From: Mogibacterium sp.
GTDB taxonomy: Bacteria > Bacillota > Clostridia > Peptostreptococcales > Anaerovoracaceae
NCBI GenBank assembly: GCA_017433975.1
Contig: JAFRGD010000001.1
Coordinates: forward strand, 30,558-94,557
Length of the DNA stretch: 64,000 nt
Reading direction: 5' to 3'
The translations under genes were made by a program, and so were the position numbers. The notes under the pieces are model-generated. The model saw nothing but the letters and a program-made list of their open reading frames with translations, was not told the origin of the DNA and ran no database searches. Position 1 is the stretch's first letter. Each line of letters begins with the position of its first letter. This document shows, in pieces, positions 1 through 64,000 of this stretch.

Positions 1-271
1 CTTCTGGCCGGACTATATATGGAATGCCAATGGTTCCAACAGAAGTCAAAAGCATATCCCCCGGCAGCGGAACGCCAAATTTGGATTTTATATCATTATA
101 CTTTTCTATGCTAATGTAGAGGGGCTCACTGATCTGTTGTCCCTGACTCGATTCAATGATTTCTTTGGAACGGTAAAAAGGAACGCCGGAATCAACATAT
201 TCCGAGTAAAAAATCCTTTTACTGGATGTTATTTCGCAATGATCGCCAATTTTTGCCTTCGCCCAACTCAT
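1..271 (-). CDS. hsdS: Type I restriction enzyme specificity subunit HsdS, 5' part only
   Basis: The reading frame starts at an ATG at 269-271 and runs off the left edge of the window, giving about 90 N-terminal residues. It opens with MSWAKAKIGDHCEITSSKRI, the usual beginning of an HsdS target-recognition domain, and later contains the turn LPGDMLLTSVGTIGIP that recurs in this family. Its ATG overlaps the hsdM stop codon in an ATGA arrangement, so the two are translationally coupled. HsdS would give sequence specificity to the HsdM methyltransferase and to an HsdR nuclease that must lie outside the window. The DNA target cannot be read from this fragment. Confidence 0.88.
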   Translation of the reverse strand, partial: MSWAKAKIGDHCEITSSKRIFYSEYVDSGVPFYRSKEIIESSQGQQISEPLYISIEKYNDIKSKFGVPLPGDMLLTSVGTIGIPYIVRPE

Positions 272-2133
272 ATTCCCATCTCCTTTATGTTCTGCGAGAT
301 GGTATCCATCAGATCATTGGATTCAGCCTGAAGGGACAGAAGTTCTCTGTGAATTTCAGCCATGCGCTCGGCAAAGTCAACACCGTCATCTTCCACGGGA
401 GCCACACCGACGTATGCACCGGGTGTAAGTGAAAAGCCTTTTTCTTCAATTTCGTCAATACTTGCCAGCTTGCACAGGCCGAGCACGTCGGCATAAACGC
501 CCTCACCGAACTTCTCATAGAGCCAGTGCGCTTCTTTGGCAACGGTCAGCATATTTTCGATATAGGCGATCCTGTCGTCATACTGCTGCTGAACGCTCTT
601 TTTATCGCGCTTTCCGGCGACATCCACGTCGGCTTTCGCGGCCTTGCGGAGCGCAGAGAGTTTCTCTTTCAGCGCGGATGCGATATCAGCAAAGGATGCC
701 TGATAAACAGCCTCTTTCAGATCGTCATTCTCGGCGGCTTCGGCTTCCGCGTGGAGATAATCGTGATACTCCTGCAGCAACGCAGTATACTTTTCGGTTT
801 CGCCGCGATAAAGCCATACGATAGCGTTCAGGTTTTTGAGCTGCCATTCGCTCCATTCGTTCAGCGTGCGGTCGACAACGGTGTAGTAATTCCGGGCGTC
901 GATAAACAACACCTTGTCACGGATGGCTTCCCTCTTGGCCTTGTCAAAGAACCATAGAGAGCAAGGCAGGGATTTGGTATAAAAGAAGTTGTTGCCTACG
1001 GAGATCATCACGTCAACGTGACCGGTGCGGATCAGTGCTTCACGGATATCCTTGTCCTTGCCCTGGCTGTCCGTAGCAGAGGACGCCATAACGAAACCGG
1101 CGCGGCCATGCTCGTTCAGATAGGAGTAGAAATAGGAGATCCAGAGGTAGTTAGCGTTTCCGACCTCTTTGTTCTTGTTCACGGAAGGCAGACCGAACGG
1201 AAGTCGTCCGGCGCTCTCACAGGATTCGGCTTTGACTTTATCTACATTGAACGGCGGATTCGCCATGATGTAGTCACAGCAGCCGTCCAGATTATGTGCG
1301 TCATGGTAGAAGGTGTTTGCCTCGTCTCCGGATTTGATAACGCCAGTCAGTCCGTGGACTGCCATGTTCATCAGGCAGAGCTGTGCGTTATATTCCACCT
1401 TTTCCTGCCCGTAGAAGGTCATAGAGCTGTTGGCATTCATACCGGCGGCGTTCACAAAATCACCGCTCTGCACGAACATGCCGCCGCTGCCGCACGCGCA
1501 ATCGAGAAGAACACCCTGTTTCGGCTCCAGAATGTTGACGATCATTTTTACAAGAGATTTCGGCGTGAAGAACACACCGTCATCGGACGCGACCACTGGA
1601 GCAAATTTGCTCAGGAAGTATTCGTAAATGCGACCGATGATATCGCCGCCGACATCGTCAAGAGCGCTGTTATTGAAAATGCGGAGAAGCTCTGCAAGAA
1701 GCTCATCGGAAAAATCAGTATAGCTTTTCGGAAGAACGCCTGTGAGCTGTTCGCTCTGCGCCTCAATGAGCAGCATGGCATTGTTGACCACTTCTCCGAG
1801 GCTGTTCATCGGATGGCCGTCTTTATTGACAAGACCAACGGAGGCGATGTTCTCCGGCAGATTGACAAGGTATTCGTACTGTGCTTCTTTCGGAAGGAAC
1901 AGAGCGCTCTTGGCGGAAAAGTCACTGGCCTCAACGGGCAGCACCCGACCGCCGCGAGAGGGACGATCCTTCAGGATCTCCGCCTCTACCTTTTTAAAAC
2001 GGCTGTACGCATAGCGCAGGAAAATAAGCCCCAGCACGGGCATACAGTATTGATTTGAGGTCAGTTTGGACCCGGCTCTAAGGAGATCAGCAGATTCCCA
2101 CAGCTCCGCCTCCAGTTTACGAATGTTAATCAT
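268..2133 (-). CDS. hsdM: Type I restriction-modification DNA methyltransferase subunit HsdM
   Basis: This 621-residue protein is the N6-adenine methyltransferase of a type I system. An N-terminal helical HsdM domain (about residues 5-150) precedes the class I methyltransferase fold. The AdoMet loop DCACGSGG lies at 211-218 and the catalytic N-P-P-F motif at 292-295. A long C-terminal helical tail (about 450-621) is typical for subunit docking. The length is usual for the family. It overlaps the upstream regulator by 8 bases and the downstream hsdS by 4 bases, a tight operon. The gene appears intact. Confidence 0.96.
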   Translation of the reverse strand: MINIRKLEAELWESADLLRAGSKLTSNQYCMPVLGLIFLRYAYSRFKKVEAEILKDRPSRGGRVLPVEASDFSAKSALFLPKEAQYEYLVNLPENIASVGLVNKDGHPMNSLGEVVNNAMLLIEAQSEQLTGVLPKSYTDFSDELLAELLRIFNNSALDDVGGDIIGRIYEYFLSKFAPVVASDDGVFFTPKSLVKMIVNILEPKQGVLLDCACGSGGMFVQSGDFVNAAGMNANSSMTFYGQEKVEYNAQLCLMNMAVHGLTGVIKSGDEANTFYHDAHNLDGCCDYIMANPPFNVDKVKAESCESAGRLPFGLPSVNKNKEVGNANYLWISYFYSYLNEHGRAGFVMASSATDSQGKDKDIREALIRTGHVDVMISVGNNFFYTKSLPCSLWFFDKAKREAIRDKVLFIDARNYYTVVDRTLNEWSEWQLKNLNAIVWLYRGETEKYTALLQEYHDYLHAEAEAAENDDLKEAVYQASFADIASALKEKLSALRKAAKADVDVAGKRDKKSVQQQYDDRIAYIENMLTVAKEAHWLYEKFGEGVYADVLGLCKLASIDEIEEKGFSLTPGAYVGVAPVEDDGVDFAERMAEIHRELLSLQAESNDLMDTISQNIKEMGI

Positions 2134-2356
2134 CGATAGTATCTCCTTTCAGACAATCAGGAACAAACTCCATCATATCATTGGGAGAGCAATCCAATGC
2201 ATAACAAATACTTTCCACTTTATCCAAGGCGATATATTGTCCATTTTTGATTTTAGTAATAATATTTGCGGATATTTTCGCACGTCGCATAAGCTCAGCA
2301 TTGGAAATATCACGCTCGATCATCATATGCATTAATGGTTTATAACTCACAGCCAT
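2126..2356 (-). CDS. XRE-family HTH regulator preceding the type I RM genes
   Basis: I chose the ATG at 2354-2356 because AGGAG lies 9 bases upstream; longer in-frame starts lack a ribosome site. The 76-residue product is nearly all one XRE/Cro helix-turn-helix: helix 2-turn-helix 3 covers about residues 16-37 (ISNAELMRRAKISANIITKI), followed by the usual C-terminal segment with SPNDMMEF. It overlaps the start of hsdM by 8 bases and should be co-transcribed with it. Small XRE proteins in front of RM genes often act as timing (controller) proteins. That role here is inference, supported by a palindrome over its own promoter at 2394-2407. Confidence 0.85.
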   Translation of the reverse strand: MAVSYKPLMHMMIERDISNAELMRRAKISANIITKIKNGQYIALDKVESICYALDCSPNDMMEFVPDCLKGDTIDD

Positions 2357-2378
2357 TTCAGCAATCTCCTTTACTACT

Positions 2379-2408
2379 GTTATACGTATTGTGTCACACT
2401 TATGTGAA
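2379..2408 (-). promoter_or_regulatory. Putative promoter and operator of the XRE-hsdM-hsdS operon
   Basis: On the minus strand TTCACA (2403-2408) and TATAAC (2379-2384) are separated by 18 bases. An inverted repeat with arms TCACA and TGTGA and a 4-base centre (2394-2407) covers the -35 element. This arrangement fits self-regulation by the XRE protein encoded immediately downstream. The site is inferred from position and symmetry only. Confidence 0.45.
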
Positions 2409-2753
2409 AAAATCAATGAATGCGGAATGGTTAATGTAGTTACAATGTGTAATTCTTAGGACGTTGTTTAGATCGTTAAATTGTTTGTATTGTTGAGATG
2501 TGATAGAATTTGAATAAAGAATTATTAGGAGAATTGTTGTATTAAATAAACGGTTTAACCCGTTTATAAAAAATCGCAACATTACGTTCAGACCGGTCAA
2601 TGAAATGCAGGTTGTCAGAAAAGGAGCAGACACCTACCATTTGTTTGTTAAAATCAAGGTCCTGGAAGTACTTATAAACCCGGTTCATCAAGAGCGATTA
2701 AATAATACATCGACCCGCTGGCGCGGGAGCATGAAGAAATAAAGGAGTACCCC
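2409..2753. other. Intergenic region, no gene recognised
   Basis: This is an AT-rich stretch of about 345 bases between the divergent RM operon and the hydrolase gene. I see only a weak 6-bp hairpin (2548-2565) and the ribosome site AAAGGAG at 2742-2748 for the next gene. Open frames here are short, lack ribosome sites and resemble no family I know. Confidence 0.5.
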
Positions 2754-3740
2754 ATGAAACCCAAAAAACAACCGAAAAAGTACGATATCGATGAGGTTTT
2801 TTACATCCCGGTGAACGGTGACCGCCAGAGCATCCACATCCGCAGCGGGAACCGGTCGAATCCGGTCGTTCTGTTCGTGCACGGCGGCCCGGGCGTCTGC
2901 GACCGCTCCTGGGTCATGCCGAAGCAGTCCGAATACCTGGCGGACCGGTTCACGATGGTGTGCTGGGATCAGCGCATGGCGGGCAAGAACTACCGCGACG
3001 CGGACGCGAGAAAGAAAATGACGCTCGACCAGCAGGTCGAGGACATGCACGACGTCGTGAAGTACCTCGTGAAGCGCTTCGGCCAGGAGAAAATCTTCAT
3101 CGTCGGCCACAGCTGGGGCACGATCCTGTCCTGCCTCTACCTGCCGAAATATCCACAGAACGTCCGCGCGTACGTCGGGATGGGGCAGTTCGTAAACGGC
3201 TTTTTAAACGAAGATCTCAGCTATGAGTATGTGGTCAACTGCGCGAAGGAACTCGGCGACCAAAAGGCTCTGAAGGACCTCGCGAAGATCGGCGCGCCGG
3301 TCAACGGCGAGTACGCCGGCGGCATGGACGCGGTGATGGTGCAGCGCAACTACCTGACCAAATACGGCGGCGAGACCTGGAAGGAGCGGGGCGGCATCTA
3401 CCAGACCGTCATCATCCCGTTCCTGACCAGCGGCGAGTACAAGATCATCCCGGACCTGTACCGGTACTACAAAGGCACGTTCTACTGCCTGAACCAGCTC
3501 TGGCCGGACGTGATCAACCTCAAGTTCGACGAGACGCTCAAGAAGCTGGACGTCCCGGTGTACCTCTTCCAGGGCGACCACGACCAGAATACGCCGACCG
3601 AGCTCGCGAAGAAGTGGTTCGACGCGCTCGAGGCGCCTTATAAAGAATACGTCGCGTTCCACGACTCCGCGCACTCCCCGATCATGGAGGAGCCGGAGCT
3701 CTGGGGCAGGACGCTGATCGAGAAGCTGCTGGGAGAATAA
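2754..3740 (+). CDS. Alpha/beta hydrolase, proline-iminopeptidase-like
   Basis: This cytoplasmic 328-residue protein has no signal peptide. It has the oxyanion-hole motif HGGPG at 43-47, the nucleophile elbow GHSWG with Ser120, an acidic turn GDHDQNTP (Asp275/Asp277) and a C-terminal His307. Together these make a complete catalytic triad. HGGPG followed by a cap domain is characteristic of the prolyl aminopeptidase (S33) branch, so the substrate may be a peptide or small amide, but this is not certain. Start: AAAGGAG lies 5 bases upstream of the ATG. The next hydrolase follows after 69 bases on the same strand. Confidence 0.85.
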   Translation: MKPKKQPKKYDIDEVFYIPVNGDRQSIHIRSGNRSNPVVLFVHGGPGVCDRSWVMPKQSEYLADRFTMVCWDQRMAGKNYRDADARKKMTLDQQVEDMHDVVKYLVKRFGQEKIFIVGHSWGTILSCLYLPKYPQNVRAYVGMGQFVNGFLNEDLSYEYVVNCAKELGDQKALKDLAKIGAPVNGEYAGGMDAVMVQRNYLTKYGGETWKERGGIYQTVIIPFLTSGEYKIIPDLYRYYKGTFYCLNQLWPDVINLKFDETLKKLDVPVYLFQGDHDQNTPTELAKKWFDALEAPYKEYVAFHDSAHSPIMEEPELWGRTLIEKLLGE

Positions 3741-3809
3741 ACGTGCGTTGCGGCGTTGCGTCGGTTGTGACGTGACGCGTTGCGCCGTGGCGGAACAAAG
3801 GAGGCCACT

Positions 3810-4736
3810 ATGATTACAAAAAAAGTCATCGTCGGCGGCGGGACGGAGTTCCCGCTGAACGGACAGCTGGTGCTGCCGGACGACCTGACGGAGCGGGTGC
3901 CGGCGGTCGTGTTCGTGCACGGCTCGGGTCCGAGCAACATGGACGAGCAGATTTACAGCCTGACGCCTTTTAAGGACCTCGCGGAGGGGCTCGCGGAGCG
4001 GGGAATCGCTTCGATCCGCTATGATAAGCGGACGTACGCCTACGCCCGCAAGGTCGCGAAACTCGCCGGCGTCGTCACGGTCAAGGAAGAAACGATTGAG
4101 GACGCGATCCGGGCGGCCGACCTCGCGCGAACGATTCCGGAGATCGACCCGGAGCGGATCTTTATCGTCGGCCACAGCATGGGCGCGATGCTCGCGCCGC
4201 GCATCGATGCAGAGGGCGGCAACTTCCGCGGGCTGGTCCTCATGGCGGGGACCCCACTGAGGTTAGAGAACATCGTCATCCGCCAGCTCAAACAGGCGAG
4301 CGGCGAAGGCAGCGGCATCATGAAAATGGTCGTCAAGCTGGAGGACAAGATCTTCAGCAAAAAGTTCGACGGCCTCTACGACATGCCGGACGACGAGGCC
4401 CGGCGGAAGAAATTCTTCGGCGGCACGTCGCTCTACTACTTCAAGGAGATGGGCCGGAAGACCGCCGCGGAATACCTGATAGAGTCCGACAAGCCGGTCC
4501 TGATCATGCAGGGCGGCATGGACTTCCAGGTCCTCAAGGACGTGGACTTCGCGGCTTTCCAGAAGCTCCTCGCGGACCGTCCGAACGTCGAGTACCGCCT
4601 CTACGACGACCTGAACCACCTCTTCGTCAAAGGCGTCTTCAACAGCATCATGCTGGCCGCCCGCGAGTACAAGAAGAAGCAACACATCGGCCCGGAGGTC
4701 ATCGACGACATCGCCGCGTTCGTGAAATCGAATTAA
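3810..4736 (+). CDS. Alpha/beta hydrolase of the dienelactone-hydrolase/esterase type
   Basis: I chose the ATG at 3810 because AAAGGAGG is placed directly upstream; an earlier in-frame ATG at 3780 has no such site. The 308-residue product carries HGSGP (37-41) and the nucleophile elbow GHSMG (Ser123). Near the C-terminus there is an acidic residue in MQGGMDFQ and the expected His in LYDDLNHLFVK. This pattern is that of the alpha/beta hydrolases with an N-terminal beta-sandwich-like extension seen next to peptidases. It is unrelated in detail to the preceding hydrolase, so the pair is not a recent duplication. Substrate unknown. Confidence 0.82.
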   Translation: MITKKVIVGGGTEFPLNGQLVLPDDLTERVPAVVFVHGSGPSNMDEQIYSLTPFKDLAEGLAERGIASIRYDKRTYAYARKVAKLAGVVTVKEETIEDAIRAADLARTIPEIDPERIFIVGHSMGAMLAPRIDAEGGNFRGLVLMAGTPLRLENIVIRQLKQASGEGSGIMKMVVKLEDKIFSKKFDGLYDMPDDEARRKKFFGGTSLYYFKEMGRKTAAEYLIESDKPVLIMQGGMDFQVLKDVDFAAFQKLLADRPNVEYRLYDDLNHLFVKGVFNSIMLAAREYKKKQHIGPEVIDDIAAFVKSN

Positions 4737-4763
4737 TTGGGTTAGGGGATTGAGGAGGACGAG

Positions 4764-5540
4764 ATGAATACGTATTTGATTGAAGAGATGACGTGGCCGG
4801 AGATCAAGGCGGCCCTTGAGGCCGGCGTGGACACAATCATCATTTACGCTGCGTCGATTGAGCAGCACGGGCCGCAGCTCGCGGAGCTGACGGACACCCA
4901 GCTCGGGTACCAGGGCGGCATCGACCTGGCGAAGCGGCTCGGGAACGCGCTGGTCGCGCCGGTCATCCGGCCGGGCCTGTCCAAGCACCACCTGAGCCTG
5001 CCGGGTAGCCTGACCCTGCGGCCGGAGGTCTTCCGCGGCGTCGTGGAGGATTACGTCGCGTGCTACGTGACGCACGGCTTTAAGAAGATCATCCTGACGT
5101 CGTCGCACGGCGGGAACTTCCAGGCGATTGCGGACATCGCGAAGACGGAGGCTGCGAAATACCCGGACGTCTGCATCGTGTCCGGGCTCTCGCTCGCGGA
5201 GCTGACGCCGGCGCTGGAGGAGCTCGAGCGGATCGAAGGACTTGAACCTGGCGTCTGCGGCGGCCACGCCTGCGACTGGGAGACATCCGTCATGCTGCAC
5301 TTCACGCCGCAGCACGTCCGCATGGACCAGGCGGAGCGCGGCTTCGTCGGAACGCCGACGCCGGAAGTGCTGGAGCGGTTCTTCACGGATGGCGTCGTTG
5401 CGGTCAGCGAGATCGGCGTCATGGGCGACCCGTCCCACGCGGACGGCGAGCGCGGCGGCCGTTATTTCAAGTATCTACAGGACATCCAGGAGCGCGTCGT
5501 GAGAGCGCACATCGCGGACTGGGAGCAGGCGCACCAATAA
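4764..5540 (+). CDS. Creatininase-family metal-dependent amidohydrolase
   Basis: The 258-residue protein shows the creatininase/MftE fold signatures: SIEQHGPQL with metal-binding Glu33 and His35, Asp44, HHLSLPGSL at 75-83, SSHGGN with His115, and GGHACDWETS with Glu173. These are the binuclear metal ligands of the family. Members hydrolyse cyclic or linear amides (creatinine, formamides, mycofactocin leader peptides). The substrate here cannot be assigned, and no mycofactocin genes are nearby. It follows two hydrolases within 30-70 bases, suggesting a small catabolic operon. Ribosome site GAGGA lies before the ATG. Confidence 0.85.
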   Translation: MNTYLIEEMTWPEIKAALEAGVDTIIIYAASIEQHGPQLAELTDTQLGYQGGIDLAKRLGNALVAPVIRPGLSKHHLSLPGSLTLRPEVFRGVVEDYVACYVTHGFKKIILTSSHGGNFQAIADIAKTEAAKYPDVCIVSGLSLAELTPALEELERIEGLEPGVCGGHACDWETSVMLHFTPQHVRMDQAERGFVGTPTPEVLERFFTDGVVAVSEIGVMGDPSHADGERGGRYFKYLQDIQERVVRAHIADWEQAHQ

Positions 5541-5568
5541 GGTCGCGGCTGCGTTTTGGCCATTGCGC

Positions 5569-5630
5569 CAACCAAGAATTGCCATATATGGAAATTTTTG
5601 GTTGACAACGTTGCCGTTTACGGGTATAAT
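5569..5630 (+). promoter_or_regulatory. Consensus sigma-A promoter overlapped by a 36-bp palindromic operator
   Basis: TTGACA at 5602-5607 and TATAAT at 5625-5630 are separated by exactly 17 bases, a perfect vegetative promoter. A near-perfect dyad spans 5569-5604: arms beginning CAACCAAGAATT and ending AATTTTTGGTTG around the central palindrome CCATATATGG. Its right arm runs into the -35 box, so a bound dimer would block RNA polymerase. The downstream gene encodes an HTH protein, which makes autorepression the simplest reading. Confidence 0.75.
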
Positions 5631-5651
5631 AAAGGCGAAAGGAGGAGCGAA

Positions 5652-6527
5652 ATGATCCGACAGACATTTGACCTCAGCAAGCTCAAGGCCCGCAAGAAAG
5701 CCCTTTCGCTGACGAACCAGGACATCGCGGAGGAGTCCGGCGTCCCGCTCAGCACCGTGCAAAAGGTTTTTGCCGGGCAGACTGCATCGCCGCGGTATGA
5801 TACGCTGGCCCAGATCGACGCGGTCCTGACCAGGCACGAGCGGCGGCAATACAGTATTACGCCGGAGCGGGATACGGCAGCCGTGCACGAGAGCAATCTG
5901 GCGTATCGTTACGATTACGCGACGTCGTTTGACCAGCAGGCGCCGTCGGACGACGCGGCCCTCTCGTTTTACAAGCTTTACACGCTGGAGGATTACTACG
6001 CCTTTCCGGACGACCGCCGCGTCGAGTTGATCGACGGTCGGATCTACGATATGACCGCTCCGACAATCCGGCATCAGGACATCATCCTGCAGGTCGCCAT
6101 CGCTTTTTACAGTTACATTGAGAAGAGCGGCCATGACTGCCGCGCCATCGTTTCTCCGGTAGACGTCAGGCTGGACTGCGATAACTACACCATGGTCGAG
6201 CCGGATCTGGTCGTGTTGTGCAACCGCGGCAGGGACGACCGCCGGCTTAAGAACACAAAGCGGGTCGAGGGGGCTCCGGACTTCATCATGGAAGTCCTTT
6301 CTCCTTCGAGCGTCGGGCTCGACAGCGGACTGAAATACCGCAAGTACAAGGGCGCCGGCGTCCGCGAATACTGGATCGTAGACCCGGGCATCCGCAAAGT
6401 GACCGTGTGCGACTTTGAACACGACCGCGAGACGCAGTATACCTTTGACGACGCGGTTCCGGTCTGCCTGACCGGCGGCGACCTCCGGGTCGACTTCGCA
6501 AAGATCAACGCCTATATGACCGAGTGA
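5652..6527 (+). CDS. HTH domain fused to a Uma2 (PD-(D/E)XK nuclease-fold) domain
   Basis: Start ATG at 5652 is preceded by AAAGGAGGAGCG. The 291-residue protein has an XRE-like helix-turn-helix at about residues 19-45 (LTNQDIAEESGVPLSTVQKV). A linker to about 105 follows, then a Uma2/DUF820 domain to about 285. The Uma2 hallmarks are present: VELIDGRIYDM (124-134), VEPDLVVL (182-189), EVLSPSS (214-220), KYRKY and EYWIVDP. In this fold Asp185 and Glu214 would be catalytic residues. Uma2 proteins are abundant but poorly understood; a fused DNA-binding domain suggests a regulator or site-directed nuclease. The strong palindrome on its own promoter suggests autorepression. Confidence 0.85.
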   Translation: MIRQTFDLSKLKARKKALSLTNQDIAEESGVPLSTVQKVFAGQTASPRYDTLAQIDAVLTRHERRQYSITPERDTAAVHESNLAYRYDYATSFDQQAPSDDAALSFYKLYTLEDYYAFPDDRRVELIDGRIYDMTAPTIRHQDIILQVAIAFYSYIEKSGHDCRAIVSPVDVRLDCDNYTMVEPDLVVLCNRGRDDRRLKNTKRVEGAPDFIMEVLSPSSVGLDSGLKYRKYKGAGVREYWIVDPGIRKVTVCDFEHDRETQYTFDDAVPVCLTGGDLRVDFAKINAYMTE

Positions 6528-6572
6528 GTTGCAGTACCGACTGAACTGCAGTTTCATGAATTCGAATACGAA

Positions 6573-6620
6573 ACAACAACAGCCTTGGGGACGCCTACGC
6601 TTCGCCCCCAAGGCTGTTGT
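6573..6620. repeat. Large inverted repeat (hairpin) after the HTH-Uma2 gene
   Basis: The left arm CAACAACAGCCTTGGGG and the right arm CCCCAAGGCTGTTGTCGTTG pair over about 16 bases around a GC-rich loop. There is no run of T on either side, so it is not a classical terminator. It may be a transcript-stabilising hairpin or an interspersed palindromic repeat; only one copy is present in this window. Confidence 0.6.
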
Positions 6621-6764
6621 CGTTGTTAGGATGTCATTGTAGGATTAGGAAGTTGAAAATGAAGAAAAAACTTTATCTTTGCTTTGCAATGAAAGGATAC
6701 CGCCGCAACCTTAACTGAACTTTAAAGAAAGCTAAAAGTTTGAAAAGAATCGGATAAGAATACG

Positions 6765-6800
6765 AAAAAAAGGGGCCGCCCGGCTGGGGACCCCTTTTTG
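6765..6800. terminator. Bidirectional intrinsic terminator between converging units
   Basis: A run of A precedes GGGG, and CCCC is followed by five T, closing a hairpin with a GC-rich loop. It lies 33 bases beyond the stop of the oxidoreductase operon on the minus strand and also serves the plus-strand HTH-Uma2 gene. Confidence 0.75.
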
Positions 6801-6832
6801 AATATTTTGTGTTGCGGTTCGCGTGAATTGGC

Positions 6833-7405
6833 TTAGTTCGCCTTCGCGGCTCTCTCCGCGGCGAACTTCTTGCCCTGCGCGAGGCCGAGGCGGTACGCGC
6901 GCTCGTTGGCTTCGTTGAACTCCGGGTGCTTGGCGCCGAGCTTCTCGAAGATGGTCTCGAGGACGACGTCCTCCGGCAGGATGTCGGTGAAGCCGACGAT
7001 GACGCCGATGATGACCATGTTGATGCCCTTCGGGTTCTCCGCCTCGTTCGCGAGTTTTTCCGCGTCAAAGAGGTAGAAGTTCTCGGTCCCGTACATGTCA
7101 CCGGTGAGCTCCCTGGAGGAGTTCATCAGGAGCACGCTGTCCGGGCGGAGCTTGTCCGCCGGGCTCTCCGGGGTCTCGGTCGTGAACGCGATGACGTAGT
7201 CGCCCTGCCAGAAGACCGGGGCGGTGATGATTTCGTCGGAGATCGCGACGTAGCAGTCGGACTTACCGCCGCGCTTCTGCTTGCCGTAGAGCGCGTAGTT
7301 GGTGGTGAAAAGGCCGTCGACTTTGCAGGCCGCGTAGCAGAGGATTTCGCCCGCCAGCTTAACGCCCTGGCCGCCAAGTCCAGTCAGAATGAAAGTTTGT
7401 TCCAT
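6833..7405 (-). CDS. korC: 2-oxoacid:ferredoxin oxidoreductase, gamma subunit (first set)
   Basis: The 190-residue protein begins with FILTGLGGQGVKLAGEIL, the signature of the gamma subunit/domain of pyruvate, 2-ketoglutarate and 2-ketoisovalerate ferredoxin oxidoreductases. It continues with the motif YGKQKRGGKSDCYVAIS, the family's usual YG.E.RGG region. It is the last gene of a ferredoxin-alpha-beta-gamma operon, 15 bases after the beta subunit, and ends at a terminator. It helps form the four-subunit cytoplasmic enzyme that decarboxylates 2-oxoacids to acyl-CoA. The exact 2-oxoacid is uncertain. A paralogue lies at 42217-42762. Confidence 0.88.
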   Translation of the reverse strand: MEQTFILTGLGGQGVKLAGEILCYAACKVDGLFTTNYALYGKQKRGGKSDCYVAISDEIITAPVFWQGDYVIAFTTETPESPADKLRPDSVLLMNSSRELTGDMYGTENFYLFDAEKLANEAENPKGINMVIIGVIVGFTDILPEDVVLETIFEKLGAKHPEFNEANERAYRLGLAQGKKFAAERAAKAN

Positions 7406-7420
7406 GGTGCAGCCTCCTTC

Positions 7421-8161
7421 CTATTTGTCGCGGAAAACGCCGATCGGATACTCTTTGAGCATCGTTTCGTCGATGAAATCCAGGCACTTCAGCGGGCTCA
7501 TGCCCCAGTTGCTCGGGCAGGCCGAGACGACCTCGACGAGCGAGAAGCCCTTGCCGTCGAGCTGGTTCTGGAACGCCTTCTTGATGTATTTCTTGGTGTC
7601 ACGGACGTTCTTTGGCGAAGTGCAGGTGCCGCGCGCGATGAAGGACGGCGCCTGGAAGTTGCTGATCAGCTCGCACATGTGCATCGGATAGCCGTGCTCC
7701 GCCGCGGTGCGGCCGTAAGGCGAGGTCGTGGTCTTCATGCCCATCAGGGTGGTCGGGGCCATCTGGCCGCCGGTCATGCCGTACTGGGCGTTGTTGACGA
7801 AGATCGCAGTGATGTTTTCGCCGCGGTTCGCCGCGTGCATGGACTCCGCGAAGCCGATCGACGCGAAGTCGCCGTCGCCTTGGTACGTGAACACCAGGTT
7901 CTCCGGGTTGCAGCGCTTGTAAGCGCTTGCGGACGCGCAGGCGCGGCCGTGCGGGATCTGGAGCGCGTCGATATCGATGTATCCAAAGGTTCCGTTGGCG
8001 TTGCAGCCGACGCCGGAGAAGCAGACTGCGAGCTTCTCCTGATCGAGTTCCTCGAGAACTTCTGCAATCAGTCGGACGACCGTGGAGTGCATGCAGCCCG
8101 GGCAATAGGTGTTCGGTCTGTATACTCCAATGCTGGCCGGCTTCTTATAAATGGTCTTCAT
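7421..8161 (-). CDS. korB: 2-oxoacid:ferredoxin oxidoreductase, beta (thiamine diphosphate) subunit (first set)
   Basis: The 246-residue protein contains the TPP-binding core YQGDGDFASIGFAESMHAANRG with the GDG start and a downstream NNAQYGMTGGQMAPTT segment. Conserved cysteines (YCPGCMHS near residue 20 and GVGCNANG) would hold or contact the Fe-S cluster. HGRA follows as in other beta subunits. The gene starts 2 bases after the alpha-subunit stop. The beta subunit carries out decarboxylation and passes electrons to ferredoxin. It is clearly paralogous to the beta subunit at 42759-43508. Confidence 0.92.
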   Translation of the reverse strand: MKTIYKKPASIGVYRPNTYCPGCMHSTVVRLIAEVLEELDQEKLAVCFSGVGCNANGTFGYIDIDALQIPHGRACASASAYKRCNPENLVFTYQGDGDFASIGFAESMHAANRGENITAIFVNNAQYGMTGGQMAPTTLMGMKTTTSPYGRTAAEHGYPMHMCELISNFQAPSFIARGTCTSPKNVRDTKKYIKKAFQNQLDGKGFSLVEVVSACPSNWGMSPLKCLDFIDETMLKEYPIGVFRDK

Positions 8162-8163
8162 CG

Positions 8164-9249
8164 CTACGCCTCCATTCTCTCGTATACTTCTTTGGCGAGC
8201 TTGACGATCTCGTTGGTGTCGAGGATCACGCCGCCGGATGTGCAGTACGTGTCTACCGTGGTCCGTTCCTTGACGGCGGCTCTCACGTCGTTCGCGAAGA
8301 GCTCCGGAATCGACATCTCGGTGCTCACGATGCCGCGGATCCGTCCGAAGTCGAGTTTATCATACGCCTCATATGGGAAAGGATAGACGACCACTGGGCG
8401 GATCATGCCGACCTTGTAGCCTTGCTTGCGGAGCTGGTTGACCGCGGCCTTGGCGAACCGCGCGGATACGCCGTAGGAAGTGATCACGACCTCCGCGTCG
8501 TCCATCTGGTACTCTTCGTACTCGGTTTCCTTCCGCATGGCCTCATATTTCTTGACGAGGGCTTTGTTCAGATTCTGAAGCGGCTCACCGGCTCTTCCGC
8601 CGCCGATGATGCTGCGGAACTTCCGGTCGTGTTTGCCGGCGATGCCCCATTCGTCGCGGATCTTCTGCTTGCGTTCCGCTACGTACTCGTCGGAGCGCAT
8701 CTCCGGGAGAATGACGGACTCCATCATGCCGCCCGTAACGCCGTCGAGAAGCATCAGGACCGGGCTCCGGTATTCTTCCGCCTTGTCAAACGCGATGTAC
8801 ATCTTGTCGACCGTTTCCTGCAGCGATGCCGGCGCGTAGACCAGCATGTGGCCGCCGCCGTTCGCGATGGACTTGGTCGCCTGGTCGTAGTCCTGCTGGC
8901 TCGGCGCGATGTCGCCGATGCCCGGGCCGCCGCGCTGGACGTTGGCGATGACGCACGGGAACTGGGCGCTGATTGCCCAGCCGATGGTCTCGCTCATGAG
9001 GGAGATACCGCAGCTGGAGGACGAAATCATGCTCCGCGTGCCGCCCGCCGCCGCGCCGTATAACATGTTGATCGAAGCGACTTCGCTCTCGCCCTGCATG
9101 AAGACGCCGCCGACCTGAGGCATTCTCCGCGCGAAGTATTCCGGAACCTGGTTCTGCGGAGTGATCGGATATCCGGCGTAGAACCGGCAGCCGCCGCGGA
9201 TGGCGGCCTCTGCGATGGCCTCGCAGCCTTTCATGAAAACTTTTTCCAT
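8164..9249 (-). CDS. korA: 2-oxoacid:ferredoxin oxidoreductase, alpha subunit (first set)
   Basis: The 361-residue protein opens with KGCEAIAEAAIRGGCRFYAGYPITPQ, the alpha-subunit pyrimidine-binding domain motif (GYPITP). It contains the SSSSCGISLMSETIGWA stretch that corresponds to the TSGPG loop of other alpha subunits. The residue change in that loop relative to the second set (TSTSGPGYALMQE) suggests different substrate preference. It lies between the ferredoxin and beta genes with 2-base spacing. Closest pathway guesses are 2-ketoglutarate, branched-chain or aromatic 2-oxoacid oxidation; I cannot decide between them. Confidence 0.9.
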   Translation of the reverse strand: MEKVFMKGCEAIAEAAIRGGCRFYAGYPITPQNQVPEYFARRMPQVGGVFMQGESEVASINMLYGAAAGGTRSMISSSSCGISLMSETIGWAISAQFPCVIANVQRGGPGIGDIAPSQQDYDQATKSIANGGGHMLVYAPASLQETVDKMYIAFDKAEEYRSPVLMLLDGVTGGMMESVILPEMRSDEYVAERKQKIRDEWGIAGKHDRKFRSIIGGGRAGEPLQNLNKALVKKYEAMRKETEYEEYQMDDAEVVITSYGVSARFAKAAVNQLRKQGYKVGMIRPVVVYPFPYEAYDKLDFGRIRGIVSTEMSIPELFANDVRAAVKERTTVDTYCTSGGVILDTNEIVKLAKEVYERMEA

Positions 9250-9251
9250 CC

Positions 9252-9461
9252 TTAATCCTCCTTGTACACTTCGATTGCGCCCTCAGGACACATGGTCGCG
9301 CAAATTGCGCAGGCGATGCACTTGTCAGGCTCGACCGGCTCGACATACCGGTACCCCAGGCGGTTGGTCACGCCCTTGGCGCCGAGTACGCCCTTCGGAC
9401 AGAACTTGACGCAGTAGCCGCAGGCCTTGCATCTGTCTGAATCCACGATGACTATACCCAT
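9252..9461 (-). CDS. korD: 2[4Fe-4S] ferredoxin subunit of the first 2-oxoacid oxidoreductase
   Basis: This 69-residue protein has two canonical cluster motifs: CKACGYCVKFCP near the N-terminus and CIACAICATMCP near the C-terminus, spaced by about 35 residues, as in the delta subunit of four-subunit oxidoreductases. It would carry electrons from the beta subunit to the cellular ferredoxin pool. It is the first oxidoreductase gene of the operon. A ribosome site GGAGG precedes the ATG. Confidence 0.92.
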   Translation of the reverse strand: MGIVIVDSDRCKACGYCVKFCPKGVLGAKGVTNRLGYRYVEPVEPDKCIACAICATMCPEGAIEVYKED

Positions 9462-9502
9462 ACTTTTACACCTCCATATATTTGCAGTAAAAACGTATCG
9501 AT

Positions 9503-10201
9503 TTAAAGGACGTTCATCAGCTCGACGCGGGACGTCGCAAGGCGGATCCGGAGCGGAAGGACCGGGAGCCCTGTAACCGCACGGGCCTCGTCCGCGAACT
9601 CGTCGAGCGTGCAGAGGAACGCCGGCTCGACGCCGAGGTTCTCGCGAATCCGGCGGAGGCCTTCGGTGATGTCCTCAAAGGTCGTGTCCGGCCCGTGGTT
9701 TGGATTGGCCGCAAAGCACATCCTGGACAGGCCCGAGATGTGCTTGATCTCGTCCATCGTGACGAGGAAGTCCTCCCGGGTGCCCGACCACGGCCGGTAC
9801 GGGTTGATCAGGTAGAGGACGACGTGGTCGTTTGCGTTCAGGAGCTCCTCGAACTGCCCGAGGGTCTGCACCCCGTGCGCGCCGCCGCCGATGTCGAGCA
9901 GCACCCGCCGGTCCGGCGCGAGCACCGCGTCCTCGATGCCGCTCACCAGGACCGGGCTGTCCATGAGTTGTTTCTGGTAGTGCAGCACAAACGGGAGGCC
10001 GGTGTTGTGCTCGAGAAAATCCCGCGCGCGGAACAGCGGCTTGGTCTGGTCGAGGTCGAACATCTCGACCGCGATCTCAGGGTATTCCGCCGCCAGCATC
10101 TCCGCGAGATTGAGCCCGACCTCGCTCTTGCCCGACCCGGCTTCGCCGAGGAGCACGATCGTCTTTGACGTACCGAAGAGTTCTTTTATCCTGCTATCCA
10201 T
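9503..10201 (-). CDS. P-loop ATPase of unknown function leading the first 2-oxoacid oxidoreductase operon
   Basis: The 232-residue protein has a Walker A motif GEAGSGKS at 19-26 with Lys25, an acidic DLDQ at 49-52 and a Walker B-like stretch LLDIGGG at 101-107. It has no membrane segment or DNA-binding domain. Its fold suggests the SIMIBI/MinD-like or kinase-like GTPase/ATPase group, but I do not recognise the family. It begins the operon, 41 bases ahead of the ferredoxin gene. A maturation or activation role for the Fe-S/TPP enzyme is possible but is inference. The second oxidoreductase operon lacks a counterpart. Confidence 0.75.
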   Translation of the reverse strand: MDSRIKELFGTSKTIVLLGEAGSGKSEVGLNLAEMLAAEYPEIAVEMFDLDQTKPLFRARDFLEHNTGLPFVLHYQKQLMDSPVLVSGIEDAVLAPDRRVLLDIGGGAHGVQTLGQFEELLNANDHVVLYLINPYRPWSGTREDFLVTMDEIKHISGLSRMCFAANPNHGPDTTFEDITEGLRRIRENLGVEPAFLCTLDEFADEARAVTGLPVLPLRIRLATSRVELMNVL

Positions 10202-10375
10202 GCACCTGTCCGAACATAACCCGTGTGATTTTGCAAAATTCCGATTTCATTATACAACATAATCCTCGTATTACCAAATACAATAATGCATTTTTGGTGT
10301 TCATCCCCGTACTTTTTTTGTTTGTGATATAATTATAGTGAACAATTGAGACCAGAAGACCTCGGGGGACAACAG

Positions 10376-11254
10376 ATGAATATACGGGATATCGATTGCT
10401 TTCTCAAAGTATACGAATGCAGGAACATGAGCATCGCTGCGGAAAAGCTGTTCATCACGCCGCAGGGCCTCAGCACGATCATCCGGCGGCTGGAGGAGGA
10501 ACTGGACTGCGTGCTCTTCAACCGGGACCGCGCGGGGTCGGTGCCGACGGAGTGCGGCGAGATTTTCTACAGATACGCGTTGGGTGCAAAGACGGATTAT
10601 GAAACCATGCTTGCGGAGATCAGCCGCGCGGCAAGAAAAGACCGGGGCGTGATCCGGTTCGGCTATTCCTTCGGCGCGATGACCGGGCTGGCGCTGGACT
10701 TTCCGATCCGCTTCCGTGAACTGTATCCGGGCTACCGGATTGAATATACCGAACTGCCGGACTTCACCATCGAGGAGCTCGTCAGCAGCGGCGAGATCGA
10801 TGTGGGGGTGGTTTCCTGCATCCATCCGGAGGAGTACGACGCGACCCTGATTCACGAGGCGGAGATCCTGTTCGTGCCGTGCGGTACGAGCCGGTTTCTG
10901 CACTGTCCGACGGTCACGGTCGCAGACATCGCGGAAGAGCCGCTTACGCTGCGGGAGGGGAACTTCACGACGACGCGGATCATGATGGACGCGTTCGCGG
11001 CATGCGGCAGGCAGCCGGAGATCGTCTTCAGCGCGGGCGGAATTCTGAGCAGCCTCAAAATGTGCCGCGAAAACCGGGCGAACACGGTCATCCTGGACAA
11101 TGTTGCGAAGCAGTTTGGCGAAAAAGACTTCCTCACGATTCCGTTTGATGAACCGATCAAGTGGCCGCTTTACGTCATCACCCGGAAGGACCAGAAGGAC
11201 GACAGGATGATCCGCACGTTCATCGCGTTCCTGATGAAAAACATCAAGTTCTGA
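10376..11254 (+). CDS. LysR-type transcriptional regulator divergent from the first oxidoreductase operon
   Basis: I chose the ATG at 10376 (MNIRDIDCFLKVYECRNMSI), the standard LysR beginning, with GGGGG about 10 bases upstream. Residues 1-60 form the winged HTH (AAEKLFITPQGLSTIIRRLE), and residues about 90-292 form the periplasmic-binding-like effector domain. The length of 292 is typical. A TATAAT box at 10328-10333 lies 42 bases before the start. The gene is divergent from the P-loop/2-oxoacid oxidoreductase operon across a 174-base region, the classical arrangement for a LysR controlling its neighbour. The inducer is unknown. Confidence 0.88.
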   Translation: MNIRDIDCFLKVYECRNMSIAAEKLFITPQGLSTIIRRLEEELDCVLFNRDRAGSVPTECGEIFYRYALGAKTDYETMLAEISRAARKDRGVIRFGYSFGAMTGLALDFPIRFRELYPGYRIEYTELPDFTIEELVSSGEIDVGVVSCIHPEEYDATLIHEAEILFVPCGTSRFLHCPTVTVADIAEEPLTLREGNFTTTRIMMDAFAACGRQPEIVFSAGGILSSLKMCRENRANTVILDNVAKQFGEKDFLTIPFDEPIKWPLYVITRKDQKDDRMIRTFIAFLMKNIKF

Positions 11255-11450
11255 ATCGCGGGAGATTTGTTTGAATACGCCAAAGGCGGGAGGGATAGAC
11301 GGTATCTATCGCTTCCGCCTTTTGTATTGCGATTATGAATTCACAAAAGAATTTGTTTCAAAAGGGCAAGATTTCGTTGATATGCGAAAAAAGCCGTCGA
11401 TGATATCTTTGAAAGAGAGTAAATCCATACACCACTTTAAGGAGGGTAAC

Positions 11451-11993
11451 ATGAATATTAACGCAAAATCGATCGATCTGGCAAAGGTTCAGGCAGACGC
11501 TGAGGAGTCGTTCCGCAAGGGCTTCTTCTGCTGCGAGGCCGCCATGGAGACCATCATCAACAGCTTCGAACTGGACGTTCCGCGCGAAGTCATCAGCATG
11601 GCGTCCGGCATGGCGGTCGGCGTCGGCAAGTCCGGCTGCATCTGCGGCGCGCTGAACGGCGCCATCCTCGCCATCGGCATGTTCTTCGGTAGATCCGAGC
11701 AGAAGGGCCCGGCGGATCCGCAGGTCGTCAAGTGCCTTGCCCTGACCAAGGAGATGCACGACTGGTTCAAGGATAACAACACCAAGAAGATTACCTGCTG
11801 CCGCGTCCTGACCAGAGAATTCGACATGAGCAAGGGCGGACATAAGGCCCAGTGCATCTACTACACCGGCATCTGCACCGCCAAGGCTGCGGAGATTATC
11901 GCACGCGAGCTCGGCATCCCGACCACCGGCGAGATTACGGTCCTGCCTTACGACGAGTACATCAAGACGAGAATCGCTCCGCTGGAAGCGTAG
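11451..11993 (+). CDS. C_GCAxxG_C_C family redox-type protein
   Basis: The chosen ATG at 11451 has AAGGAGGG directly upstream; the longer open frame from 11271 has no ribosome site. The 180-residue protein shows the cysteine pattern of the C_GCAxxG_C_C family: FFCCEA (Cys27-Cys28), GCICGALNG (Cys63 and Cys65), then CLALTKEMHDWF and KITCCRVLT, and a final CIYYTGICTAKAAE. Such proteins are thought to be redox-active or metal-binding and often sit next to membrane transporters in anaerobes. Here a TehA-like transporter follows after 21 bases. The family's biochemical function is unknown to me. Confidence 0.85.
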   Translation: MNINAKSIDLAKVQADAEESFRKGFFCCEAAMETIINSFELDVPREVISMASGMAVGVGKSGCICGALNGAILAIGMFFGRSEQKGPADPQVVKCLALTKEMHDWFKDNNTKKITCCRVLTREFDMSKGGHKAQCIYYTGICTAKAAEIIARELGIPTTGEITVLPYDEYIKTRIAPLEA

Positions 11994-12014
11994 TACTTCA
12001 AAGGAGAGAGAACA

Positions 12015-12929
12015 ATGATTAAGAAAATGCCTATTCCGATCTGCGGAGTGATCCTGGGCCTCTTCGGCCTCGGGAATCTCCTCCAGTCGTATTCCGCGGG
12101 CGTCCGCATGGCGTGCGGTATTGTGGCGACGGTGCTCATGGTACTGTTCCTGGTCAGCGTGTTTGCCGACTTCGGGAAGTTCAAGGAAAACATGAAGAAC
12201 CCGATCATGGCGAGCGTCTTCTGCACGTTCCCGATGGCGTTGATGCTTTTCAGCACGTACTTCAAGCCGTGGTTCGGCCCGGCGTCCAAGATCATCTGGA
12301 TCGTCGCGATCGCGTTGCACGTCTTCATGATCCTGTACTTCACAAAGACGTTCGTCCTCAAGCCGTCGCTCAAGACGGTTCACGCGAGCTGGTACATCGT
12401 ATACGTCGGAATCGCGATGGCCGCGATGACCGCGCCGGCGTATGAGGCGACCGGCTTCGGCATCCTGACGTTCTGGTTCGGCCTTGTGTCGCTGCTGGTC
12501 CTGCTGGTCTTCGTCACGATGAGATACGCCAAACTGCCGGTACCGGATCCGGCAAAGCCGCTGATGTGCATTTACGCGGCGCCTGCCAGCCTCTGCATCG
12601 CGGGATACATCCAGTCCGCCGCCGCCAAGAACCTGACGTTTCTGACCGTCCTGTGGGTGCTTGCGACCGTCCTGTTCGTCTTCGCCTGCATCAAGTTCGT
12701 CCAGTTCCTTAAGTTCCCGTTCTTCCCGAGCTACGCGGCTTACACGGTCCCGTTCGTCATCAGCGCGATCGCTTCCAAGCAGCTGATGGCCTGCTCCGCT
12801 GCGATGGAGCAGCCGATGGCGTTCCTGAAACCGATCGTACTAATCGAGACGATCATCGCTACGTGCACGACGCTTTACGCGCTGGTCAGATACCTCATGT
12901 TCCTGTTTGGAACCGAGAAGAAAGCATAG
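12015..12929 (+). CDS. TehA/SLAC1-like (TDT family) anion transporter
   Basis: This 304-residue protein is almost entirely hydrophobic, with about ten predicted transmembrane helices and the opening MPIPICGVILGLFGLGNL typical of tellurite-resistance/dicarboxylate (TDT) and SLAC1 proteins. Short charged loops alternate with helices throughout, and there is no soluble domain. AAAGGAGAG precedes the ATG. It is co-oriented with the upstream cysteine-rich protein at 21-base spacing and ends near a strong terminator, so the two form a likely bicistron. The substrate may be a small mono- or dicarboxylate or sulfite; the sequence does not tell. Confidence 0.78.
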   Translation: MIKKMPIPICGVILGLFGLGNLLQSYSAGVRMACGIVATVLMVLFLVSVFADFGKFKENMKNPIMASVFCTFPMALMLFSTYFKPWFGPASKIIWIVAIALHVFMILYFTKTFVLKPSLKTVHASWYIVYVGIAMAAMTAPAYEATGFGILTFWFGLVSLLVLLVFVTMRYAKLPVPDPAKPLMCIYAAPASLCIAGYIQSAAAKNLTFLTVLWVLATVLFVFACIKFVQFLKFPFFPSYAAYTVPFVISAIASKQLMACSAAMEQPMAFLKPIVLIETIIATCTTLYALVRYLMFLFGTEKKA

Positions 12930-12983
12930 TGGGAACCCTGCAAACGGGAACCCTATAACAGGAATTCACAAAGCAATCTGCGA

Positions 12984-13018
12984 AAAAAACCCTGCGGCAT
13001 CAAAACCGCAGGGTTTTT
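12984..13018. terminator. Bidirectional intrinsic terminator
   Basis: AAAAAACCCTGCGG and CCGCAGGGTTTTT form a 9-bp GC-rich stem plus A/T runs on both sides. It ends the transporter transcript on the plus strand and the small convergent gene at 13060-13479. Confidence 0.85.
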
Positions 13019-13059
13019 CGTCGGCTAAAAAGATGGCGGCCATCGGCGGCGTTCCGCGT

Positions 13060-13479
13060 TCAATCCGAGGACAGCTTTTTTTCGACCTCGCGCAGCCGGA
13101 TCGTCTCGACGAGCGTGTGGTCCTTCTCCATGAGGCGAAGGACCTTGCCGATCCGGTACAGTTTTTTGTCGTCCAGGCTGAGGTCGGAGGCCTTGCGGTA
13201 CTCGTCGCCGTCCAGGCAATAGCGCATGAATTTGTCGCAGAAGTCGACGTGACCGGCCGCCTTGGCTTCGCGCCAGAGGTAGCGGGTCCCGAAGAGGTAC
13301 GTATGGTTGTCCAGCCGCACCGGGAAGGAATATTCATGCGTCGACAGGCCGTTGGCGGCGTGGTTCTCGTTGATGAACTCGCGGGTCTTCCACGTGTAGA
13401 AGTCCAGCAGCAGGCGGACGTCCCGGCCGCTCGCGTTCGGCGGCAGGGTCACTTTGCTTTTTTTCGTAAATAACAACAC
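13060..13479 (-). CDS. Conserved-looking protein of unknown function
   Basis: The 139-residue cytoplasmic protein has no signal peptide or membrane helix. It is rich in charged and aromatic residues (LLLDFYTWKTREFINEN, YLFGTRYLWREAKAAGHVDFCDKFMRYC). The ATG is preceded by AAAGGAGA. I recognise no domain; the sequence has the composition of a compact alpha-helical protein. It stands alone between a terminator and the YjiH-type gene on the other strand. Its coding nature rests on good codon usage, a ribosome site and a terminator just downstream. Confidence 0.65.
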   Translation of the reverse strand: MLLFTKKSKVTLPPNASGRDVRLLLDFYTWKTREFINENHAANGLSTHEYSFPVRLDNHTYLFGTRYLWREAKAAGHVDFCDKFMRYCLDGDEYRKASDLSLDDKKLYRIGKVLRLMEKDHTLVETIRLREVEKKLSSD

Positions 13480-13588
13480 GGTGTCTCCTTTTGATAAGAA
13501 TGGATTCTGCTATAAGGATAACACAAAACCGGCGGAACATCACAGAAAAGTTCGGGGCATCGGCCCAAAAGAATTTTTATAATTTTTG

Positions 13589-13617
13589 TTGCATAAATAT
13601 GCAAAACGACGTATAAT
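13589..13617 (+). promoter_or_regulatory. Promoter with a palindrome resembling an ARG box
   Basis: TTGCAT (13589-13594) and TATAAT (13612-13617) are 17 bases apart. The -35 box is part of the symmetrical site TTGCATAAATATGCAA (13589-13604), with 6-bp arms about an AT centre, which resembles ArgR/AhrC operators. A related TGCATAAA repeat precedes the ureohydrolase gene at 27395-27414. ArgR control is inference. Confidence 0.45.
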
Positions 13618-13658
13618 ATTCACATCGCATTACTATTTAAATATTAGGAGGTCCTCTT

Positions 13659-15023
13659 ATGGAAAAGTTCACCCCCGTAAAACTGACAACAAAGAATCTA
13701 TTGATGTTCATCATCCCGGCGTGCATCGGCTTTCTGATCTACCTGACACCGATGAAGATTGGCGGTAAGTTCGGAATGGCGATCGGCCTGCTCCTGTCGT
13801 GGTGCTCGAGCAAGGCGTCCGGCTGGTCGATGCAGGTTGCGATCATCCTCATGACCGTCACCGCAATTGCGACGCTCATCTGCAAGCTCACGAAGCCGGA
13901 CTTCGTCATGAAGAGCGAACGCCTCAAGAAAATCCTCGTCCCGAGCTGGGTCGAAGTGGTCATCCGCCTCGTCGGATCCGCGCTCGCTATCATCGTCTGG
14001 TTCCAGCTCATTTCAGAAGTTATCTATAGCGAAGACACCGGCGTGGTCATGCTCGACCTCGTGGCGAGCATCATGATCTGGTTCGTCGTCGCGTCGTTCT
14101 TCGTCCCGTTCCTGCTCGACTTCGGGCTGATGGAGTTCATCGGAACGCTCTGCCGCGGTGTAGCGCGACCGCTGCTGCACATCCCGGGGCGGAGCATGAT
14201 CGACGTGCTGACGTCTTTCCTCGGCGACCAGAACCTCGGTATCATGCTGACGGACGACCAGTACTCGCACGGGTACTACACCGCGAAAGAAGCGGTCACG
14301 ATTTCCTGCTGCTTCTCGGCGACGGGCATCGCGTATTGGTACATCATCTCCACGATCGTCGGTGTGGAAGGATACTTCGTCCAGATTGTCGTGACGATGT
14401 TCGTCACCGCGCTGCTGACCACGATCATCATGTGCCGAATCCCGCCGATCACCCTGTTCCCGGACACATACTATAACAATCAGGCTGAGAACAAAGAGAA
14501 CGACAAGCCGGAAGACATGAGCACGTTCCAATTCGCGGTGCAGCTCGCCGTCAAAAAGGCGTCGACGTTCCAGGGCCTCAAGGCGATGGCGTGGCGGTCG
14601 ATCGACTTCTGCTCGAGCATCATTTTCTCGGTGTTGCCGGTCGTCATGATCATCGGAACCGTGGGCCTCATCATCGCGACGTATACGCCGGTATTTAACT
14701 GGCTCGGCGCGCCGTTCGGCTGGTTCATGAACCTTCTCGGGATTCCGGACGCGACCGCGGCCGCTCCGGCGACGGTGTCCGGCTTTGCGGACGTCATGAT
14801 TCCGTCGCTGCTCTGCGGTGACATCACGTCCGAGCTCACCAAGTTCATCATCTGCGTCCTCTCGCTGATCCAGATCATCTACATGTCGGAGGTCGGCCCG
14901 ATCCTGCTCATGTCCAAGATCCCGGTCAAGTTCCATCACCTGGTCATCCTGTTCATCGAGAAGACGATCCTCGCGATTCCGATCATCTACATCTGCGGAA
15001 TGCTATTCGGGATTCCGCGATAG
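13659..15023 (+). CDS. yjiH: YjiH family membrane protein with nucleoside-recognition (Gate) domain
   Basis: The 454-residue integral membrane protein has about ten hydrophobic segments and two Gate-domain halves (about residues 120-230 and 300-450). The N-terminus LTTKNLLMFIIPACIGFLIY matches the YjiH family opening. AGGAGG sits 9 bases before the ATG. It is followed after only 9 bases by an M19 dipeptidase, a pairing that suggests uptake or export of small peptides or amino acids and their hydrolysis. The family's substrate is not established. An ARG-box-like operator covers its promoter. Confidence 0.8.
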   Translation: MEKFTPVKLTTKNLLMFIIPACIGFLIYLTPMKIGGKFGMAIGLLLSWCSSKASGWSMQVAIILMTVTAIATLICKLTKPDFVMKSERLKKILVPSWVEVVIRLVGSALAIIVWFQLISEVIYSEDTGVVMLDLVASIMIWFVVASFFVPFLLDFGLMEFIGTLCRGVARPLLHIPGRSMIDVLTSFLGDQNLGIMLTDDQYSHGYYTAKEAVTISCCFSATGIAYWYIISTIVGVEGYFVQIVVTMFVTALLTTIIMCRIPPITLFPDTYYNNQAENKENDKPEDMSTFQFAVQLAVKKASTFQGLKAMAWRSIDFCSSIIFSVLPVVMIIGTVGLIIATYTPVFNWLGAPFGWFMNLLGIPDATAAAPATVSGFADVMIPSLLCGDITSELTKFIICVLSLIQIIYMSEVGPILLMSKIPVKFHHLVILFIEKTILAIPIIYICGMLFGIPR

Positions 15024-15032
15024 GAGAAAAGC

Positions 15033-16013
15033 ATGAAATTTCAACTGTTTGACGCGCATTCGGACATCTTTGAAAACGTGCATGAGAAGCGCGCCCGCGG
15101 CCTGACCGACATCCTCGACACCTATCACGCGGCAAATTGGGAGGCCGGCGGCTGCGTCGGCGGCTTCTGCCCGATCTGGATCGATCCGTCCTGCACGGTC
15201 TACCCGATTCCATACGAAGAACAGGCGAAGCAAATCCTCGCGCACATGGACGAGGAGCTCCACGCCACGACCCGGGCGGTCATGGTGACCAGCCACGCGG
15301 CGTATCTGGCTGCGGTGGAGCAGGGGCTGCACGCGATCTTCACCGGAACGGAAGGGCTTTGCTTCCTGCGGGGCGACTACGGGAAGCTGGACGCGTTGTA
15401 CGATCACGGGATGAGAGAATTTAGCCTGACCTGGAACGAGAGCAACGAGTTCGCCGGCGGGGCGGGGGACATCGACGGTCCCGGCCTCAGCGACGCCGGA
15501 AAACAGTGCGTGAGGCGCATCCACTCGCTCGGCGCGGTCCTCGACCTCGCGCACGCGAACCGCGCTTCCTACTACGATGCACTCCGCCTGACGGACGGGC
15601 CGTTCATGGTCTCCCACAGCAACGCGGGCCACTTCTGCAGCCATCCGCGAACCCTGACCGACGAGCAGATCAGACGCGTGGCGGAGTACCGCGGCGTCAT
15701 CGGAATCAGCGGTTACCCGCCGTTCCTTTCGGACGATCCCGCGGAGTGGACCGTACAGAAGCTCTGCGACCACGTGGAATACGTGGCCGGCCTCGCCGGC
15801 ATCGAATGCGTGGGATTGGGGTTCGACCTGGTGGACTTCCTGGACGACGCGGACTCGGACAACACGATCAGCGACGTCACGCAGGGCCTGGAAAACATCT
15901 CTTGCACGCAAACGATCGCCGTCGAACTGTTGCGGCGCGGCTTTCAGCCGGCTGACGTCGAGGCGGTCTTCCACGGGAACTTCCTCCGCCTGGTCAAAGA
16001 AGTGATTGGATAA
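15033..16013 (+). CDS. Membrane dipeptidase (peptidase family M19)
   Basis: The 326-residue protein begins FDAHSDI, carrying the first metal ligands of the M19 family (His-x-Asp). It later shows the catalytic bridging Glu region (EGLCFL), the SHSNAGHFC segment with further zinc-binding histidines, and VGLGFDLVDF near the C-terminus. M19 enzymes are binuclear zinc dipeptidases that accept L-D and L-L dipeptides. No signal peptide is visible, so it should be cytoplasmic. Its start lies 9 bases after the YjiH stop with GGAGAAA as ribosome site. A terminator follows at 16050-16084. Confidence 0.88.
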   Translation: MKFQLFDAHSDIFENVHEKRARGLTDILDTYHAANWEAGGCVGGFCPIWIDPSCTVYPIPYEEQAKQILAHMDEELHATTRAVMVTSHAAYLAAVEQGLHAIFTGTEGLCFLRGDYGKLDALYDHGMREFSLTWNESNEFAGGAGDIDGPGLSDAGKQCVRRIHSLGAVLDLAHANRASYYDALRLTDGPFMVSHSNAGHFCSHPRTLTDEQIRRVAEYRGVIGISGYPPFLSDDPAEWTVQKLCDHVEYVAGLAGIECVGLGFDLVDFLDDADSDNTISDVTQGLENISCTQTIAVELLRRGFQPADVEAVFHGNFLRLVKEVIG

Positions 16014-16049
16014 CCGACGGCGAACGCCGGTTTGACCGGTTGCACATAT

Positions 16050-16084
16050 ATAAAAGGAGCGGCTTGAAAAAGCCGCTCCTTTTT
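16050..16084. terminator. Bidirectional intrinsic terminator
   Basis: AAAAGGAGCGGCTT and AAGCCGCTCCTTTTT form a perfect long stem with a 4-base loop and flanking A and T runs. It separates the convergent M19 dipeptidase and SRAP genes. Confidence 0.92.
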
Positions 16085-16100
16085 CTATTTTATCAGATGA

Positions 16101-16709
16101 TTAGGCTTCGACGCGCGCGAACGCCATCTGCGTCTGCGCGGCGCGGACCAGGTCCTCCGGCCTCGCGTCCGGCCGGATCCACTCGTCGACCAGCTGCCCC
16201 GGCAGAATCAGGGGCATCCGGTCGTGGAGAAACCGGACGTCGTCGCTCGGCTCGCGCGTCAGGACGACGAACACCGGCAGGCCGTTCTCGATCCGGTACA
16301 GGCCGCAGAGCCAGGTCATCGCCTGGTCCTTCGGCTGGATCCGGTACTTGTCGCCGGTCACTTTCCTGCCGTTGCGGCCGGGCAGGTGCTCCCACTCAAA
16401 ATACCATGACGCCGGCACGATGCACCGGTGCGACGCCCACGCGTCGCGGAACGTCGGTTTTTCCGCGGCGGTCTCCGACCGCGCGTTGAGGAGCAGCGAC
16501 CTGCCGGAAAAGCCCCACTTCATCGGAAAAACCGACCGCTTCCCAGCCTTGTTGGAGGCGATCACCGGCACCACATCGGTCGGCCGGACCTCGCCGGCCG
16601 TCGTGATCTTTGTCGTCTGCTGCCACTTGTCGACCAGCGACGAGCGTAGCATCTCTTCCACGATCCCCCGGAGCTCAGGGGACACGTCAATCCAGTAACG
16701 GGTACACAT
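16101..16709 (-). CDS. SRAP-domain protein (YedK/HMCES-type abasic-site protector)
   Basis: I chose the ATG at 16707-16709, which places Cys at position 2 as the family demands; an upstream extension would bury this residue. The 202-residue protein has all catalytic residues of SRAP: Cys2, Asn75 (LLLNARSE), Glu105 (WYFEW) and His162 (LHDRMP). SRAP proteins crosslink through Cys2 to abasic sites in single-stranded DNA and shield them during replication. The start codon overlaps the stop of the upstream membrane protein gene by one base (TAATG), so expression is coupled. Confidence 0.93.
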   Translation of the reverse strand: MCTRYWIDVSPELRGIVEEMLRSSLVDKWQQTTKITTAGEVRPTDVVPVIASNKAGKRSVFPMKWGFSGRSLLLNARSETAAEKPTFRDAWASHRCIVPASWYFEWEHLPGRNGRKVTGDKYRIQPKDQAMTWLCGLYRIENGLPVFVVLTREPSDDVRFLHDRMPLILPGQLVDEWIRPDARPEDLVRAAQTQMAFARVEA

Positions 16710-17476
16710 TACCGCTTCCGCCTGTCCGTAATGGTAAACACGAGCATGACAAGCCCCATGTAGATGGCGAGAATGCCGACACAAGGGAGCAGGTAGAGGA
16801 ACGGGTAAGGGAGCCAGCTATGGAAGAGCTCCAGGATCGGGTTCCCTTCGGTCTCAACGGCGAAGAAATAGTTGGCCTTTGGGTGCAGGCCGGTCCAGCG
16901 CAGAAACATGTTGAAAAGGAACATGATGAAAGCGATGGCAAGCGCCGTGAGGATCGTCTTTGGCAGGTCGCGGAGGACCGGGCGGAACAGGCCGAAGGTG
17001 ACGAGGGCCAGTCCCTCGATGACGATCATGAAGTGCGTTCCGTAGAAGCCGAGCATGCGCGGCAACAGCAGGGAGTAGCCGTTGAAGCCGGTGGTCGGCA
17101 TGACGAGGGCCATCAGCGCCCCGAGCGGCCCCAGGAAGAAGCCGAAGTTCATCAGCGGCCGGCTCTTGCGCAGAACGCCGATCGGGATCAGAATCATGTT
17201 AATATTGCAGAGCTGCAGCGGCAGCTCGCCCCACCAGTTGAAGCCTCCCATGGCCGCGGTGAGGACGTTGAACTCCTCGTCGATGGAGAGGTAGTATTTG
17301 TAAATGAAAAATCCAACGAATGTGACCAGGCATGCACCGACCAGAACGGCCTCCCGGGTACGCTCGCTTTTGTTACGCAGAATCAGGCTGGCTAGGATGA
17401 GCAGTAGAAGAAACGCCGCAAACACCAAAATGAACAAGGTGTTAAAGGGACGCATGATCCAAAAGTCACTCGACAT
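16709..17476 (-). CDS. YwaF/TIGR02206-type integral membrane protein
   Basis: The ATG at 17474-17476 follows AAAGGAAG; an earlier in-frame start lacks one. The 255-residue protein has six to seven hydrophobic helices with the motif NWWGELPLQLCNINM, then GALMALVMPTTGFNGYSLLLPRMLGFYGTHFMIV. These match the YwaF-like family, whose conserved polar residues lie in the core of a six-helix bundle. Function is unknown. The coupling to an SRAP gene is not one I know to be common and may simply reflect gene packing. Confidence 0.75.
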   Translation of the reverse strand: MSSDFWIMRPFNTLFILVFAAFLLLLILASLILRNKSERTREAVLVGACLVTFVGFFIYKYYLSIDEEFNVLTAAMGGFNWWGELPLQLCNINMILIPIGVLRKSRPLMNFGFFLGPLGALMALVMPTTGFNGYSLLLPRMLGFYGTHFMIVIEGLALVTFGLFRPVLRDLPKTILTALAIAFIMFLFNMFLRWTGLHPKANYFFAVETEGNPILELFHSWLPYPFLYLLPCVGILAIYMGLVMLVFTITDRRKR

Positions 17477-17536
17477 GATATCACTTCCTTTCCCCAAGAT
17501 ATTAGCGTATTTTCGCGGTGTCTGCAAGCCCGCGCA

Positions 17537-17571
17537 AAAAGGTCCGGGCTTCCAAGGAAGCCCGGACCTTG
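17537..17571. terminator. Intrinsic terminator-like hairpin
   Basis: AAGGTCCGGGCTTCC and GGAAGCCCGGACCTT pair perfectly over 15 bases with a 2-4 base loop, preceded by a short A run. It lies 44 bases beyond the stop of the fused SDR gene on the minus strand. Confidence 0.8.
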
Positions 17572-17614
17572 TCTGTGGTTTTCCGGAGCGGAAATGACTC
17601 GTTTCTGCGGCCGG

Positions 17615-19411
17615 TTACTTCTTCAGGTAACCTCTCAGCGGTCCGCCCGGCATGTTGGTGACATCCTTGATCGCCTCGCCGATGGTGGCGACGACCGGGT
17701 TCACCCGCGCGATCGTCTGGTCGACTTCTTTGCGGATGTGCTCGTCGTATTCGCGGTGCGTAACGACGTAGAACTGGTCGTTCTCGATGGCTTTGAAGAC
17801 CTCAGCGCCGAAGCCCTCGATCGGATAGCCGGTTCCGATGACGAACTTGGAGGCCTGCTGGCCCTTCGCGAAAATCTCACCCCTGTAGAACGGATCGTCT
17901 CCGTGCGGGTATCTCGCCGGACGGTACTCGTCCGCGTGGTCGAAGCTCGTGCGTACGAAGCCCGGGCAGAACACGCCGAGGTGGATGTCGCAGCCCTGTG
18001 CCTGCATCTCGTATTCGATGCACTCGGACAGCGCGACGGCGGCGTTCTTGGTCGTGTAGTAAGCGGCCATGCCGGTGCTGGTGATGAGGCCGGCGACTGA
18101 GCAGGTGTTCATGATGTTGCAGTGCGTGCCCTGTTTCTTCATGATCGGAATGACCTGCCGCATGAAGTAAACGTGTGAGAGGAAGTTCGTACGGACAATC
18201 CACTCCCAATCCTGCAGCGGAATGATGAAGCCAGGTCCAGGGGTGCAGGTTCCCGCATTGTTCATGAGGAGATCGATCTGGCCCCACTTGTCCATGACTT
18301 TGTTGACGACCATTTCGGTGTCTTCATAGAGGGAGACATCTGCAGGGATGAGGAGGATGTCCTCCGCACCGTATTCCTTAGCGACGTCTTCGATCTTCGC
18401 GAGGTCGTCCGCCATGATGTCGACCGCCGCGATCTTCATTTTGCGTTTCGCGGCTTCCTTGACGAATTCCCTACCGAAGCCGAACGCCGCACCGGTGATG
18501 AGCGCGACCCTGCCGGTGAGGTCCTTGTCGCCCGAGACGACTTCCGGGCGCTGTTTTCCGAGGAGCCGGATGTCCGGATTGATCCGGTCGACTCTATCGT
18601 AAATCTGTTTCTTGATGATTGGATCATACTGCGGATGCGTGACGATGTAGAACTGATCCTCCTCGATGCCCTTGAAGCAGATTTCACCGAAGCCGTCGAT
18701 CGGAAGGCCGGTCGTGACGACGTACTCGCTCGCCTTTTCGAATTTGGCGAACTCCTCGCTCTGATAGTACGGGTCGGACGGGTCGGAGAACCGCGCCGGT
18801 CTGTGGCGCTCCGCATGGTACAGGTCGGTTTGGACGAAGCCAGGGCAGAAGATGCTCATGGAGATGTTGCTCACGCCGATTTCCTTGAGCTCATTGCGCG
18901 TGGCGCGGGCCAGCGTGACCGCGGCGTGCTTGGTCGAATAATACGCCGGCATGTCGGTGCTGGTGACGAGGCCCGCCATCGAGCAGACGTTGAGGATGTT
19001 GCACGGCGTGCCCTGTTTGATCATGATTGGAATGACCTGGCGCATCATGTAGATGTGCGACATGAGGTTGGCGTAGACCATCCACTCCCAGTCGCGGAGC
19101 GGCAGGTTGTCGATGGTGCCGCCCTTGCCGGTTCCGGCGTTGTTGATCAGCAGGTCGATCTGGCCGTATTTCTGCATCGCGGTCGCGACGAGCTTCTGGG
19201 TGTCTTCCCACAGGGACACGTCCGCCTGTACGCAGATGATGTCCTCCGCGCCGAGCTCTCTCGCCAGCGGCTCGACCGCCAGGACTTCGTCGCCTTCGAT
19301 GTCAGCCGCGACGATCTTCATGCCGCGCTTGGCTGCTTCTTTGACGTACTCTCTGCCGAAGCCGTTGGCGGCTCCGGTGATGAGAGCTACTCTACCTTTA
19401 AAGTCTTTCAT
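17615..19411 (-). CDS. Tandem short-chain dehydrogenase/reductase: two complete SDR domains fused
   Basis: The 598-residue protein is an in-frame fusion of two classical SDR units. Domain 1 (about 1-285): TGAANGFG (12-19), NNAG (90-93), Ser144 and Tyr157-x3-Lys161. Domain 2 (about 296-598): TGAAFGFG, NNAG (384-387), Ser438 and Tyr451-x3-Lys455. Both keep the full catalytic set and the same C-terminal extension (GFGEICFKGIEEDQFYIVTH versus GFGAEVFKAIENDQFYVVTH), so the gene arose by duplication and fusion. The Asp after beta-2 (AADIEGD, AVDIMAD) suggests NAD(H). GGAGG precedes the ATG. The substrates (steroid, bile acid, fatty or sugar alcohol) cannot be told. Confidence 0.9.
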   Translation of the reverse strand: MKDFKGRVALITGAANGFGREYVKEAAKRGMKIVAADIEGDEVLAVEPLARELGAEDIICVQADVSLWEDTQKLVATAMQKYGQIDLLINNAGTGKGGTIDNLPLRDWEWMVYANLMSHIYMMRQVIPIMIKQGTPCNILNVCSMAGLVTSTDMPAYYSTKHAAVTLARATRNELKEIGVSNISMSIFCPGFVQTDLYHAERHRPARFSDPSDPYYQSEEFAKFEKASEYVVTTGLPIDGFGEICFKGIEEDQFYIVTHPQYDPIIKKQIYDRVDRINPDIRLLGKQRPEVVSGDKDLTGRVALITGAAFGFGREFVKEAAKRKMKIAAVDIMADDLAKIEDVAKEYGAEDILLIPADVSLYEDTEMVVNKVMDKWGQIDLLMNNAGTCTPGPGFIIPLQDWEWIVRTNFLSHVYFMRQVIPIMKKQGTHCNIMNTCSVAGLITSTGMAAYYTTKNAAVALSECIEYEMQAQGCDIHLGVFCPGFVRTSFDHADEYRPARYPHGDDPFYRGEIFAKGQQASKFVIGTGYPIEGFGAEVFKAIENDQFYVVTHREYDEHIRKEVDQTIARVNPVVATIGEAIKDVTNMPGGPLRGYLKK

Positions 19412-19561
19412 GGAAACCTCCTTTTTGTTTTTTTCAGCCGAAAAAGCACGTCGATTCGTGCTTGTTGACTAAATTATAACAATTCGAAAAGGGGGCTACA
19501 CTGGCACAACAGACTAAAATAACGGACGTTTTTTGTGCATTGTGTACGAAGCGCGAGCATT

Positions 19562-19590
19562 AAAAAAACGGCGGGGGAGGGCCCTCGCCG
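19562..19590 (-). terminator. Intrinsic terminator of the radical SAM cassette
   Basis: On the minus strand GGCGAGGG and CCCCCGCC form a GC-rich stem followed by seven T. It lies 12 bases beyond the stop of the small protein gene. Confidence 0.75.
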
Positions 19591-19601
19591 CGAGCCGGAG
19601 G

Positions 19602-19829
19602 CTACCCGCCGGCCGTCATGAAATGCAGGCAAAACTGACGATAGAGTTCGTCCGCGCGGTCCCCACGGAGGAGGATCCGCGTCTGGGGCACGGTAAACGA
19701 CCCGATGCTTCGTTCGGGCAGGGGTAGTATCGTGACCATGTCAGCGGTCGCGCCGCGGTCTCTGAAAAAGGCTTGGACGCGCTCCGCATCCACCGCCCAG
19801 ACTTCGTCGTATGTGTTCATATCTTTCAT
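19602..19829 (-). CDS. Small protein of unknown function, last gene of the radical SAM cassette
   Basis: The 75-residue protein (MKDMNTYDEVWAVDAERVQA...) starts 5 bases after the radical SAM stop and ends just before a terminator, so it is clearly part of the same transcript. It has one cysteine near the C-terminus (RQFCLHF), no signal peptide and no membrane segment. The composition suggests a small alpha/beta domain such as a substrate-recognition protein; I see no RRE or PqqD hallmark that I trust. It may be a partner or modification target of the radical SAM enzyme. This is inference from position. Confidence 0.65.
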   Translation of the reverse strand: MKDMNTYDEVWAVDAERVQAFFRDRGATADMVTILPLPERSIGSFTVPQTRILLRGDRADELYRQFCLHFMTAGG

Positions 19830-19834
19830 TCAAT

Positions 19835-20992
19835 CTATACAGTTGTAACTGGAGCTTGCTGCGTGGCCAGGCTGTCGTGGTAGTCCCGGTAGCAGAGCAG
19901 GGGGCGGTTGTGCTCGAAGTCCCACGTGTGGGTCGCGTCGCCGCCGCAGCGGAAGCGCTCCGGGCAGTCGACGCACGTAGCGCAGTCCGCGGTGCGGTCC
20001 CGGCGGAACGCCGCAAAGCGGTTCGTCCAGACGTTCATGAAGTCGTCCGTCCGGATGTTGCCCTGCACCAGCTCCGGACGGTTCTCGACGTCCAGGCAGG
20101 CGCAGATGTCGCCGTTGCTCCGCACGCTGGCCGTCAGGATTCCGGCGCCGCAGAGGAAGTAGTGGTCGCGGACCATGCGCTCCCAGTCGACGCCGAGGTA
20201 GTGCGAGCAGCCGAACGTCACTTCCATGCTGCAATTGCGGTCAAAGCGCTTCGCGCGGATGTACGAAAGCAGACGGGCGAACTGGTCGGGCGTGAGCAGG
20301 AGGTCGCCGGCTTCGCACGCGCGGCCGATCGGCTCGACGTTGATCGGCCGCCAGCTGGTGATGCCCATCCCGCAGAGCAGGTCGTACAGCGGCTCGAGCT
20401 CGTCGAAGTTCCCCTGGTGCAGCACGGTCGTCACCTGCGGCCGGAAGCCCGCTTCCTGCAGGCACTCGAGCCCGCGCACCGCGCGGCGCCAGGCACCCGG
20501 CTGCTGCCGGAGCGCGTCGTGTGACGCCTCCAGGCCGTCGAGGCTGACGGACACCGTGGACATCCCGGCCTGCCGGAGCCGCAACGCGGCTTCTTTGTCG
20601 ATCAGGGTCGCGTTGGTCGTCATGCCCCAGCCGAACCCCATCGCGTGGACGCGCCCGGCGATCTCAAAAAAGTCCGGGTGCAGCATCGGCTCCCCGCCGG
20701 TCAGACAGACCGCCGGCCGGGCGCCCTGAACGGATCGGCCATCCTCAACGGACGGGTCAGATGAGTCAAGCGCATCCAGCCCGCGCAAAACGGACCGGAG
20801 CACGGCTTCGACCTCCGCGACCGTCAGCGACGCTCCCGTCGCGGAGCAACTGCTGCCGCAGTGCCAGCAACGCAAATTGCACCGGTTGGTGAGTTCAAAA
20901 AACAGCCACCGGAGGTGAGGGGACGTCCGCAGGTTGTCCCGGTGTTGGGCGACGCGGTCGAGCTGAGACCGTTTGAGTTCAGCAATCTGCAT
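19835..20992 (-). CDS. Radical SAM protein with SPASM-like C-terminal domain
   Basis: The 385-residue enzyme carries the radical SAM cluster motif C-x3-C-x2-C at Cys38, Cys42 and Cys45 (CNLRCWHC), followed by the SAM-binding GGEPMLHPD region near residue 95. The C-terminal third holds many cysteines (FGCSHY, FLCGAG, DICACLD, CATCVDCPERFRCGGD, LCYRD), a SPASM-type domain for one or two extra Fe-S clusters. Such proteins modify peptides or proteins or act as anaerobic sulfatase-maturase-like enzymes. It is sandwiched between a zinc-ribbon protein and a 75-residue protein with 15- and 5-base gaps. No ribosome site is obvious, so translation may be coupled to the upstream gene. Confidence 0.88.
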   Translation of the reverse strand: MQIAELKRSQLDRVAQHRDNLRTSPHLRWLFFELTNRCNLRCWHCGSSCSATGASLTVAEVEAVLRSVLRGLDALDSSDPSVEDGRSVQGARPAVCLTGGEPMLHPDFFEIAGRVHAMGFGWGMTTNATLIDKEAALRLRQAGMSTVSVSLDGLEASHDALRQQPGAWRRAVRGLECLQEAGFRPQVTTVLHQGNFDELEPLYDLLCGMGITSWRPINVEPIGRACEAGDLLLTPDQFARLLSYIRAKRFDRNCSMEVTFGCSHYLGVDWERMVRDHYFLCGAGILTASVRSNGDICACLDVENRPELVQGNIRTDDFMNVWTNRFAAFRRDRTADCATCVDCPERFRCGGDATHTWDFEHNRPLLCYRDYHDSLATQQAPVTTV

Positions 20993-21007
20993 GGAAGCGC
21001 GGGCCGG

Positions 21008-21307
21008 TTATTCGGGCTGGACCGGAACTCCGTCGTAGTCCGATTCTACGGCGGTTACCGGCGCTGCGGCACCGCACTTCGGGCACCAGTGCTCGTCGTC
21101 GATCATCAGGCAGGTGCTCCAGGAAAACCCGCATTTGGTGCAGGTGTGGACCCGCTGGACCGGCGGCGGACCGTAGATGCACGAAAACTCTTCTTCGATG
21201 AATTTCGGGGTTCCGAGCGGCGCACCGCAGTATCTGCAGTATTTATCGCCCTCGACATATGCATTGTGGCAATTCGCACAAACCTTACGCAATGGCGCGT
21301 TCTTCAT
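21008..21307 (-). CDS. Double zinc-ribbon small protein, first gene of the radical SAM cassette
   Basis: This 99-residue protein contains two paired CxxC sites forming the first ribbon (Cys10, Cys13, Cys24, Cys27). A second set follows: Cys56, Cys59, Cys75, Cys78, plus single Cys43 and Cys66. The linker PKFIEEEFSCIYGPPPVQRVH is not conserved in any ribbon I know. It is preceded by AAGGAGGACAATGG and followed closely by the radical SAM gene. It may be a metal-binding adaptor, or the substrate of the radical SAM enzyme. Confidence 0.8.
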   Translation of the reverse strand: MKNAPLRKVCANCHNAYVEGDKYCRYCGAPLGTPKFIEEEFSCIYGPPPVQRVHTCTKCGFSWSTCLMIDDEHWCPKCGAAAPVTAVESDYDGVPVQPE

Positions 21308-21372
21308 ACCATTGTCCTCCTTCCCTTGATTCCGCCTCCATTATATACTATCGCGCACTTCGTTTCCAAACA

Positions 21373-21400
21373 ATAAAACCCCCGCGGAGGCCGCAGGGGT
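21373..21400 (-). terminator. Intrinsic terminator of the HTH-desulfoferrodoxin gene
   Basis: On the minus strand CCCCTGCGG and CCGCGGGGG pair with one mismatch, followed by TTTTATT. It lies about 20 bases beyond the stop at 21423. Confidence 0.7.
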
Positions 21401-21422
21401 GGAAAAACAGATGTGAGCCCGT

Positions 21423-22007
21423 TCAGACGCGGACGCGGAACAGGCCGTGACGGTTGCAGTAGGCGAGGACTTCGCCGTGGCCGCGGCGGAAGAACCGGCA
21501 CTCCGCGTTGCCCTCCGGGTACAGTTTGACGGTCTCGAGCCGGTCGCCGGTGCGATAGATGAAGAAGCTGACATAGTGATCCTTTGTCATCGGGTGGTCC
21601 ATCGTGACGTAGTATTCGTCTTCGACTTTTTCGACGCGGATGCGGTGGCTGTCGTCAGGCTCCTCTGCCTCGAGCGCCGGCAGGGCGACGCCGCAGCAGC
21701 TCAGCGCCACGTCACCCGTGGACTGGATCACATTGCCGCAGATCGGGCAGACGTAAAGCCGCGCTTTGCGCATGTTGGACGCCACGTTCTGATTGATGAT
21801 CTGCTCGCCTGCGAACAGCTCGCCCACGGACAGGCCCAGCGCGTCCGCGATCGGTTCGACCAGGGTGATATCCGGCAGGCCGCGGCCCGTTTCCCACTTG
21901 GACACGGCCTTGTCGCTGACGCCGAGCCGCTCCGCGAGCTCCGCCTGCGTCATTTTATTCTTCTCGCGAAGCGCCTTGATCACTTCGCCTTTAATGTATC
22001 GGTTCAT
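21423..22007 (-). CDS. XRE-type HTH fused to a complete desulfoferrodoxin (superoxide reductase)
   Basis: The ATG at 22005-22007 has GGAAGGAA upstream. Residues 8-62 are an XRE HTH (MTQAELAERLGVSDKAVSKWETGRGLPD). Residues 84-110 match the desulforedoxin domain (Cys87, Cys90, Cys104, Cys105), the FeCys4 centre I. Residues 119-194 match the superoxide reductase centre II, with His121, His138, His144, Cys184 and His187 (HRIRVEK, DHPMTKDH, YCNRHGLF), i.e. four His and one Cys. All iron ligands are present, so this is either a superoxide reductase with a DNA-binding tail or an iron-based redox-sensing repressor. It stands alone with its own terminator. Confidence 0.88.
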   Translation of the reverse strand: MNRYIKGEVIKALREKNKMTQAELAERLGVSDKAVSKWETGRGLPDITLVEPIADALGLSVGELFAGEQIINQNVASNMRKARLYVCPICGNVIQSTGDVALSCCGVALPALEAEEPDDSHRIRVEKVEDEYYVTMDHPMTKDHYVSFFIYRTGDRLETVKLYPEGNAECRFFRRGHGEVLAYCNRHGLFRVRV

Positions 22008-22075
22008 CGTTCCTTCCTCCTCGTTCCCAAGGATACCACGGGACCGGCCGGCGTGTCCACCTACGCTCCGTAGAG

Positions 22076-22110
22076 AAAACCGGCCCACCGCCGGAGGGCG
22101 GCAGGGCCGG
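22076..22110 (-). terminator. Intrinsic terminator after the lipoprotein gene
   Basis: On the minus strand CCGGCCC and GGGCCGG enclose an inner GCCGCC/GGCGG stem and are followed by TTTTCTCT. It lies 28 bases beyond the stop of the lipoprotein gene. Confidence 0.7.
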
Positions 22111-22137
22111 GTGCTTCTGAATTAACAGACAATCGCG

Positions 22138-22776
22138 TTATTCGATGTTGGTCGCATCGCCGAGCATGTTGAACTCGACCTTTGTGACGGTCAGGTCCTT
22201 GGTGCCCGCCTCGTCTTCGAAGGTCTCGTAATCCGCCTCTGCGACTTCGCCGTCAAAGTAGACGGAATACATGAACGGGCCGTAGTTCATCCAGAACACC
22301 ATTTCCTCCAGGTCGTGTCCGCTGAAGGTCCATCCGGCGTCCTGCAGTTCCTGTCCGGTCTTGCCCACGAGCGCGTCCATCTCGTCCTGCGTCAGGATCT
22401 GATCACTCAGGTCCTCCATGTTGTCGATCGCAATCGGTCCCAGGATCGCTTCCTGTTGGGCTTCGTAGTCTTCATCCGAGAAGTCGATATCGTAGAACGC
22501 CTGCGCGTCTTCCTCGGAGATCGTTCCCGTCGCACGGTAATAGCCATCGCCGAGCTTAAATGCATATACTACTTTGCCGTTATAGACTGCCCACTGGGAT
22601 TCTTCCAGCTCGAGGGCCAGGATATCTCCCATGGTTTTGAGCGAATCGACCGAAACCGGCTCGGATGAATCGCCGCCGGAACCACCGTCTCCGGAATCGG
22701 ATCCGCCACCGCCGCAGCCGGCCAGCGCAAACACCGCCATCATCAGTACCAACAGTAATGAAACAACTCTTTTCAT
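22138..22776 (-). CDS. Lipoprotein of unknown function
   Basis: The 212-residue protein has a type II signal peptide with the lipobox LAGC at 18-21 and a glycine/serine-rich tether (about 22-40). The mature part is very acidic (EEDAQAFYDIDFSDEDYEAQQ) with no recognised domain. AGGAGGT-like TATACCTCC is read on the minus strand as GGAGGTATA before the ATG. It has the same Cys-Gly-rich mature start as the solute-binding lipoprotein at 28500-29300. It is downstream of the TROVE gene on the same strand, 89 bases away, and may or may not share its transcript. Confidence 0.8.
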   Translation of the reverse strand: MKRVVSLLLVLMMAVFALAGCGGGGSDSGDGGSGGDSSEPVSVDSLKTMGDILALELEESQWAVYNGKVVYAFKLGDGYYRATGTISEEDAQAFYDIDFSDEDYEAQQEAILGPIAIDNMEDLSDQILTQDEMDALVGKTGQELQDAGWTFSGHDLEEMVFWMNYGPFMYSVYFDGEVAEADYETFEDEAGTKDLTVTKVEFNMLGDATNIE

Positions 22777-22865
22777 TTTTTTATACCTCCGTATAAAGAG
22801 CTAAAGATCAATTCCCGTATATGATAACACATTTGGCGATGCATAATGTGTTTTTTTGATGATGA

Positions 22866-24353
22866 CTATGCGGCGATCCGCGCGTAGCGTTCGCTGCCGA
22901 TGACGTCCATCATGACGCGGTACGGGTCGATGTTGCCGCTCGCGACCATGGAGAACAGCCGCGGCGTGCAGCCGCTGACCAGGGCGACGCCCTGCTCGTT
23001 CATGGTGACCGGCTGCTGCCGGTTGCGGCTCTGGACGTTCCAGAACACGACGTTCGGCAGCCGGTAGCCGTGCGCGGCGTACTTCCTCTTCGCGTTTTCG
23101 AAGTTTGTCGCGCCGGCGTTGCGGACGCAGGCGTTGAACTCCATGTCGGAGATCAGGTACAGGGTCGCCGGCAGCTCTTCCTGCGGGATGCGGTTCCGAA
23201 CCGCCGCGCGCAGGATGAGGTCGAACACCGCCTCGATGTTGGTGTCCGCGATTTCGCTGAACGACGCGACGTACCGGAGCCGGTCGGCAAAGGTCTCACC
23301 CTTGATTTCAATTAGCTTCGCATCGCGCGAAAACTCGATGAAATGGTTGTGGAACAGACCCTTGTTCCGCTCCGCGAAGTACAGTCCCAGGGACAGTGCG
23401 ACGCTCGCCGGGCGCGGGCTGGTCGAGCAGTACATGGACCCCGAAGTGTCCACGACCGCCAGGGCGTTCTCCGTCCCGCCGAAGTCCGGCAGGGAGGCCC
23501 AGGTCGCGTTCAGGACGCGCTTTTCCGCCTCGGTGATGTCCCGCATGGCGGAGTGCCGGGAGAACCAGTAACCCGTGAGGTACGGGTCCACCAGCTCGTA
23601 AGGCATGAGGGTCCGCGCGTGGAGCTTCGCCTCACCCGTGGTCACCTTGTTGATGAACGCGCGGTAGCGCTCACCGTCGTTCCGCAGGAACGCAGCGCGG
23701 TACTTGAACATCGCCTTGGACGGCTGCTTCGCGTAGTCAAAGGTGTAATCCTTTTCGCGCAGGTTGTTCTCGATGATCCGGATCTTGGCGCGGAGCGCAA
23801 CGACGGCCTTGCGGTAGTCGCGGTCCGACAGCTTCAGGCTGCGGGCGATCTTCCTGGCCATTGCGACCGTGTCGGCGTTGCTGGCGTTGACGGACGGCAG
23901 CCACTTCGCGAGCAGGGAAACACTTTCCCCTGCGGTGAGGGCGGTCAGATCCGCCAGAAGCTGCTTCGCGACATACGCGAGCATTTCCGGCTCGCACGGC
24001 GTTCCCATCAGCGCGAGCAGGTCGTCATAGCGGCCGTATTCACCGAAATATTCGATGTTCTTCCGTACGGATTCTGGTTCCTGCGCCGCCAGGTAGGTCA
24101 TGACGGTCCGGAACACCCGGCGCTCGCCAAGACCGCCGCGGACGTCCCGCGCGAAGAAGAGAATCTTCATCGCGACGTCCGGGTCCTCGGTGTACGCGCG
24201 GATGAACCGGTCCAGGATCTCCTGCTCCGGCGCCTGCCGCAGCGCGCCGACGGTCGCGAACAGGTCGAGGCAGTCGGAATACGTGGTGACGCGGGTCGCG
24301 GCACCGTTTTCGGTCAAAGTCATATTCGATTCGTTCTTGATTGCGTTCAACAT
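22866..24353 (-). CDS. Ro60-like TROVE / DUF2828-type RNA-binding protein with vWA domain
   Basis: The 495-residue protein has an N-terminal HEAT-repeat-like ring domain (about 20-290) with the motif LFFARDVRGGLGERRVFR, typical of TROVE/DUF2828 proteins. A von Willebrand A domain follows (about 295-490) with the MIDAS motif DTSGS at 302-306. Ro60 and its bacterial relatives (Rsr) form a ring that binds misfolded or damaged RNAs through the hole and Y RNAs on the rim. Immediately upstream on the same strand lie Y-RNA-like and tRNA-like genes, then an HTH gene and rtcB. Start ATG 24351-24353 with AGGAAGGAAAG upstream. Confidence 0.88.
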   Translation of the reverse strand: MLNAIKNESNMTLTENGAATRVTTYSDCLDLFATVGALRQAPEQEILDRFIRAYTEDPDVAMKILFFARDVRGGLGERRVFRTVMTYLAAQEPESVRKNIEYFGEYGRYDDLLALMGTPCEPEMLAYVAKQLLADLTALTAGESVSLLAKWLPSVNASNADTVAMARKIARSLKLSDRDYRKAVVALRAKIRIIENNLREKDYTFDYAKQPSKAMFKYRAAFLRNDGERYRAFINKVTTGEAKLHARTLMPYELVDPYLTGYWFSRHSAMRDITEAEKRVLNATWASLPDFGGTENALAVVDTSGSMYCSTSPRPASVALSLGLYFAERNKGLFHNHFIEFSRDAKLIEIKGETFADRLRYVASFSEIADTNIEAVFDLILRAAVRNRIPQEELPATLYLISDMEFNACVRNAGATNFENAKRKYAAHGYRLPNVVFWNVQSRNRQQPVTMNEQGVALVSGCTPRLFSMVASGNIDPYRVMMDVIGSERYARIAA

Positions 24354-24368
24354 TGTTCTTTCCTTCCT

Positions 24369-24482
24369 AAAAAAACAAGATGCCGGGTTGCATGCGGGAG
24401 TCGAACCCGCGACACACTGAGGGATGATCAGTTACTCTTACCATCTGAGCTAATGCTGCTGTGAGGTTGCTGTGGGCATCTT
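24369..24482 (-). ncRNA. Y-RNA-like RNA: terminal 8-bp helix enclosing a tRNA-like domain
   Basis: Read on the minus strand, AAGATGCC (24475-24482) pairs perfectly with GGCATCTT (24377-24384). After the 5' strand comes the shared motif ACAGCAACC (24465-24473). The interior (24390-24456) folds as a tRNA: short acceptor GCAT/ATGC, D arm GCTC/GAGT with GG in the loop, anticodon arm ACTGA/TCAGT with a loop lacking U33, and a perfect T arm GCGGG/CCCGC with loop TTCGACT. The 3' helix strand runs into G plus seven T (24369-24375), so the terminal stem can double as a terminator just before the TROVE start. This is the architecture of bacterial Y RNAs (YrlA). Confidence 0.75.
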
Positions 24483-24490
24483 TCATTTAC

Positions 24491-24550
24491 AAAGTGCTCT
24501 TTTGGCCATACGGTTATGAGTCGTATCCATGCGGTTGCTGTAAGCACTTT
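24491..24550 (-). ncRNA. Short Y-RNA-like element carrying a methionine anticodon-arm hairpin
   Basis: AAAGTGCT (24543-24550) pairs perfectly with AGCACTTT (24491-24498). The motif ACAGCAACC (24533-24541) follows the 5' strand, as in the neighbouring element. Inside is the hairpin ATACG/CGTAT (24508-24526), whose loop contains CTCATAA, the usual anticodon loop of methionine tRNA (anticodon CAU). No T arm is present. It lies 4 bases after the Asp-like tRNA and 8 bases before the larger Y-like RNA. It may be processed from a long precursor. Confidence 0.6.
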
Positions 24551-24554
24551 TGGG

Positions 24555-24629
24555 TGGCGGTCCGTACGGGAGTTGAACCCGTGTCTTCCGGTCGACAGCC
24601 GGATATAATCGCCGTTATACGAACGAACC
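24555..24629 (-). tRNA. tRNA-like gene, Asp anticodon GUC, encoded CCA
   Basis: On the minus strand the 7-bp acceptor GGTTCGT/ACGGACC has one G-U pair. The anticodon stem TCCGG/CCGGA holds loop CTGTCGA (U33, anticodon GTC). The T arm ACGGG/CCCGT with loop TTCAACT is perfect. The discriminator is G, as in tRNA-Asp, followed by CCA. The D stem has only three pairs with a U-U mismatch and an eight-base loop. It could be a functional tRNA-Asp, but the setting and defects suggest a mimic. Confidence 0.72.
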
Positions 24630-24633
24630 ATGG

Positions 24634-24709
24634 TGGTGATCTCCGTGGGACTCGAACCCGACATTATCGGGATGAAAACCCGATGTCCTTGCCTTTAGAC
24701 GAGGAGACC
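24634..24709 (-). tRNA. tRNA-like gene, Glu anticodon UUC, encoded CCA
   Basis: Acceptor GGTCTCC/GGAGATC, D arm GTCT/GGAC, anticodon stem TCGGG/CCCGA with loop TTTTCAT (anticodon TTC) and encoded ACCA are all present. The T stem TCGGG/CCCAC has only three of five pairs, which would destabilise the elbow of an ordinary tRNA. Four bases separate it from the Asp-like gene and three from the Met-like gene. This tight packing implies processing from a single precursor. Confidence 0.72.
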
Positions 24710-24712
24710 GTG

Positions 24713-24787
24713 TGGTTGCGGAGGAGGGATCCGAACCCCCGACCGATTGGGTATGAGCCAAGCGAGCTGCCGCTGCTCCACTCCGCA
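24713..24787 (-). tRNA. tRNA-like gene, Met anticodon CAU, initiator-like, encoded CCA
   Basis: Acceptor TGCGGAG/CTCCGCA is a perfect 7 bp, followed by ACCA. The body GTGGAGCAGCGGCAGCTCG resembles an initiator tRNA D arm. The anticodon loop CTCATAC gives CAT with U33. The stem CTTGG/CCAAT lacks the three G-C pairs that define initiators and has a C-U mismatch. T-loop position 58 is G instead of the near-invariant A. It therefore looks like a degenerate copy of tRNA-fMet rather than a working initiator. Confidence 0.72.
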
Positions 24788-24851
24788 ACAATGGCTGAGG
24801 GAGGCGGACCTCCCTGCGCCGGTTGCCCGCGTACGGTTGCTGTCATTACTG
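24788..24851 (-). ncRNA. Third stem-closed RNA with the ACAGCAACC motif
   Basis: Starting in the stop codon of the HTH gene, CAGTAATG (24844-24851) can pair with CATTGTTG (24786-24793) through eight pairs, two of them G-U. The last two pairs overlap the 5' end of the Met-like tRNA. ACAGCAACC (24835-24843) follows the 5' strand, and a perfect 7-bp hairpin AGGGAGG/CCTCCCT (24798-24815, loop TCCG) fills the interior. The same plan as the other two elements suggests a family, but this is the weakest of the three. Confidence 0.45.
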
Positions 24852-25157
24852 TACACGGATATTTGTAATTATGGACTTGTTGAAGATCACTTCACCGTCG
24901 CCGTCGGGGCCATCGATCACGATGATCTGGTCGATGGCGACACCGAGGACGGCCGCAAGGATCACAAGGTTGTCGATGGTTGGCAGACTGTCACCGTTCT
25001 GCCACTTGTAAATCGCCTGCGGACTGGTGAAGCCGAGAATCACCTGCAGGTCTCTTACAGAGAACCCAGCAGCCTCTCTCAGCCGCTTGATGTTCTGTCC
25101 GGTTGCTCTTAAGTCGATGACTGGTACGTGTACCACACCGACGGTTCTTACGTTCAC
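24846..25157 (-). CDS. XRE-family HTH regulator of the RNA-repair island
   Basis: The 103-residue protein starts at GTG (25155-25157) with GGAAAGGAGAG about 9 bases upstream; an ATG four bases earlier is out of frame. Residues about 20-75 form an XRE HTH (NIKRLREAAGFSVRDLQVILGFTSPQAIYKWQNGDSLPTIDNL). The C-terminal segment (DGPDGDGEVIFNKSIITNIRVQ) is unlike the usual domains. It lies 51 bases after rtcB on the same strand and its stop codon overlaps the first small RNA element. It most likely regulates the rtcB operon; the inverted repeat at 26720-26742 is a candidate operator. Confidence 0.85.
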   Translation of the reverse strand: MNVRTVGVVHVPVIDLRATGQNIKRLREAAGFSVRDLQVILGFTSPQAIYKWQNGDSLPTIDNLVILAAVLGVAIDQIIVIDGPDGDGEVIFNKSIITNIRVQ

Positions 25158-25172
25158 CGCATTTACTCTCCT

Positions 25173-25194
25173 TTCCGGCCGTGCCAGGCCGGAA
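25173..25194 (-). repeat. Perfect hairpin between rtcB and the HTH gene
   Basis: TTCCGGCC and GGCCGGAA pair over 8 bases around a 6-base loop. On the minus strand it directly precedes the ribosome site of the HTH gene, so it could protect the mRNA end or tune expression. There is no T run, so it is not a terminator. Confidence 0.65.
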
Positions 25195-25208
25195 GGGTAA
25201 GAACCGGC

Positions 25209-26408
25209 CTAGCTTGCCTTAAAATTGAAAATAGGTTTTAACACTTCAATCACGTCTACCGACGCGTCGATGACATCGATGATGTCCTCGAGAGACTTGT
25301 AAGCCATCGGGGCTTCGTCCAGGGTGGACGGGTTCACGGAAGTCGTGTAAATGCCCTCCATGGCCTTTCTGTAGTCTTCCATTTCGATTGCGTCCCTGGC
25401 CTTGGCCCTGGACATTAGTCTGCCTGCACCGTGCGGCGCGGAGAAGTTCCAGTCCGGATTGCCCTTGCCGAAGGCGAGAACGGACCCGTCCCTCATGTTG
25501 ATCGGGATGAGGACCAGTTCGCCCGCATGCGCGGCGATGGCACCCTTCCGCAAGATCATTTCATCGGTGTCGATGTAATTGTGGACGGTGTGAAACGCGT
25601 CCAGAGCTTCGAGGCCGATGTGAGCGAGGATGACCTCGGCCATCTTTTCGCGGTTCAGCGCCGCGAAGCGCTGGCAGACCTCGACGTCGTGCAGGTAGTC
25701 GTCCAGAAACCTGCCGTACAGGTAGCAGAGGTCGTCCGGAACGGTCGGGTCCTTCTTTTCCCACTTGAGCGCCTTGAGCGCGGCCTGAATCTCGCTCTTT
25801 CTGCCAGCCGCCTTGTATTCCGCGATGATCCGGTCGCGTTGCGCGAGGTATTCCTCCTTGCCGCTGTTCAGATCGATCGCAAGCTGCTGGTAGAACTCAG
25901 CGACCTGCTTGCCGAGGTTCCGCGAGCCGGAGTGGATGATCAGGTATTTGGTCCCGTCCGCGCTGACGTCGATCTCGATGAAGTGGTTGCCGCCGCCGAG
26001 CGTTCCCAGCGACCGGTTCAGCCGCTGCGCGTTCGCGAGCTCTCTGTAGCATCTCAGCTCCGTCAGGTCGAACGGCCACATGACGCGGTCCCAGGTATCG
26101 AACCCGGACGGGATGCTGTGGCACGCCTCGTCCACCTTCGCGAAGTCGATGTCGGCCTTGCCGAGCTTGACCGTGTACATGCCGCAGCCGATGTCCACCC
26201 CGACCACGTTCGGCACCGCCTTATCTATGATCGTCATGGTCGTGCCGATGGTGCAGCCCTTGCCTGCGTGCACGTCCGGCATGATCCGGATCCGGCTGCC
26301 CCTCGTCATCTCGGTGTCGCACATTCTTTGGATCTGCGCGACCGCCTCGTCCTCCACGACTCTGGCAAAGCAGATCGCACTATTCACTTTGCCTTTGATT
26401 TCAAACAT
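25209..26408 (-). CDS. rtcB: RtcB-family RNA ligase
   Basis: The 399-residue enzyme has the RtcB metal and guanylylation residues: PDVHAGKG (Asp45, His47), GVDIGCGM (Asp72, Cys75), GGGNHF (His142), IIHSGSRNLG (His159), TVHNYID (His276) and the guanylate-accepting His326 in APHGAGR. RtcB joins 2',3'-cyclic phosphate and 5'-OH RNA ends, such as those left by anticodon nucleases. It is of the short bacterial RtcB type, about 400 residues. It heads an operon with an HTH gene, small structured RNAs and a Ro60-like protein. No RtcA, archease or RtcR is nearby. GGAGGAAATGAAATG gives ribosome site and start. Confidence 0.95.
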   Translation of the reverse strand: MFEIKGKVNSAICFARVVEDEAVAQIQRMCDTEMTRGSRIRIMPDVHAGKGCTIGTTMTIIDKAVPNVVGVDIGCGMYTVKLGKADIDFAKVDEACHSIPSGFDTWDRVMWPFDLTELRCYRELANAQRLNRSLGTLGGGNHFIEIDVSADGTKYLIIHSGSRNLGKQVAEFYQQLAIDLNSGKEEYLAQRDRIIAEYKAAGRKSEIQAALKALKWEKKDPTVPDDLCYLYGRFLDDYLHDVEVCQRFAALNREKMAEVILAHIGLEALDAFHTVHNYIDTDEMILRKGAIAAHAGELVLIPINMRDGSVLAFGKGNPDWNFSAPHGAGRLMSRAKARDAIEMEDYRKAMEGIYTTSVNPSTLDEAPMAYKSLEDIIDVIDASVDVIEVLKPIFNFKAS

Positions 26409-26431
26409 TTCATTTCCTCCGTAAAAATCAT

Positions 26432-26471
26432 AATAAAAAACCGCTCACCTCTGATCTGAGACAAGCGGTTT
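26432..26471 (-). terminator. Terminator-like hairpin in the leader of the rtcB operon
   Basis: On the minus strand AAACCGCT (26464-26471) pairs with AGCGGTTT (26438-26445), followed by TTT and then ATTAT, only about 25 bases before the rtcB start. The loop contains CAGATCAG, itself symmetrical, which permits an alternative fold. It may end transcription from the upstream gene or act as an attenuator of rtcB. Confidence 0.6.
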
Positions 26472-26772
26472 GAACATTCCATCAAACATGCCCGGCACTA
26501 ACTCACATGCCGCACACTCCCGTTGCCCGTCTCAGCTTTGCACACGAAATCACTCTCCAGGTCAGATCCCTGAAGTTTGTTGATCGTTTCGATTGTCCAA
26601 AGTATAAATCTCGGATACATTTGTTTTGAGAGCCTCTTTCTAATAAGGTTGATTGGCCGGCGCACGCCGACGGCGTCGCCTTTCGCCGATAGTAATATAC
26701 CACACGTGTCAAGCCTTGTAAATTCAACTTGTGGTTGAATTTGAGAAATTTTTAGAGCGGGGTAGGACCGCC
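26472..26772 (-). promoter_or_regulatory. Long leader region of the rtcB operon with inverted repeat
   Basis: No convincing gene occupies these 300 bases. A perfect 9-bp inverted repeat, AAATTCAAC (26720-26728) and GTTGAATTT (26734-26742), lies next to TTGACA on the minus strand (26709-26714), which could belong to the rtcB promoter; no good -10 at the expected distance is evident. A GC-rich potential hairpin (about 26655-26690) follows. The untranslated leader would be near 250 bases, long enough for regulatory folding. Confidence 0.4.
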
Positions 26773-27270
26773 TTACCGCCTGACATACCGCAGCTGGCAC
26801 GTCGGGTCGCCCTTGGCGATCGTTCCCGGCAGGTCGAGCTCCACGCCGAAGCACTCGCCGATGCCGCGGTCGCCGCACATCGCGTGGTCGCACATCATCG
26901 CGATCTGCTCGTCAGTGCAGCCTTGCTTTTGCCAGGCCTTGACCAGCGGGCAGTAGTGGAAGTCGATGTCCAGGTGGTCGTCATCGCACCGTTTGATGTC
27001 CATCTCGAAGACCTTCTGCGCGAAGAATCCGAACAGGGCCTTCTTGAGGCCTTTGAGGGACTGACCCATGCCGCCTTTCTCGACGAGCCCCTTGCCTTGA
27101 TACAAACCGCAGCGTTTGATTGCGTCCGGCGCGAAGTCCGCAGCCTTCAAGCCATGTTTCTCGGCCTCGTCGCACAACAGGTACATCCAGAGCGCCCGGT
27201 GCTCGAGCTGCTCGCGGATGCCTACGATCAGGGGGTTCTTGATCTTCGCTTCGTTTCTAATCTTGCTCAT
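26773..27270 (-). CDS. L-2-amino-thiazoline-4-carboxylic acid (ATC) hydrolase-like protein
   Basis: The 165-residue cytoplasmic protein ends with a segment FHYCPLVKAWQKQGCTDEQI, then MMCDHAMCGDRGI, matching the C-terminal pattern of the ATC hydrolase family: His-Tyr-Cys-Pro followed by a Cys-Asp-x3-Cys-x-Gly-Asp cluster. ATC hydrolase opens a thiazoline ring on the way to cysteine, but many family members have other unknown roles. Four conserved Cys and two His could bind a metal. GGAGGCGCAGT precedes the ATG. It is on the same strand as rtcB, but a 360-base leader separates them. Confidence 0.75.
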   Translation of the reverse strand: MSKIRNEAKIKNPLIVGIREQLEHRALWMYLLCDEAEKHGLKAADFAPDAIKRCGLYQGKGLVEKGGMGQSLKGLKKALFGFFAQKVFEMDIKRCDDDHLDIDFHYCPLVKAWQKQGCTDEQIAMMCDHAMCGDRGIGECFGVELDLPGTIAKGDPTCQLRYVRR

Positions 27271-27394
27271 ACTGCGCCTCCGTAGCTTTCATTATTCATC
27301 GTTTGACTGCATTATACTATATCCTCCCGGTCCTTTTCAAAGGCGAAAGTGGGCGGGGGCTTATGCGCGGAGCGACGATTCCAGCCGGTGCAAA

Positions 27395-27458
27395 ACTGCA
27401 TAAAATTGCATAAATATCTATAAATATACTTGACACACGCAATCATTAACGTTACAAT
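27395..27458 (+). promoter_or_regulatory. Consensus promoter with upstream TGCATAAA repeats
   Basis: TTGACA (27430-27435) and TACAAT (27453-27458) are separated by 17 bases. Upstream, TGCATAAAATTGCATAAA (27397-27414) followed by AT-rich sequence resembles ARG boxes and shares the half-site with the operator at 13589-13604. Since the gene encodes an arginase-family enzyme, control by ArgR and arginine would be logical. This remains inference. Confidence 0.6.
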
Positions 27459-27490
27459 ACACCCATCATAGCCGCAGACGAGGAGTGGTC

Positions 27491-28471
27491 ATGGAAATCA
27501 TCAACAAGCCTTTCACAGTCGAAGAGAGCCCGATGTGCAATCCGTTTGTCGGCATTCCGACGTTTCTGATGGCACCGTACTGCCCGAATCTCGACGAACT
27601 CGTCGCGGACATCGCGGTGATCGGCATGCCGTACGACATGGGGACTTCGGTCAAGACCGGCGCGCGGTTCGGCCCGAATGGGGTGCGGGCGGCCTCCAGG
27701 TATAACTGCTACGCGCACGAGGGCTGGTACGATCCGATCCGCGACGAGATGTTCCTCGGACCGCCGTGGAAGGTCGTGGACTGCGGGGACATCGATGTCC
27801 TGCACACGTTGTATGAGCAGAGCTTTCGGAACTGCGAGGCGGCGATCCGCAAGATCCTGGAAAAAGGCGCGGTTCCTTTCACGATCGGCGGGGACCACGC
27901 GATGACGACTGCGATCCTGCGAGCGTACGACTCCTACGAGGACCTGTGCGTGATCCAGTTCGACGCGCACCTGGACTTCTCGAAGGCACCTCACGGAATC
28001 ACCGAGGGACCGGGAAGCCCGATGAGAAGGGCCTCCGAGATGCCGCACATCGGTAAGCTGATGCAGATCGGGATCCGGGGCATCGGAAGCTCGCAGTACC
28101 AGGACTTCCAGGACGCGCGCGCGTATGGGAGCACCATTCTCACCTCGCACGACGTCAGGACGAAAGGCGTTGCCTACGCGATTTCAAAGATTCCGGACGC
28201 GGCTCATTACTACATCACGTTTGACATCGACGGCCTCGACCCGTCGATCGCCAACGGAACCGGCTCTCCGGTCCCGTACGGCCTCCTCTATGAGGAAGCC
28301 AGTGCGATTATCGAGGCGGTTGCGTACAAGGGCAGCATCGTCGGGTTTGATGTCGCGGAGGTCTCACCGCCGAACGACAACCACGACATCACATCGATGT
28401 ACGCTGCGCAGCTGATGCTGGACGCGATGTCTTTCCTGACCAAGGCCAGGGAGAAGCAAATCAATCAATAA
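27491..28471 (+). CDS. Ureohydrolase (agmatinase/arginase family)
   Basis: I chose the ATG at 27491, five bases after GAGGAG. The 326-residue protein carries the binuclear manganese motifs GGDHA (133-137), DAHLDF (158-163) and FDIDGLDP (244-251). These define the agmatinase/arginase/guanidinobutyrase family that releases urea from guanidino compounds. The N-terminal PFVGIPTF (18-25) and the agmatinase-like length favour agmatinase or a related ureohydrolase over arginase. The exact substrate is uncertain. A solute-binding lipoprotein gene follows after 28 bases and may deliver the substrate. Confidence 0.88.
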   Translation: MEIINKPFTVEESPMCNPFVGIPTFLMAPYCPNLDELVADIAVIGMPYDMGTSVKTGARFGPNGVRAASRYNCYAHEGWYDPIRDEMFLGPPWKVVDCGDIDVLHTLYEQSFRNCEAAIRKILEKGAVPFTIGGDHAMTTAILRAYDSYEDLCVIQFDAHLDFSKAPHGITEGPGSPMRRASEMPHIGKLMQIGIRGIGSSQYQDFQDARAYGSTILTSHDVRTKGVAYAISKIPDAAHYYITFDIDGLDPSIANGTGSPVPYGLLYEEASAIIEAVAYKGSIVGFDVAEVSPPNDNHDITSMYAAQLMLDAMSFLTKAREKQINQ

Positions 28472-28499
28472 TTGTATATTTATAAAGGAGGAACCTATC

Positions 28500-29300
28500 A
28501 TGAAGAAACTAACGAAAGCAATGGCGCTTCTTCTCATAGCGCTGCTGGCGGTCGGAATGCTCGCAGCCTGCGGAGGGGGCGGCGATTCCGGCGATTCCGG
28601 TGAGGAAGAGGTCGTCGTATACATCGCGGGAACCGAGCCGACATACCCGCCGTTCGACAGCACGACCGAAGACGGTGAGATCATCGGCTTTGACATGGAC
28701 CTGCTTAACGCGATTGCGGAGGACCAGGGCTTTGAAGTGAAGTATCAGGCCTTTGAATTCGACGCGCTGATTCCGGCGACGCAGGCGGGCAACTGCGACA
28801 TCATCGCCGCGGCGATGAACATCATGCCGGACCGTGCGGAAGTGGTCGACTTCTCAGATCCGTATTTTGAGAGCGGCAAAGTCATCCTCGTCAAAGCGGA
28901 CAACGACACCATTAAGAGCGACAGCGACCTCACACCGGACATGAAGGTCGCCGCGCAGATCGGTACGACCGAGGGCGAATACGTGCAGCAGCTCGCCGCG
29001 GACGGCAAGATCAAGGAAGCGGTTGTCCTGAACCAGACCACGGCCTGCATTCTGCAGCTGCAGAACGGCGACGTGGACGCGGTCGTCATCGACGCGCCGG
29101 TCGCGATGTACTATGACCTTCAGAACGAGGACATCAAGCAGATTGACTCCGTGATCGACCCTGCGCAGATGGCGTTCGCGGTCAACAAAGGTAACGATGA
29201 ACTGCTCGCTAAGATCAACGCCGGCCTCGCGCATGTCAAAGAGAATGGAACCTACGACGCGCTCGTCGAGAAATGGTTCACCAACGGCGGCGAGGAATAA
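28500..29300 (+). CDS. Amino-acid ABC transporter substrate-binding lipoprotein (family 3)
   Basis: The 266-residue protein has a lipoprotein signal peptide (lipobox LAAC at 21-24), a Gly/Ser tether and a family 3 solute-binding domain (PTYPPFDSTTEDGEIIGFDMDLLNAIAE). Such proteins bind polar or cationic amino acids at the outer face of the membrane. AAAGGAGGA precedes the ATG. No permease or ATPase gene follows, because a terminator comes next, so it must work with a transporter encoded elsewhere. Co-transcription with the ureohydrolase suggests an arginine- or agmatine-like ligand. Confidence 0.9.
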   Translation: MKKLTKAMALLLIALLAVGMLAACGGGGDSGDSGEEEVVVYIAGTEPTYPPFDSTTEDGEIIGFDMDLLNAIAEDQGFEVKYQAFEFDALIPATQAGNCDIIAAAMNIMPDRAEVVDFSDPYFESGKVILVKADNDTIKSDSDLTPDMKVAAQIGTTEGEYVQQLAADGKIKEAVVLNQTTACILQLQNGDVDAVVIDAPVAMYYDLQNEDIKQIDSVIDPAQMAFAVNKGNDELLAKINAGLAHVKENGTYDALVEKWFTNGGEE

Positions 29301-29333
29301 ACCCGCTGCAAGGCCCACTATATGATATAACGG

Positions 29334-29365
29334 AGGCGCTGAAGATTATCTTCAGCGCCTTTTTT
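29334..29365 (+). terminator. Intrinsic terminator
   Basis: GGCGCTGAAGAT and ATCTTCAGCGCC form a 12-bp stem with a one-base centre, followed by seven T. It ends the ureohydrolase/binding-protein transcript. Confidence 0.95.
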
Positions 29366-29429
29366 TAAACGAACCGGCCCCGGATATGTGGTATAATAAC
29401 CAGAGAAAACCGATGGAAAGGACTGCTCC

Positions 29430-29720
29430 ATGGATACGTTGTTCACGCTGAGCCAACTGAAAAAAGCCGCGGCAGGGGACCGGCAGCTCCGGGAGTCGCT
29501 GCTCGCGTCCCGGCAATCCGCGAAGCCGCTCAAAGCCTTTTGCGAGGCCGCCCGCGCCCATGGGTTCGACCTGTATGAGATGGATTTGATTGAGGCGGGC
29601 GCGGACCACTACGCCGCAATGAAGCGGAGCCAGAACGGCGGCGGCGAGAACTCGCCGGTCCTGAACTCCGCGTCAGATTATTATGAGGCATTTGTTGAAG
29701 AACTGGGGAAGATGGAATAG
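29430..29720 (+). CDS. Nif11-like small protein
   Basis: The 96-residue protein has the Nif11 leader-type helix pattern: TLSQLKKAAAGDRQLRESLL, then AFCEAARAHGFDLYEMDL, followed by a GGG and a polar tail ending EAFVEELGKME. Nif11 domains serve as leader peptides of some ribosomal peptides, but the tail here has no Cys and only a few Ser/Thr, and no modification enzyme is adjacent. The ATG is preceded by GAAAGGA. A Nif11-like structural protein is the safest call; a second candidate lies at 45905-46102. Confidence 0.6.
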   Translation: MDTLFTLSQLKKAAAGDRQLRESLLASRQSAKPLKAFCEAARAHGFDLYEMDLIEAGADHYAAMKRSQNGGGENSPVLNSASDYYEAFVEELGKME

Positions 29721-29743
29721 CGCCTCGAGAGGAGCGTTCCGCG

Positions 29744-30070
29744 CTATCTTTTAATATACTTCTCGTCGCCGACGTTGTCTTGGGCCGGAAGGAACCGTTC
29801 GACCTTCATGTGAAGGTCGTATTTATTGCGCAGGGTCATGATCTTTTGCATGGTTTCGGACTCGTGATGCGCGTCGAGCGCCTTCTGGTCGCGCCACTGG
29901 TCGATCAGCAGGACGGTTTCCGGGTCGTCCATCGGAAAAAAGTATTCATATCGCTCATTCCCGTCTTTCGCGCGGATTTCATCCACGATTCCGGTTGCGG
30001 TCATCTCTTCGGCGAAATTTCTTGCGCTGCCGGCTTCGCCCGTGTAATAGATATTAATCGTCAAACTCAT
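29744..30070 (-). CDS. Antibiotic-biosynthesis-monooxygenase (ABM/YgiN-like) domain protein
   Basis: The 108-residue protein matches the dimeric alpha/beta ABM fold: an N-terminal beta strand SLTINIYYTG, the motif VLLIDQWRDQKALDAHHESETMQKI and a final strand HMKVERFLP. YgiN-type members are quinol oxygenases or stress-related proteins. It lies 25 bases beyond the flavoprotein gene on the same strand, the last gene of the redox operon driven from the alcohol dehydrogenase promoter. A role in detoxification of quinones is plausible but inferred. Confidence 0.75.
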   Translation of the reverse strand: MSLTINIYYTGEAGSARNFAEEMTATGIVDEIRAKDGNERYEYFFPMDDPETVLLIDQWRDQKALDAHHESETMQKIMTLRNKYDLHMKVERFLPAQDNVGDEKYIKR

Positions 30071-30095
30071 GTCTCACCGCGCCTTTCCGAAGGAG

Positions 30096-30632
30096 CTAAA
30101 TGCTCTTCCCAAGTTCATACGCCTGCGCAGGGTATTTACTGGCGCGCGTCATCGCCGGCGTACCGCAGCCTTTCCCAAGTACGGTTCCGCAGTCTTTGAA
30201 ACTCATGTAGCGGCACAGCTGCTTGTAATATGCCTCCGTGACCTCAAACACGGTGTCCGTATTGTCCCACGCGACGGACAGAAGGGCAGCCCGCTTGTGC
30301 ATGGACGCGAGCTCCATCGTGAAGCTATAAAACCGGTCCACGCAGGCCTTGAGCGGGGCCGGCCAGTTGTAGTAGTAGACCGGCATGACGAAAACGATCA
30401 TGTCCGCGGCTTTGATTGCCGGCTTGATCTCGTTCTCATAGTCGTCGTTCAGGACACACGGGCCAGACATGCCGCAGCGACCGCAGCCCAGGCAGGGCTT
30501 GACGGTCTTGCGGATAACATCCATGACCGTGACGTCGTGACCGTTTTCTTTTGCGCCGCGGATGAATTCATCCGCCAGCATGTTCGACGAACCTTTGGCG
30601 TTCCCGCTGCTTTCCAGTACCAAAATATTCAG
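30096..30632 (-). CDS. Flavodoxin-fold NADPH-dependent FMN reductase-like protein, CTG start
   Basis: The flavodoxin-like protein reads MNILVLESSGNAKGSSNMLADEF from a CTG at 30630-30632, with GAGGA eight bases upstream, or from a TTG nine bases later. The CTG restores the first beta strand and makes a CTGA overlap with the upstream stop, mirroring common ATGA overlaps. The FMN loop is present (SSGNAKGSSN), as is a Cys-rich CLGCGRCGMSGPC insert typical of iron-sulfur flavoproteins without all ligands. YYYNWPAPLKACVDR is the usual second motif. It is part of the MerR-controlled redox operon. Confidence 0.8.
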   Translation of the reverse strand: MNILVLESSGNAKGSSNMLADEFIRGAKENGHDVTVMDVIRKTVKPCLGCGRCGMSGPCVLNDDYENEIKPAIKAADMIVFVMPVYYYNWPAPLKACVDRFYSFTMELASMHKRAALLSVAWDNTDTVFEVTEAYYKQLCRYMSFKDCGTVLGKGCGTPAMTRASKYPAQAYELGKSI

Positions 30633-31294
30633 ATCTGTTTTCCTCCTCGTAGCTGTTTTTTTCCAGCCTTATGCAAAAGATTCGTTATTGTCGCGACTAG
30701 TACCATGACCGCTACGTAGTCCAGAAGGAACAGGACCCTTGACGCGGACGGGTCGAAGTAGGCAAACTGTACCCGGAACAGCAGGTAATCTGCGATACCA
30801 CGGCGAATGAAAGCGAAGGCTCCGTAGGCCGAAATGATCGCGAAAAGGACGGAGAAGGCTTTCGCAGTACGCTGGCTGACGGCTTTCGTGAGCTTCGCGA
30901 CAATCGACGCTGTGTGCAGCCCCATGTGCACGCTCAGCAGTACGAAGCCCCAGTACGCGAAGCCCATGTGCACGGACCGAAGGTCTGCCGCGGAGGCACC
31001 CAGGGTCACGTCAACAAGGATGTGTTTCGACATCAGGAGGCCCGACACCGGCTGCGTCACCATGTATATCGCAAGCAGCACGTCGACTGCGGCGCTGAAC
31101 GCCCGCACTGGCGAATAACGGCCCTTGAACAAAGCGCGCCACCACCGCCGGTTCACGATATGATGCGCAGCAAAGAGCGCGAACATGCACACGCCGAGCA
31201 GTTCGTGGTTCTTTTCCCCGATGAGAGAATACGCCATGAGCAGCGGGAGTGCCAGTATCATTAGAATGTCGATGATTGTCCTTGCCGTCTTCAT
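30629..31294 (-). CDS. DUF4405-like membrane protein, possible b-type cytochrome
   Basis: The 221-residue protein has five to six transmembrane helices. Histidine pairs lie in hydrophobic stretches (FALFAAHHIVNRRWWRALFKG, RSVHMGFAYWG, LLSVHMGLHTASI), as in DUF4405 and ferric-reductase-like haem proteins. It would be a small membrane electron carrier. It begins one base after the flavodoxin lipoprotein stop and overlaps the next flavoprotein gene by 4 bases. The grouping with two flavodoxin-fold proteins suggests electron transfer across or along the membrane. Confidence 0.72.
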   Translation of the reverse strand: MKTARTIIDILMILALPLLMAYSLIGEKNHELLGVCMFALFAAHHIVNRRWWRALFKGRYSPVRAFSAAVDVLLAIYMVTQPVSGLLMSKHILVDVTLGASAADLRSVHMGFAYWGFVLLSVHMGLHTASIVAKLTKAVSQRTAKAFSVLFAIISAYGAFAFIRRGIADYLLFRVQFAYFDPSASRVLFLLDYVAVMVLVATITNLLHKAGKKQLRGGKQI

Positions 31295-31295
31295 C

Positions 31296-32027
31296 TTACT
31301 TGAGGCCGAGCGTGTTGAGCCAGTCCAGGACGTCCTGCCGCGCGCTGTCGGACCCTGCCGCGGTTCCGCTGACCGCGATGCCGTCGAGCACCGTCGCGCC
31401 CGGTTCTCGCTCTTGAATCATTTGGAACGTACCGCCGTCCCGGCTGCCGCCGTGGGTCATGAACGGAACAATCGTCTTACCGGACAGGTCGTAGGTATCG
31501 AAAAAGGTTTCAAGCACCATCGGGAGCTCGTACCACCAGATTGGGTAGCCGATGAAAATGACGTCGTACTCCGCCGGGTCCACCGAAAGCGGCTCGAACG
31601 CAGGTCGCGCGTCGTTGTTCGCCTCGTCCTTGGCGTAGTCCGCGCACTCGTTGTAACTGAGCGGGTAGTCCACGGAAGGGACGATCGCCTCGATGTCGCC
31701 GCCCATCTGCCCGTGGACGATCTCGGCGATCCAGCGCGTCGATGAAACGTCGCCGGCCATCGGCGTCGCGGACGACACCGCGTCGGTGTCCTTGGTGTTT
31801 GCCGCGCTGAAGTACAGAATCAGGACTTTCTGCCCCTCCGGCGCGGTGTCCTCTGCCGTTGTTTCGCCGGAAGACGGATCTTCGGCCGCTGTCTCGTCCG
31901 ACGGCTGCTCTTCCGCCACGGTTTCTTCCTGCGCTGGTTCGTCACTGTCCGTACTGCTACCGCACGCCGCCAGCGAAAGCGCCATGGCGAGCGCCAGCGC
32001 GGCAGCCAGGATTTTCTTTATTTTCAT
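31296..32027 (-). CDS. Flavodoxin-domain lipoprotein
   Basis: The 243-residue protein has a lipoprotein signal peptide (lipobox LAAC at 19-22), a long Glu/Thr/Asp-rich linker to about residue 65, and a flavodoxin domain beginning KVLILYFSAANT. It has the FMN-binding and aromatic loops (IGYPIWWYELPMVLETFFDTYDLSGK). An extracytoplasmic, membrane-anchored flavodoxin fits with extracellular electron transfer in anaerobes. It is coupled closely to the downstream membrane protein gene (1 base) and follows the MerR regulator. Confidence 0.85.
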   Translation of the reverse strand: MKIKKILAAALALAMALSLAACGSSTDSDEPAQEETVAEEQPSDETAAEDPSSGETTAEDTAPEGQKVLILYFSAANTKDTDAVSSATPMAGDVSSTRWIAEIVHGQMGGDIEAIVPSVDYPLSYNECADYAKDEANNDARPAFEPLSVDPAEYDVIFIGYPIWWYELPMVLETFFDTYDLSGKTIVPFMTHGGSRDGGTFQMIQEREPGATVLDGIAVSGTAAGSDSARQDVLDWLNTLGLK

Positions 32028-32041
32028 AGGTCTGTTCTCCT

Positions 32042-32431
32042 TTATACGTTCTCGTCTTTATCCCAGCTCAGCACGCCGGTCCGGATCGCCTCGTCGTAGC
32101 GTGAGATCTTGTAGTCCAGCAGCTTCGCGGTTTCATTGATTTTATCGAGCTCGGCCTGGATTTCCGCCCGGGCCTGCGCGAGCAGGTCGCGCCTGGCCTG
32201 GAATGTACTGTCGCCTTCGCGGAACAGCCGCACATACTCGATGAGCATCTCGACCGAAACGCCGGCGCTGCGCATGCAGATCGCGTTTTCCACCCAGCCG
32301 AGGTCTTCTTCCGTATAGTTGCGGATGCCGCCCTTGGTGCGGCCCACCGCCGGGATGACCCCGACGCGCTCGTAGTACCGGAGCGTGTCCGCGGTGATCC
32401 CGTATTTCTCACAGACTTCTTTGATGGTCAT
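32042..32431 (-). CDS. MerR-family regulator (AdhR-like)
   Basis: Start ATG at 32429-32431 is preceded by AGGAGG. The 129-residue protein has the MerR wing-HTH (TIKEVCEKYGITADTLRYYERVGVIP) and a coiled-coil dimer helix, with the short C-terminus of the AdhR/TipAN branch that senses aldehydes or electrophiles. No conserved Cys for metals is visible. It lies 28 bases after the iron alcohol dehydrogenase. The operon promoter (33664-33694) has the overlong 19-bp spacer typical of MerR activation. Confidence 0.9.
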   Translation of the reverse strand: MTIKEVCEKYGITADTLRYYERVGVIPAVGRTKGGIRNYTEEDLGWVENAICMRSAGVSVEMLIEYVRLFREGDSTFQARRDLLAQARAEIQAELDKINETAKLLDYKISRYDEAIRTGVLSWDKDENV

Positions 32432-32459
32432 GGCCAAAGCCTCCTTGCGTTGCCGGGTC

Positions 32460-33626
32460 TCACAGGCTCTGCCGCAGGATTTCCACAACTTCGTCCCGGG
32501 TGAGTACTTTGTAGCCGCCGTCCAGAATGATCGTTCCGTCGGCGATGCCTTCGATCATATCTTCGGTCGCTCCGAGTTCGGACAGGTTCAAGGCTACGCC
32601 GAGCTTCCGCATCCAGGCTTCCATGGCCGCGAGGCCTTCCTCCGCGACCTGTTCGTCGGTCTTGCCCTCCGGGCACACGCCCCAGACCTCCGTCGCGAAG
32701 CGTTTGAACTTCGCGAGGCCGTACGGCAAGATGAAGCGGTAATACGGAAGCGAAACCGCGGAAAGCGTCATCCCGTGCGTCGCATCGGTGTACGCGCCGG
32801 CTGACTGCCCGAGCATGTGCACCATCCAGTCGGTCGACTTGCCGCGGGAGATGAGCGTGTTCAGCGCCCAGGTAGCCGTCCACATGATGTTGGACCGCGC
32901 CTCGTAATCGTTCGGGTTCTCCAGCGCGATGAGCGAGCTGTGAATGACCGACTTCATCAACGCCTCCGCGATGTAGTCGCTCGTGTTGTCGTCTTCGCCC
33001 GAGAAGTACTGCTCGCAGATGTGGTTGAAGATGTCGTAGATGCCGGACACCATCTGCCGCTTCGGGAGGGTGAGGGTGTACATTGGGTTCAGAATCGAGA
33101 ACTTAGGCATCACCTCGTCGCCGAAAACGTGGCCGATCTTGAGCTTTTGCGCGTGGTTGGTGATGACCGCGCCGGCGTTCATCTCCGATCCGGTTCCAAC
33201 CATCGTCAGGACGCAGCCCACCGGCACGATTTCGCAGGCCGGCTCTTCGAAGCGGAGGTAGTATTTATCCCACGGGTCCTCGTCGCAGTGGACGGAGACC
33301 GACACGGCCTTCGCGTAGTCGCAGCACGATCCGCCGCCGACCGCGAGCAGCAGGTCGACATCGTTCTCCCGCGCGAGGCGGACGCCCTCATACAGTTTTT
33401 CCACGGTCGGGTTCGGCATGACGCCGCCGTCTTCGACGACGGTCTTGCCGTTATCCTTCAAAATTGTGACGATTTCGTCGTAAAGCCCCGTCCGTTTGAT
33501 GGAACCGCCGCCGTAGATAAGCTGCACGGTCTTGCCGTACTTCGGCAGTTCCTCGTTCAGATACCGGAGTGAATCGTCTCCGAAGTATAATTTTGTAGCG
33601 TTCTTATAACTGAAGTTTCCTAACAT
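32460..33626 (-). CDS. Iron-containing alcohol dehydrogenase (YqhD/BDH type)
   Basis: The ATG at 33624-33626 has GGGAGGA upstream. The 388-residue enzyme carries GGGSxxDxAKA (AVGGGSCCDYAKAVS) for NAD(P) binding and the metal ligands in GIYDIFNHICEQYF and TDATHGMTLS. YqhD-like members reduce toxic aldehydes with NADPH, and BDH members make butanol. The position under a MerR aldehyde-responsive promoter favours detoxification. It is the first gene of a five- or six-gene operon. Confidence 0.92.
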   Translation of the reverse strand: MLGNFSYKNATKLYFGDDSLRYLNEELPKYGKTVQLIYGGGSIKRTGLYDEIVTILKDNGKTVVEDGGVMPNPTVEKLYEGVRLARENDVDLLLAVGGGSCCDYAKAVSVSVHCDEDPWDKYYLRFEEPACEIVPVGCVLTMVGTGSEMNAGAVITNHAQKLKIGHVFGDEVMPKFSILNPMYTLTLPKRQMVSGIYDIFNHICEQYFSGEDDNTSDYIAEALMKSVIHSSLIALENPNDYEARSNIMWTATWALNTLISRGKSTDWMVHMLGQSAGAYTDATHGMTLSAVSLPYYRFILPYGLAKFKRFATEVWGVCPEGKTDEQVAEEGLAAMEAWMRKLGVALNLSELGATEDMIEGIADGTIILDGGYKVLTRDEVVEILRQSL

Positions 33627-33663
33627 GACAGTGTCCTCCCTGGTTTCATGATTCACTATTATG

Positions 33664-33694
33664 ATAATACACTCTGGAGTTGACTCCAAGTCAA
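33664..33694 (-). promoter_or_regulatory. MerR-type promoter with 19-bp spacer before the alcohol dehydrogenase gene
   Basis: On the minus strand TTGACT (33689-33694) and TATTAT (33664-33669) are separated by exactly 19 bases. The spacer contains the palindrome TGGAGTCAACTCCA. Overlong spacers with a central dyad are the hallmark of promoters activated by MerR-family proteins through DNA distortion. The MerR gene lies in the same operon. Confidence 0.85.
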
Positions 33695-33772
33695 GATATT
33701 TTTGAAATTAAGAAAAAACTATATCATCCCTCGCCGGCCTTAATATGCGCTTCGCGGCTGTAAACGCGCATT

Positions 33773-33804
33773 CCACGGCAGAACGTCCTCCTGCCGTGGC
33801 TTTT
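33773..33804. repeat. Hairpin CCACGGCAG/CTGCCGTGG
   Basis: A perfect 9-bp stem with a 9-base loop is followed by CTTTT on the plus strand. It sits in the divergent intergenic region and could be a weak terminator or a 5'-untranslated hairpin of the secreted protein gene. Confidence 0.5.
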
Positions 33805-33852
33805 ACGATATAGTACAATTGCAAGTTGAAACGAAAGGGAAAGGAGCCCGTC

Positions 33853-34968
33853 ATGTTCACCAGCAAAAATTCCAGAGGAGTCCGCAGAATCGCCCTCGTC
33901 CTGATGTTTGTTCTCTTCGCCGCGTCAGCGGTTCCGATTTCTGCCGCGACGACCGCCGCCGTAAAGGAAGGAACGTACGAGATCACCAGCACGCTCAGCG
34001 GAAACCGGGTAGTGGGTCTGAACGGATCTGCCGTTTTAACTAGGACTCGCGTCGCGGGCGGGCGAAACGAGGACCGCTTTGTACTCGTATCCGTCGGAAA
34101 TGGTTTTTACGCGGTCCGGAACGCGAAGACAGGGACCGTACTGGACGTGACCGCAGGAGTCAAGGAGATCGTCAACACTGCGTCGCCGGGAACCGAAGGC
34201 GCCATCAAAAGCGCCCAGGCGCTTTATAAAAGGAACGGTGGCATCCGCATGTCGCTCACCAAATACTCCGGGCTCGCGGGTCAGAAGTGGCAGTTGGAGT
34301 CCGCCGGCAGCGGGTACTACTACCTGAAGTGCTACCCATTCGCCGACTACAAGACCGGCCCGATCGCGAAATTCCGGAATGTTCCGGTGTACCTCAAGGT
34401 GGCAAACGAGAAGGCGGGGGAGAATGTCAGCATCACCGCGAGCGTGCAGATACAGATCGGGTTTACAAACAGCGGAATCATAAAGAAGCCGGTCATCATA
34501 TTGAAACCGAGCGGGAAGTCAAACGCTTTGAAATTCAAACTCACGTGCGTTGAGACAAAGACCGTGACGGACAAAAAGAACGCGTTCCTCAAGGACACGC
34601 GTTGGAAGAACGGTACCGCGTGGGGCGCGCGCCGGCCGAAGCTCAGCACGGCCGACGGAACCGGGTGTTACGCGCTCTGCGCAGACTATACGAAATATGT
34701 GTTTGGGAAAAACGATCCGAAGTCGGGCAAGGCTTTTACCAAAACCAACGAAATCCGGAGCGGGGACGTCCTCTTCGTAAGGAACGGCAAGGCCGTCCAC
34801 TGGATCATCGTTCTGGAAAGGAACGGAAGCACGCTCAAGACCTTTGAGCGCTTCGACAACAAGACCAGCCTGGCGACGGGACGGTACAACATCAAGAACG
34901 GCAAACTTGTCAACAGCAAGGGCGCCGCGTGTTCCAAACAACTCGTGACAGGGTATCACTTCCAGTAG
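33853..34968 (+). CDS. Secreted protein with RICIN-like and NlpC/CHAP-like domains
   Basis: The ATG at 33853 is preceded by AAAGGAG. The 371-residue protein has a classical signal peptide ending near VPISAAT (26-32). A beta-trefoil-like domain (about 40-235) shows repeats such as GNGFYAVRNAKTGTVLDV and AGQKWQLESAGSGYYYL. A C-terminal cysteine-peptidase-like domain (about 250-371) has a putative Cys272 or Cys276 in GTGCYALCADYTKYVFG and His316 in KAVHWIIV. It may cleave or bind cell wall or host glycans. The gene stands alone with an upstream hairpin. Confidence 0.72.
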   Translation: MFTSKNSRGVRRIALVLMFVLFAASAVPISAATTAAVKEGTYEITSTLSGNRVVGLNGSAVLTRTRVAGGRNEDRFVLVSVGNGFYAVRNAKTGTVLDVTAGVKEIVNTASPGTEGAIKSAQALYKRNGGIRMSLTKYSGLAGQKWQLESAGSGYYYLKCYPFADYKTGPIAKFRNVPVYLKVANEKAGENVSITASVQIQIGFTNSGIIKKPVIILKPSGKSNALKFKLTCVETKTVTDKKNAFLKDTRWKNGTAWGARRPKLSTADGTGCYALCADYTKYVFGKNDPKSGKAFTKTNEIRSGDVLFVRNGKAVHWIIVLERNGSTLKTFERFDNKTSLATGRYNIKNGKLVNSKGAACSKQLVTGYHFQ

Positions 34969-35000
34969 GTTGAAACGCGCAGATCTACTGTAGAAAGGTG

Positions 35001-36278
35001 TTATGATGCAACTTGTTCCGGCAGGATGATCCGGATGCGGGTCCCGAGCTGCGGCCGCGAAAGAACCTCGAAGCGGCCGTTGTGCTTGTCGACGACCCAC
35101 TTGGCGATCGAGAGCCCCAGGCCGGTCCCGGCGCTGGAACGGACCTCGTCCGAGCGATAGAAGCGTTCAAAGATATGCGGAATCTCCGAGCCGGCGATGC
35201 CCACGCCGGTATCCTGGACCTGTAAGTAGTATTCTCCGGCCCCGGCAACGCCCGCCGAGAGGATGATCTCGTCGCCGGTGTTGGTGTATTTTGCAGCGTT
35301 GTCCGTCAGGATGCGCACCGCCTGCTTGAGTAGGCCCGGGTCCGCTGTGACGACAATCGGCTGTTCCGGGACGCGCAGGTGATAGCTGTGCGCCTCGTCG
35401 ATCATCGAGGACTCCTCGCAGACCTCGCGGATCAGGTCGCAGAGGTTGACTTCCGCCAGTTCGAGCGTCGTCTTGCCGCTGTCTCCGCGTGCCAGGAACA
35501 AGAGCTGTTCGACCAGATGATTCATCTGGTCCGCTTCGTTTTTGATGGCGGCGATGCCTTCTTCGAGGATCTGCGGGTCCGATTTCCCCCAGCGGTCGAG
35601 CAGATTCGCGTATCCCTGAATGACCGCGATCGGCGTCCGGAGCTCATGCGAGGCGTCGTTGACAAAGCGCGCCTGCTGGCGGTAGGCGTCGCGCATGCGA
35701 AGCAGGAGGTTGTTCATGGCAGCCTCCACCCCGGACAGGTCCGAATCCTGGAAGGACAGCGGCTGGTTTTCCGCGTACCAGTCCGGCTGGATGTTTTCCA
35801 GCGCCTTCTCAATCTCCTCGTATTTTCCCTCGGAAAAACTGAGGCGGCTCAGCTCGTCGGCCTTGAGCGCGACCTCGTTGATCGGGGAGAGGATCCGCCG
35901 GATCTTCCGGTCCTCCCGGAAATACGCCGGAAGCTGGCCGATCAGCTGGAGCAGGAAAATGCCGCCCGCAACCGTCAGGATGACGAGAAACGGTATGGTC
36001 GCGGACACCTGAAGGAGAACCGCCCCGTCCGGCGACGTGACCATGTAGAACAGGTCGTGGCCGTTCAGCAGGGAGAAAAGCCGCCGGGAGTTCTCGAGCG
36101 AGATGGTTCCGAGCGCGGAATACTCCTGGTCCGCGCACCAGCCGACGCAGGCGAGGATGAAAAAGGCCAGGTCGGTCAGCAGAAACCGCAGCAGCTTGCG
36201 CCGGATCCAGTACCAGTGCAGCTCCCGGGTGATCGAGGTCATCTTTTTCTGTTCAGAACTCTTCGGATTTGATGACAT
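35001..36278 (-). CDS. Sensor histidine kinase
   Basis: The 425-residue membrane protein has two transmembrane helices (about 32-50 and 90-113) flanking a short extracytoplasmic loop, a linker region, the dimerisation box NDASHELRTP with His211 and an HATPase domain with N, G1 (DTGVGI), F (FERFYRSDE) and G2 (GTGLGLSIA) boxes. The ATG chosen has AGAGGAG six bases upstream, although it lies inside the response-regulator gene (26-base overlap). Together they form an OmpR-type two-component system. The signal is unknown. Confidence 0.93.
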   Translation of the reverse strand: MSSNPKSSEQKKMTSITRELHWYWIRRKLLRFLLTDLAFFILACVGWCADQEYSALGTISLENSRRLFSLLNGHDLFYMVTSPDGAVLLQVSATIPFLVILTVAGGIFLLQLIGQLPAYFREDRKIRRILSPINEVALKADELSRLSFSEGKYEEIEKALENIQPDWYAENQPLSFQDSDLSGVEAAMNNLLLRMRDAYRQQARFVNDASHELRTPIAVIQGYANLLDRWGKSDPQILEEGIAAIKNEADQMNHLVEQLLFLARGDSGKTTLELAEVNLCDLIREVCEESSMIDEAHSYHLRVPEQPIVVTADPGLLKQAVRILTDNAAKYTNTGDEIILSAGVAGAGEYYLQVQDTGVGIAGSEIPHIFERFYRSDEVRSSAGTGLGLSIAKWVVDKHNGRFEVLSRPQLGTRIRIILPEQVAS

Positions 36279-36963
36279 AGCCGACTCCTCTGACGGTATG
36301 AATCATTTTTATATCATAGGCTTCGTCGATCTTCGCGCGGAGGTAGCGGATGTAGACGTCCACGATGTTGGTTTCGCCGACGAAGTCGTAGCCGCAGACT
36401 TTGTTGAGCAGGGTGTCCCGCGAGAGGACGATGTCGCGGTTCTCGAGCAGGGTCTTGAGCATGAGAAACTCGCGGTTGGTCAGGAAGATCTCCTTCCCGT
36501 CGTACCGCACCGAGTGCGACGGAACGCTCAATACGAGCTTCCCCCATGTGAGGACGCCTTCCTGCTTCGGTTCGGCGGACTGCGCCGGCTGTTTGTCCAC
36601 GGCGTGGAGCTTCAGCGCGACGCGGATGCGCGCGAGCAGTTCCTCGATCGCGAACGGCTTGGTGATGTAATCCACCGCGCCGGCGTCCAGGCCGGAGACC
36701 TTGTCGTAGACCGCGTCCCGTGCGGTCAGGAGGATGACCGGAATCGGTTTTTCCTTCTGCAGCCGCCGGAGGACCTCCAGTCCGTTCAGCCCCGGCAGCA
36801 TGATGTCGAGCAGAATTAAATCGAAGGAGCCCCGGAGCGCGATCTCCAGGGCCTCCCGTCCGTTGCCGGACTTTTCGACCTCATATCCCTCGTGAACCAG
36901 CTCCAGTTCAATGAAGCGGGCCAGCTTTTCCTCATCTTCAACGATCAGGATCCGTGTGCTCAT
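36253..36963 (-). CDS. OmpR-family response regulator
   Basis: The ATG at 36961-36963 has AAAGGTG upstream. The 236-residue protein has a receiver domain with phospho-acceptor Asp53 (LLDIMLPG) and Lys at DYITKPF, followed by a winged HTH (REFLMLKTLLENRDIVLSRDTLLNKVCG...DVYIRYLRAKID). It overlaps the kinase gene by 26 bases and the upstream DUF4342 gene by 26 bases, so three frames are linked. The direct repeats at 38089-38105 are a candidate binding site for it. Confidence 0.94.
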   Translation of the reverse strand: MSTRILIVEDEEKLARFIELELVHEGYEVEKSGNGREALEIALRGSFDLILLDIMLPGLNGLEVLRRLQKEKPIPVILLTARDAVYDKVSGLDAGAVDYITKPFAIEELLARIRVALKLHAVDKQPAQSAEPKQEGVLTWGKLVLSVPSHSVRYDGKEIFLTNREFLMLKTLLENRDIVLSRDTLLNKVCGYDFVGETNIVDVYIRYLRAKIDEAYDIKMIHTVRGVGYVIKSEEF

Positions 36964-37438
36964 CTTTGTCACCTTTCTTTTGCGGTTGCCTGTCTCCGAC
37001 GTCCTTGAAGGAGTAACGGCAGCCGAAGAACCATGCGATGATCGCGATCGGCAGTGCTGCCTTCCAGAAGAACAGCAGGAGAATGACCATGATCCAGGAC
37101 GAAAACTCGAAGAGGAGGGAACCCTTTCGGGTGATCCGGAAGTTCGTGCTCCTCACGAAGCGGACCACGGTGCGGAAGAACTTCGCCACGCTCTTCTGGA
37201 AGGTCGGAGCGTCCTGTTTCTGTTGTTCGACCCGGTCGCTGACATTGATGTAGTCGTCCTGCGCCTCATAATCCGTCGAATACGTGCTCTGCGCCGGCTC
37301 CACGGTCTTGCCCTGCCGCTCCAGCATCACGATCGCGTCGAGCAGATCCTGCCCGCAGGCGTCGAGCGCCGCCGATGCCTCTTCGTACGAGACGTTCGCG
37401 TAATTCCTGAGCCGTTCCACTTTTTCGAGCTTGTCCAT
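36938..37438 (-). CDS. DUF4342 protein (UBA-like domain plus membrane segment), first copy
   Basis: The 166-residue protein has an N-terminal UBA-like domain of about 45 residues (MDKLEKVERLRNYANVSYEEASAALDACGQDLLDAIVMLERQG) and a C-terminal DUF4342 part with a hydrophobic segment (FSSWIMVILLLFFWKAALPIAIIAWFFG). GGAGG precedes the ATG. Its 3' end overlaps the response-regulator gene. The paralogue at 37494-37982 is 55 bases upstream. Family function is unknown; similar genes sit near envelope-stress two-component systems, which matches this setting. Confidence 0.85.
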   Translation of the reverse strand: MDKLEKVERLRNYANVSYEEASAALDACGQDLLDAIVMLERQGKTVEPAQSTYSTDYEAQDDYINVSDRVEQQKQDAPTFQKSVAKFFRTVVRFVRSTNFRITRKGSLLFEFSSWIMVILLLFFWKAALPIAIIAWFFGCRYSFKDVGDRQPQKKGDKDEHTDPDR

Positions 37439-37493
37439 GATGCGACCTCCTCAGACAACATACATTATACTATGAAATCCGCGAAATAGAAAG

Positions 37494-37982
37494 TTACTCA
37501 GCTGAGGTGCCCTCCGCGTCGTCCTTGGTGGCGGCGGTCTTGACGCCCTCCGCGAAGTCGCCGGCCTGGCACAGGATGTCATTGACTTTCTTCGCGTCAG
37601 CGGAACCGGTGAAGTTGTATCTTACGTTGAAGAAGAGCGCGATCAGCATGATCGGGAGAATCGTGTAGAAGGCGAAGAGCATGATCAGGGCGAATACCAG
37701 CGTCGGCATGACGAAGACCTCTTTCCCGTTGCGCGTTACGTGGAACGCGGTGTGGCAGAGGAAGTTCTTGAGGGTGCGGAACGCGTCTCCCACAGCGCCC
37801 TTGGCGCGTCTGGTCTTCTCCTCGCGGACCTTGGACTGCGGCTCGCGGACCTTACCCTGCTGCTCCAGGATGACAATCGCGTCAAGCAGGTCGCCGTTCG
37901 CCTGCTCCAGGACCTTCTTTGCCTCTTCATAACTGACGTCAGCGTGATCTCTGAGCTTCTCGATCATTTCGAATCTTTCCAT
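37494..37982 (-). CDS. DUF4342 protein, second copy
   Basis: The 162-residue protein begins MERFEMIEKLRDHADVSYEEAKKVLEQANGDLLDAIVILEQQGK, clearly paralogous with the next gene, and has a membrane helix pair (EVFVMPTLVFALIMLFAFYTILPIMLIALFF). The C-terminal tail with CQAGDFAEGV is specific to this copy. AAAGGAGGAT precedes the start. It heads the four-gene unit DUF4342-DUF4342-regulator-kinase. Confidence 0.85.
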   Translation of the reverse strand: MERFEMIEKLRDHADVSYEEAKKVLEQANGDLLDAIVILEQQGKVREPQSKVREEKTRRAKGAVGDAFRTLKNFLCHTAFHVTRNGKEVFVMPTLVFALIMLFAFYTILPIMLIALFFNVRYNFTGSADAKKVNDILCQAGDFAEGVKTAATKDDAEGTSAE

Positions 37983-38088
37983 TTTGTTTATCCTCCTTTT
38001 GGTTTGGGTTTGATTTGAGTCCGGATTGTTTTGTTTCCTTATTGCAAATACAGAATACCGCAGGAGTCTGAATTTATCCTTGATGGAA

Positions 38089-38105
38089 GATTAAAAGAAG
38101 ATTAA
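38089..38105 (-). promoter_or_regulatory. Direct repeat GATTAA-N5-GATTAA, candidate OmpR-type regulator box
   Basis: Two GATTAA hexamers (38089-38094 and 38100-38105) are spaced by five bases, an 11-base period. On the minus strand this reads TTAATC-N5-TTAATC upstream of the DUF4342/two-component operon. Tandem hexamers with one-turn spacing are how OmpR-family regulators such as CpxR and PhoP bind. A single TTAATCTTCC also lies at 38740-38749 before the next gene on this strand. Confidence 0.5.
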
Positions 38106-38132
38106 CGTTCATTTCAGGTTCTTTAAATTAAT

Positions 38133-38161
38133 AAAAAAGCAGCCGGGATAACCCGGCTGCC
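38133..38161 (-). terminator. Intrinsic terminator
   Basis: On the minus strand GCAGCCGGG and CCCGGCTGC form a 9-bp stem with a 4-base loop, followed by six T. It ends the gene at 38205-38675 and isolates it from the DUF4342 operon. Confidence 0.92.
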
Positions 38162-38204
38162 TTGAAAACAGGGGAACGATCTCCGGCTGGTCCAGCCGGA
38201 CGAA

Positions 38205-38675
38205 TCACCGCGTCCTTAATCGCGACGCCTCGCCCTCCGACATGTAAGTGTATCCGTAGGAGTCGTGCTTCGCGTGGTAATCCGCGAGCGCCTTGCTCCC
38301 GTTCATGCCGCCGATCAGATAGCCGATCATGAGCGTGATGGCTATGAAGCCGAAGGCGATGCCGGCCGTCATCAGCAGACCCGCCAGCGTTTGCCTTGAG
38401 TTTTTCAACAGGTTAAACAGGCCGCAGCAGGCGGCGGTCAGGCAGATGTTGATCAGGATCATCTGGACATAGCCCTTTCTCCGGCATTTTTTGCATATGA
38501 AATCTTCGTGCCGCGTGACGTCCCGGAACGTCGTGGTCGTCGTGCGGGTCGTCTTGTAGACGCCTTTATTTTCCGAGTAAGAGGTGCCGATTTTTCTTGC
38601 GGTGTAGTAGAAGAACGGATCCCCGTTCGGGTCTCCGCAAATCCTGCACTTGCCGTGTCTGGTTGTCTTGCTCAT
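38205..38675 (-). CDS. Zinc-ribbon membrane protein of unknown function
   Basis: The ATG at 38673-38675 has GGAG upstream. The 156-residue protein has two CxxC sites near the N-terminus (CRICGDPNGDPFF and DFICKKCRRKG). Two hydrophobic segments follow (about 75-95 and 105-135) and a polar tail. The motif YYTARKIGTSYSENKGVYKTTRTTTTTFRD between the two CxxC sites is unusual, threonine-rich. I know no function. Both CxxC sites together could bind one zinc. Confidence 0.7.
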   Translation of the reverse strand: MSKTTRHGKCRICGDPNGDPFFYYTARKIGTSYSENKGVYKTTRTTTTTFRDVTRHEDFICKKCRRKGYVQMILINICLTAACCGLFNLLKNSRQTLAGLLMTAGIAFGFIAITLMIGYLIGGMNGSKALADYHAKHDSYGYTYMSEGEASRLRTR

Positions 38676-38846
38676 GTCTTTCTCCTCAAAAGAATCTTTT
38701 TCATATATTATACTTTCCGGCACCCCGAAAGTACACCGGAAGATTAACAACGCTTCCTTTTGTTTTTTAAGAAACAATTCCCAGATCACTGCACATGTGA
38801 TACACTAAAATAAACAAGAGTGGAGTACCGAATAGGAGGAACTGCA

Positions 38847-39539
38847 ATGAAAACAATGGGAATTCTTGGCGGGATGGCGTTTGAGTCAACCCTCACGTAC
38901 TATCAGGTGGTTAATGAATATATCAATCGCGAATTGGGTGATCACCATAGCTGTAGATGCCTGATTTACAGCGTGGATTTTCAGGACATTGTAGATGTTC
39001 ACCGCGACGGAGATTGGGACAGGGCGTCAAATATTCTGTCGGAAGCCGGTCTGAAACTTAAGGCGGCAGGTGCGGATTTTCTTGTTCTTGCGACCAATAC
39101 GATGCATATCTGCGCTCCTGCGATCATTGAAAGAACTGGTCTGCCGTTCATTCACATTGCGGAAGCGACCGCTGACCGCCTGCTTGGTGACGGTGTTAAA
39201 ACCGTTGGACTCCTTGGAACTACGTTTACCATGGAGATGGATTTTTATAAGAAGGTTCTGATCGATCGCGGCCTCGAGGTGCTGATTCCAGAGGCAGAAG
39301 AGCGGAAAGAGATTTTCCGGATCATCAATGACGAGCTTGCCTTCGGAATCATTAAAGAGCCGTCCAGGGCATACTATCAGCAGGAGATCCAAAAGCTGAA
39401 GGACCGCGGTGCGACGGGAGTTATCCTGGGCTGCACAGAGATCGGACTGCTGATCCAGCAGGAGCACAGCGTGCTTCCAGTCTATGACACCGCCCTGATC
39501 CATGCAGAGGAAAGCGCAAAATACGCAATCACGGAATAA
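38847..39539 (+). CDS. Amino-acid racemase of the aspartate/glutamate family (YgeA-like)
   Basis: Start at 38847 is preceded by AGGAGGA. The 230-residue protein has both active-site loops: LATNTMH, with Thr83 in place of the usual first Cys, and ILGCTEI, with Cys196. The Thr/Cys pair matches the E. coli YgeA (L-DER) type, in which only one cysteine does the chemistry and activity is selective for L-aspartate/L-glutamate. The gene lies before a terminator and is convergent with pepD. Confidence 0.85.
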   Translation: MKTMGILGGMAFESTLTYYQVVNEYINRELGDHHSCRCLIYSVDFQDIVDVHRDGDWDRASNILSEAGLKLKAAGADFLVLATNTMHICAPAIIERTGLPFIHIAEATADRLLGDGVKTVGLLGTTFTMEMDFYKKVLIDRGLEVLIPEAEERKEIFRIINDELAFGIIKEPSRAYYQQEIQKLKDRGATGVILGCTEIGLLIQQEHSVLPVYDTALIHAEESAKYAITE

Positions 39540-39569
39540 CGTCGCATTATCATTTCAACTATCGATATG

Positions 39570-39606
39570 AAAAAGCCGCTCGCCTCAGGGGCAAGCGGCT
39601 TTCTTT
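39570..39606. terminator. Bidirectional intrinsic terminator
   Basis: AAGCCGCT and AGCGGCTT pair around a 13-base loop, with A runs on the left and T-rich sequence on the right. It serves the racemase (plus) and pepD (minus). Confidence 0.8.
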
Positions 39607-39615
39607 ATCATCCGA

Positions 39616-41088
39616 TTAAATCGCTTTCAGGATTTCCTGCAGAAGCTTATACGACTTTTGTGCAGAAGCGATGGAGAGCCGTTCCAGCGGAGCGTGCGCG
39701 TCCTCGATCTCAAAGCCGAAGGCGATCGCCTCAAAGGTCGGGTCCTTAGCGATCATCTTTCCGACGATCGTACCGACTTCGTTGCCGAAGTGAACCGTAA
39801 GCTGTCTTGGCGCTTCCCCGAAGAGGCGCTCATAGACGGCGACTGCCGCATCTCTCAGCTTGGAATCCGGAACGTATTCCCAGGAGACGATCCTGCGGTC
39901 CTGATATAGTTCTGCGCCGAGCAGGTCGCAGAGGATTTGATACTTGCTGAACACCTGATCCTGCCGGTACTCCGGATTGCTGCGGATGCTGAACGTCAGG
40001 CGGAGCACGCCGTCTTCCTCGCCCAGTACACCAAACGTGGAGGAACTGTCTGCAACCGTGACCGGGCAATCTCCCGGAGTATTCATTCCCATCGGTGCTA
40101 CATACAACAGCTTGATCAGGCGGTCGACAAGATCGCCGTCCAGAACCGTAGCATCCGGAGAAACATCCGTAAAGGCCGCCTCCACACCGAGCCCAGGCTC
40201 GTTTTTAATGTAAGCTTTGGAGAGAACCGCACCGATCTCTTTGACCTTGGTGAGAGCCGCATCAGCGTCAGCTTTTGGAACGCAGATCGTTGCACCGGCA
40301 ATGGCACAGATCGCGTTGAACACGCCTTCGCCGCGGATGTCGATGACCCCATAGTCAAAGGACTTCTTCAGTTCGAACAGAACTTCATCGATCACGCGGA
40401 TCGCATTCGCTCTGCCCTCGTGAATGAGCTCTCCGCTATGCCCGCCGCGCAAGCCTGTGATATTGATCCGAATTCCCTGCACGTCGCCGGAAACCGGGAT
40501 GCGCTTGACCGGTAACTCTGCGCGATTGGCGGTGATGCCGCCGCAGGATACCATGAAGACATCATCATGGAACACGTCGAGATTGATGAGATATTTCGCG
40601 TCGAGCCAGTCCGGGTCGAGCGCGACTGCACCGACACAGGCGACTTCCTCCATCGCGGTCAATACGAGTTGGAGCGGCGGGTGCGGATTGGACGGATCGG
40701 AAACGATTGCGAGAAATGCCGCAACGGCGATTCCGTTGTCCGCGCCGAGCGTCGTCCCCTTTGCAGTGATCCAGCCGTCTTCTTCATAGATCTGGATCGG
40801 GTCGGTCAGGAAATCATGCGTCGACCCCTCCACCTTGTTGCAGACCATGTCGATATGGCCTTGCAGCATGACCTTTGGGCGGTCCTCCATCCCCGGCGTG
40901 GCCGGAACGTCGATGACCAGATTCCAGTCTTTGTCCTGCTTTACTTCGTATCCCTGCCCCTTGGCCCAGTCGTACAGATAATCACTGAGCGGCTTCTCGT
41001 GATAACTGCCGTGCGGATGCTGGCAGATCTCCTCAAACCATCCAAAGAACTCTTTCGGTTTCAGTCCTGCTAATATCTTTGTTTCCAC
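39616..41088 (-). CDS. pepD: Aminoacyl-histidine dipeptidase PepD (peptidase family M20)
   Basis: I place the start at GTG 41086-41088 because AAGGAG lies eight bases upstream and the product then begins METKILAGLKP; a longer frame from 41118 has no ribosome site. The 490-residue enzyme has the zinc ligands QGHIDMV, LGADNGIA and TAMEEVACVGA of the M20 PepD (carnosinase-like) family and the usual two-domain length. It hydrolyses dipeptides in the cytoplasm, feeding amino acid fermentation. Confidence 0.94.
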   Translation of the reverse strand: METKILAGLKPKEFFGWFEEICQHPHGSYHEKPLSDYLYDWAKGQGYEVKQDKDWNLVIDVPATPGMEDRPKVMLQGHIDMVCNKVEGSTHDFLTDPIQIYEEDGWITAKGTTLGADNGIAVAAFLAIVSDPSNPHPPLQLVLTAMEEVACVGAVALDPDWLDAKYLINLDVFHDDVFMVSCGGITANRAELPVKRIPVSGDVQGIRINITGLRGGHSGELIHEGRANAIRVIDEVLFELKKSFDYGVIDIRGEGVFNAICAIAGATICVPKADADAALTKVKEIGAVLSKAYIKNEPGLGVEAAFTDVSPDATVLDGDLVDRLIKLLYVAPMGMNTPGDCPVTVADSSSTFGVLGEEDGVLRLTFSIRSNPEYRQDQVFSKYQILCDLLGAELYQDRRIVSWEYVPDSKLRDAAVAVYERLFGEAPRQLTVHFGNEVGTIVGKMIAKDPTFEAIAFGFEIEDAHAPLERLSIASAQKSYKLLQEILKAI

Positions 41089-41164
41089 GGTACGAACTCC
41101 TTTCCGAATGGCCCGCAACAGGCCCTCTAAGACATTTTCAGTGTATCACATATCCAGAACTAAA

Positions 41165-42220
41165 CTAATATATTAATGCAGGGGTTCCCCTGTAGACTCT
41201 CAGCACGCCGTTGGCCATGCTCTGCATCTCGTTCTCGCCCGGAAGGAGCAGGATCGGAGCGATTTTGTCGATATACCGGCAGATTTCGCCGCAAAGCCAT
41301 TCGCTGTAGGCGAGCCCGCCCGTCAGGACGATTGCGTCGACGTCGTAGCAGAGGACTGCCGCCATCGAACCGATGTCCTTCGCGGTCTGATACGCCATGG
41401 CCCTTGCGATGAGCGTCGCTTCTTCGTCGCCGGCTTTGACGCGCGCCTCGACTTCCAGGAAGTCCCGCGTTCCGAGATAGGAGTACAGGCCGCCGTCCCG
41501 GAGGACCGCCTTCCGCAGCTCGCTCTCCGACATCCCGGTGTGGAAGCAAAGCGGAATGACGCCCTTGACCGGGAGGCTGCCGCAGCGGTCGATGCTGAAG
41601 GTTCCTTCCGACTGGCAGTCGTAAAAGTCGATGACCCTGCCGTTCTTGTGCGCCGCGACGGAGGTCCCGCCGCCCATGTGCACGACGATTAGGCTGCATT
41701 CTTCGTATGGTTTGCTCAGTTCCTCAGCGGCCGCTCTCGCCATGCTCTTCTGGTTCAGGACGTGAAAGATTCCGCTGCGTTCCATCCCCTTGAAGCCCGA
41801 GATGCGCGCGATGTCCAGCCGTTCGTCCGTGCTCGGCGCGTCGACAAAGTAGGACGGGATCCCATATTTCTTTTCGAGCGCCCAGGCGAGGCAGCACCCT
41901 AAGTTTGCGGCGTGTTCGCCGTAGGTGCAGTTGGTGAGGTCCTCGATGGTAGACTCAGAGATGCGGTACGTGCCGGAGACCAGCGGCTTCATCAGTCCGC
42001 CGCGGCCGCAGATCGCGTCGATGCTGCCCATCTCGATGGAAGCGTCCGCCAGGGCCTTTTCAATCAGCGCCAGCCGGTAGTCGAGCTGCTCCATCACCGC
42101 GTGGAAAGGCGCCAGGTCTGCCCCGGTATGGGCGAGCGAGACCCGCCAGACCTCGGTCTCGTCGTCGAATACCGCAACCTTTGTGGACGTTGCGCCGGGG
42201 TTGATCGCTAATATCCTCAT
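41165..42220 (-). CDS. buk: Butyrate kinase
   Basis: The 351-residue protein shows the acetokinase-family motifs: NPGATSTKVAVFD at the N-terminus, GRGG at about 91, VVHMGGGTSVAAHKNGRVID, and FHTGMSE. It transfers phosphate from (iso)butyryl-phosphate to ADP. No phosphotransbutyrylase gene is present, so that partner must be elsewhere. It is the last gene of the second oxidoreductase operon (overlap of 4 bases with the gamma subunit), which links branched-chain or aryl 2-oxoacid oxidation to ATP formation. Confidence 0.92.
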   Translation of the reverse strand: MRILAINPGATSTKVAVFDDETEVWRVSLAHTGADLAPFHAVMEQLDYRLALIEKALADASIEMGSIDAICGRGGLMKPLVSGTYRISESTIEDLTNCTYGEHAANLGCCLAWALEKKYGIPSYFVDAPSTDERLDIARISGFKGMERSGIFHVLNQKSMARAAAEELSKPYEECSLIVVHMGGGTSVAAHKNGRVIDFYDCQSEGTFSIDRCGSLPVKGVIPLCFHTGMSESELRKAVLRDGGLYSYLGTRDFLEVEARVKAGDEEATLIARAMAYQTAKDIGSMAAVLCYDVDAIVLTGGLAYSEWLCGEICRYIDKIAPILLLPGENEMQSMANGVLRVYRGTPALIY

Positions 42221-42762
42221 GCCTTGCCTCCCGCTTTCATGCCCGCAAACAGAGCCTCTTTGTTGATCGGAATCAGTTTCGGCTTGGTGCGGAAGACTTC
42301 TTCGAGCGCTCCGACGAGCGCCTCTTCAGAGCACAGATCGTCGGACGCCTTGATCGCGCCGGCGATGACCATGTTTCCGGCCTTCCCGTTCCCGAGCTCC
42401 TCCGCGATGGAGTTCGCCGGGATTTTGATGACCGTGACGTCCTCCCGGAAGTCGGTTTCACTGATCAGGTCGGTGTTGACGATCAGCGTGCCGCCGGTTT
42501 TCACATAGCTCTGGAACCGTTCCAGCGATGGCTTGTTCAGCACCGCGACGACGTCGATTTTGCCCGGAACAGCGATCGGGCAGCGGATTTCCGCATCGGA
42601 GAACGATACGGTGACGTTCGATGACCCGCCGCGCATCTCCGCTCCGTAAGCCGGGAGGAAACATACTTCTTTGCCTTCGGTGACCGCAGCCTCCGCCAGG
42701 ATCTTGCCGATCGCCAGGACGCCCTGGCCGCCGAAGCCGGATACTAAAATCTGTTTCATCAT
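42217..42762 (-). CDS. 2-oxoacid:ferredoxin oxidoreductase, gamma subunit (second set)
   Basis: The 181-residue protein has the gamma motif ILVSGFGGQGVLAIGKILAEAA and YGAEMRGGSSNVTVS. It overlaps the beta subunit and the butyrate kinase gene by 4 bases each. The YGxExRGG motif is canonical here, whereas the first set has YGKQKRGG, another sign that the two enzymes differ. With butyrate kinase following, branched-chain 2-oxoacids are the likeliest substrates. Confidence 0.9.
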   Translation of the reverse strand: MMKQILVSGFGGQGVLAIGKILAEAAVTEGKEVCFLPAYGAEMRGGSSNVTVSFSDAEIRCPIAVPGKIDVVAVLNKPSLERFQSYVKTGGTLIVNTDLISETDFREDVTVIKIPANSIAEELGNGKAGNMVIAGAIKASDDLCSEEALVGALEEVFRTKPKLIPINKEALFAGMKAGGKA

Positions 42763-43508
42763 CTCTGCACCCCCTGATCTTTATCCACAAAGACGCCGAG
42801 CGGATACTCCCGGATCATGTCGGTACCGATCCACTTCGCGGCGTCGACCGGGCTCATCCCCCAGGTGGTCGGGCAGGACGCCAGGACTTCTACAAAATTG
42901 AACCCTTTTCCTTCGATTTGATTCTGGAAAGCGTGCTTGATCGCTTTTTTCGCTTTGCGGATGTTCGGGACGGTGTTGACGGTTACGCGTTCGATGTAAT
43001 ACACGCCGTCCAACTGCGACAGTAATTCGCTCATGTGGACCGGGTAGCCGTTCGCCTTGACCGTTCTGCCCTGTTGCGAGGTGGTCGTCCGCTGCCCGAG
43101 AAGCGTGGTCGGGGAAGCCTGTCCGCCGGTCATTCCATACGCGGCGTTGTTCGCCATGATCGTCGTCAGTACTTCTCCGCGGTTTGCGGCGTGGATCGTC
43201 TCCATCATTCCGATGGACGCCAGGTCCCCGTCGCCCTGATACGTAAACACGATATTATCCGGCCGCACGCGCTTGATTCCCGTCGCGACCGCAAGCGCTC
43301 TGCCGTGGCTCGGGCTGTGGCAGTCGCAGTTATAGTAAGCGGCAGCGAGGCCGGCGCAGCCGACGCCCGGGACCGCGATGACCCGCTCCTGGATGCCGAG
43401 CTCTTCGATGGACTCCATGACAAGCCGCTCGATCAATCCGTGCGAACAGCCTGGACAGTAGTGGGTCGGAACGCCTGTGTGCATTCCGGTGATCCTGAAT
43501 TCCGCCAT
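42759..43508 (-). CDS. 2-oxoacid:ferredoxin oxidoreductase, beta subunit (second set)
   Basis: The 249-residue protein carries YCPGCSHGLIERLV, GVGCAGLAAAYYNCD, HGRALAVATGIK and the TPP core YQGDGDLASIGMMETIHAANRG. This subunit and the first-set copy (7421-8161) are close paralogues throughout. It begins 1 base after the alpha subunit stop. The enzyme gives acyl-CoA, CO2 and reduced ferredoxin. Confidence 0.93.
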   Translation of the reverse strand: MAEFRITGMHTGVPTHYCPGCSHGLIERLVMESIEELGIQERVIAVPGVGCAGLAAAYYNCDCHSPSHGRALAVATGIKRVRPDNIVFTYQGDGDLASIGMMETIHAANRGEVLTTIMANNAAYGMTGGQASPTTLLGQRTTTSQQGRTVKANGYPVHMSELLSQLDGVYYIERVTVNTVPNIRKAKKAIKHAFQNQIEGKGFNFVEVLASCPTTWGMSPVDAAKWIGTDMIREYPLGVFVDKDQGVQR

Positions 43509-43509
43509 C

Positions 43510-44577
43510 TTACCGCACCTCCTTACTCAAAATCTGCTTGACGAAGTCCGCAATCTCGTCAGGCATCGGGACGAAGGAACCGACTCGGTTGCAGAGATAG
43601 ACCGGTTTCTCGCCATTGAGGGCGAGCCGTACGTCGTCCACCATCATGCCCCTCGACATTTCGACCGCGACGACCGCCTTGACGTCCGGCTTGATGACCG
43701 CCTCCCGGATCCGTTCGACCGGGAACGGAGAGAGGAAGATCGGCCGCACCAGTCCGGCGCGGATTCCACACTCTCTCAGGGTGTCCACCGCCGCGGAGCT
43801 CACTCTTGCGGAGGTCCCGTAAGCGACGAGGATCACTTCTGCATCCTCCGCGCGGTAGGTGTCGATGCGCGCGCGCTCCGCCGCCTTATGGAAGCGCTCT
43901 TCGATTCCGAGGATGCGCGCTTCGTTCTCTTCGTTCGTCGCGTTCAGCGAAAACAGTACATTCCTCGGACGGCTCTTCCGGTCCCAGCCGGTCGTCGCCC
44001 AGGAGATGTCGCGGTTCTCGCGGACGACGTCTTTGATCTCGACGGTCTCCATCATCTGACCGATCATCGCGTCACCGAGCAGGATCGCCGGCAGCCGGAA
44101 CTCGTCGGCCAGGTCGAACGCTTCCTGGATGAGGTCGCAGGCTTCCTGCACGTTGTACGGGGCGAGTACCAGGACCCTGTAGTCGCCGTTCCCGCCGCCT
44201 CTCGTCGCCTGGAAATAGTCTCCCTGATTGACCAGGATGCCGCCGCTGCCCGGGCCGCCGCGCATCATGTTGACGACGACGAACGGAACGCCGACCGCGC
44301 TGAAGTTGGACATGGCCTCCTGCATCAGTGCGTATCCCGGGCCCGAGGTGCTCGTCATCGTCCGGACGCCTGCTCCCGCAGCGCCGCCGACCATGTTGAT
44401 GCCGGCCAGCTCGCTCTCCGCCTGGAGGAAGACGCCGCCGACCTCCGGCATCCGGACCGACATGTACTCCGGAATCTCGCTTTGCGGTGTGATCGGGTAT
44501 CCAAAAAAAGCCCTGCATCCGCAGCGGATCGCTGCTTCTGCAATCGCTTCATTTCCCTTCATCAAAACCTTGCTCAT
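43510..44577 (-). CDS. 2-oxoacid:ferredoxin oxidoreductase, alpha subunit (second set)
   Basis: I chose the ATG at 44575-44577, seven bases after GGGAGG; a GTG six bases earlier would overlap the site. The 355-residue protein has KGNEAIAEAAIRCGCRAFFGYPITPQ and TSTSGPGYALMQEAMSNF, the canonical TSGPG loop missing in the first set. It lies between ferredoxin and beta genes. It is the 2-oxoacid-binding partner of the TPP subunit. Confidence 0.92.
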   Translation of the reverse strand: MSKVLMKGNEAIAEAAIRCGCRAFFGYPITPQSEIPEYMSVRMPEVGGVFLQAESELAGINMVGGAAGAGVRTMTSTSGPGYALMQEAMSNFSAVGVPFVVVNMMRGGPGSGGILVNQGDYFQATRGGGNGDYRVLVLAPYNVQEACDLIQEAFDLADEFRLPAILLGDAMIGQMMETVEIKDVVRENRDISWATTGWDRKSRPRNVLFSLNATNEENEARILGIEERFHKAAERARIDTYRAEDAEVILVAYGTSARVSSAAVDTLRECGIRAGLVRPIFLSPFPVERIREAVIKPDVKAVVAVEMSRGMMVDDVRLALNGEKPVYLCNRVGSFVPMPDEIADFVKQILSKEVR

Positions 44578-44579
44578 GG

Positions 44580-44789
44580 TCACACCTCCCTTATCTCAAT
44601 GCAAAGGTCCGGGCATCGGAGCGCGCATGAGCAACAGGCGATGCATGAACCGCTGTCTGTGATCATGACCGGGTGGTAGCCCTTGTCGTTTGTCGTTTTC
44701 GCGTCCAGCTGAAGCAATTGCTTCGGACAGACTTCGACGCAGAGCCCGCAGCCTTTGCACCGCTCCTTGTTCAAAGTAACAGATATCAT
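44580..44789 (-). CDS. 2[4Fe-4S] ferredoxin subunit (second set)
   Basis: The 69-residue ferredoxin has CKGCGLCVEVCP and CIACCSCALRCP. It is the first gene of the ferredoxin-alpha-beta-gamma-buk operon. AGGAGGGAAACGCC precedes the ATG. The divergent LysR gene begins 208 bases away. Confidence 0.92.
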   Translation of the reverse strand: MISVTLNKERCKGCGLCVEVCPKQLLQLDAKTTNDKGYHPVMITDSGSCIACCSCALRCPDLCIEIREV

Positions 44790-44861
44790 GGCGTTTCCCT
44801 CCTGTTCTGTTTCATCTATTAACAGAGTATCACGGAAAAGCGCAGATGTAAATTTACGCTA

Positions 44862-44881
44862 TTTTTCATTTATGTGAAAAA
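44862..44881. promoter_or_regulatory. Inverted repeat between the second oxidoreductase operon and its LysR gene
   Basis: TTTTTCA and TGAAAAA form a perfect 7-bp dyad with a 6-base centre. The spacing and AT-rich T-N11-A type symmetry fit a LysR box. It lies about 70 bases from the ferredoxin start and 120 from the LysR start. Confidence 0.5.
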
Positions 44882-44997
44882 GTTTCAACATTTTATCTTG
44901 AAAATCATAGTAAATCCAGTATTATCAAGATATATAGAAGCCAACACGGGCAAAACCGGCGCTTTATGTTGAATTATTATCAATATTGAGGAACGAA

Positions 44998-45876
44998 ATG
45001 GACGTGAAAAAAGTCAACGCGCTTCTGTGTGCGCTGGAGTCGGGGAGCATGCTCAAGGCGGCGGAAGAACTTGGGTATACCCCTTCGGCGCTTACACATA
45101 TGATGGACGCCCTGGAACGGGAACTGGAGATAAAGATTACGAAACGCGGCCGCTTCGGAATACGGCTGACGCCGGAAGGGGAGGCGCTGCTTCCGTTGCT
45201 GCAGGAGTATTCCAATTGTGAAAAGCGGATCCGGCAGGAGATCCGGTCCATCAACAACAGGGACCAGAACATCCTGCGGATCGGCGTCTATGACAGCCTC
45301 GCAAGAAACTGGCTCCCGCAGATGATCAACCGGTTTCAGGAGCAGAACGGACCGGTGAGCGTTGAGATGTTTGCGGCAAATCCGTACAGTCTGTTTGAGG
45401 CGCTTGATAAGAGCATGCTGGACGTCCTCTTCACGGGCGAGATCGAGACGTATCCCCACAATTTCACGTCAATCATTCGGGACCATTTCCACGCGGTGCT
45501 TCCTCCCGGATATGACAATGGGGGACGGGACTGCTTTCCGATTGAAGAATTTGAAGGCATGCCGTTCCTGATCCCTTCCTACGGAACCGACTTTCACGTG
45601 CTGGGAGCGCTTGAAAAGCACAACATCAAACCGAACTTCCTGCCGACCAAGGCGGATGACCCGGTCGTGATCGGCATGGTCGCAAACGGGATGGGGCTGA
45701 GCATGCTTTCGGAGATGGTTCTCATGGGGCAGGAATATGATATCCAGACGCCCCTTATCGTGCCGGAGGAATACAGAGTGCTGGGCATAGCAACCAAAGA
45801 GAATTCAACGCTGCCGAAAGTCACCAGCCGGTTCATTGAGTTCGTGCTTGAGAATAGTGAATATGAAAGGTGTTAG
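44998..45876 (+). CDS. LysR-type regulator divergent from the second oxidoreductase operon
   Basis: I chose the ATG at 44998 (GAGGAACGAA upstream). The 292-residue protein has a winged HTH (VNALLCALESGSMLKAAEELGYTPSALTHMMDALERELEI) and a LysR effector domain. It is only distantly like the LysR at 10376-11254. The divergent layout suggests that it controls the second 2-oxoacid oxidoreductase and butyrate kinase. Confidence 0.9.
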   Translation: MDVKKVNALLCALESGSMLKAAEELGYTPSALTHMMDALERELEIKITKRGRFGIRLTPEGEALLPLLQEYSNCEKRIRQEIRSINNRDQNILRIGVYDSLARNWLPQMINRFQEQNGPVSVEMFAANPYSLFEALDKSMLDVLFTGEIETYPHNFTSIIRDHFHAVLPPGYDNGGRDCFPIEEFEGMPFLIPSYGTDFHVLGALEKHNIKPNFLPTKADDPVVIGMVANGMGLSMLSEMVLMGQEYDIQTPLIVPEEYRVLGIATKENSTLPKVTSRFIEFVLENSEYERC

Positions 45877-45904
45877 CGAAACAACAAACAAAAGGAGGTT
45901 CCAA

Positions 45905-46102
45905 ATGGCTACCATCGAAGAATTAATCAACCAGTATGAAACTGACCCTGAAATGCAAAAGGAGATCGAGCAGATCCTGGAAGACGGGAAAATCACGATT
46001 TCCGAATTCATGACCTTTGCGAGAAAGCATGATGTCGAAATCTCGCTCGCCGAGCTGCCGGAGTATCTGCGGAAAGCGAAAGAACTCGGATTGATCAATT
46101 AA
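45905..46102 (+). CDS. Small helical protein, possibly Nif11-like
   Basis: The ATG at 45905 has AAAGGAGG upstream. The 65-residue acidic protein (MATIEELINQYETDPEMQKE...) contains the pattern DPEMQKEIEQI and FMTFARKHDVEISLAELPEYL, similar to the helices of Nif11 leader peptides, but it has no double-Gly cleavage site or core. It lies 28 bases after the LysR gene and may be co-transcribed. It converges with the HEAT-like protein gene with a 4-base overlap at their 3' ends. Confidence 0.6.
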   Translation: MATIEELINQYETDPEMQKEIEQILEDGKITISEFMTFARKHDVEISLAELPEYLRKAKELGLIN

Positions 46103-47199
46103 ATATTCCCGCCATATCGTTCCATCGCGTCAGAAACATCATTCAGATGCTTGCGCCACGCTTCATCGGAGGCCCTGAGTTCCGCTGCCGTTCTGTCAGC
46201 ATCTTCTTTCAAGCCCTGCTCGGCAAGGTATTTCCGATGATGCTTGACGAGCAGAGTCCACGCCTGCTCGCGGAGGAAGGCGTTTGCCCCAGGGTCGGAG
46301 TAAAATTCGAGAAGCTCATCCCGGAAGGATTTCAACCGGTCCAGGGCTAGCAAAACCGTTCTCTCATCGTCGTCGGAGCGCACGTCGATCTTTTGAAGCA
46401 GCTCGATGAGACCGGCTTTCCGGATCATCGGGATGTACTTTTGCTTGTCATAAGTCGAAATATGATTCTCGAGCAACAACTGCACGAGCTCCTGCTGGGT
46501 CGGCTGAAGCTTGAGCCACCGTTCTTGCGCCAGTTCTCTGATCTCCAGATTCCTGGCATGCAGATAAAGATCCACAAGGATAGATTTGTCGGAGATGGCT
46601 TCGATTTCCCGCCGCGCGATCTTGTACTGCGTGCCCTTTGGCGCGTTTTTCAGATTCTCCACCTGCAGGATGAAGCGGACTTCGTTGATGATGTCCGTCC
46701 GGCCGAGCTTTTCCGCTGCGGCAAGCCGGACCCGGTTGTCGGTACTTCCGAAGCAGAGCTTTTCCAACACATCCCGCGAATTGAGATTTCGGATCGCCGC
46801 GCACTGAACCTCGGTGTTTCGGTTCATCAATTCATCGGCGCCGGGATACGGTTCCTGCCAGTTTTCCTCCAGCGCATATTTCTCGAGCAGGCTCTGGCTC
46901 GTGAGCCGCCCAACGATTTCGGGCGTTGGCCGTTCCGCCGCAAGCTTCTCCAACAATGTCTGATTGGTAATCATGTCGATTGCCTTGTGAGATACTTTCC
47001 AATCACTGTCTTTTGTGAGTGAAAACAACGCATTCTGATCCGTCAACCGCTCCACCGCTGCAAGGCGGACTGCGACCCGCGGCGCGTGCAAAGCAACCTC
47101 CAGGAGCTCGTCCTGGCGGGACATCTTCGCGACGCTCTTGATGGCCTTATCTTCCTTGAGGATGTCATCGGTCATCCATGCCGGTGTGAATAATCCCAT
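46099..47199 (-). CDS. HEAT-repeat-like protein, first of two with a shared N-terminus
   Basis: The 366-residue soluble protein is made of short helical repeats (RVAVRLAAVERLTDQNALFSLTK, KVSHKAIDMITNQTLLEKLA, TEVQCAAIRNLNSRDVLEKLC, NRVRLAAAEKLGRTDIINEV), i.e. HEAT/ARM-like units. The N-terminus MGLFTPAWMTDDILK resembles MGIFGPGWKSDNTDK of the protein at 56020-56856. It overlaps the protease gene upstream by 35 bases. No catalytic motif is visible; a scaffold or protein-binding role is likely. Confidence 0.72.
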   Translation of the reverse strand: MGLFTPAWMTDDILKEDKAIKSVAKMSRQDELLEVALHAPRVAVRLAAVERLTDQNALFSLTKDSDWKVSHKAIDMITNQTLLEKLAAERPTPEIVGRLTSQSLLEKYALEENWQEPYPGADELMNRNTEVQCAAIRNLNSRDVLEKLCFGSTDNRVRLAAAEKLGRTDIINEVRFILQVENLKNAPKGTQYKIARREIEAISDKSILVDLYLHARNLEIRELAQERWLKLQPTQQELVQLLLENHISTYDKQKYIPMIRKAGLIELLQKIDVRSDDDERTVLLALDRLKSFRDELLEFYSDPGANAFLREQAWTLLVKHHRKYLAEQGLKEDADRTAAELRASDEAWRKHLNDVSDAMERYGGNI

Positions 47200-48697
47200 G
47201 TGTCTTACTCCTTAATAAAATGTAGACGAGAAGGGCGCCTGCCAATACGATCCAGATCCAGAATCGGGTCTGCCCCCGGTCGTTTTCCCGGTCCTTCGTC
47301 AGCACTTTAATGCATGCCGAACCAGGACGGTTTCCCCCGAGGACGGTCACCGTATCCTGCCACGTGCCGGCCCCGCCATTCGTCTCGACCGCTACATACG
47401 TCTCGCCGGGGTTGGCGCGGACGACATTCTGATACGAATAAAACATCTTCTGATCCGGTTGGTCGACTGCGTAGTAGACCGGCCGGTCAAACGAGATTTT
47501 TATATAATAATGACTGCCTTTTTTCAACGGAACTTCCGTGTCAAACGCGACCGTCTGATAATCCGGATAGACAATTTCGTATTCCTGCTCATAGATTGGA
47601 TCTGCGTCCACAGTTTTTTCATCGAAGGTTCCTTTGTACACGCTGATCTTCGCAACGGTTCGGTCAAACGCCCAGTCCGAACAGAAAAAGGAAGAATAGC
47701 TGATGTTTCCGATCGGTTTGATGCGCACCGCCGTGATCGACTCATTTTCCGCGGCGGTAAAATTCATTGCGACGCCTGTCACGCGGCCGACCGGCTGCAG
47801 GCCGGCGCCCCCGTCATATTGATAGATCCTGTCATAGGATCTTTGGTTCGTGACCGTCACCGACGTCGCGCAATTTCTGTAATTGATGGCAGCGTCGTAA
47901 TACGAAAGATAAAGATAACCGTTGTCTCCGTAGTCCGTTCCCCAGCTGTTTTTGATGATCCAGGCGCCGTCCCCCGGCGGCGTCGTACCGAAATTGTCCT
48001 TGCTGTAGTTGTCGTCCCAGCCGACGATCGAGACGAAGTGGGAAATGGTGGAATACTTTCCGAAATATGTAGGCAGATACGCCGCACCCGTCTCCGGGTT
48101 GAAATACGCCGGGTCCTGCCAGCAGGTCGAGCACACGTTCGTGTACAACGCGCCGTTCGTCATGAGAAGCGTTTTCACAGCCTCCGTATCTGTGACCGGT
48201 ACCGTATAGCACGAATCTATGTATAAAGCTCCGTCCATGGACGCGCCTTCCGGCGGAAGGCTTTCTTCCATGTTCGAATAAGGATACGCCTCTTCCGATT
48301 GGATTGCATAACCGCGCATCAACGACGAGCTGACGATCGCTCCGTAGATCCCATCGTGCCAGGCGTCCCCGATGCACGCGGTGCCTTCACCGTCCGCCAG
48401 GGAACCCTCTTCCGGGAAGATATGTGAAAAGAGATACGCGATCTGATACTCCGACAGGTCGTATTCCCCATATCCTTGAACGAGCGCGTTGCTTTCCATG
48501 GCGTTCGCGACGCAGAACGCCCAGCAGGTACCGTACAATCCCTGGTCTTTGACCTCTGTAACGAGTCCGAGTTCCCTCAGGTCATAACACGCCGGAAAGT
48601 CTGCCGCATCGTTCGAAGCGGCGGCCGCCGGGGCTCCCCGGAACGCCGGCAGCAGGACCAGCGCCAGACAAAGAAATGTAATGAGTCTTTTTTTCAT
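47165..48697 (-). CDS. Membrane-anchored papain-family (C1A) cysteine protease
   Basis: The 510-residue protein has a signal peptide (cleavage near PAAAAS, about 27) and a C1A peptidase domain with Gln52 and Cys58 (DQGLYGTCWAF), His220 (ISHFVSIVGW) and Asn250 (IKNSWGTDYGDNGY). A beta-rich domain follows (about 285-465), then a C-terminal transmembrane helix (FWIWIVLAGALLVYILL) and a short cytoplasmic tail. It would be displayed at the cell surface and could degrade host or dietary proteins. Its 3' end overlaps the HEAT-like gene by 35 bases. It lies 7 bases after the ABC exporter ATPase gene. Confidence 0.9.
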   Translation of the reverse strand: MKKRLITFLCLALVLLPAFRGAPAAAASNDAADFPACYDLRELGLVTEVKDQGLYGTCWAFCVANAMESNALVQGYGEYDLSEYQIAYLFSHIFPEEGSLADGEGTACIGDAWHDGIYGAIVSSSLMRGYAIQSEEAYPYSNMEESLPPEGASMDGALYIDSCYTVPVTDTEAVKTLLMTNGALYTNVCSTCWQDPAYFNPETGAAYLPTYFGKYSTISHFVSIVGWDDNYSKDNFGTTPPGDGAWIIKNSWGTDYGDNGYLYLSYYDAAINYRNCATSVTVTNQRSYDRIYQYDGGAGLQPVGRVTGVAMNFTAAENESITAVRIKPIGNISYSSFFCSDWAFDRTVAKISVYKGTFDEKTVDADPIYEQEYEIVYPDYQTVAFDTEVPLKKGSHYYIKISFDRPVYYAVDQPDQKMFYSYQNVVRANPGETYVAVETNGGAGTWQDTVTVLGGNRPGSACIKVLTKDRENDRGQTRFWIWIVLAGALLVYILLRSKTHGIIHTGMDDR

Positions 48698-48704
48698 AAT
48701 TATG

Positions 48705-49373
48705 CTACGATTCCGCTATTTCGCCGTCGTGGAGCCGGATGGACTCGTCGGCATGTTTTGCCAGGTCTTCATCGTGGGTTACGATCACCACGCAATAGCC
48801 GTCCTCGTGGGCCAGGTCCTCGAGGATTTTGAAGACCGTCTCACCGTTTTGGGAGTCCAGGTTTCCGGTCGGCTCGTCGGCCAGCAGGAGCTTTGTCTCC
48901 ATTCCAAGAGCGCGGGCGATGGCCACGCGCTGCTGCTCACCACCGGAGAGCATGGCAGGGAAGCGGTCCAGCACGGTCTCCGGCAGGCCGACCTTCTTAA
49001 GGAGTTCGATCGATCGATTCTTTGCTTCGGCGGGTTTCATGCCGCGCAATTCTATAGGGTACATCACATTTTCCACCGCAGTAAGCAACGGGAAGAGGCG
49101 AAAGTCCTGATAGATCATGGCGACGCGTTCGCGGCGGTACTGCTCCAGGTCGATGTCCGCGGTGGAGACACCCTCGCACAGAACGATGCCGTCGGTGGGC
49201 ACATCAAGCCCAGCCATCAAAGAGAGCAACGTCGTCTTTCCGCTGCCGGAGCTGCCCAGGATGGCGTACACCCGTCCGGGTTCAAAGGTATAGGAGATTC
49301 CCCGCAGGGCTTCCGTCCGTTGATACTGGGTTTGATAAACGTATTTCACGTCGTGAAGTTCTATAACGCTCAT
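48705..49373 (-). CDS. ABC exporter ATP-binding protein (MacB/LolD type)
   Basis: The 222-residue ATPase has Walker A GSSGSGKT (40-47), the signature LSGGEQQR, Walker B LLLADEP and TGNLDS of the MacB/FtsE/LolD group. It lies 16 bases after the permease gene and 7 bases before the protease gene. It energises a mechanotransmission-type exporter rather than an importer. Confidence 0.94.
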
Positions 49374-49389
49374 TTTCTCTCCTCCTTCG

Positions 49390-52300
49390 TCAGTCGCGGA
49401 TGGTCAGCAGCTCCATGAGATCGGTCTTTCCGACCATCCGGATCGACACTGCGGCACCCAGCAGATAACAGATGAGATAGGCGACCACAGCCAGGGGTTG
49501 GGTCACCCCGCCGACATACAGCCGGAAGAGCGCCGCGCAGCCCACAAGGCACCCTGCCACGCTGAGGATCGCCTGTTCCAGGAAGAACGAAGCGAACACG
49601 CGCCGCTTCTGCGCACCAAAGCCCCGCATCAATGCAAACTCCCGCCGCCGGGAGAACGTCATCAGCCAGGAAATGATAAAGCCGAGCAGCATGATCAGCA
49701 GCGAAATAACCGTGGACATGACCCTGCCCATGGTGATGTTTCGCTTCATGTTTTCGGTCAGCTTCAGAAACTCTGCGTCCCGCAGCAATACTGTCGTGCG
49801 GTTTTTCCGCATGTTTCCGACGGCGCTGAACCCCTGTTCCCACAGCCGTTTCCGAACGGCGTCCAGCTCCCGGGCGGACGTCAGATAGAACCGGCAGGTG
49901 CGGAAGGTGAGCAGGGCGTCCGCACGGCTGGGCGGCTTTTCGCTCGTTTCGTCAGGGACGGCGGAGCCCTCCCATTGGTCTTTGCGGATGTAGCAGGACA
50001 GCGGCGCGTAGACGTTTGCCTTGCCGCCCTGCTGAACATAGCTCCCTACGGCCTGAAGGGTCACGGAAAACTCCATCGGCGCATACCCGACGCGCTTGTA
50101 CTGCGCCATGCAGTCGAAGGTGTCACCCAGGCGAAGGCCGTGCTTCTCGAGAAACTCCGTACTGCACACGGCGGGGATGGTTCCCCGTTCTTTTCCGTGG
50201 GGAGTCGGTAGGTGAATCGGTGTCATATCCGTCTCGGAAAGCATGGATTCGTCCCAGCCTTCGAGCCAGGTAACGGCCGGGTCCGCATAATAAAAACCTT
50301 TGGCCGCTGACAGAGAATTCAACGCAATAAGGTCCGGCTGAGCCGCGATCCAGCTTTGCCGGAGATACCAGCCGCCTTCGCTGTCCTTGAAAGGAGGCAT
50401 ATCCTCCGGTAACCAGTAGCGATAGCCAAAGGATACCGAGACGTTTTCCACCCCCTCTGTGTCCAGGAGCGTCTGAACTGCATCCATAGGCATGGCCAGG
50501 CCCGAGTAATAGCGCCCGTCGAGGCTGACGACCATCCCGTCGATCCGCGTTTCTTCCAGCGCGTTGTCCAGTTCGTCCTGCCAGGTCTGATACACGCCGG
50601 ACAGAACGAGAACGGCGACCGTGAGCATCATGGAGACCAGCGGCACCACCAGGGACCGCAGACCGCCCCTGCGGATGGAGAGCAGCGCGAAACGAAGGCC
50701 GCCTTCGCCATGTACGGTGGTCAGACCGTGCGGCACACGGACCCGGCTTTTGCCGCGTTTGCGCGTCCCGCCCCGTCGCGCCAGCCGGAGAAAGAACAGA
50801 CTGAAAAGCAGCGCCAGCGCCACGATTCCGAGCGCAGCCAGCAGATCCGGCCACAGCGGAATCTGCGGATCAAATGACGTCTGCTTCATGATGCCCAGGG
50901 AGGTCTCACTGTATCGGAGTGCTTCTTCCGCTCCGACCGCAGCGATCTTAGAAATCATGTGAAACGCCGCAGGGCGCAAAAGCATGCCTAGAACAACGCC
51001 AATCACGACGGAGATGCCGCAGACGACCAGGGCGCCCGACAGGAACCACAGGGCGATCTTGCGTCCCGGGGTTCCGAGAGAGACCATGATCCGGACCGTG
51101 TCACTCTGCCTGCCCACAAAGAGAAAGGCGAACAGCAACAGGACCGCCACAACACCGGCGGAACAGATGAGCAGCACGTTCACTGCAGTGCTTCGAATCT
51201 CCTGGAACGGCAGCACGGTGGCACCGTATCCCTGATCCAGCAGGGTTACCCGCACCTGATCCGGTACGATCTCCTGAAGCGTTTCCGCGGCCGCCTCCGC
51301 GCTCTTGTTATCCAGCGAAACAGTGCCCAGCAGATAGCCGAACAGCGGCGTATCCGCGTCTTCCGCAATGACCCATATGGTGCCGCAGTAGTCAAAGGAA
51401 GCCTCAACGATACCGGTGACAGTGTAGGAATGCATGTTGCCGGTGGATATGAGATCATAGCGGTCGTTGTCCGTGCTTTGGAGATCTTCCAGCGTAAAAA
51501 CGTCCCCCGGCTCCAGATCCAAGGCTTCCGCCAGGTCGGCGCTGACCACGCAGGCGTTCGGAGCGCCCGGGTCCGGCATCTCGCCCGCGGCCAGATGGAG
51601 GTCGTTTTGCTGGAACACATAAACGTCGTTCACGTCGCGGCAAGGCACAACGCGAATATAATTGTTCATGACCCGATACTGGTCTGCGGCGCTGAGAAAG
51701 CGCTCGGGAATCTCCGTCCCCTCGACGTATTCTGCGTATGGCAGTTCGTCCGTGGCGATGAAGGACTCAACCAGAAAGATGGGCAGGCCGTTCTTCGGAT
51801 AGTCGCCGAGCTCACGGGCACTGCGGGAGACGTCCAGGAAGGAACCGTTGAGGACGTAACTCTTTCCCGGTTCCGGTTCAAAGAGACCGCTACCGTCGAT
51901 GATGTCGATGATGATCCCTTCGTTCACGGAGCGGCTATAGAGGGCGGTCTTTAGAAAGCAAGTATGATAGAAAAAGGAGTCTTCGGTAATGATCGGCTTG
52001 CCGCTCGCGTCAAGCTTCGTGCCCTGATAAACGGGTTGAGAGACCCGGCTGACGACGAGGACGCCCCGGTTTCCGTACGGAATCTTGCCAAAGCGGCGCT
52101 CATATCCCTCCGCGGCCGCGGTAGCCGTGCTGCCGCGCGTCCAGGCGGTAACGCCCGGAACCGCGAGGATGTCGTCGTCCGACAGCGCCTCTGCCGCCGC
52201 GCGGGCGGCGGCGTCTGGTTCATCCTGGTTGGGGTATTCCGAGCCCATGTACTCGATCAGCGCGATGGAACGATAGGCCTCGTCACAGGACTCCATCACA

Positions 52301-52428
52301 GCGTTACAATACAGCAAAACGCTGATGGACAGAATCATCGTGACTGTCAGGAAAATGATCAGAAGCGAAAAGAGCGCCGTCCGGGCCCGCTCGCGGATGA
52401 TTGAGTTGATTCCGTTGCGAATCAGCAT
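49390..52428 (-). CDS. FtsX/MacB-type ABC permease, large
   Basis: The ATG at 52426-52428 has GAAGGGAG upstream. The 1012-residue protein has an N-terminal helix (LFSLLIIFLTVTMILSISVLLYC), a large extracellular domain (about 50-400), three helices (about 415-560), a second helix and extracellular domain (about 590-880) and three C-terminal helices, i.e. two FtsX domains in one chain. With the adjacent ATPase it should export or process peptides or lipoproteins. Association with a surface protease suggests a role in surface-protein handling. Confidence 0.88.
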   Translation of the reverse strand: MLIRNGINSIIRERARTALFSLLIIFLTVTMILSISVLLYCNAVMESCDEAYRSIALIEYMGSEYPNQDEPDAAARAAAEALSDDDILAVPGVTAWTRGSTATAAAEGYERRFGKIPYGNRGVLVVSRVSQPVYQGTKLDASGKPIITEDSFFYHTCFLKTALYSRSVNEGIIIDIIDGSGLFEPEPGKSYVLNGSFLDVSRSARELGDYPKNGLPIFLVESFIATDELPYAEYVEGTEIPERFLSAADQYRVMNNYIRVVPCRDVNDVYVFQQNDLHLAAGEMPDPGAPNACVVSADLAEALDLEPGDVFTLEDLQSTDNDRYDLISTGNMHSYTVTGIVEASFDYCGTIWVIAEDADTPLFGYLLGTVSLDNKSAEAAAETLQEIVPDQVRVTLLDQGYGATVLPFQEIRSTAVNVLLICSAGVVAVLLLFAFLFVGRQSDTVRIMVSLGTPGRKIALWFLSGALVVCGISVVIGVVLGMLLRPAAFHMISKIAAVGAEEALRYSETSLGIMKQTSFDPQIPLWPDLLAALGIVALALLFSLFFLRLARRGGTRKRGKSRVRVPHGLTTVHGEGGLRFALLSIRRGGLRSLVVPLVSMMLTVAVLVLSGVYQTWQDELDNALEETRIDGMVVSLDGRYYSGLAMPMDAVQTLLDTEGVENVSVSFGYRYWLPEDMPPFKDSEGGWYLRQSWIAAQPDLIALNSLSAAKGFYYADPAVTWLEGWDESMLSETDMTPIHLPTPHGKERGTIPAVCSTEFLEKHGLRLGDTFDCMAQYKRVGYAPMEFSVTLQAVGSYVQQGGKANVYAPLSCYIRKDQWEGSAVPDETSEKPPSRADALLTFRTCRFYLTSARELDAVRKRLWEQGFSAVGNMRKNRTTVLLRDAEFLKLTENMKRNITMGRVMSTVISLLIMLLGFIISWLMTFSRRREFALMRGFGAQKRRVFASFFLEQAILSVAGCLVGCAALFRLYVGGVTQPLAVVAYLICYLLGAAVSIRMVGKTDLMELLTIRD

Positions 52429-52500
52429 ATGGCTCCCTTCAGTCTTCAGTCCGTCGTCCACTTTAGCTTGATTATATACTGTCACGGGAATCTTGAAAAG

Positions 52501-52534
52501 AAAAAGGCGCCGGATCTTTTGATCCGACGCCTTG
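52501..52534 (-). terminator. Intrinsic terminator-like hairpin
   Basis: AAGGCGCCGGATC and GATCCGACGCCTT pair with one mismatch around a 4-base loop, with A and T at the ends. It lies 51 bases beyond the stop of the large oxidoreductase gene on the minus strand. Confidence 0.75.
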
Positions 52535-52584
52535 TGATTTGTAGATTGGTGTCCGGTGGAGTGGACGGCGCAGGGGGATATCCG

Positions 52585-55452
52585 CTATTTTTCAATCCCG
52601 TGGTACGGTTCCCACGTCTCTTCGCCGGTCTGTTCGATCGGGTATTCGTGGACGCCGGTCCGCTTGTATTTCAAGATCTTTCCGACTCTCTTGGCCTGGT
52701 ATTTGAGGGCGAGGCCGATGGTCTCCTCGGCGGTGTACATGTCCGCGCCGTGCGTCATGTCGCGGGTCAGGTGGATCGCGTCGAATTCGCACCTCGTCGT
52801 GCAGAGGCCGCAGCCGATGCACTTGTTGGTGTCGACCGTGGTGGCACCGCACTTGAGGCAGCGGGAGGCTTCTGTCCTAACCTGTTCTTCGGTGAGCGGC
52901 AGCCGCAGGTCGCGCATGGTCTTTGCCGGGTCGCCTTCCTTGCTGCCCGGGACCTGTCTGCTCGTGTCGTCATACCATGCAGGCTTACTGATGTCGTCTC
53001 TGTCGAGTTCGATGAACTCTCTCAGGTCTCTTCCGATGGTCAGCGACTGTCCCGGATGCACGAAGCGGTTGATCGAGACGGCGCCCTGGCGTCCGGCCGC
53101 TACCGCGTCGATGATGAACTTCTGTCCCGTGTACACGTCGCCGCCGACAAAGATGTCCGGCTCGGCGGTCTGGTAGGTGACCGGGTCGGCTTTGATGGCC
53201 TTGTTCCGGTTGAACTCGACCTTGGTGCCCTTGAGGAGCGCTTCGTGGTCGGCTTTCTGGCCGATGCAGAAGACAACGTATTCGCACTCGACGGATTCTG
53301 TCGTCGCGTCGTCGAATTTCGGATCAAACCGTCCTTCGCTGTTCTTGACGCTCAGGCATTTTCTGAAGTTGATGCCGCGGACCTTGCCGTTTTCGTCCTT
53401 GAGGATCTCGGTCTGGCCCCAGCCGCCGTGCAGCGTGATGCCGTCGCCCTCGCAAAGCCCCTGGTCTTCGCTGCCCATAGGCATCTCATCGTAGGATTCC
53501 AGGCAGTAAAGATCGACGGACTTCGCGCCTTGTCTTACGATCGTGCGCGCGATGTCGGAAGCGATGTTTCCTCCGCCGATGACGACGACTCTGCCGTCAA
53601 GCTTGTTCGGCCCGTGGAGGTTGATGTCTTTGACGTAGTCGATGCCCGCGATCACGCCGTCGGCGTCTTCACCCGGAATGCCGAGCGAGCCCGGAGACTG
53701 GAGTCCCGGCGCGACGTAGAAGGCTTTGTAACCCTGCGCGCGGAGCTCGTCAATCGTGACGTCCTTGCCGACCTCGACGCCGCATCGGATCTCGGCGCCC
53801 ATCTTTGTGATGATGTCGATTTCGTTCTGTACCAGGTCTTTCTCGACGCGGAAGCTCGGGATGCCGTTCATCATCATCCCGCCCGGCTTCGATTCTTTTT
53901 CGAAGACCGTGACCGGGTATCCTTCTTTGCGGAGATAGTAAGCGCAGGTGAGGCCTGCAGGGCCCGACCCGATGACGGCGACCGGATAATCGGTCCACTG
54001 CTTGCCGTCCATGTTATAGCAGTCGTCCGGGACGAATTCGTCCGGGTGGGCCATTTCGTACTGGCAGAGGAATTTTTTAATTTCGTCGATGGCAATCGGT
54101 TGGTCGAGCGTTCCCCTGGTGCAGCGGTCCTCGCAACGGCGGTTGCAGACGGCGCCGCAGACAGCAGGGAACGGGTTGTCCTGGCGGATCAAGCGGACCG
54201 CGTCGGCGTATTTTCCTTCGCCCGCCATCTGGATGTAGCCTTGTACCGCGATGTGAGCCGGGCAGGCGGTCTTGCAAGGCGCCGTTCCGGAATCGTAGCA
54301 GTTGATCTTATTGTCTTCGCGGTAGCTCTTGTTCCACTTGTCTTCGCCCCACGGGGTATCGTCCGGCAGGAGGCGCATCGGGTACAGCGTCTTGCTCCCG
54401 TCTTTGCGGCAGATCTTCTGGCCGAGCTTTGCCGCACCGGCAGGGCACACTTCGACACACTTGCCGCAGGCGACGCATTTTTCGTGATCCACGTGAGCGC
54501 GCCACGCCGAAGCCGACATGTTCGGGGTGTTGAACAGCTGTGACGTCCGGAGTCCGTAGCAGCTGCCCGGCGAGCAGTTGCAGATTCCGACGATTCTGTT
54601 CGGTCCGTCGACGTTGACGATCTGGTGGACGAAGCCTTTCTTTTCCGCGCGCATGATGATCTCGAGGGCTTCTTCTCTCGTGATATAGTGCGCGTCCTTG
54701 CCCGTCTCGACGAGGAATTCCGCGATGTCGTCGATACCGATGCACATGTAGCCTTCGATGTCGCCGACGCCTTCCCCTCTGAAGCGCTGCGCCTTGCGGC
54801 ACGCGCAGACCATGGTGCAGAATCTGTCATATTTCTCGAGCCAGTGCGAAAGGAACTCGACGCTTACGGTCTGCGGTGTGGCCTGGATGGCGGACTCGAT
54901 CGGAATCGTGTGCATGCCGATGCCCGCGCCCCCCGGAGGAATCATCTTTGCCGTGAGCTCTAGAGGCTCCTGCGGAGCGAGGTTGAACATCGTCGCGACC
55001 TCCGGATGGTCGTCGCAGAGCGTCGCGTGCTCCACCATGTATTCTCCGGAGCCGATGACCCACTTCGGGATCCAGTACTGGATGTGCTGGTCCGCGTTGT
55101 CCCTGTTTTGTTCCAGGATGCCGATCCAAATCAGGTGATCTATAATTTTCTGAGCATTGACGACGGTCATCTTGTTCATCTTTGCGAGCTCGCGCGTGGT
55201 GTATCCTACGCGGCGCTCCTTGAAGCTCAGCATGAACTTGACTTCCTCTTTGGTAAGGAGCCTGTCGAGAATCCAGAAGTCGAAGTGGTTCTCCTTCAAG
55301 CCGCCCGGAAGCTTGCGGTCCAGGCTATCGGTGATCATCCTGCCCAGCTTTTCCACGAGTTTTTTCTTCTCAGGGTCGTCACAGTGGTGATCGCCCTTAT
55401 CAGGATAGTCCCAATCGTTGACAAATATATTTTGATTGACTTCCTTTACCAT
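52585..55452 (-). CDS. Multi-domain Fe-S/FAD oxidoreductase (winged-helix, ferredoxin, GltD-like)
   Basis: The ATG at 55450-55452 has GGAGGGT upstream. The 955-residue protein has an N-terminal winged-helix-like region (about 55-120), a Cys-rich region (CTMVCACRKAQRF, CNCSPGSCYG) and a 4Fe-4S ferredoxin module (CVACGKCVEVCP, about 326-337). A GltD-like section follows: Fe-S-binding Cys cluster (about 385-445), FAD site IGSGPAGL (about 494-501) and NAD(P) site VIGGGNIASD. A C-terminal ferredoxin (CIGCGLCTTRCEFDAI) ends it. It most likely moves electrons between NAD(P)H and ferredoxin, possibly with a further partner. I do not know a characterised homologue with this full order. Confidence 0.85.
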   Translation of the reverse strand: MVKEVNQNIFVNDWDYPDKGDHHCDDPEKKKLVEKLGRMITDSLDRKLPGGLKENHFDFWILDRLLTKEEVKFMLSFKERRVGYTTRELAKMNKMTVVNAQKIIDHLIWIGILEQNRDNADQHIQYWIPKWVIGSGEYMVEHATLCDDHPEVATMFNLAPQEPLELTAKMIPPGGAGIGMHTIPIESAIQATPQTVSVEFLSHWLEKYDRFCTMVCACRKAQRFRGEGVGDIEGYMCIGIDDIAEFLVETGKDAHYITREEALEIIMRAEKKGFVHQIVNVDGPNRIVGICNCSPGSCYGLRTSQLFNTPNMSASAWRAHVDHEKCVACGKCVEVCPAGAAKLGQKICRKDGSKTLYPMRLLPDDTPWGEDKWNKSYREDNKINCYDSGTAPCKTACPAHIAVQGYIQMAGEGKYADAVRLIRQDNPFPAVCGAVCNRRCEDRCTRGTLDQPIAIDEIKKFLCQYEMAHPDEFVPDDCYNMDGKQWTDYPVAVIGSGPAGLTCAYYLRKEGYPVTVFEKESKPGGMMMNGIPSFRVEKDLVQNEIDIITKMGAEIRCGVEVGKDVTIDELRAQGYKAFYVAPGLQSPGSLGIPGEDADGVIAGIDYVKDINLHGPNKLDGRVVVIGGGNIASDIARTIVRQGAKSVDLYCLESYDEMPMGSEDQGLCEGDGITLHGGWGQTEILKDENGKVRGINFRKCLSVKNSEGRFDPKFDDATTESVECEYVVFCIGQKADHEALLKGTKVEFNRNKAIKADPVTYQTAEPDIFVGGDVYTGQKFIIDAVAAGRQGAVSINRFVHPGQSLTIGRDLREFIELDRDDISKPAWYDDTSRQVPGSKEGDPAKTMRDLRLPLTEEQVRTEASRCLKCGATTVDTNKCIGCGLCTTRCEFDAIHLTRDMTHGADMYTAEETIGLALKYQAKRVGKILKYKRTGVHEYPIEQTGEETWEPYHGIEK

Positions 55453-55560
55453 TTGTACCCTCCAGATATTTTCAATAATTGTGTGCGATGCCCGCACGAT
55501 CCAACAGATCTTTCATTACGACTATTATATTACAAAAGCAGGCGAAACGGGGAAAAAGAT

Positions 55561-55989
55561 TTATGGATCGTTCTCTGACACGATGTCCCCGGTCCATGTA
55601 TCGATACCACCGAATTCGTAGACGTTGGTATAACCCAGCTCTACCAGCTTTTGCGCGGCCTCTTTGCTGCGGTTCCCGCTCCGGCAATAAACCAGAATGA
55701 TTTGATCCAGGTCCGGAAGCTCCTCCGGCCGGTCGGTTTTGATGCTTTCGTTCGGAATCAGGATCGCTCCGGGGATGTGGCCGGCGTCGTATTCATCCTG
55801 CCGGCGGACGTCCACGATCACATGGCCGTCGTCCTGGGCCATCATTTCCATTGCGGTCTCCTTATCGATTTGCGTGTAGCGTGGGATCCCATGCTTCGAA
55901 CCGGAAGAATCCGTGGAACATCCGGTCAGCAGAAAAACCGCCAGCAGGAACAGAAGCAACCGCAACGCGTTACATTTTCTTTCTTTCAC
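55561..55989 (-). CDS. Rhodanese-domain lipoprotein
   Basis: The 142-residue protein has a lipoprotein signal peptide with lipobox LTGC (21-24). Its single rhodanese domain has the active-site loop CRSGNRS, and the loop has the size of sulfurtransferases. It sits outside the membrane, where it may handle persulfide or serve as thiol-dependent partner. It lies 108 bases upstream of nothing closely coupled; the large oxidoreductase gene begins beyond it on the same strand. Confidence 0.9.
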   Translation of the reverse strand: MKERKCNALRLLLFLLAVFLLTGCSTDSSGSKHGIPRYTQIDKETAMEMMAQDDGHVIVDVRRQDEYDAGHIPGAILIPNESIKTDRPEELPDLDQIILVYCRSGNRSKEAAQKLVELGYTNVYEFGGIDTWTGDIVSENDP

Positions 55990-56019
55990 AATCTTTTCTC
56001 CGTGGAAATCTTTGCAGGG

Positions 56020-56856
56020 TCAGAACTTATACGATTCCGTTTCTGTTTTTGTTGCTCCGCAGTACTTGCAGCGGTAGCGGCTGATCACAGTGCGGGTGTC
56101 CCCGTATTCCTTGCTGTCATTCTCGAGCCATTCCCAGTCGTGGGTTTCATATTTTCTGCAATATTTCCTGCGAACGACGGGGTCAGTGACTTGAGAAACA
56201 TTTTTCTTAAGGAGCCAGATTGCGTAATCGCGCATTCCATCGTGATCGTCTGCGATCCAATCCAGTTCTTTCGGACTGCAGGCTTTCATGCCAACCGTTC
56301 TCACATTGTTGGGAAAGGAAGAATCTTTCGCGATGGCTTTCAGCAGATCCGTATCGGTGATCCGCTTTGCGGCCTCCGCCGCGACGTCGGAATATGGTGA
56401 CCCTTTGATCACTTCCATCAGATCCGGGGCTTTAAGTTTACCAAAAGCGAGACTCGCGAGGTGTTCCGCCGATCCCTGCCCGGCGTTTTTCTCCGGCGGT
56501 TCCGGACGAAAGAACTCCGGATCCATGACGATGTCCCGCAATGCCTTCTCATCCTGGAGAGCTTTGACCGCGCATGTGTATCGGTCCTTCGCAAGATCGA
56601 CCAAAACAGCCTGATCTTTGATGGCGGCCGCCGCATAATCCATGACCGCCCAGTCCGAATCGATCCAACCCGACCGGATGACTTCCGAAAGCATGGCGTC
56701 CTCTGTGATCTGATCGATCGCGGCTTTTCGGATGCTGCTGTTATGCCTGTAACGAATCGCATCCATGAGCTCCCGGCTGGTACCGCTCTGTTTGCTGATC
56801 CAGCGGATCACTTTGTCCGTATTATCACTTTTCCATCCCGGTCCGAAAATACCCAT
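56020..56856 (-). CDS. HEAT-repeat-like protein with C-terminal zinc-finger-like tail
   Basis: The 278-residue protein begins MGIFGPGWKSDN, similar to the protein at 46099-47199, and has helical repeats (RKAAIDQITEDAMLSEVIRSG, DVAAEAAKRITDTDLLKAIAK). The C-terminus holds CRKYETHDWEWLEND and a final RCKYCGATKTET, a CxxC suggesting a half zinc ribbon. GAGGAATC precedes the ATG. Function unknown; a scaffold binding proteins or nucleic acid is plausible. Confidence 0.7.
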   Translation of the reverse strand: MGIFGPGWKSDNTDKVIRWISKQSGTSRELMDAIRYRHNSSIRKAAIDQITEDAMLSEVIRSGWIDSDWAVMDYAAAAIKDQAVLVDLAKDRYTCAVKALQDEKALRDIVMDPEFFRPEPPEKNAGQGSAEHLASLAFGKLKAPDLMEVIKGSPYSDVAAEAAKRITDTDLLKAIAKDSSFPNNVRTVGMKACSPKELDWIADDHDGMRDYAIWLLKKNVSQVTDPVVRRKYCRKYETHDWEWLENDSKEYGDTRTVISRYRCKYCGATKTETESYKF

Positions 56857-57007
56857 ACCCGATTCCTCCTTTTTTCATTATCATAACACATTCAAATCGA
56901 TTGCGACAACTTTCGTGCGAGCTAATGGGGCTAAGCGGATGGCGGACAAAAGGAAGGCTGTAGACCGGATTTGTCCGAATGAAGCAGCCAAGATGGCGCG
57001 CTGGAAA

Positions 57008-57080
57008 ACGCAAAAAACGTTGGAGCAAGCATATGAAAACACTGCGGAAATCGCAGTGTTCGACAAAAGAGCTTTTGGTG
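57008..57080. repeat. Left direct repeat flanking the APC permease gene
   Basis: The core 57031-57080 matches 58882-58931 in the same orientation at 48 of 50 positions. Both copies are preceded by ACGCAAAAAACG (57008-57019 and 58863-58874). The core includes the hairpin AACACTGCG-GAAAT-CGCAGTGTT. It could be an insertion-sequence relic or a recombination scar. Confidence 0.8.
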
Positions 57081-57114
57081 CGCACAGAAATCTATAACAA
57101 CCTCCTGTTATTCG

Positions 57115-57151
57115 GAAAAGAGGGAGCTGTGAAATAGTTCTTCACAGCTCC
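57115..57151 (-). terminator. Intrinsic terminator of the permease gene
   Basis: GGAGCTGTGAA (57123-57133) and TTCACAGCTCC (57141-57151) form an 11-bp stem with a 7-base loop, followed on the minus strand by CTCTTTTC. It lies about 40 bases beyond the permease stop. Confidence 0.8.
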
Positions 57152-57191
57152 TTTGAACTCCAGATGGATTCGTAGTGTTTAGTGTTACAGA

Positions 57192-58571
57192 TTAATTGTT
57201 TTCTGCGTCGATCCAGCACTGCGGGTGCGTCCTGAGGATGCCCCACAGATCAATGCCCTTACCCTTGAGGTAAGCAGCGCGGATAAGGAAGTAAACCGTG
57301 AACAGAACCAGCATGACACCAAGTACGATCCAGATAACGCCGGCAGTCGTGATGATGGTGGAAACGCCGGAGTAGATGTTCAGCGCGGCAGCGATGATGA
57401 CAAACGCAACCAGCATTCCGAATTTTGGCTTTATATAAGCCTTCGCGTATGCCTTTGGATATTTCTTCTCGACAGTCAGGCACGGGATCAGCCTGATCAG
57501 CGTGATGAATACCTCGAGTACAGCGGATACCGAGAGCAGTGTGAAGATGTCCAGGTCGAACGCGAGGATGACGATCGGAATGACCGTCAGCATGATGACG
57601 TCAAGAGCCTGTACGCCGTACTTATTTCTTCTGACGAAGATCTCAGGCAGGATCTTATCCTCAGCCAGTTTGTCAACTGCTGCGACGCCGGCAATGATCA
57701 GGCCGTTGATGGTCGATGTGATCGCGGTGAACGCGCCGCCGATTATGAAGAAGTAGAATGCGCCGCTCGGCATGATCATCCTGGACAGGGTCGCCAGGGA
57801 GTCGAAGGACTCAGCGCCGGCCGCTCTGACGGTCGCGAAGGACATGATCGAGTACAGTCCGACGACGAGGATCAGGGACAGGATGAACGCGCGGGCGATG
57901 TCCTTGCGAGGGTCCTTGAGGGAGTCCGCGATGTACGCAATCGAAATGCCGCCGCCCAGCGTTGTAACGAACAGAGCCGATACCGTACCGACCATGACGA
58001 AGGTCAGAGGCTTTGTGGTCGCAGGTGCGTAGTTTGGAAGCGTGGAGGTATCAACCGTGAAGCCGAAAAACGAGAACAGTATGAACGCGATGAAGAGCAG
58101 GATAACGAGGATGTTACCGACCTTGGCAGCCGCGTCGATACCGAACAGATTCAGGATACCAAATAATAAAATTACGAGAATCGCAGCCACCTTGGAATTT
58201 GCGGACGTAAATATCGTTGAAAAATAGCTGCCGAAAACTGCTCCCATCAGAGCAAGCAGGAAAAGGCCGCAAAGTGACTGAACCAGTTCGGTGATCGCGA
58301 AGATCGGGTGCACCAGTCTGGTCAGGTACATGTACGGACCTGCTTTGACCGGGATGACGCCGGCGATGATCATGTTAACGAAGTTTGAGAAAAAGACGCT
58401 GATCGCAGCAAGGATGATGCAGATGAAGGTCAACTTGCCGGAGATCGATACTGCCGACGGAAGCGTGCCCAGGATACCGGAGCCGATAATCGTACCGATA
58501 GCCAGCATGGTTGCAGTGAAGAGACCGATTTTTCTTGCACTGCCAGTGTTTTCACTTATGATTGTTCTCAT
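57192..58571 (-). CDS. APC-superfamily amino acid permease
   Basis: The 459-residue membrane protein begins KIGLFTATMLAIGTIIGSGILG, the classic TM1 substrate-backbone motif (GSGI) of APC transporters, and has 12 predicted helices including GAVFGSYF and SVSAVLEVFITLIRLIP. It would import an amino acid or exchange one for a decarboxylation product. Ribosome signals before the start are weak (ATAAATTCGGAAATGAG). It is flanked by 50-bp direct repeats, which suggests it may have arrived as a unit. Confidence 0.88.
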   Translation of the reverse strand: MRTIISENTGSARKIGLFTATMLAIGTIIGSGILGTLPSAVSISGKLTFICIILAAISVFFSNFVNMIIAGVIPVKAGPYMYLTRLVHPIFAITELVQSLCGLFLLALMGAVFGSYFSTIFTSANSKVAAILVILLFGILNLFGIDAAAKVGNILVILLFIAFILFSFFGFTVDTSTLPNYAPATTKPLTFVMVGTVSALFVTTLGGGISIAYIADSLKDPRKDIARAFILSLILVVGLYSIMSFATVRAAGAESFDSLATLSRMIMPSGAFYFFIIGGAFTAITSTINGLIIAGVAAVDKLAEDKILPEIFVRRNKYGVQALDVIMLTVIPIVILAFDLDIFTLLSVSAVLEVFITLIRLIPCLTVEKKYPKAYAKAYIKPKFGMLVAFVIIAAALNIYSGVSTIITTAGVIWIVLGVMLVLFTVYFLIRAAYLKGKGIDLWGILRTHPQCWIDAENN

Positions 58572-59081
58572 TTCCGAATTTATCTTTTCTCATTCGTTCC
58601 GCATACGGCACGGACGGTGCGCCATCTGCGTTAAAATAAGCACCTAAAAATTTTTTGATTTCATTCTACTACCTGTTCTATATGATTTGCAATGGGTTTT
58701 GCAGAATGTACTTCCGATTCAGATTGTCAAATAGTTTAGAAAACGGTCACCTGTTGGTTGATTCCTTTTAATATCAATTCAACTATATGTTAAACTGCAC
58801 GCCGAGGTTGCCGCAGAGCCTACGAAATCCGACGATGTCGCAGCGCACAATTCTGCGATGGAACGCAAAAAACGCTGAAACATATGAAAACACTGCGAAA
58901 ATCGCAGTGTTCGACAAAAGAGCTTATGGTGGACGAGTGGGCCCTTCAACACCAGTTTGCGAATGAGATTTCACCTATTTCAGAAAATATTCTAATTATC
59001 ACCGTTCCAATTCTGCAATAGTAAATGTGTTTGTCTGATTGATGGGCAGCCCACTTGTGCATAGACGATATGTGTTTCCCG
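58572..59081. other. Intergenic region with second copy of the flanking repeat
   Basis: About 510 bases without a credible gene. AT-rich sequence (58640-58800) before the permease gene should hold its promoter. The repeat at 58863-58931 and short GC-rich remnants (58801-58860) suggest past insertion and deletion. Confidence 0.55.
58863..58931. repeat. Right direct repeat flanking the APC permease gene
   Basis: This copy matches 57031-57080 at 48 of 50 positions over 58882-58931, including the hairpin AACACTGCG-AAAAT-CGCAGTGTT and the tail CGACAAAAGAGCTT. It shares the upstream ACGCAAAAAACG. The repeats lie about 1.85 kb apart in the same orientation. Confidence 0.8.
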
Positions 59082-59894
59082 TTACTCGATTAATGCCCAG
59101 CACATTATGTAGTATAGATCTCCTTCAAGCTGGCGTTCGATATATATCAGTCTTGCCCCAATACCATCAGTTAGTTTGCATTTATGCGCTTTGGCATATG
59201 AAATGATAGGTTCTAAATCAAGTGGGGTCAGCTTTAGTAGGTTCCTCACAGCGATGCATATACGGATATATTTCCCTTCAGGATGCAGAATTGTATTGTT
59301 TTGCCCTTGGCTAATTGGTAGATGAAAACGATCCACATATTTTTTTAGAGCACCACAGCCAAGGTGAGTATGATATATCTCTTTGTTGTTCTTTGTTCTG
59401 ATTTCTTCCGGAGAAATTGTCAGTGCAACGTAGGTAAATGGGAAACGGTCCGTCCAGCCAGCTAGGCTTCCGGTCCCAAACCCTTCATTGTCAAACGGAC
59501 AAACTGTATAGGTGTCTTGACCAGAAAACACTTCGACTTCCCCTGTGGCAAATAATTGGACACCTTTCGCAATATAATCTTTTATTTCTCGAACACGTGC
59601 CAAAGACAGTTGGTTTATTTCTATCTGCTCGATCAGTTGATGCTCTTCTTCATAAAGAGATTTCAGATATCCTGTGATGGAATTGCATACGGATGTCTGT
59701 ATCGATTTGATAGAGAGGTTGTTGCTTCTTAGCTCTCTGGTGTACAGTATCCCTAACGCGTCTTCAATTCGATACAGGAAGTAACCATTTGCAGCCTGAA
59801 TAGGGCGTATCAGTTCTAACTCACGGTAATGCCGGATTGTGTCGGTCGATACTCCCAACAGTTGGGAAAACTGCTGAATCGTAATCTGCTTCAT
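59082..59894 (-). CDS. MerR-family regulator with large effector domain
   Basis: The ATG at 59892-59894 gives MKQITIQQFSQLLGVSTDTIRHYRELELIRP, the standard MerR HTH. A dimer helix (about 75-115) is followed by a C-terminal 150-residue domain (YTVCPFDNEGFGTG, FPFTYVALTISPEE, HLGCGALKKYV) resembling GyrI/BmrR-type ligand-binding domains. The 270-residue protein is divergent from the ornithine-cyclodeaminase-like gene, whose promoter has a 19-base spacer with a dyad. It therefore probably activates that operon on binding an organic ligand. The region is AT-rich relative to neighbours. Confidence 0.87.
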   Translation of the reverse strand: MKQITIQQFSQLLGVSTDTIRHYRELELIRPIQAANGYFLYRIEDALGILYTRELRSNNLSIKSIQTSVCNSITGYLKSLYEEEHQLIEQIEINQLSLARVREIKDYIAKGVQLFATGEVEVFSGQDTYTVCPFDNEGFGTGSLAGWTDRFPFTYVALTISPEEIRTKNNKEIYHTHLGCGALKKYVDRFHLPISQGQNNTILHPEGKYIRICIAVRNLLKLTPLDLEPIISYAKAHKCKLTDGIGARLIYIERQLEGDLYYIMCWALIE

Positions 59895-59929
59895 ATACTT
59901 TACTCTGCCATAGCAATGCAAAAAACAAT

Positions 59930-59960
59930 TTGACCGTGGGGCAACCCCATAGTTTATCCT
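59930..59960 (+). promoter_or_regulatory. MerR-type promoter with 19-bp spacer before the ornithine-cyclodeaminase-like gene
   Basis: TTGACC (59930-59935) and TATCCT (59955-59960) are separated by exactly 19 bases, and the spacer contains TGGGGCAACCCCA, a perfect dyad with a 3-base centre. This is the architecture of MerR-activated promoters, next to a divergent MerR gene. Confidence 0.85.
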
Positions 59961-60019
59961 AATAATAACATATTTTCAGAGCAGAATCCGCATTATTTCT
60001 TGAAGGGAGGTGTGTTCAG

Positions 60020-61057
60020 ATGTCGAAGGAAGTGAAGGTTTTATGGCTCTCACAGGAGGATGTGATACAGGCAGGTGCTTCAGATGTGAATCTTGTCATG
60101 AACCAGGTTACGAAAGTTGATCGTTGGCTTGTGGAAGGGAAAATAAACGAGGCGCCACTTCTGAGAGTAACCTGGGACCATAAGTACGGCGGAGCCCGTA
60201 AGATTGGTATTCATGGATGTATTATTGATTCTGAAGAGATGCAGATTGCAGGCGTGAAGAGCATTCCGGCAAATCCCGCAAATCCAAAGAAGTACGGGAT
60301 GCCAAGATCAAATGGACTGGTAATACTCTATGATTTTGATACCGGACTGCCAGTTTGTGTAATGGATGATAAGATCGTCAGCGACCTGCGCACCGGCGTA
60401 GGGAGTGCGCTCGGTGCAAAGTATGGGGCAAATCCGAACTCGGAAATCATGGGAATTGTTGGGACGGGCCCGATTATGAACGCCTGTATGAGCGCGAACA
60501 GTCTGGTTATGAACAATATTAAGACCTGTAGAGTGTATGATATTGTTCCAGAGAATGCAGAACGCTTCTGCAGACGGTGGGAATCCCTAGGGTATAAATT
60601 TGAAGTTGTTAATTCCTGCGCAGAGGCCATAGCAGATGCGGATATTGCTTACGTCGTGACATCAGGCGTTGGCGTTGGGGATGAGTATATTCCTTCAGAG
60701 TGGGTTAAGAAGGGATCGTTCCATGCTGCGACATCTATTTGGGACTATAAACATGAGACTATTGTCAAAGCTTTCAACCGCTGGGGTATTGACTATGAAG
60801 ATCGTATTCATGATGTGGGCTTCCCGTATCATGATATGATTGAAAAAGGAATATTCTCTGAAGATCAGATTTCCTGTATAGGCAGGGTCATGAAAGGCGA
60901 GGACAAGCTCAGAACCAGTCCAGATGATACGGTTTATTATGCGACAATAGGGATTTGTGCAACAGACATCGCCACCGACTATATGATTTATCATAGGGCG
61001 AAAGAAATGGGGCTTGGGCAGGAAGTATACCTGTGGCACGAGCCGGCATATTTCTGA
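60020..61057 (+). CDS. Ornithine cyclodeaminase / mu-crystallin family protein
   Basis: The 345-residue protein has the family's N-terminal region (LWLSQEDVIQAGASDVNLVM), the Lys in IAGVKSIPANPAN, GLVILYDFDTGLPVCVMD, DLRTGVGSALGAKY and a Rossmann site IVGTGPIMNACMSAN with the glycine-rich fingerprint. Members include ornithine cyclodeaminase, alanine dehydrogenase, ketimine reductase and N-(2-amino-2-carboxyethyl)-glutamate synthase-type enzymes. The exact reaction is unknown. Pairing with a GltS-type transporter suggests an acidic or neutral amino acid substrate. GGGAGG precedes the ATG. Confidence 0.85.
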   Translation: MSKEVKVLWLSQEDVIQAGASDVNLVMNQVTKVDRWLVEGKINEAPLLRVTWDHKYGGARKIGIHGCIIDSEEMQIAGVKSIPANPANPKKYGMPRSNGLVILYDFDTGLPVCVMDDKIVSDLRTGVGSALGAKYGANPNSEIMGIVGTGPIMNACMSANSLVMNNIKTCRVYDIVPENAERFCRRWESLGYKFEVVNSCAEAIADADIAYVVTSGVGVGDEYIPSEWVKKGSFHAATSIWDYKHETIVKAFNRWGIDYEDRIHDVGFPYHDMIEKGIFSEDQISCIGRVMKGEDKLRTSPDDTVYYATIGICATDIATDYMIYHRAKEMGLGQEVYLWHEPAYF

Positions 61058-61091
61058 TTTTTTCATTCAGTAAGAAAAGGAGGAGGACATC

Positions 61092-62492
61092 ATGACTGCA
61101 GGAAATCTGTTTATGGACTTTGGGTTAATGTCCATGCTATTAATCATTGCGCATCTGCTCCGGTATTGGATCAAACCATTGCAGCGTCTGTATATTCCAA
61201 GTTCAATTATCGCGGGTTTTATAGGTTTATTCGGTGGATACCAGTTTCTGAACATTATCCCATTTGCTACCAATGACTCCGGGTCTCCGTTTATGAGCGG
61301 GTATCCGACGATTCTAATCGTAATCCTTTATGCCACATTGTTCTTTGGAGGAAAAACGGCTGAAAAGAAAGATGGGGGGCTAAAGAAAGCTGTTCAGAAT
61401 GTTGGTGATACATTTTTTAACTGCTTTTCTGTCCAGGTCGGTCAGTACGGTATCGCAGTATTGATTGGTCTGACAATTCTTGCTGTGTTGTTTCCGGGGC
61501 TTCCTGCTGGCTTTGCCAGTCTGATGCCGTCTGGCTTTATAGGAGGACACGGTGTCGCGACTTCTATAGGCACATTTTATGCGGATAACGGCTGGGAAGA
61601 CGCTTTAACGGTAGGATATACATTCGCAACAGCGGGACTTCTAGTGGGACTATTTGGCGGTATCATCATGATCAATATCGCATGCCGCAAGGGGTGGACA
61701 AGACTGATCAAATCACCGCAGCAGCTACCGGATTACATGATGAGCGCATTTGTCCCTAAGGAGAAGAGGGAAGCGATCGGCAATAATACGGTACACTCCA
61801 TTTCGATTGAGTCTCTAACATGGCATCTATCACTCCTGCTTGCAGCGTATGTAATCGGAAGCTGGATGGTTAAGCTACTTGGAATGATCTGGTCCACCAT
61901 CGCTGTTCCACAGTTTGCGACTGCCATGATCGCTGGTTTCCTGCTTCAGAAACTGTTGGATCTGCTCGGATTAGGCCAGTATGTGGATCGGAAAACGATG
62001 GGCAGTATCGGATCATGTGCAACGGACTATCTTGTAGCCTTTGCTGTAGCGACAATGAACGTAAAAACCGTGATACAATATGCGGGCCCATTGATGGTGT
62101 TGGTATTGATTGGCATTGTTTACTGTGTCTTCTGGACCCTTTGGATTGGGCCACGCATTTATCATAACTATTGGTTTGAGCGTTCCATTTTTGTTTACGG
62201 ATTTGCAACGGGAGTTATGGCTACCGGTGTAACTTTGCTACGTGTCGTAGATCCAGATGCAAAAACCGGAACACTGGAAGACTATGGTATCGCATATGTG
62301 GTCCTCAGCTTTTTGAGTGTAATCATTCCAATTGTGGTTCCTGCGATGATTTTGAATGGACAGGCATGGGGCCTCGGCATTGGGGCCACGATACTTGCCA
62401 TCATCGGAATCATACTTTCCAAATATATGGTTGGATGGTTTACTCAGCCCAAATACGTATTACGAGAGGGTGAAGAAGATTTCCAGGGATAA
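61092..62492 (+). CDS. Sodium/glutamate symporter family (GltS-like) transporter
   Basis: The 466-residue membrane protein has ten or more helices, with RLYIPSSIIAGFIGLFGGYQ and the conserved loop MPSGFIGGHGVATSIG characteristic of GltS (reentrant loop with GHG). A second copy of the fold follows (SIGSCATDYLVAFAVATMNVKTV). GAAAAGGAGGAGG precedes the ATG. The gene is 34 bases after the cyclodeaminase-like gene, so co-transcription is likely. The transported solute is an anionic amino acid or related compound. Confidence 0.9.
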   Translation: MTAGNLFMDFGLMSMLLIIAHLLRYWIKPLQRLYIPSSIIAGFIGLFGGYQFLNIIPFATNDSGSPFMSGYPTILIVILYATLFFGGKTAEKKDGGLKKAVQNVGDTFFNCFSVQVGQYGIAVLIGLTILAVLFPGLPAGFASLMPSGFIGGHGVATSIGTFYADNGWEDALTVGYTFATAGLLVGLFGGIIMINIACRKGWTRLIKSPQQLPDYMMSAFVPKEKREAIGNNTVHSISIESLTWHLSLLLAAYVIGSWMVKLLGMIWSTIAVPQFATAMIAGFLLQKLLDLLGLGQYVDRKTMGSIGSCATDYLVAFAVATMNVKTVIQYAGPLMVLVLIGIVYCVFWTLWIGPRIYHNYWFERSIFVYGFATGVMATGVTLLRVVDPDAKTGTLEDYGIAYVVLSFLSVIIPIVVPAMILNGQAWGLGIGATILAIIGIILSKYMVGWFTQPKYVLREGEEDFQG

Positions 62493-62547
62493 TTCAGTAT
62501 TAACTACAGGGACATAAAACAGTGTTTTCTGTAGGGGTCGAAAAATG

Positions 62548-62593
62548 GCAGGAGCGACCGTTATCTTGTAGTGTAGGAATCGCTCCTGCTTTT
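62548..62593 (+). terminator. Intrinsic terminator
   Basis: GCAGGAGCGA (62548-62557) and TCGCTCCTGC (62580-62589) form a perfect 10-bp stem with a 22-base loop, followed by TTTT. It ends the GltS-like transcript. Confidence 0.85.
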
Positions 62594-62820
62594 GAATACC
62601 CGAACAAGCGAAATGGTTCGGAACCATCTTCTTGATGTCAAAGAAGTGCAAGGCAGGTAGGAGGCGTATTTCTGCGAGAGCAGGTTCTCGAAATTCCATC
62701 AGAGAAAGAGATCAAGTATCTCCTGGAAGTCTTCAAACATACTTTGATGTCCTGAAAAACTCTCTCAATGTATCCGGCAACATTTCGCTGCCGGGTTTCG
62801 TTGATTAAGCGAGTGGGTGA
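62594..62820. other. Non-coding stretch, possibly a mobile-element scar
   Basis: I find no gene. A 6-bp hairpin CCGGCA/TGCCGG (62769-62790) followed by TTTCG is the only structure. The position between an operon end and conjugative-element remnants suggests a junction, but no terminal repeat is recognised. Confidence 0.4.
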
Positions 62821-63054
62821 TTATTCCCAGCCTTTCTTCACGTCAGTCATAACGATAAAAGATATCTGATCAAATGGGATGAACGCATAAAACAGACAGG
62901 AATTTCCGTACTCAAGGAACTTCTTTTTTCCGCTTTTGAAGTCTCCGATGATTCCCTCTTCGAGTGGGATGTCGTAATCTTCTTCGAATGCTAATACTTC
63001 TCCGTTTTTCATATGCAGTTCAAAGCACTGATAATACTTTGGTTCATTCGGCAT
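62821..63054 (-). CDS. Small protein of unknown function in the mobile-element remnant
   Basis: I prefer the second ATG (63052-63054), eight bases after AAAGGA. The 77-residue protein (MPNEPKYYQCFELHMKNGEV...) is acidic, soluble and beta-rich in appearance. Proteins of this size and style occur as accessory genes inside conjugative elements of gut Clostridia; I do not recognise a named family. It is followed by the Maff2/VirB2-like gene on the same strand. Confidence 0.6.
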   Translation of the reverse strand: MPNEPKYYQCFELHMKNGEVLAFEEDYDIPLEEGIIGDFKSGKKKFLEYGNSCLFYAFIPFDQISFIVMTDVKKGWE

Positions 63055-63098
63055 GCGCATTTTCCTTTCTTTCTAATAATTGCAAAGTGTTTGTATGA

Positions 63099-63434
63099 CT
63101 ATCCTACGATCATGTTCAGAATCTCTTTGGTGAAGGTTATGATAATGCCGCCGGCGAGGGTGAGGAAGCCGTTGGCGCGCTGGCTCGGGTCGTGCGATTT
63201 GAGGGACAGGCCGACCTGTATGATGCCAAAGCCGAGCAGGATCATGCCGATCGCGCGGATCAGGCTGAAGATGAAGTTGGACAGGTTGGTCACGACGGCG
63301 ATTGGGTCGCTTTCCGCGAAGGCGCAGCAGGCGCCGAGCGTGAAGGCGATGACGCCGACGACATAGATCACCATGGCGAGCCGCCAGGTCGGCGTCGCAC
63401 CGTTCAGGTTTATCAGTTTACATTTGTCTTTCAT
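63099..63434 (-). CDS. Maff2/VirB2-like small membrane protein of an integrative conjugative element
   Basis: The 111-residue protein has an N-terminal hydrophobic segment ending at an Ala-rich site (VGVIAFTLGACCAFAES) and two C-terminal helices (SNFIFSLIRAIGMILLGFGIIQVGLSLK; GFLTLAGGIIITFTKEILNMIVG). This arrangement and size match the Maff2/VirB2-pilin-like subunits encoded next to VirD4 in Tn1549-like elements. Its start overlaps the VirD4 stump stop by 4 bases (ATGA). Most likely a leftover transfer-channel component. Confidence 0.7.
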   Translation of the reverse strand: MKDKCKLINLNGATPTWRLAMVIYVVGVIAFTLGACCAFAESDPIAVVTNLSNFIFSLIRAIGMILLGFGIIQVGLSLKSHDPSQRANGFLTLAGGIIITFTKEILNMIVG

Positions 63435-63748
63435 GATTGTTTCTCCTTGAGTTCTTTTTCAATGTCCTCCTCGGACAACAATTCGTATGTTGCCGCGACG
63501 GTGTCCGGCATGACCCCTGTCAGCGTGCCAGTTGGATCGAAGACCAGTTCAATCGAGAAGTTAGCTCTGTCGGCAGCCCCGTGGACATAAGGCGTTGCCT
63601 GTCCGTCCGTCGTCAGCCGGACAGCAGGGTGCTTCAGGATGTCATATTTCAGGTCCATGACCGGCCGCTCGCCGCGGATGAAAAGCAGAGCGTAGCGGTT
63701 GTCCAACATCCGCACTTCGTCGGGCGTCAGGAGTTCTCTGCTACCTTG
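63431..63748 (-). pseudogene. C-terminal stump of a VirD4-like conjugation ATPase
   Basis: The frame SRELLTPDEVRMLDNRYALL, then FIRGERPVMDLKYDILKHP, matches the C-terminal end of VirD4-like coupling proteins of Clostridial conjugative elements. The upstream 500 or so residues with the Walker motifs are missing: a TGA at 63749-63751 closes the frame. Homology extends upstream of the first ATG in the fragment (63715), so this is a truncated relic and not a small gene. It is followed by the Maff2-like gene. Confidence 0.75.
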
Positions 63749-63794
63749 TCAAGTGGAGAGTTCAGGATGGGCTTCTTATATGTGTTATTTTCAT
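63727..63794 (-). pseudogene. Frameshifted remnant of a small conjugative-element ORF
   Basis: An excellent ribosome site (GGAGGTGATC) precedes ATGAAAATAAC, but this frame stops after about ten codons. Another frame reads TYKKPILNSPLDKVAENS and then stop, a peptide that looks like the N-terminal segment of a short protein. A small indel between them would explain the break. The sequence fuses directly into the VirD4 stump, marking a deletion junction. Confidence 0.4.
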
Positions 63795-63818
63795 TGCACG
63801 ATCACCTCCAAAGAAAAT

Positions 63819-63840
63819 GACCGCCCGTATTAAGGCGGTC
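63819..63840 (-). terminator. Hairpin GACCGCC/GGCGGTC
   Basis: A perfect 7-bp stem with an 8-base loop is followed on the minus strand by ATTTTC. It lies about 55 bases beyond the stop of the partial gene at the right edge. Confidence 0.6.
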
Positions 63841-63895
63841 AACAAATCATTTTCACATTTTTATTTTTTGCTGTAGTTTCCCTAACGGGTTACAT

Positions 63896-64000
63896 CTACA
63901 TTAGAATTCTTTCATATATTTCTCTATCCCTGTCGGAGAACACATTGAAGATGACCTTCTTGATGCTGGTTTCAGGATGTGCGTCAAGAAATTCCCTGAC
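63896..64000 (-). CDS. C-terminal end of a probable macro-domain protein, partial
   Basis: The open frame enters from the right edge and gives 34 residues: VREFLDAHPETSIKKVIFNV followed by FSDRDREIYERILM, then stop TAG. The pattern (helix EFLDAHP, strand KKVIFNVF, helix DREIYERIL) fits the last strand and helix of macro domains that bind or hydrolyse ADP-ribose. The match is by eye only and rests on a short fragment. Confidence 0.5.
   Translation of the reverse strand, partial: VREFLDAHPETSIKKVIFNVFSDRDREIYERILM

What the first reader, a model, noticed from the sequence alone, without database searches (positions are those of the whole stretch)
22866..26772. RNA-damage island: RtcB ligase, HTH, tRNA-like and Y-RNA-like array, Ro60-like protein in one strand-coherent unit
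Seen: rtcB (25209-26408), XRE gene (24846-25157), about 490 bp holding six structured RNA elements, then a TROVE/vWA protein (22866-24353), all on the minus strand with short gaps. Known: Salmonella couples Rsr (Ro60), Y-like RNAs and RtcBA in an operon induced by damaged tRNA. Inference: this is an independent, compact version in which an XRE protein replaces RtcR and complete tRNA-like genes with encoded CCA are built in, perhaps as bait or reporters for anticodon nucleases whose cleaved products RtcB rejoins and the Ro60 ring captures. I know of no described system with exactly this content.
Basis: partly seen in the sequence, partly recalled or inferred. Interest (0 to 1): 0.95.

Follow-up and report, generated by a model that had tools for sequence, protein, structure and literature searches.

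The report
Self-sensing tRNA reserve and repair island
A bacterium carries, on one strand, genes for an RNA ligase, three transfer RNAs, two Y-RNA-like RNAs and a protein predicted to fold like Ro60, behind a tiny leader gene that spells all 20 amino acids and lies just before a predicted transcription stop signal; ribosomes stalling in that leader for lack of any transfer RNA would likely switch on the repair and replacement kit.

Summary
In detail: RtcB, XRE, three tRNAs with encoded CCA, two Y-RNA-like elements (one enclosing the fourth tRNA call) and a Ro60-fold protein lie on one strand. Two things are added. (1) The Y-like elements belong to a recurrent family (8-bp covarying stem plus NACAGCAA), found within 2.5 kb upstream of 78 of 80 related bacterial Ro60-like genes; no Rfam Y-RNA family matches. 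In relatives such attenuators head XRE-tRNA arrays of divergent tRNAs, and leaders are enriched, as a set, in the amino acids of their own operon's tRNAs (20 pairs, z 6.2, p at most 5e-6; six hold-out pairs, p 0.005). Some arrays also hold ROOL or GOLLD RNA. Best reading: a tRNA-shortage alarm that turns on repair (RtcB), replacement (tRNAs) and RNA surveillance (Ro60-like/Y-like). The window is a reduced copy: its leader is general, not enriched for its own three tRNAs. Regulation and function are inferred; nothing was measured.

The parts
26720..26742 (-). Inverted repeat AAATTCAAC-CACAA-GTTGAATTT, operator-like, containing the ACYACARGTT motif shared by many XRE/attenuator promoters
   Evidence: Sequence; motif plus -10 found upstream of 18 of 34 leaders against 13 of 892 background 330-nt stretches of the same loci, which include leader sites. 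Binding is inferred.
26694..26722 (-). Predicted promoter: -35 TTTACA (26717-26722), 17-nt spacer, -10 TATATT (26694-26699)
   Evidence: Read from sequence; same layout in many relatives
26498..26620 (-). Leader ORF, 40 codons plus stop, all 20 amino acids: MYPRFILWTIETINKLQGSDLESDFVCKAETGNGSVRHVS
   Evidence: chance of 20 of 20 in such a length about 0.4% with assumed amino-acid frequencies; homologous leaders in relatives
26525..26535 (-). Antiterminator strand CTGAGACGGGC inside the leader ORF
   Evidence: 11-bp pairing with the terminator's 5' arm; alternative fold found by ViennaRNA; covariation in 21 aligned attenuators
26435..26470 (-). Predicted intrinsic terminator, hairpin and T-run, between leader ORF and rtcB
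   Evidence: (-17.1 kcal/mol, z -4.7)
25209..26408 (-). rtcB, RNA ligase, 399 aa
   Evidence: PF01139 4.8e-55; DIGCG, GGNHF, HSGSR and PHGAGR stretches align with a solved RtcB; their catalytic role is recalled
24846..25157 (-). XRE-family regulator, 103 aa, of a subfamily that sits directly before tRNA arrays in a number of relatives
   Evidence: PF01381
24713..24787 (-). tRNA-Met(CAT), encoded CCA, 76% identical to the closest other Met tRNA found in this genome
24634..24709 (-). tRNA-Glu(TTC), encoded CCA; no other Glu(TTC) was found in this incomplete assembly
24555..24629 (-). tRNA-Asp(GTC), encoded CCA, 66% identical to the closest other Asp tRNA found in this genome
24490..24550 (-). 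Y-like RNA element 1, 61 nt: AAAGTGCT-TACAGCAA-insert-AGCACTTT-G
24376..24482 (-). Y-like RNA element 2, 107 nt: AAGATGCC-CACAGCAA-tRNA-like insert (24385-24459, the 'Asp(atc)' call)-GGCATCTT-G
   Evidence: in relatives the nearest such element ends a median 37.5 nt before the Ro60-like gene (78 loci)
22866..24353 (-). Ro60-like ring plus vWA protein (Pfam DUF2828 + DUF7788), 495 aa
   Evidence: D302, S304, S306, T371 and D403 (metal-site positions, recalled) invariant in the 43 aligned sequences

Best explanation
This is a one-strand gene island in which a short leader ORF that spells all 20 amino acids and ends just before a predicted transcription terminator precedes genes for an RtcB-type RNA ligase, an XRE-type regulator, three tRNAs, two Y-RNA-like elements and a protein predicted to have the Ro60 fold, and it likely works as a tRNA-shortage alarm: a ribosome that stalls anywhere in the leader would let an antiterminator form and so turn on tRNA repair and replacement. 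Shown by sequence: the parts, their order, the two mutually exclusive RNA folds, covariation of the antiterminator, and in relatives the match, as a set, between leaders' amino acids and the tRNAs of their own operons. Inferred: that transcription really is attenuated, that tRNA cleavage or depletion is the natural signal, that XRE represses the promoter through the ACYACARGTT site, that RtcB rejoins cut tRNAs while the array tRNAs replace lost ones, and that the Ro60-like protein binds the Y-like stem (NACAGCAA side) and handles damaged or misfolded tRNA, with the tRNA-like insert as a gate or mimic.
For: Leader ORF with all 20 amino acids, terminator and competing antiterminator in the window. 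In 21 aligned attenuators the antiterminator helix has 14 cells changed on both sides against 4.3 +- 1.6 in shuffles (0 of 500), and 95.7% of cells paired against 25-59% when slid. Geometry: of 30 leaders, 22 have the antiterminator starting 83-100 nt after the ATG; 26 of 29 with a terminator have 22-36 nt from stop to hairpin. Leader/array matching: 20 pairs without the window, 39.5% of leader residues belong to their own array's amino acids against 29.8% in permuted pairings, z 6.2; at codon level 32.1% against 22.8%, z 7.0, both p <= 5e-6. Hold-out set with a rule noted beforehand: six distinct pairs, p 0.005. All 19 testable amino acids are commoner in leaders whose operon holds their tRNA. 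A further phage leader found by a later scan (L262 4445-4546; its terminator stem has five G-U pairs) matches its array at 0.62, above all 21 other leaders. Array tRNAs are divergent: in L047 63-78% identical to other same-anticodon tRNAs of the same genome (19 comparable of 25). L047's two arrays together carry 19 of the 20 amino acids by ARAGORN (no Ala), sharing only Ser. RtcB lies nearby on the same strand in 64 of 80 related bacterial loci, and Y-like elements precede the Ro60-like gene within 2.5 kb in 78 of 80.
Against: The window's own leader is not enriched for its own three tRNAs (Met, Glu, Asp: 0.13 against 0.14 for other leaders, rank 8 of 15); only its completeness is notable. Glu(TTC) has no other copy in the 83%-complete assembly, so at least that tRNA could be a housekeeping one. 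In 65 of 80 relatives a WYL/WCX-like ORF lies upstream, and only 11 of 80 held the XRE type in the fetched stretch, so the attenuated form is one branch. In one search, 15 XRE units of the new set had no leader by the rule and two had a leader but no tRNA. L095, L091-2, L253 and L273 show little or no own-array enrichment, and L053, L054 and L091-1 only a modest one. Some leaders (L054, parts of L208, L091, L206) were first picked by eye. The strict scan found no antiterminator in L206, L271 and one L208 leader, only an 8-bp off-position match in L254 and another L208 leader, and no terminator for L054. The window leader's GAGG is 12 nt from its ATG, longer than usual. The Ro60-like protein was found in none of 60 family and order relatives, although one other same-family genome (G761, L230) has it with two leader/array units. 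No expression data.
Confidence: 0.66

Rival explanations
1. Amino-acid starvation or general translation-slowdown sensor: the leader reports low aminoacylation or antibiotic-slowed ribosomes rather than cut tRNAs, and the array tRNAs raise translation capacity.
For: Ribosome-mediated attenuators classically sense amino acids (start of the abstract of PMC1183508 in the listing). In Anabaena a silent 26-tRNA operon and rtcB are both repressed by TrcR and respond to some translation-targeting antibiotics (passages of PMC10272220).
Against: The operons encode tRNAs, an RNA ligase and Ro60-like/Y-like parts, not biosynthetic enzymes, and leaders track their operon's tRNAs, which points to the tRNA itself as the limiting item.
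Confidence: 0.2
2. Ordinary Ro60/Y RNA/RtcB RNA-repair operon under XRE control; the leader ORF and terminator are unimportant remnants.
For: RtcB and Ro60-like genes co-occur in 64 of 80 loci, while only 8 of 80 loci hold four or more same-strand tRNAs. Salmonella rsr-yrlBA-rtcBA is regulated by damaged tRNAs (passages of PMC7790460).
Against: Covarying antiterminator, recurrent geometry and leader/array matching would all be coincidences.
Confidence: 0.08
3. The tRNAs and tRNA-like inserts are baits or competitive inhibitors for anticodon nucleases.
For: Array anticodon loops differ from the same-anticodon tRNA elsewhere in the genome in several cases (window Met and Asp; 9 of 19 in L047, counted from the rows). 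Hughes et al. suggest that YrlA's tRNA-like domain may inhibit a nuclease (passage).
Against: The three window tRNAs have encoded CCA, and in relatives arrays supply the very codons whose slow decoding would induce them; altered loops could as well mean resistance to cutting.
Confidence: 0.12
4. A tRNA cargo first evolved by phages for protection against host anticodon nucleases and captured by the bacterium; it has decayed to three tRNAs here.
For: XRE/leader/array units occur in IMG/VR contigs (L253, L254, L262), with GOLLD in L262; ROOL sits inside the bacterial arrays of L047, L048, L196 and L200, and ROOL and GOLLD are described as phage and prophage RNAs (passages of PMC12286853).
Against: The window's scanned neighbours are not phage genes. 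IMG/VR contigs are predictions. No tree was made. This is about origin and does not conflict with the mechanism above.
Confidence: 0.3

Closest known systems
Salmonella rsr-yrlBA-rtcBA operon with RtcR (Hughes et al. 2020, PMC7790460, passages seen)
   Same: RtcB next to a Ro60-type protein and Y RNAs with a tRNA-like domain; linked to tRNA damage.
   Different: Here the Ro60-like protein is DUF2828/DUF7788 by Pfam, no Rfam Y-RNA family matches, tRNA genes are built in, no rtcA or RtcR was found among the six ORFs scanned, and control is by XRE plus a predicted attenuator.
Anabaena trn operon and TrcR regulon (PMC10272220, passages seen)
   Same: A silent set of tRNAs beside the housekeeping ones, turned on by translation stress, with rtcB under the same repressor.
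   Different: RHH repressor acting in trans; no leader peptide in the passages seen; rtcB is a separate target; no Ro60 in the text (0 occurrences).
Ribosome-mediated attenuators (trp, his, ilv type; start of the PMC1183508 abstract and general knowledge)
   Same: Leader ORF, terminator and antiterminator, control codons cognate to what the operon supplies.
   Different: Leaders are poly-specific, up to all 20 amino acids, and the supplied product is the tRNA itself.
ROOL and GOLLD RNAs (PMC12286853, passages seen)
   Same: Large RNAs of unknown function near tRNA islands; found here inside XRE-headed arrays of relatives.
   Different: Not found in the window or in the rest of this incomplete genome (the same search finds ROOL in relatives).

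Membership tests
Ro60 / TROVE | HEAT-like ring plus vWA fold | tested here: met
Ro60 / TROVE | Sequence match to PF05731 | tested here: not met
   Only DUF7788 and DUF2828 reported at E <= 0.001; so filed as Ro60-fold, DUF2828 branch, not as PF05731
Ro60 / TROVE | vWA MIDAS residues | tested here: met
   D302, S304, S306, T371, D403 invariant in 43 sequences; role recalled
Bacterial Y RNA (YrlA and others) | Closing stem bound by the cognate Ro60 protein | not testable with these tools
   Stem exists and own mates pair better than shuffled mates (6.82 against 6.22 +- 0.08 of 8; 68 of 81 rows usable); binding unknown
Bacterial Y RNA (YrlA and others) | Match to a described Rfam Y-RNA family | tested here: not met
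   Only tRNA reaches the cut-off in the window, and at E <= 1 no Y family appears
Bacterial Y RNA (YrlA and others) | tRNA-like module | tested here: met
   Window element 2; T-loop motif in 46 of 235 elements against 2.4 with shuffled inserts; most elements, window element 1 included, lack it
RtcB ligase | PF01139 and active-site motifs | tested here: met
   motif meaning recalled
rsr-yrl-rtcBA operon | RtcA and RtcR present | tested here: not met
   Not among the six ORFs scanned at 21.4-27.3 kb; the rest of the genome was not searched for them
Ribosome-mediated attenuator | Leader ORF with Shine-Dalgarno, then an intrinsic terminator | tested here: met
   Shine-Dalgarno spacing is long
Ribosome-mediated attenuator | Mutually exclusive, conserved antiterminator | tested here: met
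   (21 rows, chosen because the scan had found a pairing)
Ribosome-mediated attenuator | Control codons cognate to the operon's product | tested here: inconclusive
   Met across the family as a set; for the window alone no enrichment (0.13 against 0.14), only all 20 amino acids present
Ribosome-mediated attenuator | Readthrough rises on stalling | not testable with these tools
   Needs a reporter
ROOL-bearing tRNA island | ROOL (RF03087) present | tested here: not met
   Window and own genome negative (assembly 83% complete); present in 5 of 50 genomes of related loci

The most novel reading that the evidence does not exclude
Some bacteria and phages keep a second set of divergent tRNAs in operons whose switches are written in the tRNAs' own language: an operon's leader peptide is composed of the amino acids of the tRNAs it controls, so loss of those tRNAs (for example by anticodon nucleases) releases exactly their replacements, together with RtcB repair, Ro60-like/Y-like surveillance and ROOL or GOLLD RNA cages. 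The window is a condensed form with one 20-amino-acid, all-purpose leader.
Probability: 0.55. Interest if true: 0.95.

Novelty: new variant of a known kind. Interest (0 to 1): 0.88.

Why it matters
It offers a sensor for tRNA loss that needs no protein receptor: the ribosome reads a peptide that samples the tRNA pool. It gives a concrete reason why tRNA arrays, RtcB, Ro60-type proteins, Y-type RNAs and the unexplained ROOL/GOLLD RNAs sit together, and it makes the control and purpose of phage and bacterial tRNA arrays directly testable with a reporter. It also defines an easily searched family of Y-like RNAs in genomes that are mostly Clostridia by their record titles.

Tried and rejected
Rejected: that the four tRNA calls are all ordinary genes (the fourth lies inside a Y-like element). 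Rejected: that the Ro60 label is only a vWA resemblance. Rejected for the window: own-array enrichment of its leader. Tried without yield: Rfam for the leader and Y-like elements; the Ro60-like protein in 60 relatives and as a single query in viral contigs; XRE profile in 398 phylum genomes (4 with a match, the own one included). Chen 2014, Burroughs and Aravind 2016 and Sim 2020 are not held, so the comparison with known Y RNAs rests on Rfam and on memory. Coding constraint of leaders is modest: single-base codon differences 43 synonymous and 61 non-synonymous in type 1, 30 and 31 in type 2. Novelty claim: the ten searches listed no paper whose title or abstract start describes tRNA-array attenuators or DUF2828 with RtcB; three lists were cut (20 of 1,196 seen, 15 of 101, 25 of 39), and subscription papers are largely missing.

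The fixed-rule run on the old set counted one L208 leader twice and missed L054. L262 and L263 are identical in leader and array and were counted once. L268-L270 gave no XRE unit at the script's cut-off.


Full report
What is there. In transcription order: promoter, leader ORF, terminator, rtcB, XRE gene, tRNA-Met, tRNA-Glu, tRNA-Asp, two Y-like RNA elements, Ro60-like gene. The fourth tRNA call, 'Asp(atc)', is the inside of Y-like element 2. Promoter and terminator are predictions.

Relatives. One alignment-based scan of named genomes kept the best 80 of 454 relatives (L047-L126), and one of viral contigs gave 33. In the stretches fetched, of the 80, 64 have rtcB nearby on the same strand, 53 directly 3', 65 an upstream ORF like the C-terminus of a WYL/WCX regulator, 11 the XRE type, and 8 at least four same-strand tRNAs. 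Of the 33 viral, 19 have at least four tRNAs, 1 rtcB, 7 a Y-like element. The regulator label is weak (one protein tested, WCX 20.4 bits, cut-off 23.9).

Y-like elements. Printing the DNA upstream of the Ro60-like genes showed a shared element: an 8-bp stem, then NACAGCAA on the 5' side, a variable insert, the complementary strand and G. A scan gave 303 sense, 6 antisense and 10 shuffled hits in 113 loci. To avoid choosing by complementarity, I anchored the 5' side on the motif and the 3' side on YTTG: 68 of 81 rows (80 loci and the window) could be used; 13 lacked an anchor. Own mates form 6.82 of 8 pairs, shuffled mates 6.22 +- 0.08, at most 6.53 in 2000 shuffles. 78 of 80 bacterial loci have at least one element within 2.5 kb upstream, 235 in all; 46 of 235 carry a T-loop motif against 2.4 expected from shuffled inserts. 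No Rfam Y-RNA family matches in the window. By anatomy these look like Y RNAs of this Ro60 branch, some with a tRNA-like module as in YrlA. Binding is inferred.

tRNA arrays. The closest relatives L047, L048 and L049 have 26, 27 and 28 ARAGORN calls (each including one tRNA-like call next to the Ro60-like gene) in blocks headed by XRE genes of this subfamily; in L047 and L048 rtcB lies between the blocks; Y-like RNAs and the Ro60-like gene come at the end. L047's genome has 65 tRNA hits, 27 of them on the array contig. Array tRNAs are 63-78% identical to other same-anticodon tRNAs of that genome (19 comparable of 25; only fetched loci were compared); the window's Met and Asp are 76% and 66%. 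For Glu(TTC) no other copy was found among the 40 tRNA hits of the window's 83%-complete assembly; several other expected tRNAs are also missing there, so the assembly gap is a likely but unproven reason. Similar XRE-headed arrays were found in further genomes and in viral contigs. ROOL lies inside arrays in L047, L048, L196 and L200, two ROOLs without tRNAs lie in L202, and GOLLD lies in the phage array L262. ROOL was found in 5 of 50 genomes tested, those of L047, L048, L049, L050 and L052, and not in the window's genome.

The attenuator. Between a predicted promoter and rtcB the window has a 40-codon leader ORF, 27 nt, and a strong terminator hairpin (-17.1 kcal/mol, z -4.7). An 11-nt strand within the ORF pairs with the terminator's 5' arm, and the folding program returns that alternative as the minimum-energy fold of the 107-nt stretch, with the terminator in the centroid. 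Equivalent leaders precede rtcB or XRE-tRNA units in relatives. In 21 aligned attenuators the antiterminator shows 14 double-sided changes against 4.3 +- 1.6 in shuffles; the terminator is 100% paired without double changes. The 21 rows, some of them close homologues, had been chosen because the scan found an antiterminator, which inflates percent pairing more than covariation. Of 30 leaders examined, 22 have the antiterminator 83-100 nt from the ATG; L208-a (104 nt) and L262 (77 nt) lie close to that range; three had none, two had a doubtful 8-bp match, and one (L054) had no terminator by the script.

Leaders match their arrays. Examples, leader then array: MLNKSIFAQMMNRFMEQRSFDRNIDQEQSFACKNETGKIDMRRIE with Glu, Arg, Met, Gln, Arg, Phe, Ile (L230-B); MLYYMLNNRISHSTGRSSRRSIRRIICYGKSVVREE with Ser, Ser, Arg, Arg, Ile (L208-a); MLYVMICKQHRHEEKRFWFCQERQFVMPVSEKQIMPVTRGTPMDT with Trp, Gln, Lys, Glu, Glu, Phe, Cys, Gln, Arg, Lys, Arg, His (viral L254; the test used a longer reading from an upstream ATG). 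Tests: 15 first pairs z 5.3; 12 of them, without the window and two cut arrays, z 5.1. I then noted a rule and applied it to new loci: 26 loci gave 24 XRE units, of which 15 had no leader, two a leader without tRNAs, and seven a leader with tRNAs (z 3.0, p 0.0016), six after removing a duplicate (p 0.005). All 20 pairs without the window: z 6.2 by amino acid, 7.0 by codon, p <= 5e-6. All 19 testable amino acids are commoner in a leader when its operon has their tRNA; Trp about 11-fold. Some pairs are homologous (L047-A2 and L253), some arrays are cut by contig ends (L091-2, L095), L095, L273, L091-2 and L253 show little or no effect, and L053, L054 and L091-1 a modest one. A scan of five viral loci afterwards found one more leader in L262, matching its array at 0.62, above each of 21 other leaders.

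Reading for the window. Its leader has all 20 amino acids (chance about 0.4% for such a length) but is not enriched for Met, Glu and Asp. I read it as a general tRNA-pool sensor on a reduced island. Translation to the end would cover the antiterminator strand and let the terminator form; stalling upstream would expose the strand and permit readthrough into rtcB, XRE, the tRNAs, the Y-like RNAs and the Ro60-like gene. The XRE protein probably acts on the ACYACARGTT site at the promoter (18 of 34 leaders against 13 of 892 background stretches), giving a second lock.

Known systems. Salmonella's rsr-yrlBA-rtcBA is regulated by damaged tRNAs through RtcR (PMC7790460, passages). Anabaena's silent 26-tRNA operon and rtcB share the repressor TrcR and respond to some translation inhibitors (PMC10272220, passages). 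ROOL and GOLLD are described as lying near tRNA islands with unknown function (PMC12286853, passages). Jumbo phages are reported with tRNAs, RtcB and sometimes TROVE proteins (PMC7824862, passages). None of the passages seen describes poly-specific leaders or self-matched tRNA operons.

Verdict. Each ingredient is of a known kind; the self-matched wiring is, as far as my searches show, undescribed.

Noticed in passing
L047:4065-4639, L048:3677-4251, L196:4889-5446, L200:5215-5774(-), L202:3841-4393 and 4492-5061: ROOL RNA (RF03087) inside XRE-headed tRNA arrays (four loci) and twice in tandem without tRNAs (L202).
   Followed up: partly
L262:3562-3997: GOLLD RNA inside a phage tRNA array that is split by two matched leaders (4445-4546 and 5534-5635).
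   Followed up: partly
L047:7651-10689 and 11258-12904: Next to the island in L047: a TIR-TPR protein and a second Ro60-like protein with a sub-threshold PF05731 match.
   Followed up: partly
L087:4816-5760 and 65 of 80 loci: A WYL/WCX-like regulator ORF upstream of the Y-like array in most relatives, possibly the usual controller of this Ro60-like/RtcB system.
   Followed up: partly
L260:2099-2300: HEARO RNA (RF02033) near an XRE relative in a viral contig.
   Followed up: no
window 21423-22088(-): A second XRE-type gene (HTH_3) downstream of the island, with a sub-threshold Desulfoferrodox-like C-terminus.
   Followed up: no
L208:7709-8230(-): The leader before a lone tRNA-Tyr has five Tyr but also many Ala codons; no Ala tRNA was called there, so one may be missed.
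   Followed up: no
window 24634-24709(-): The island's Glu(TTC) tRNA is the only one found in the incomplete assembly, so it may be a working copy of the normal pool.
   Followed up: partly
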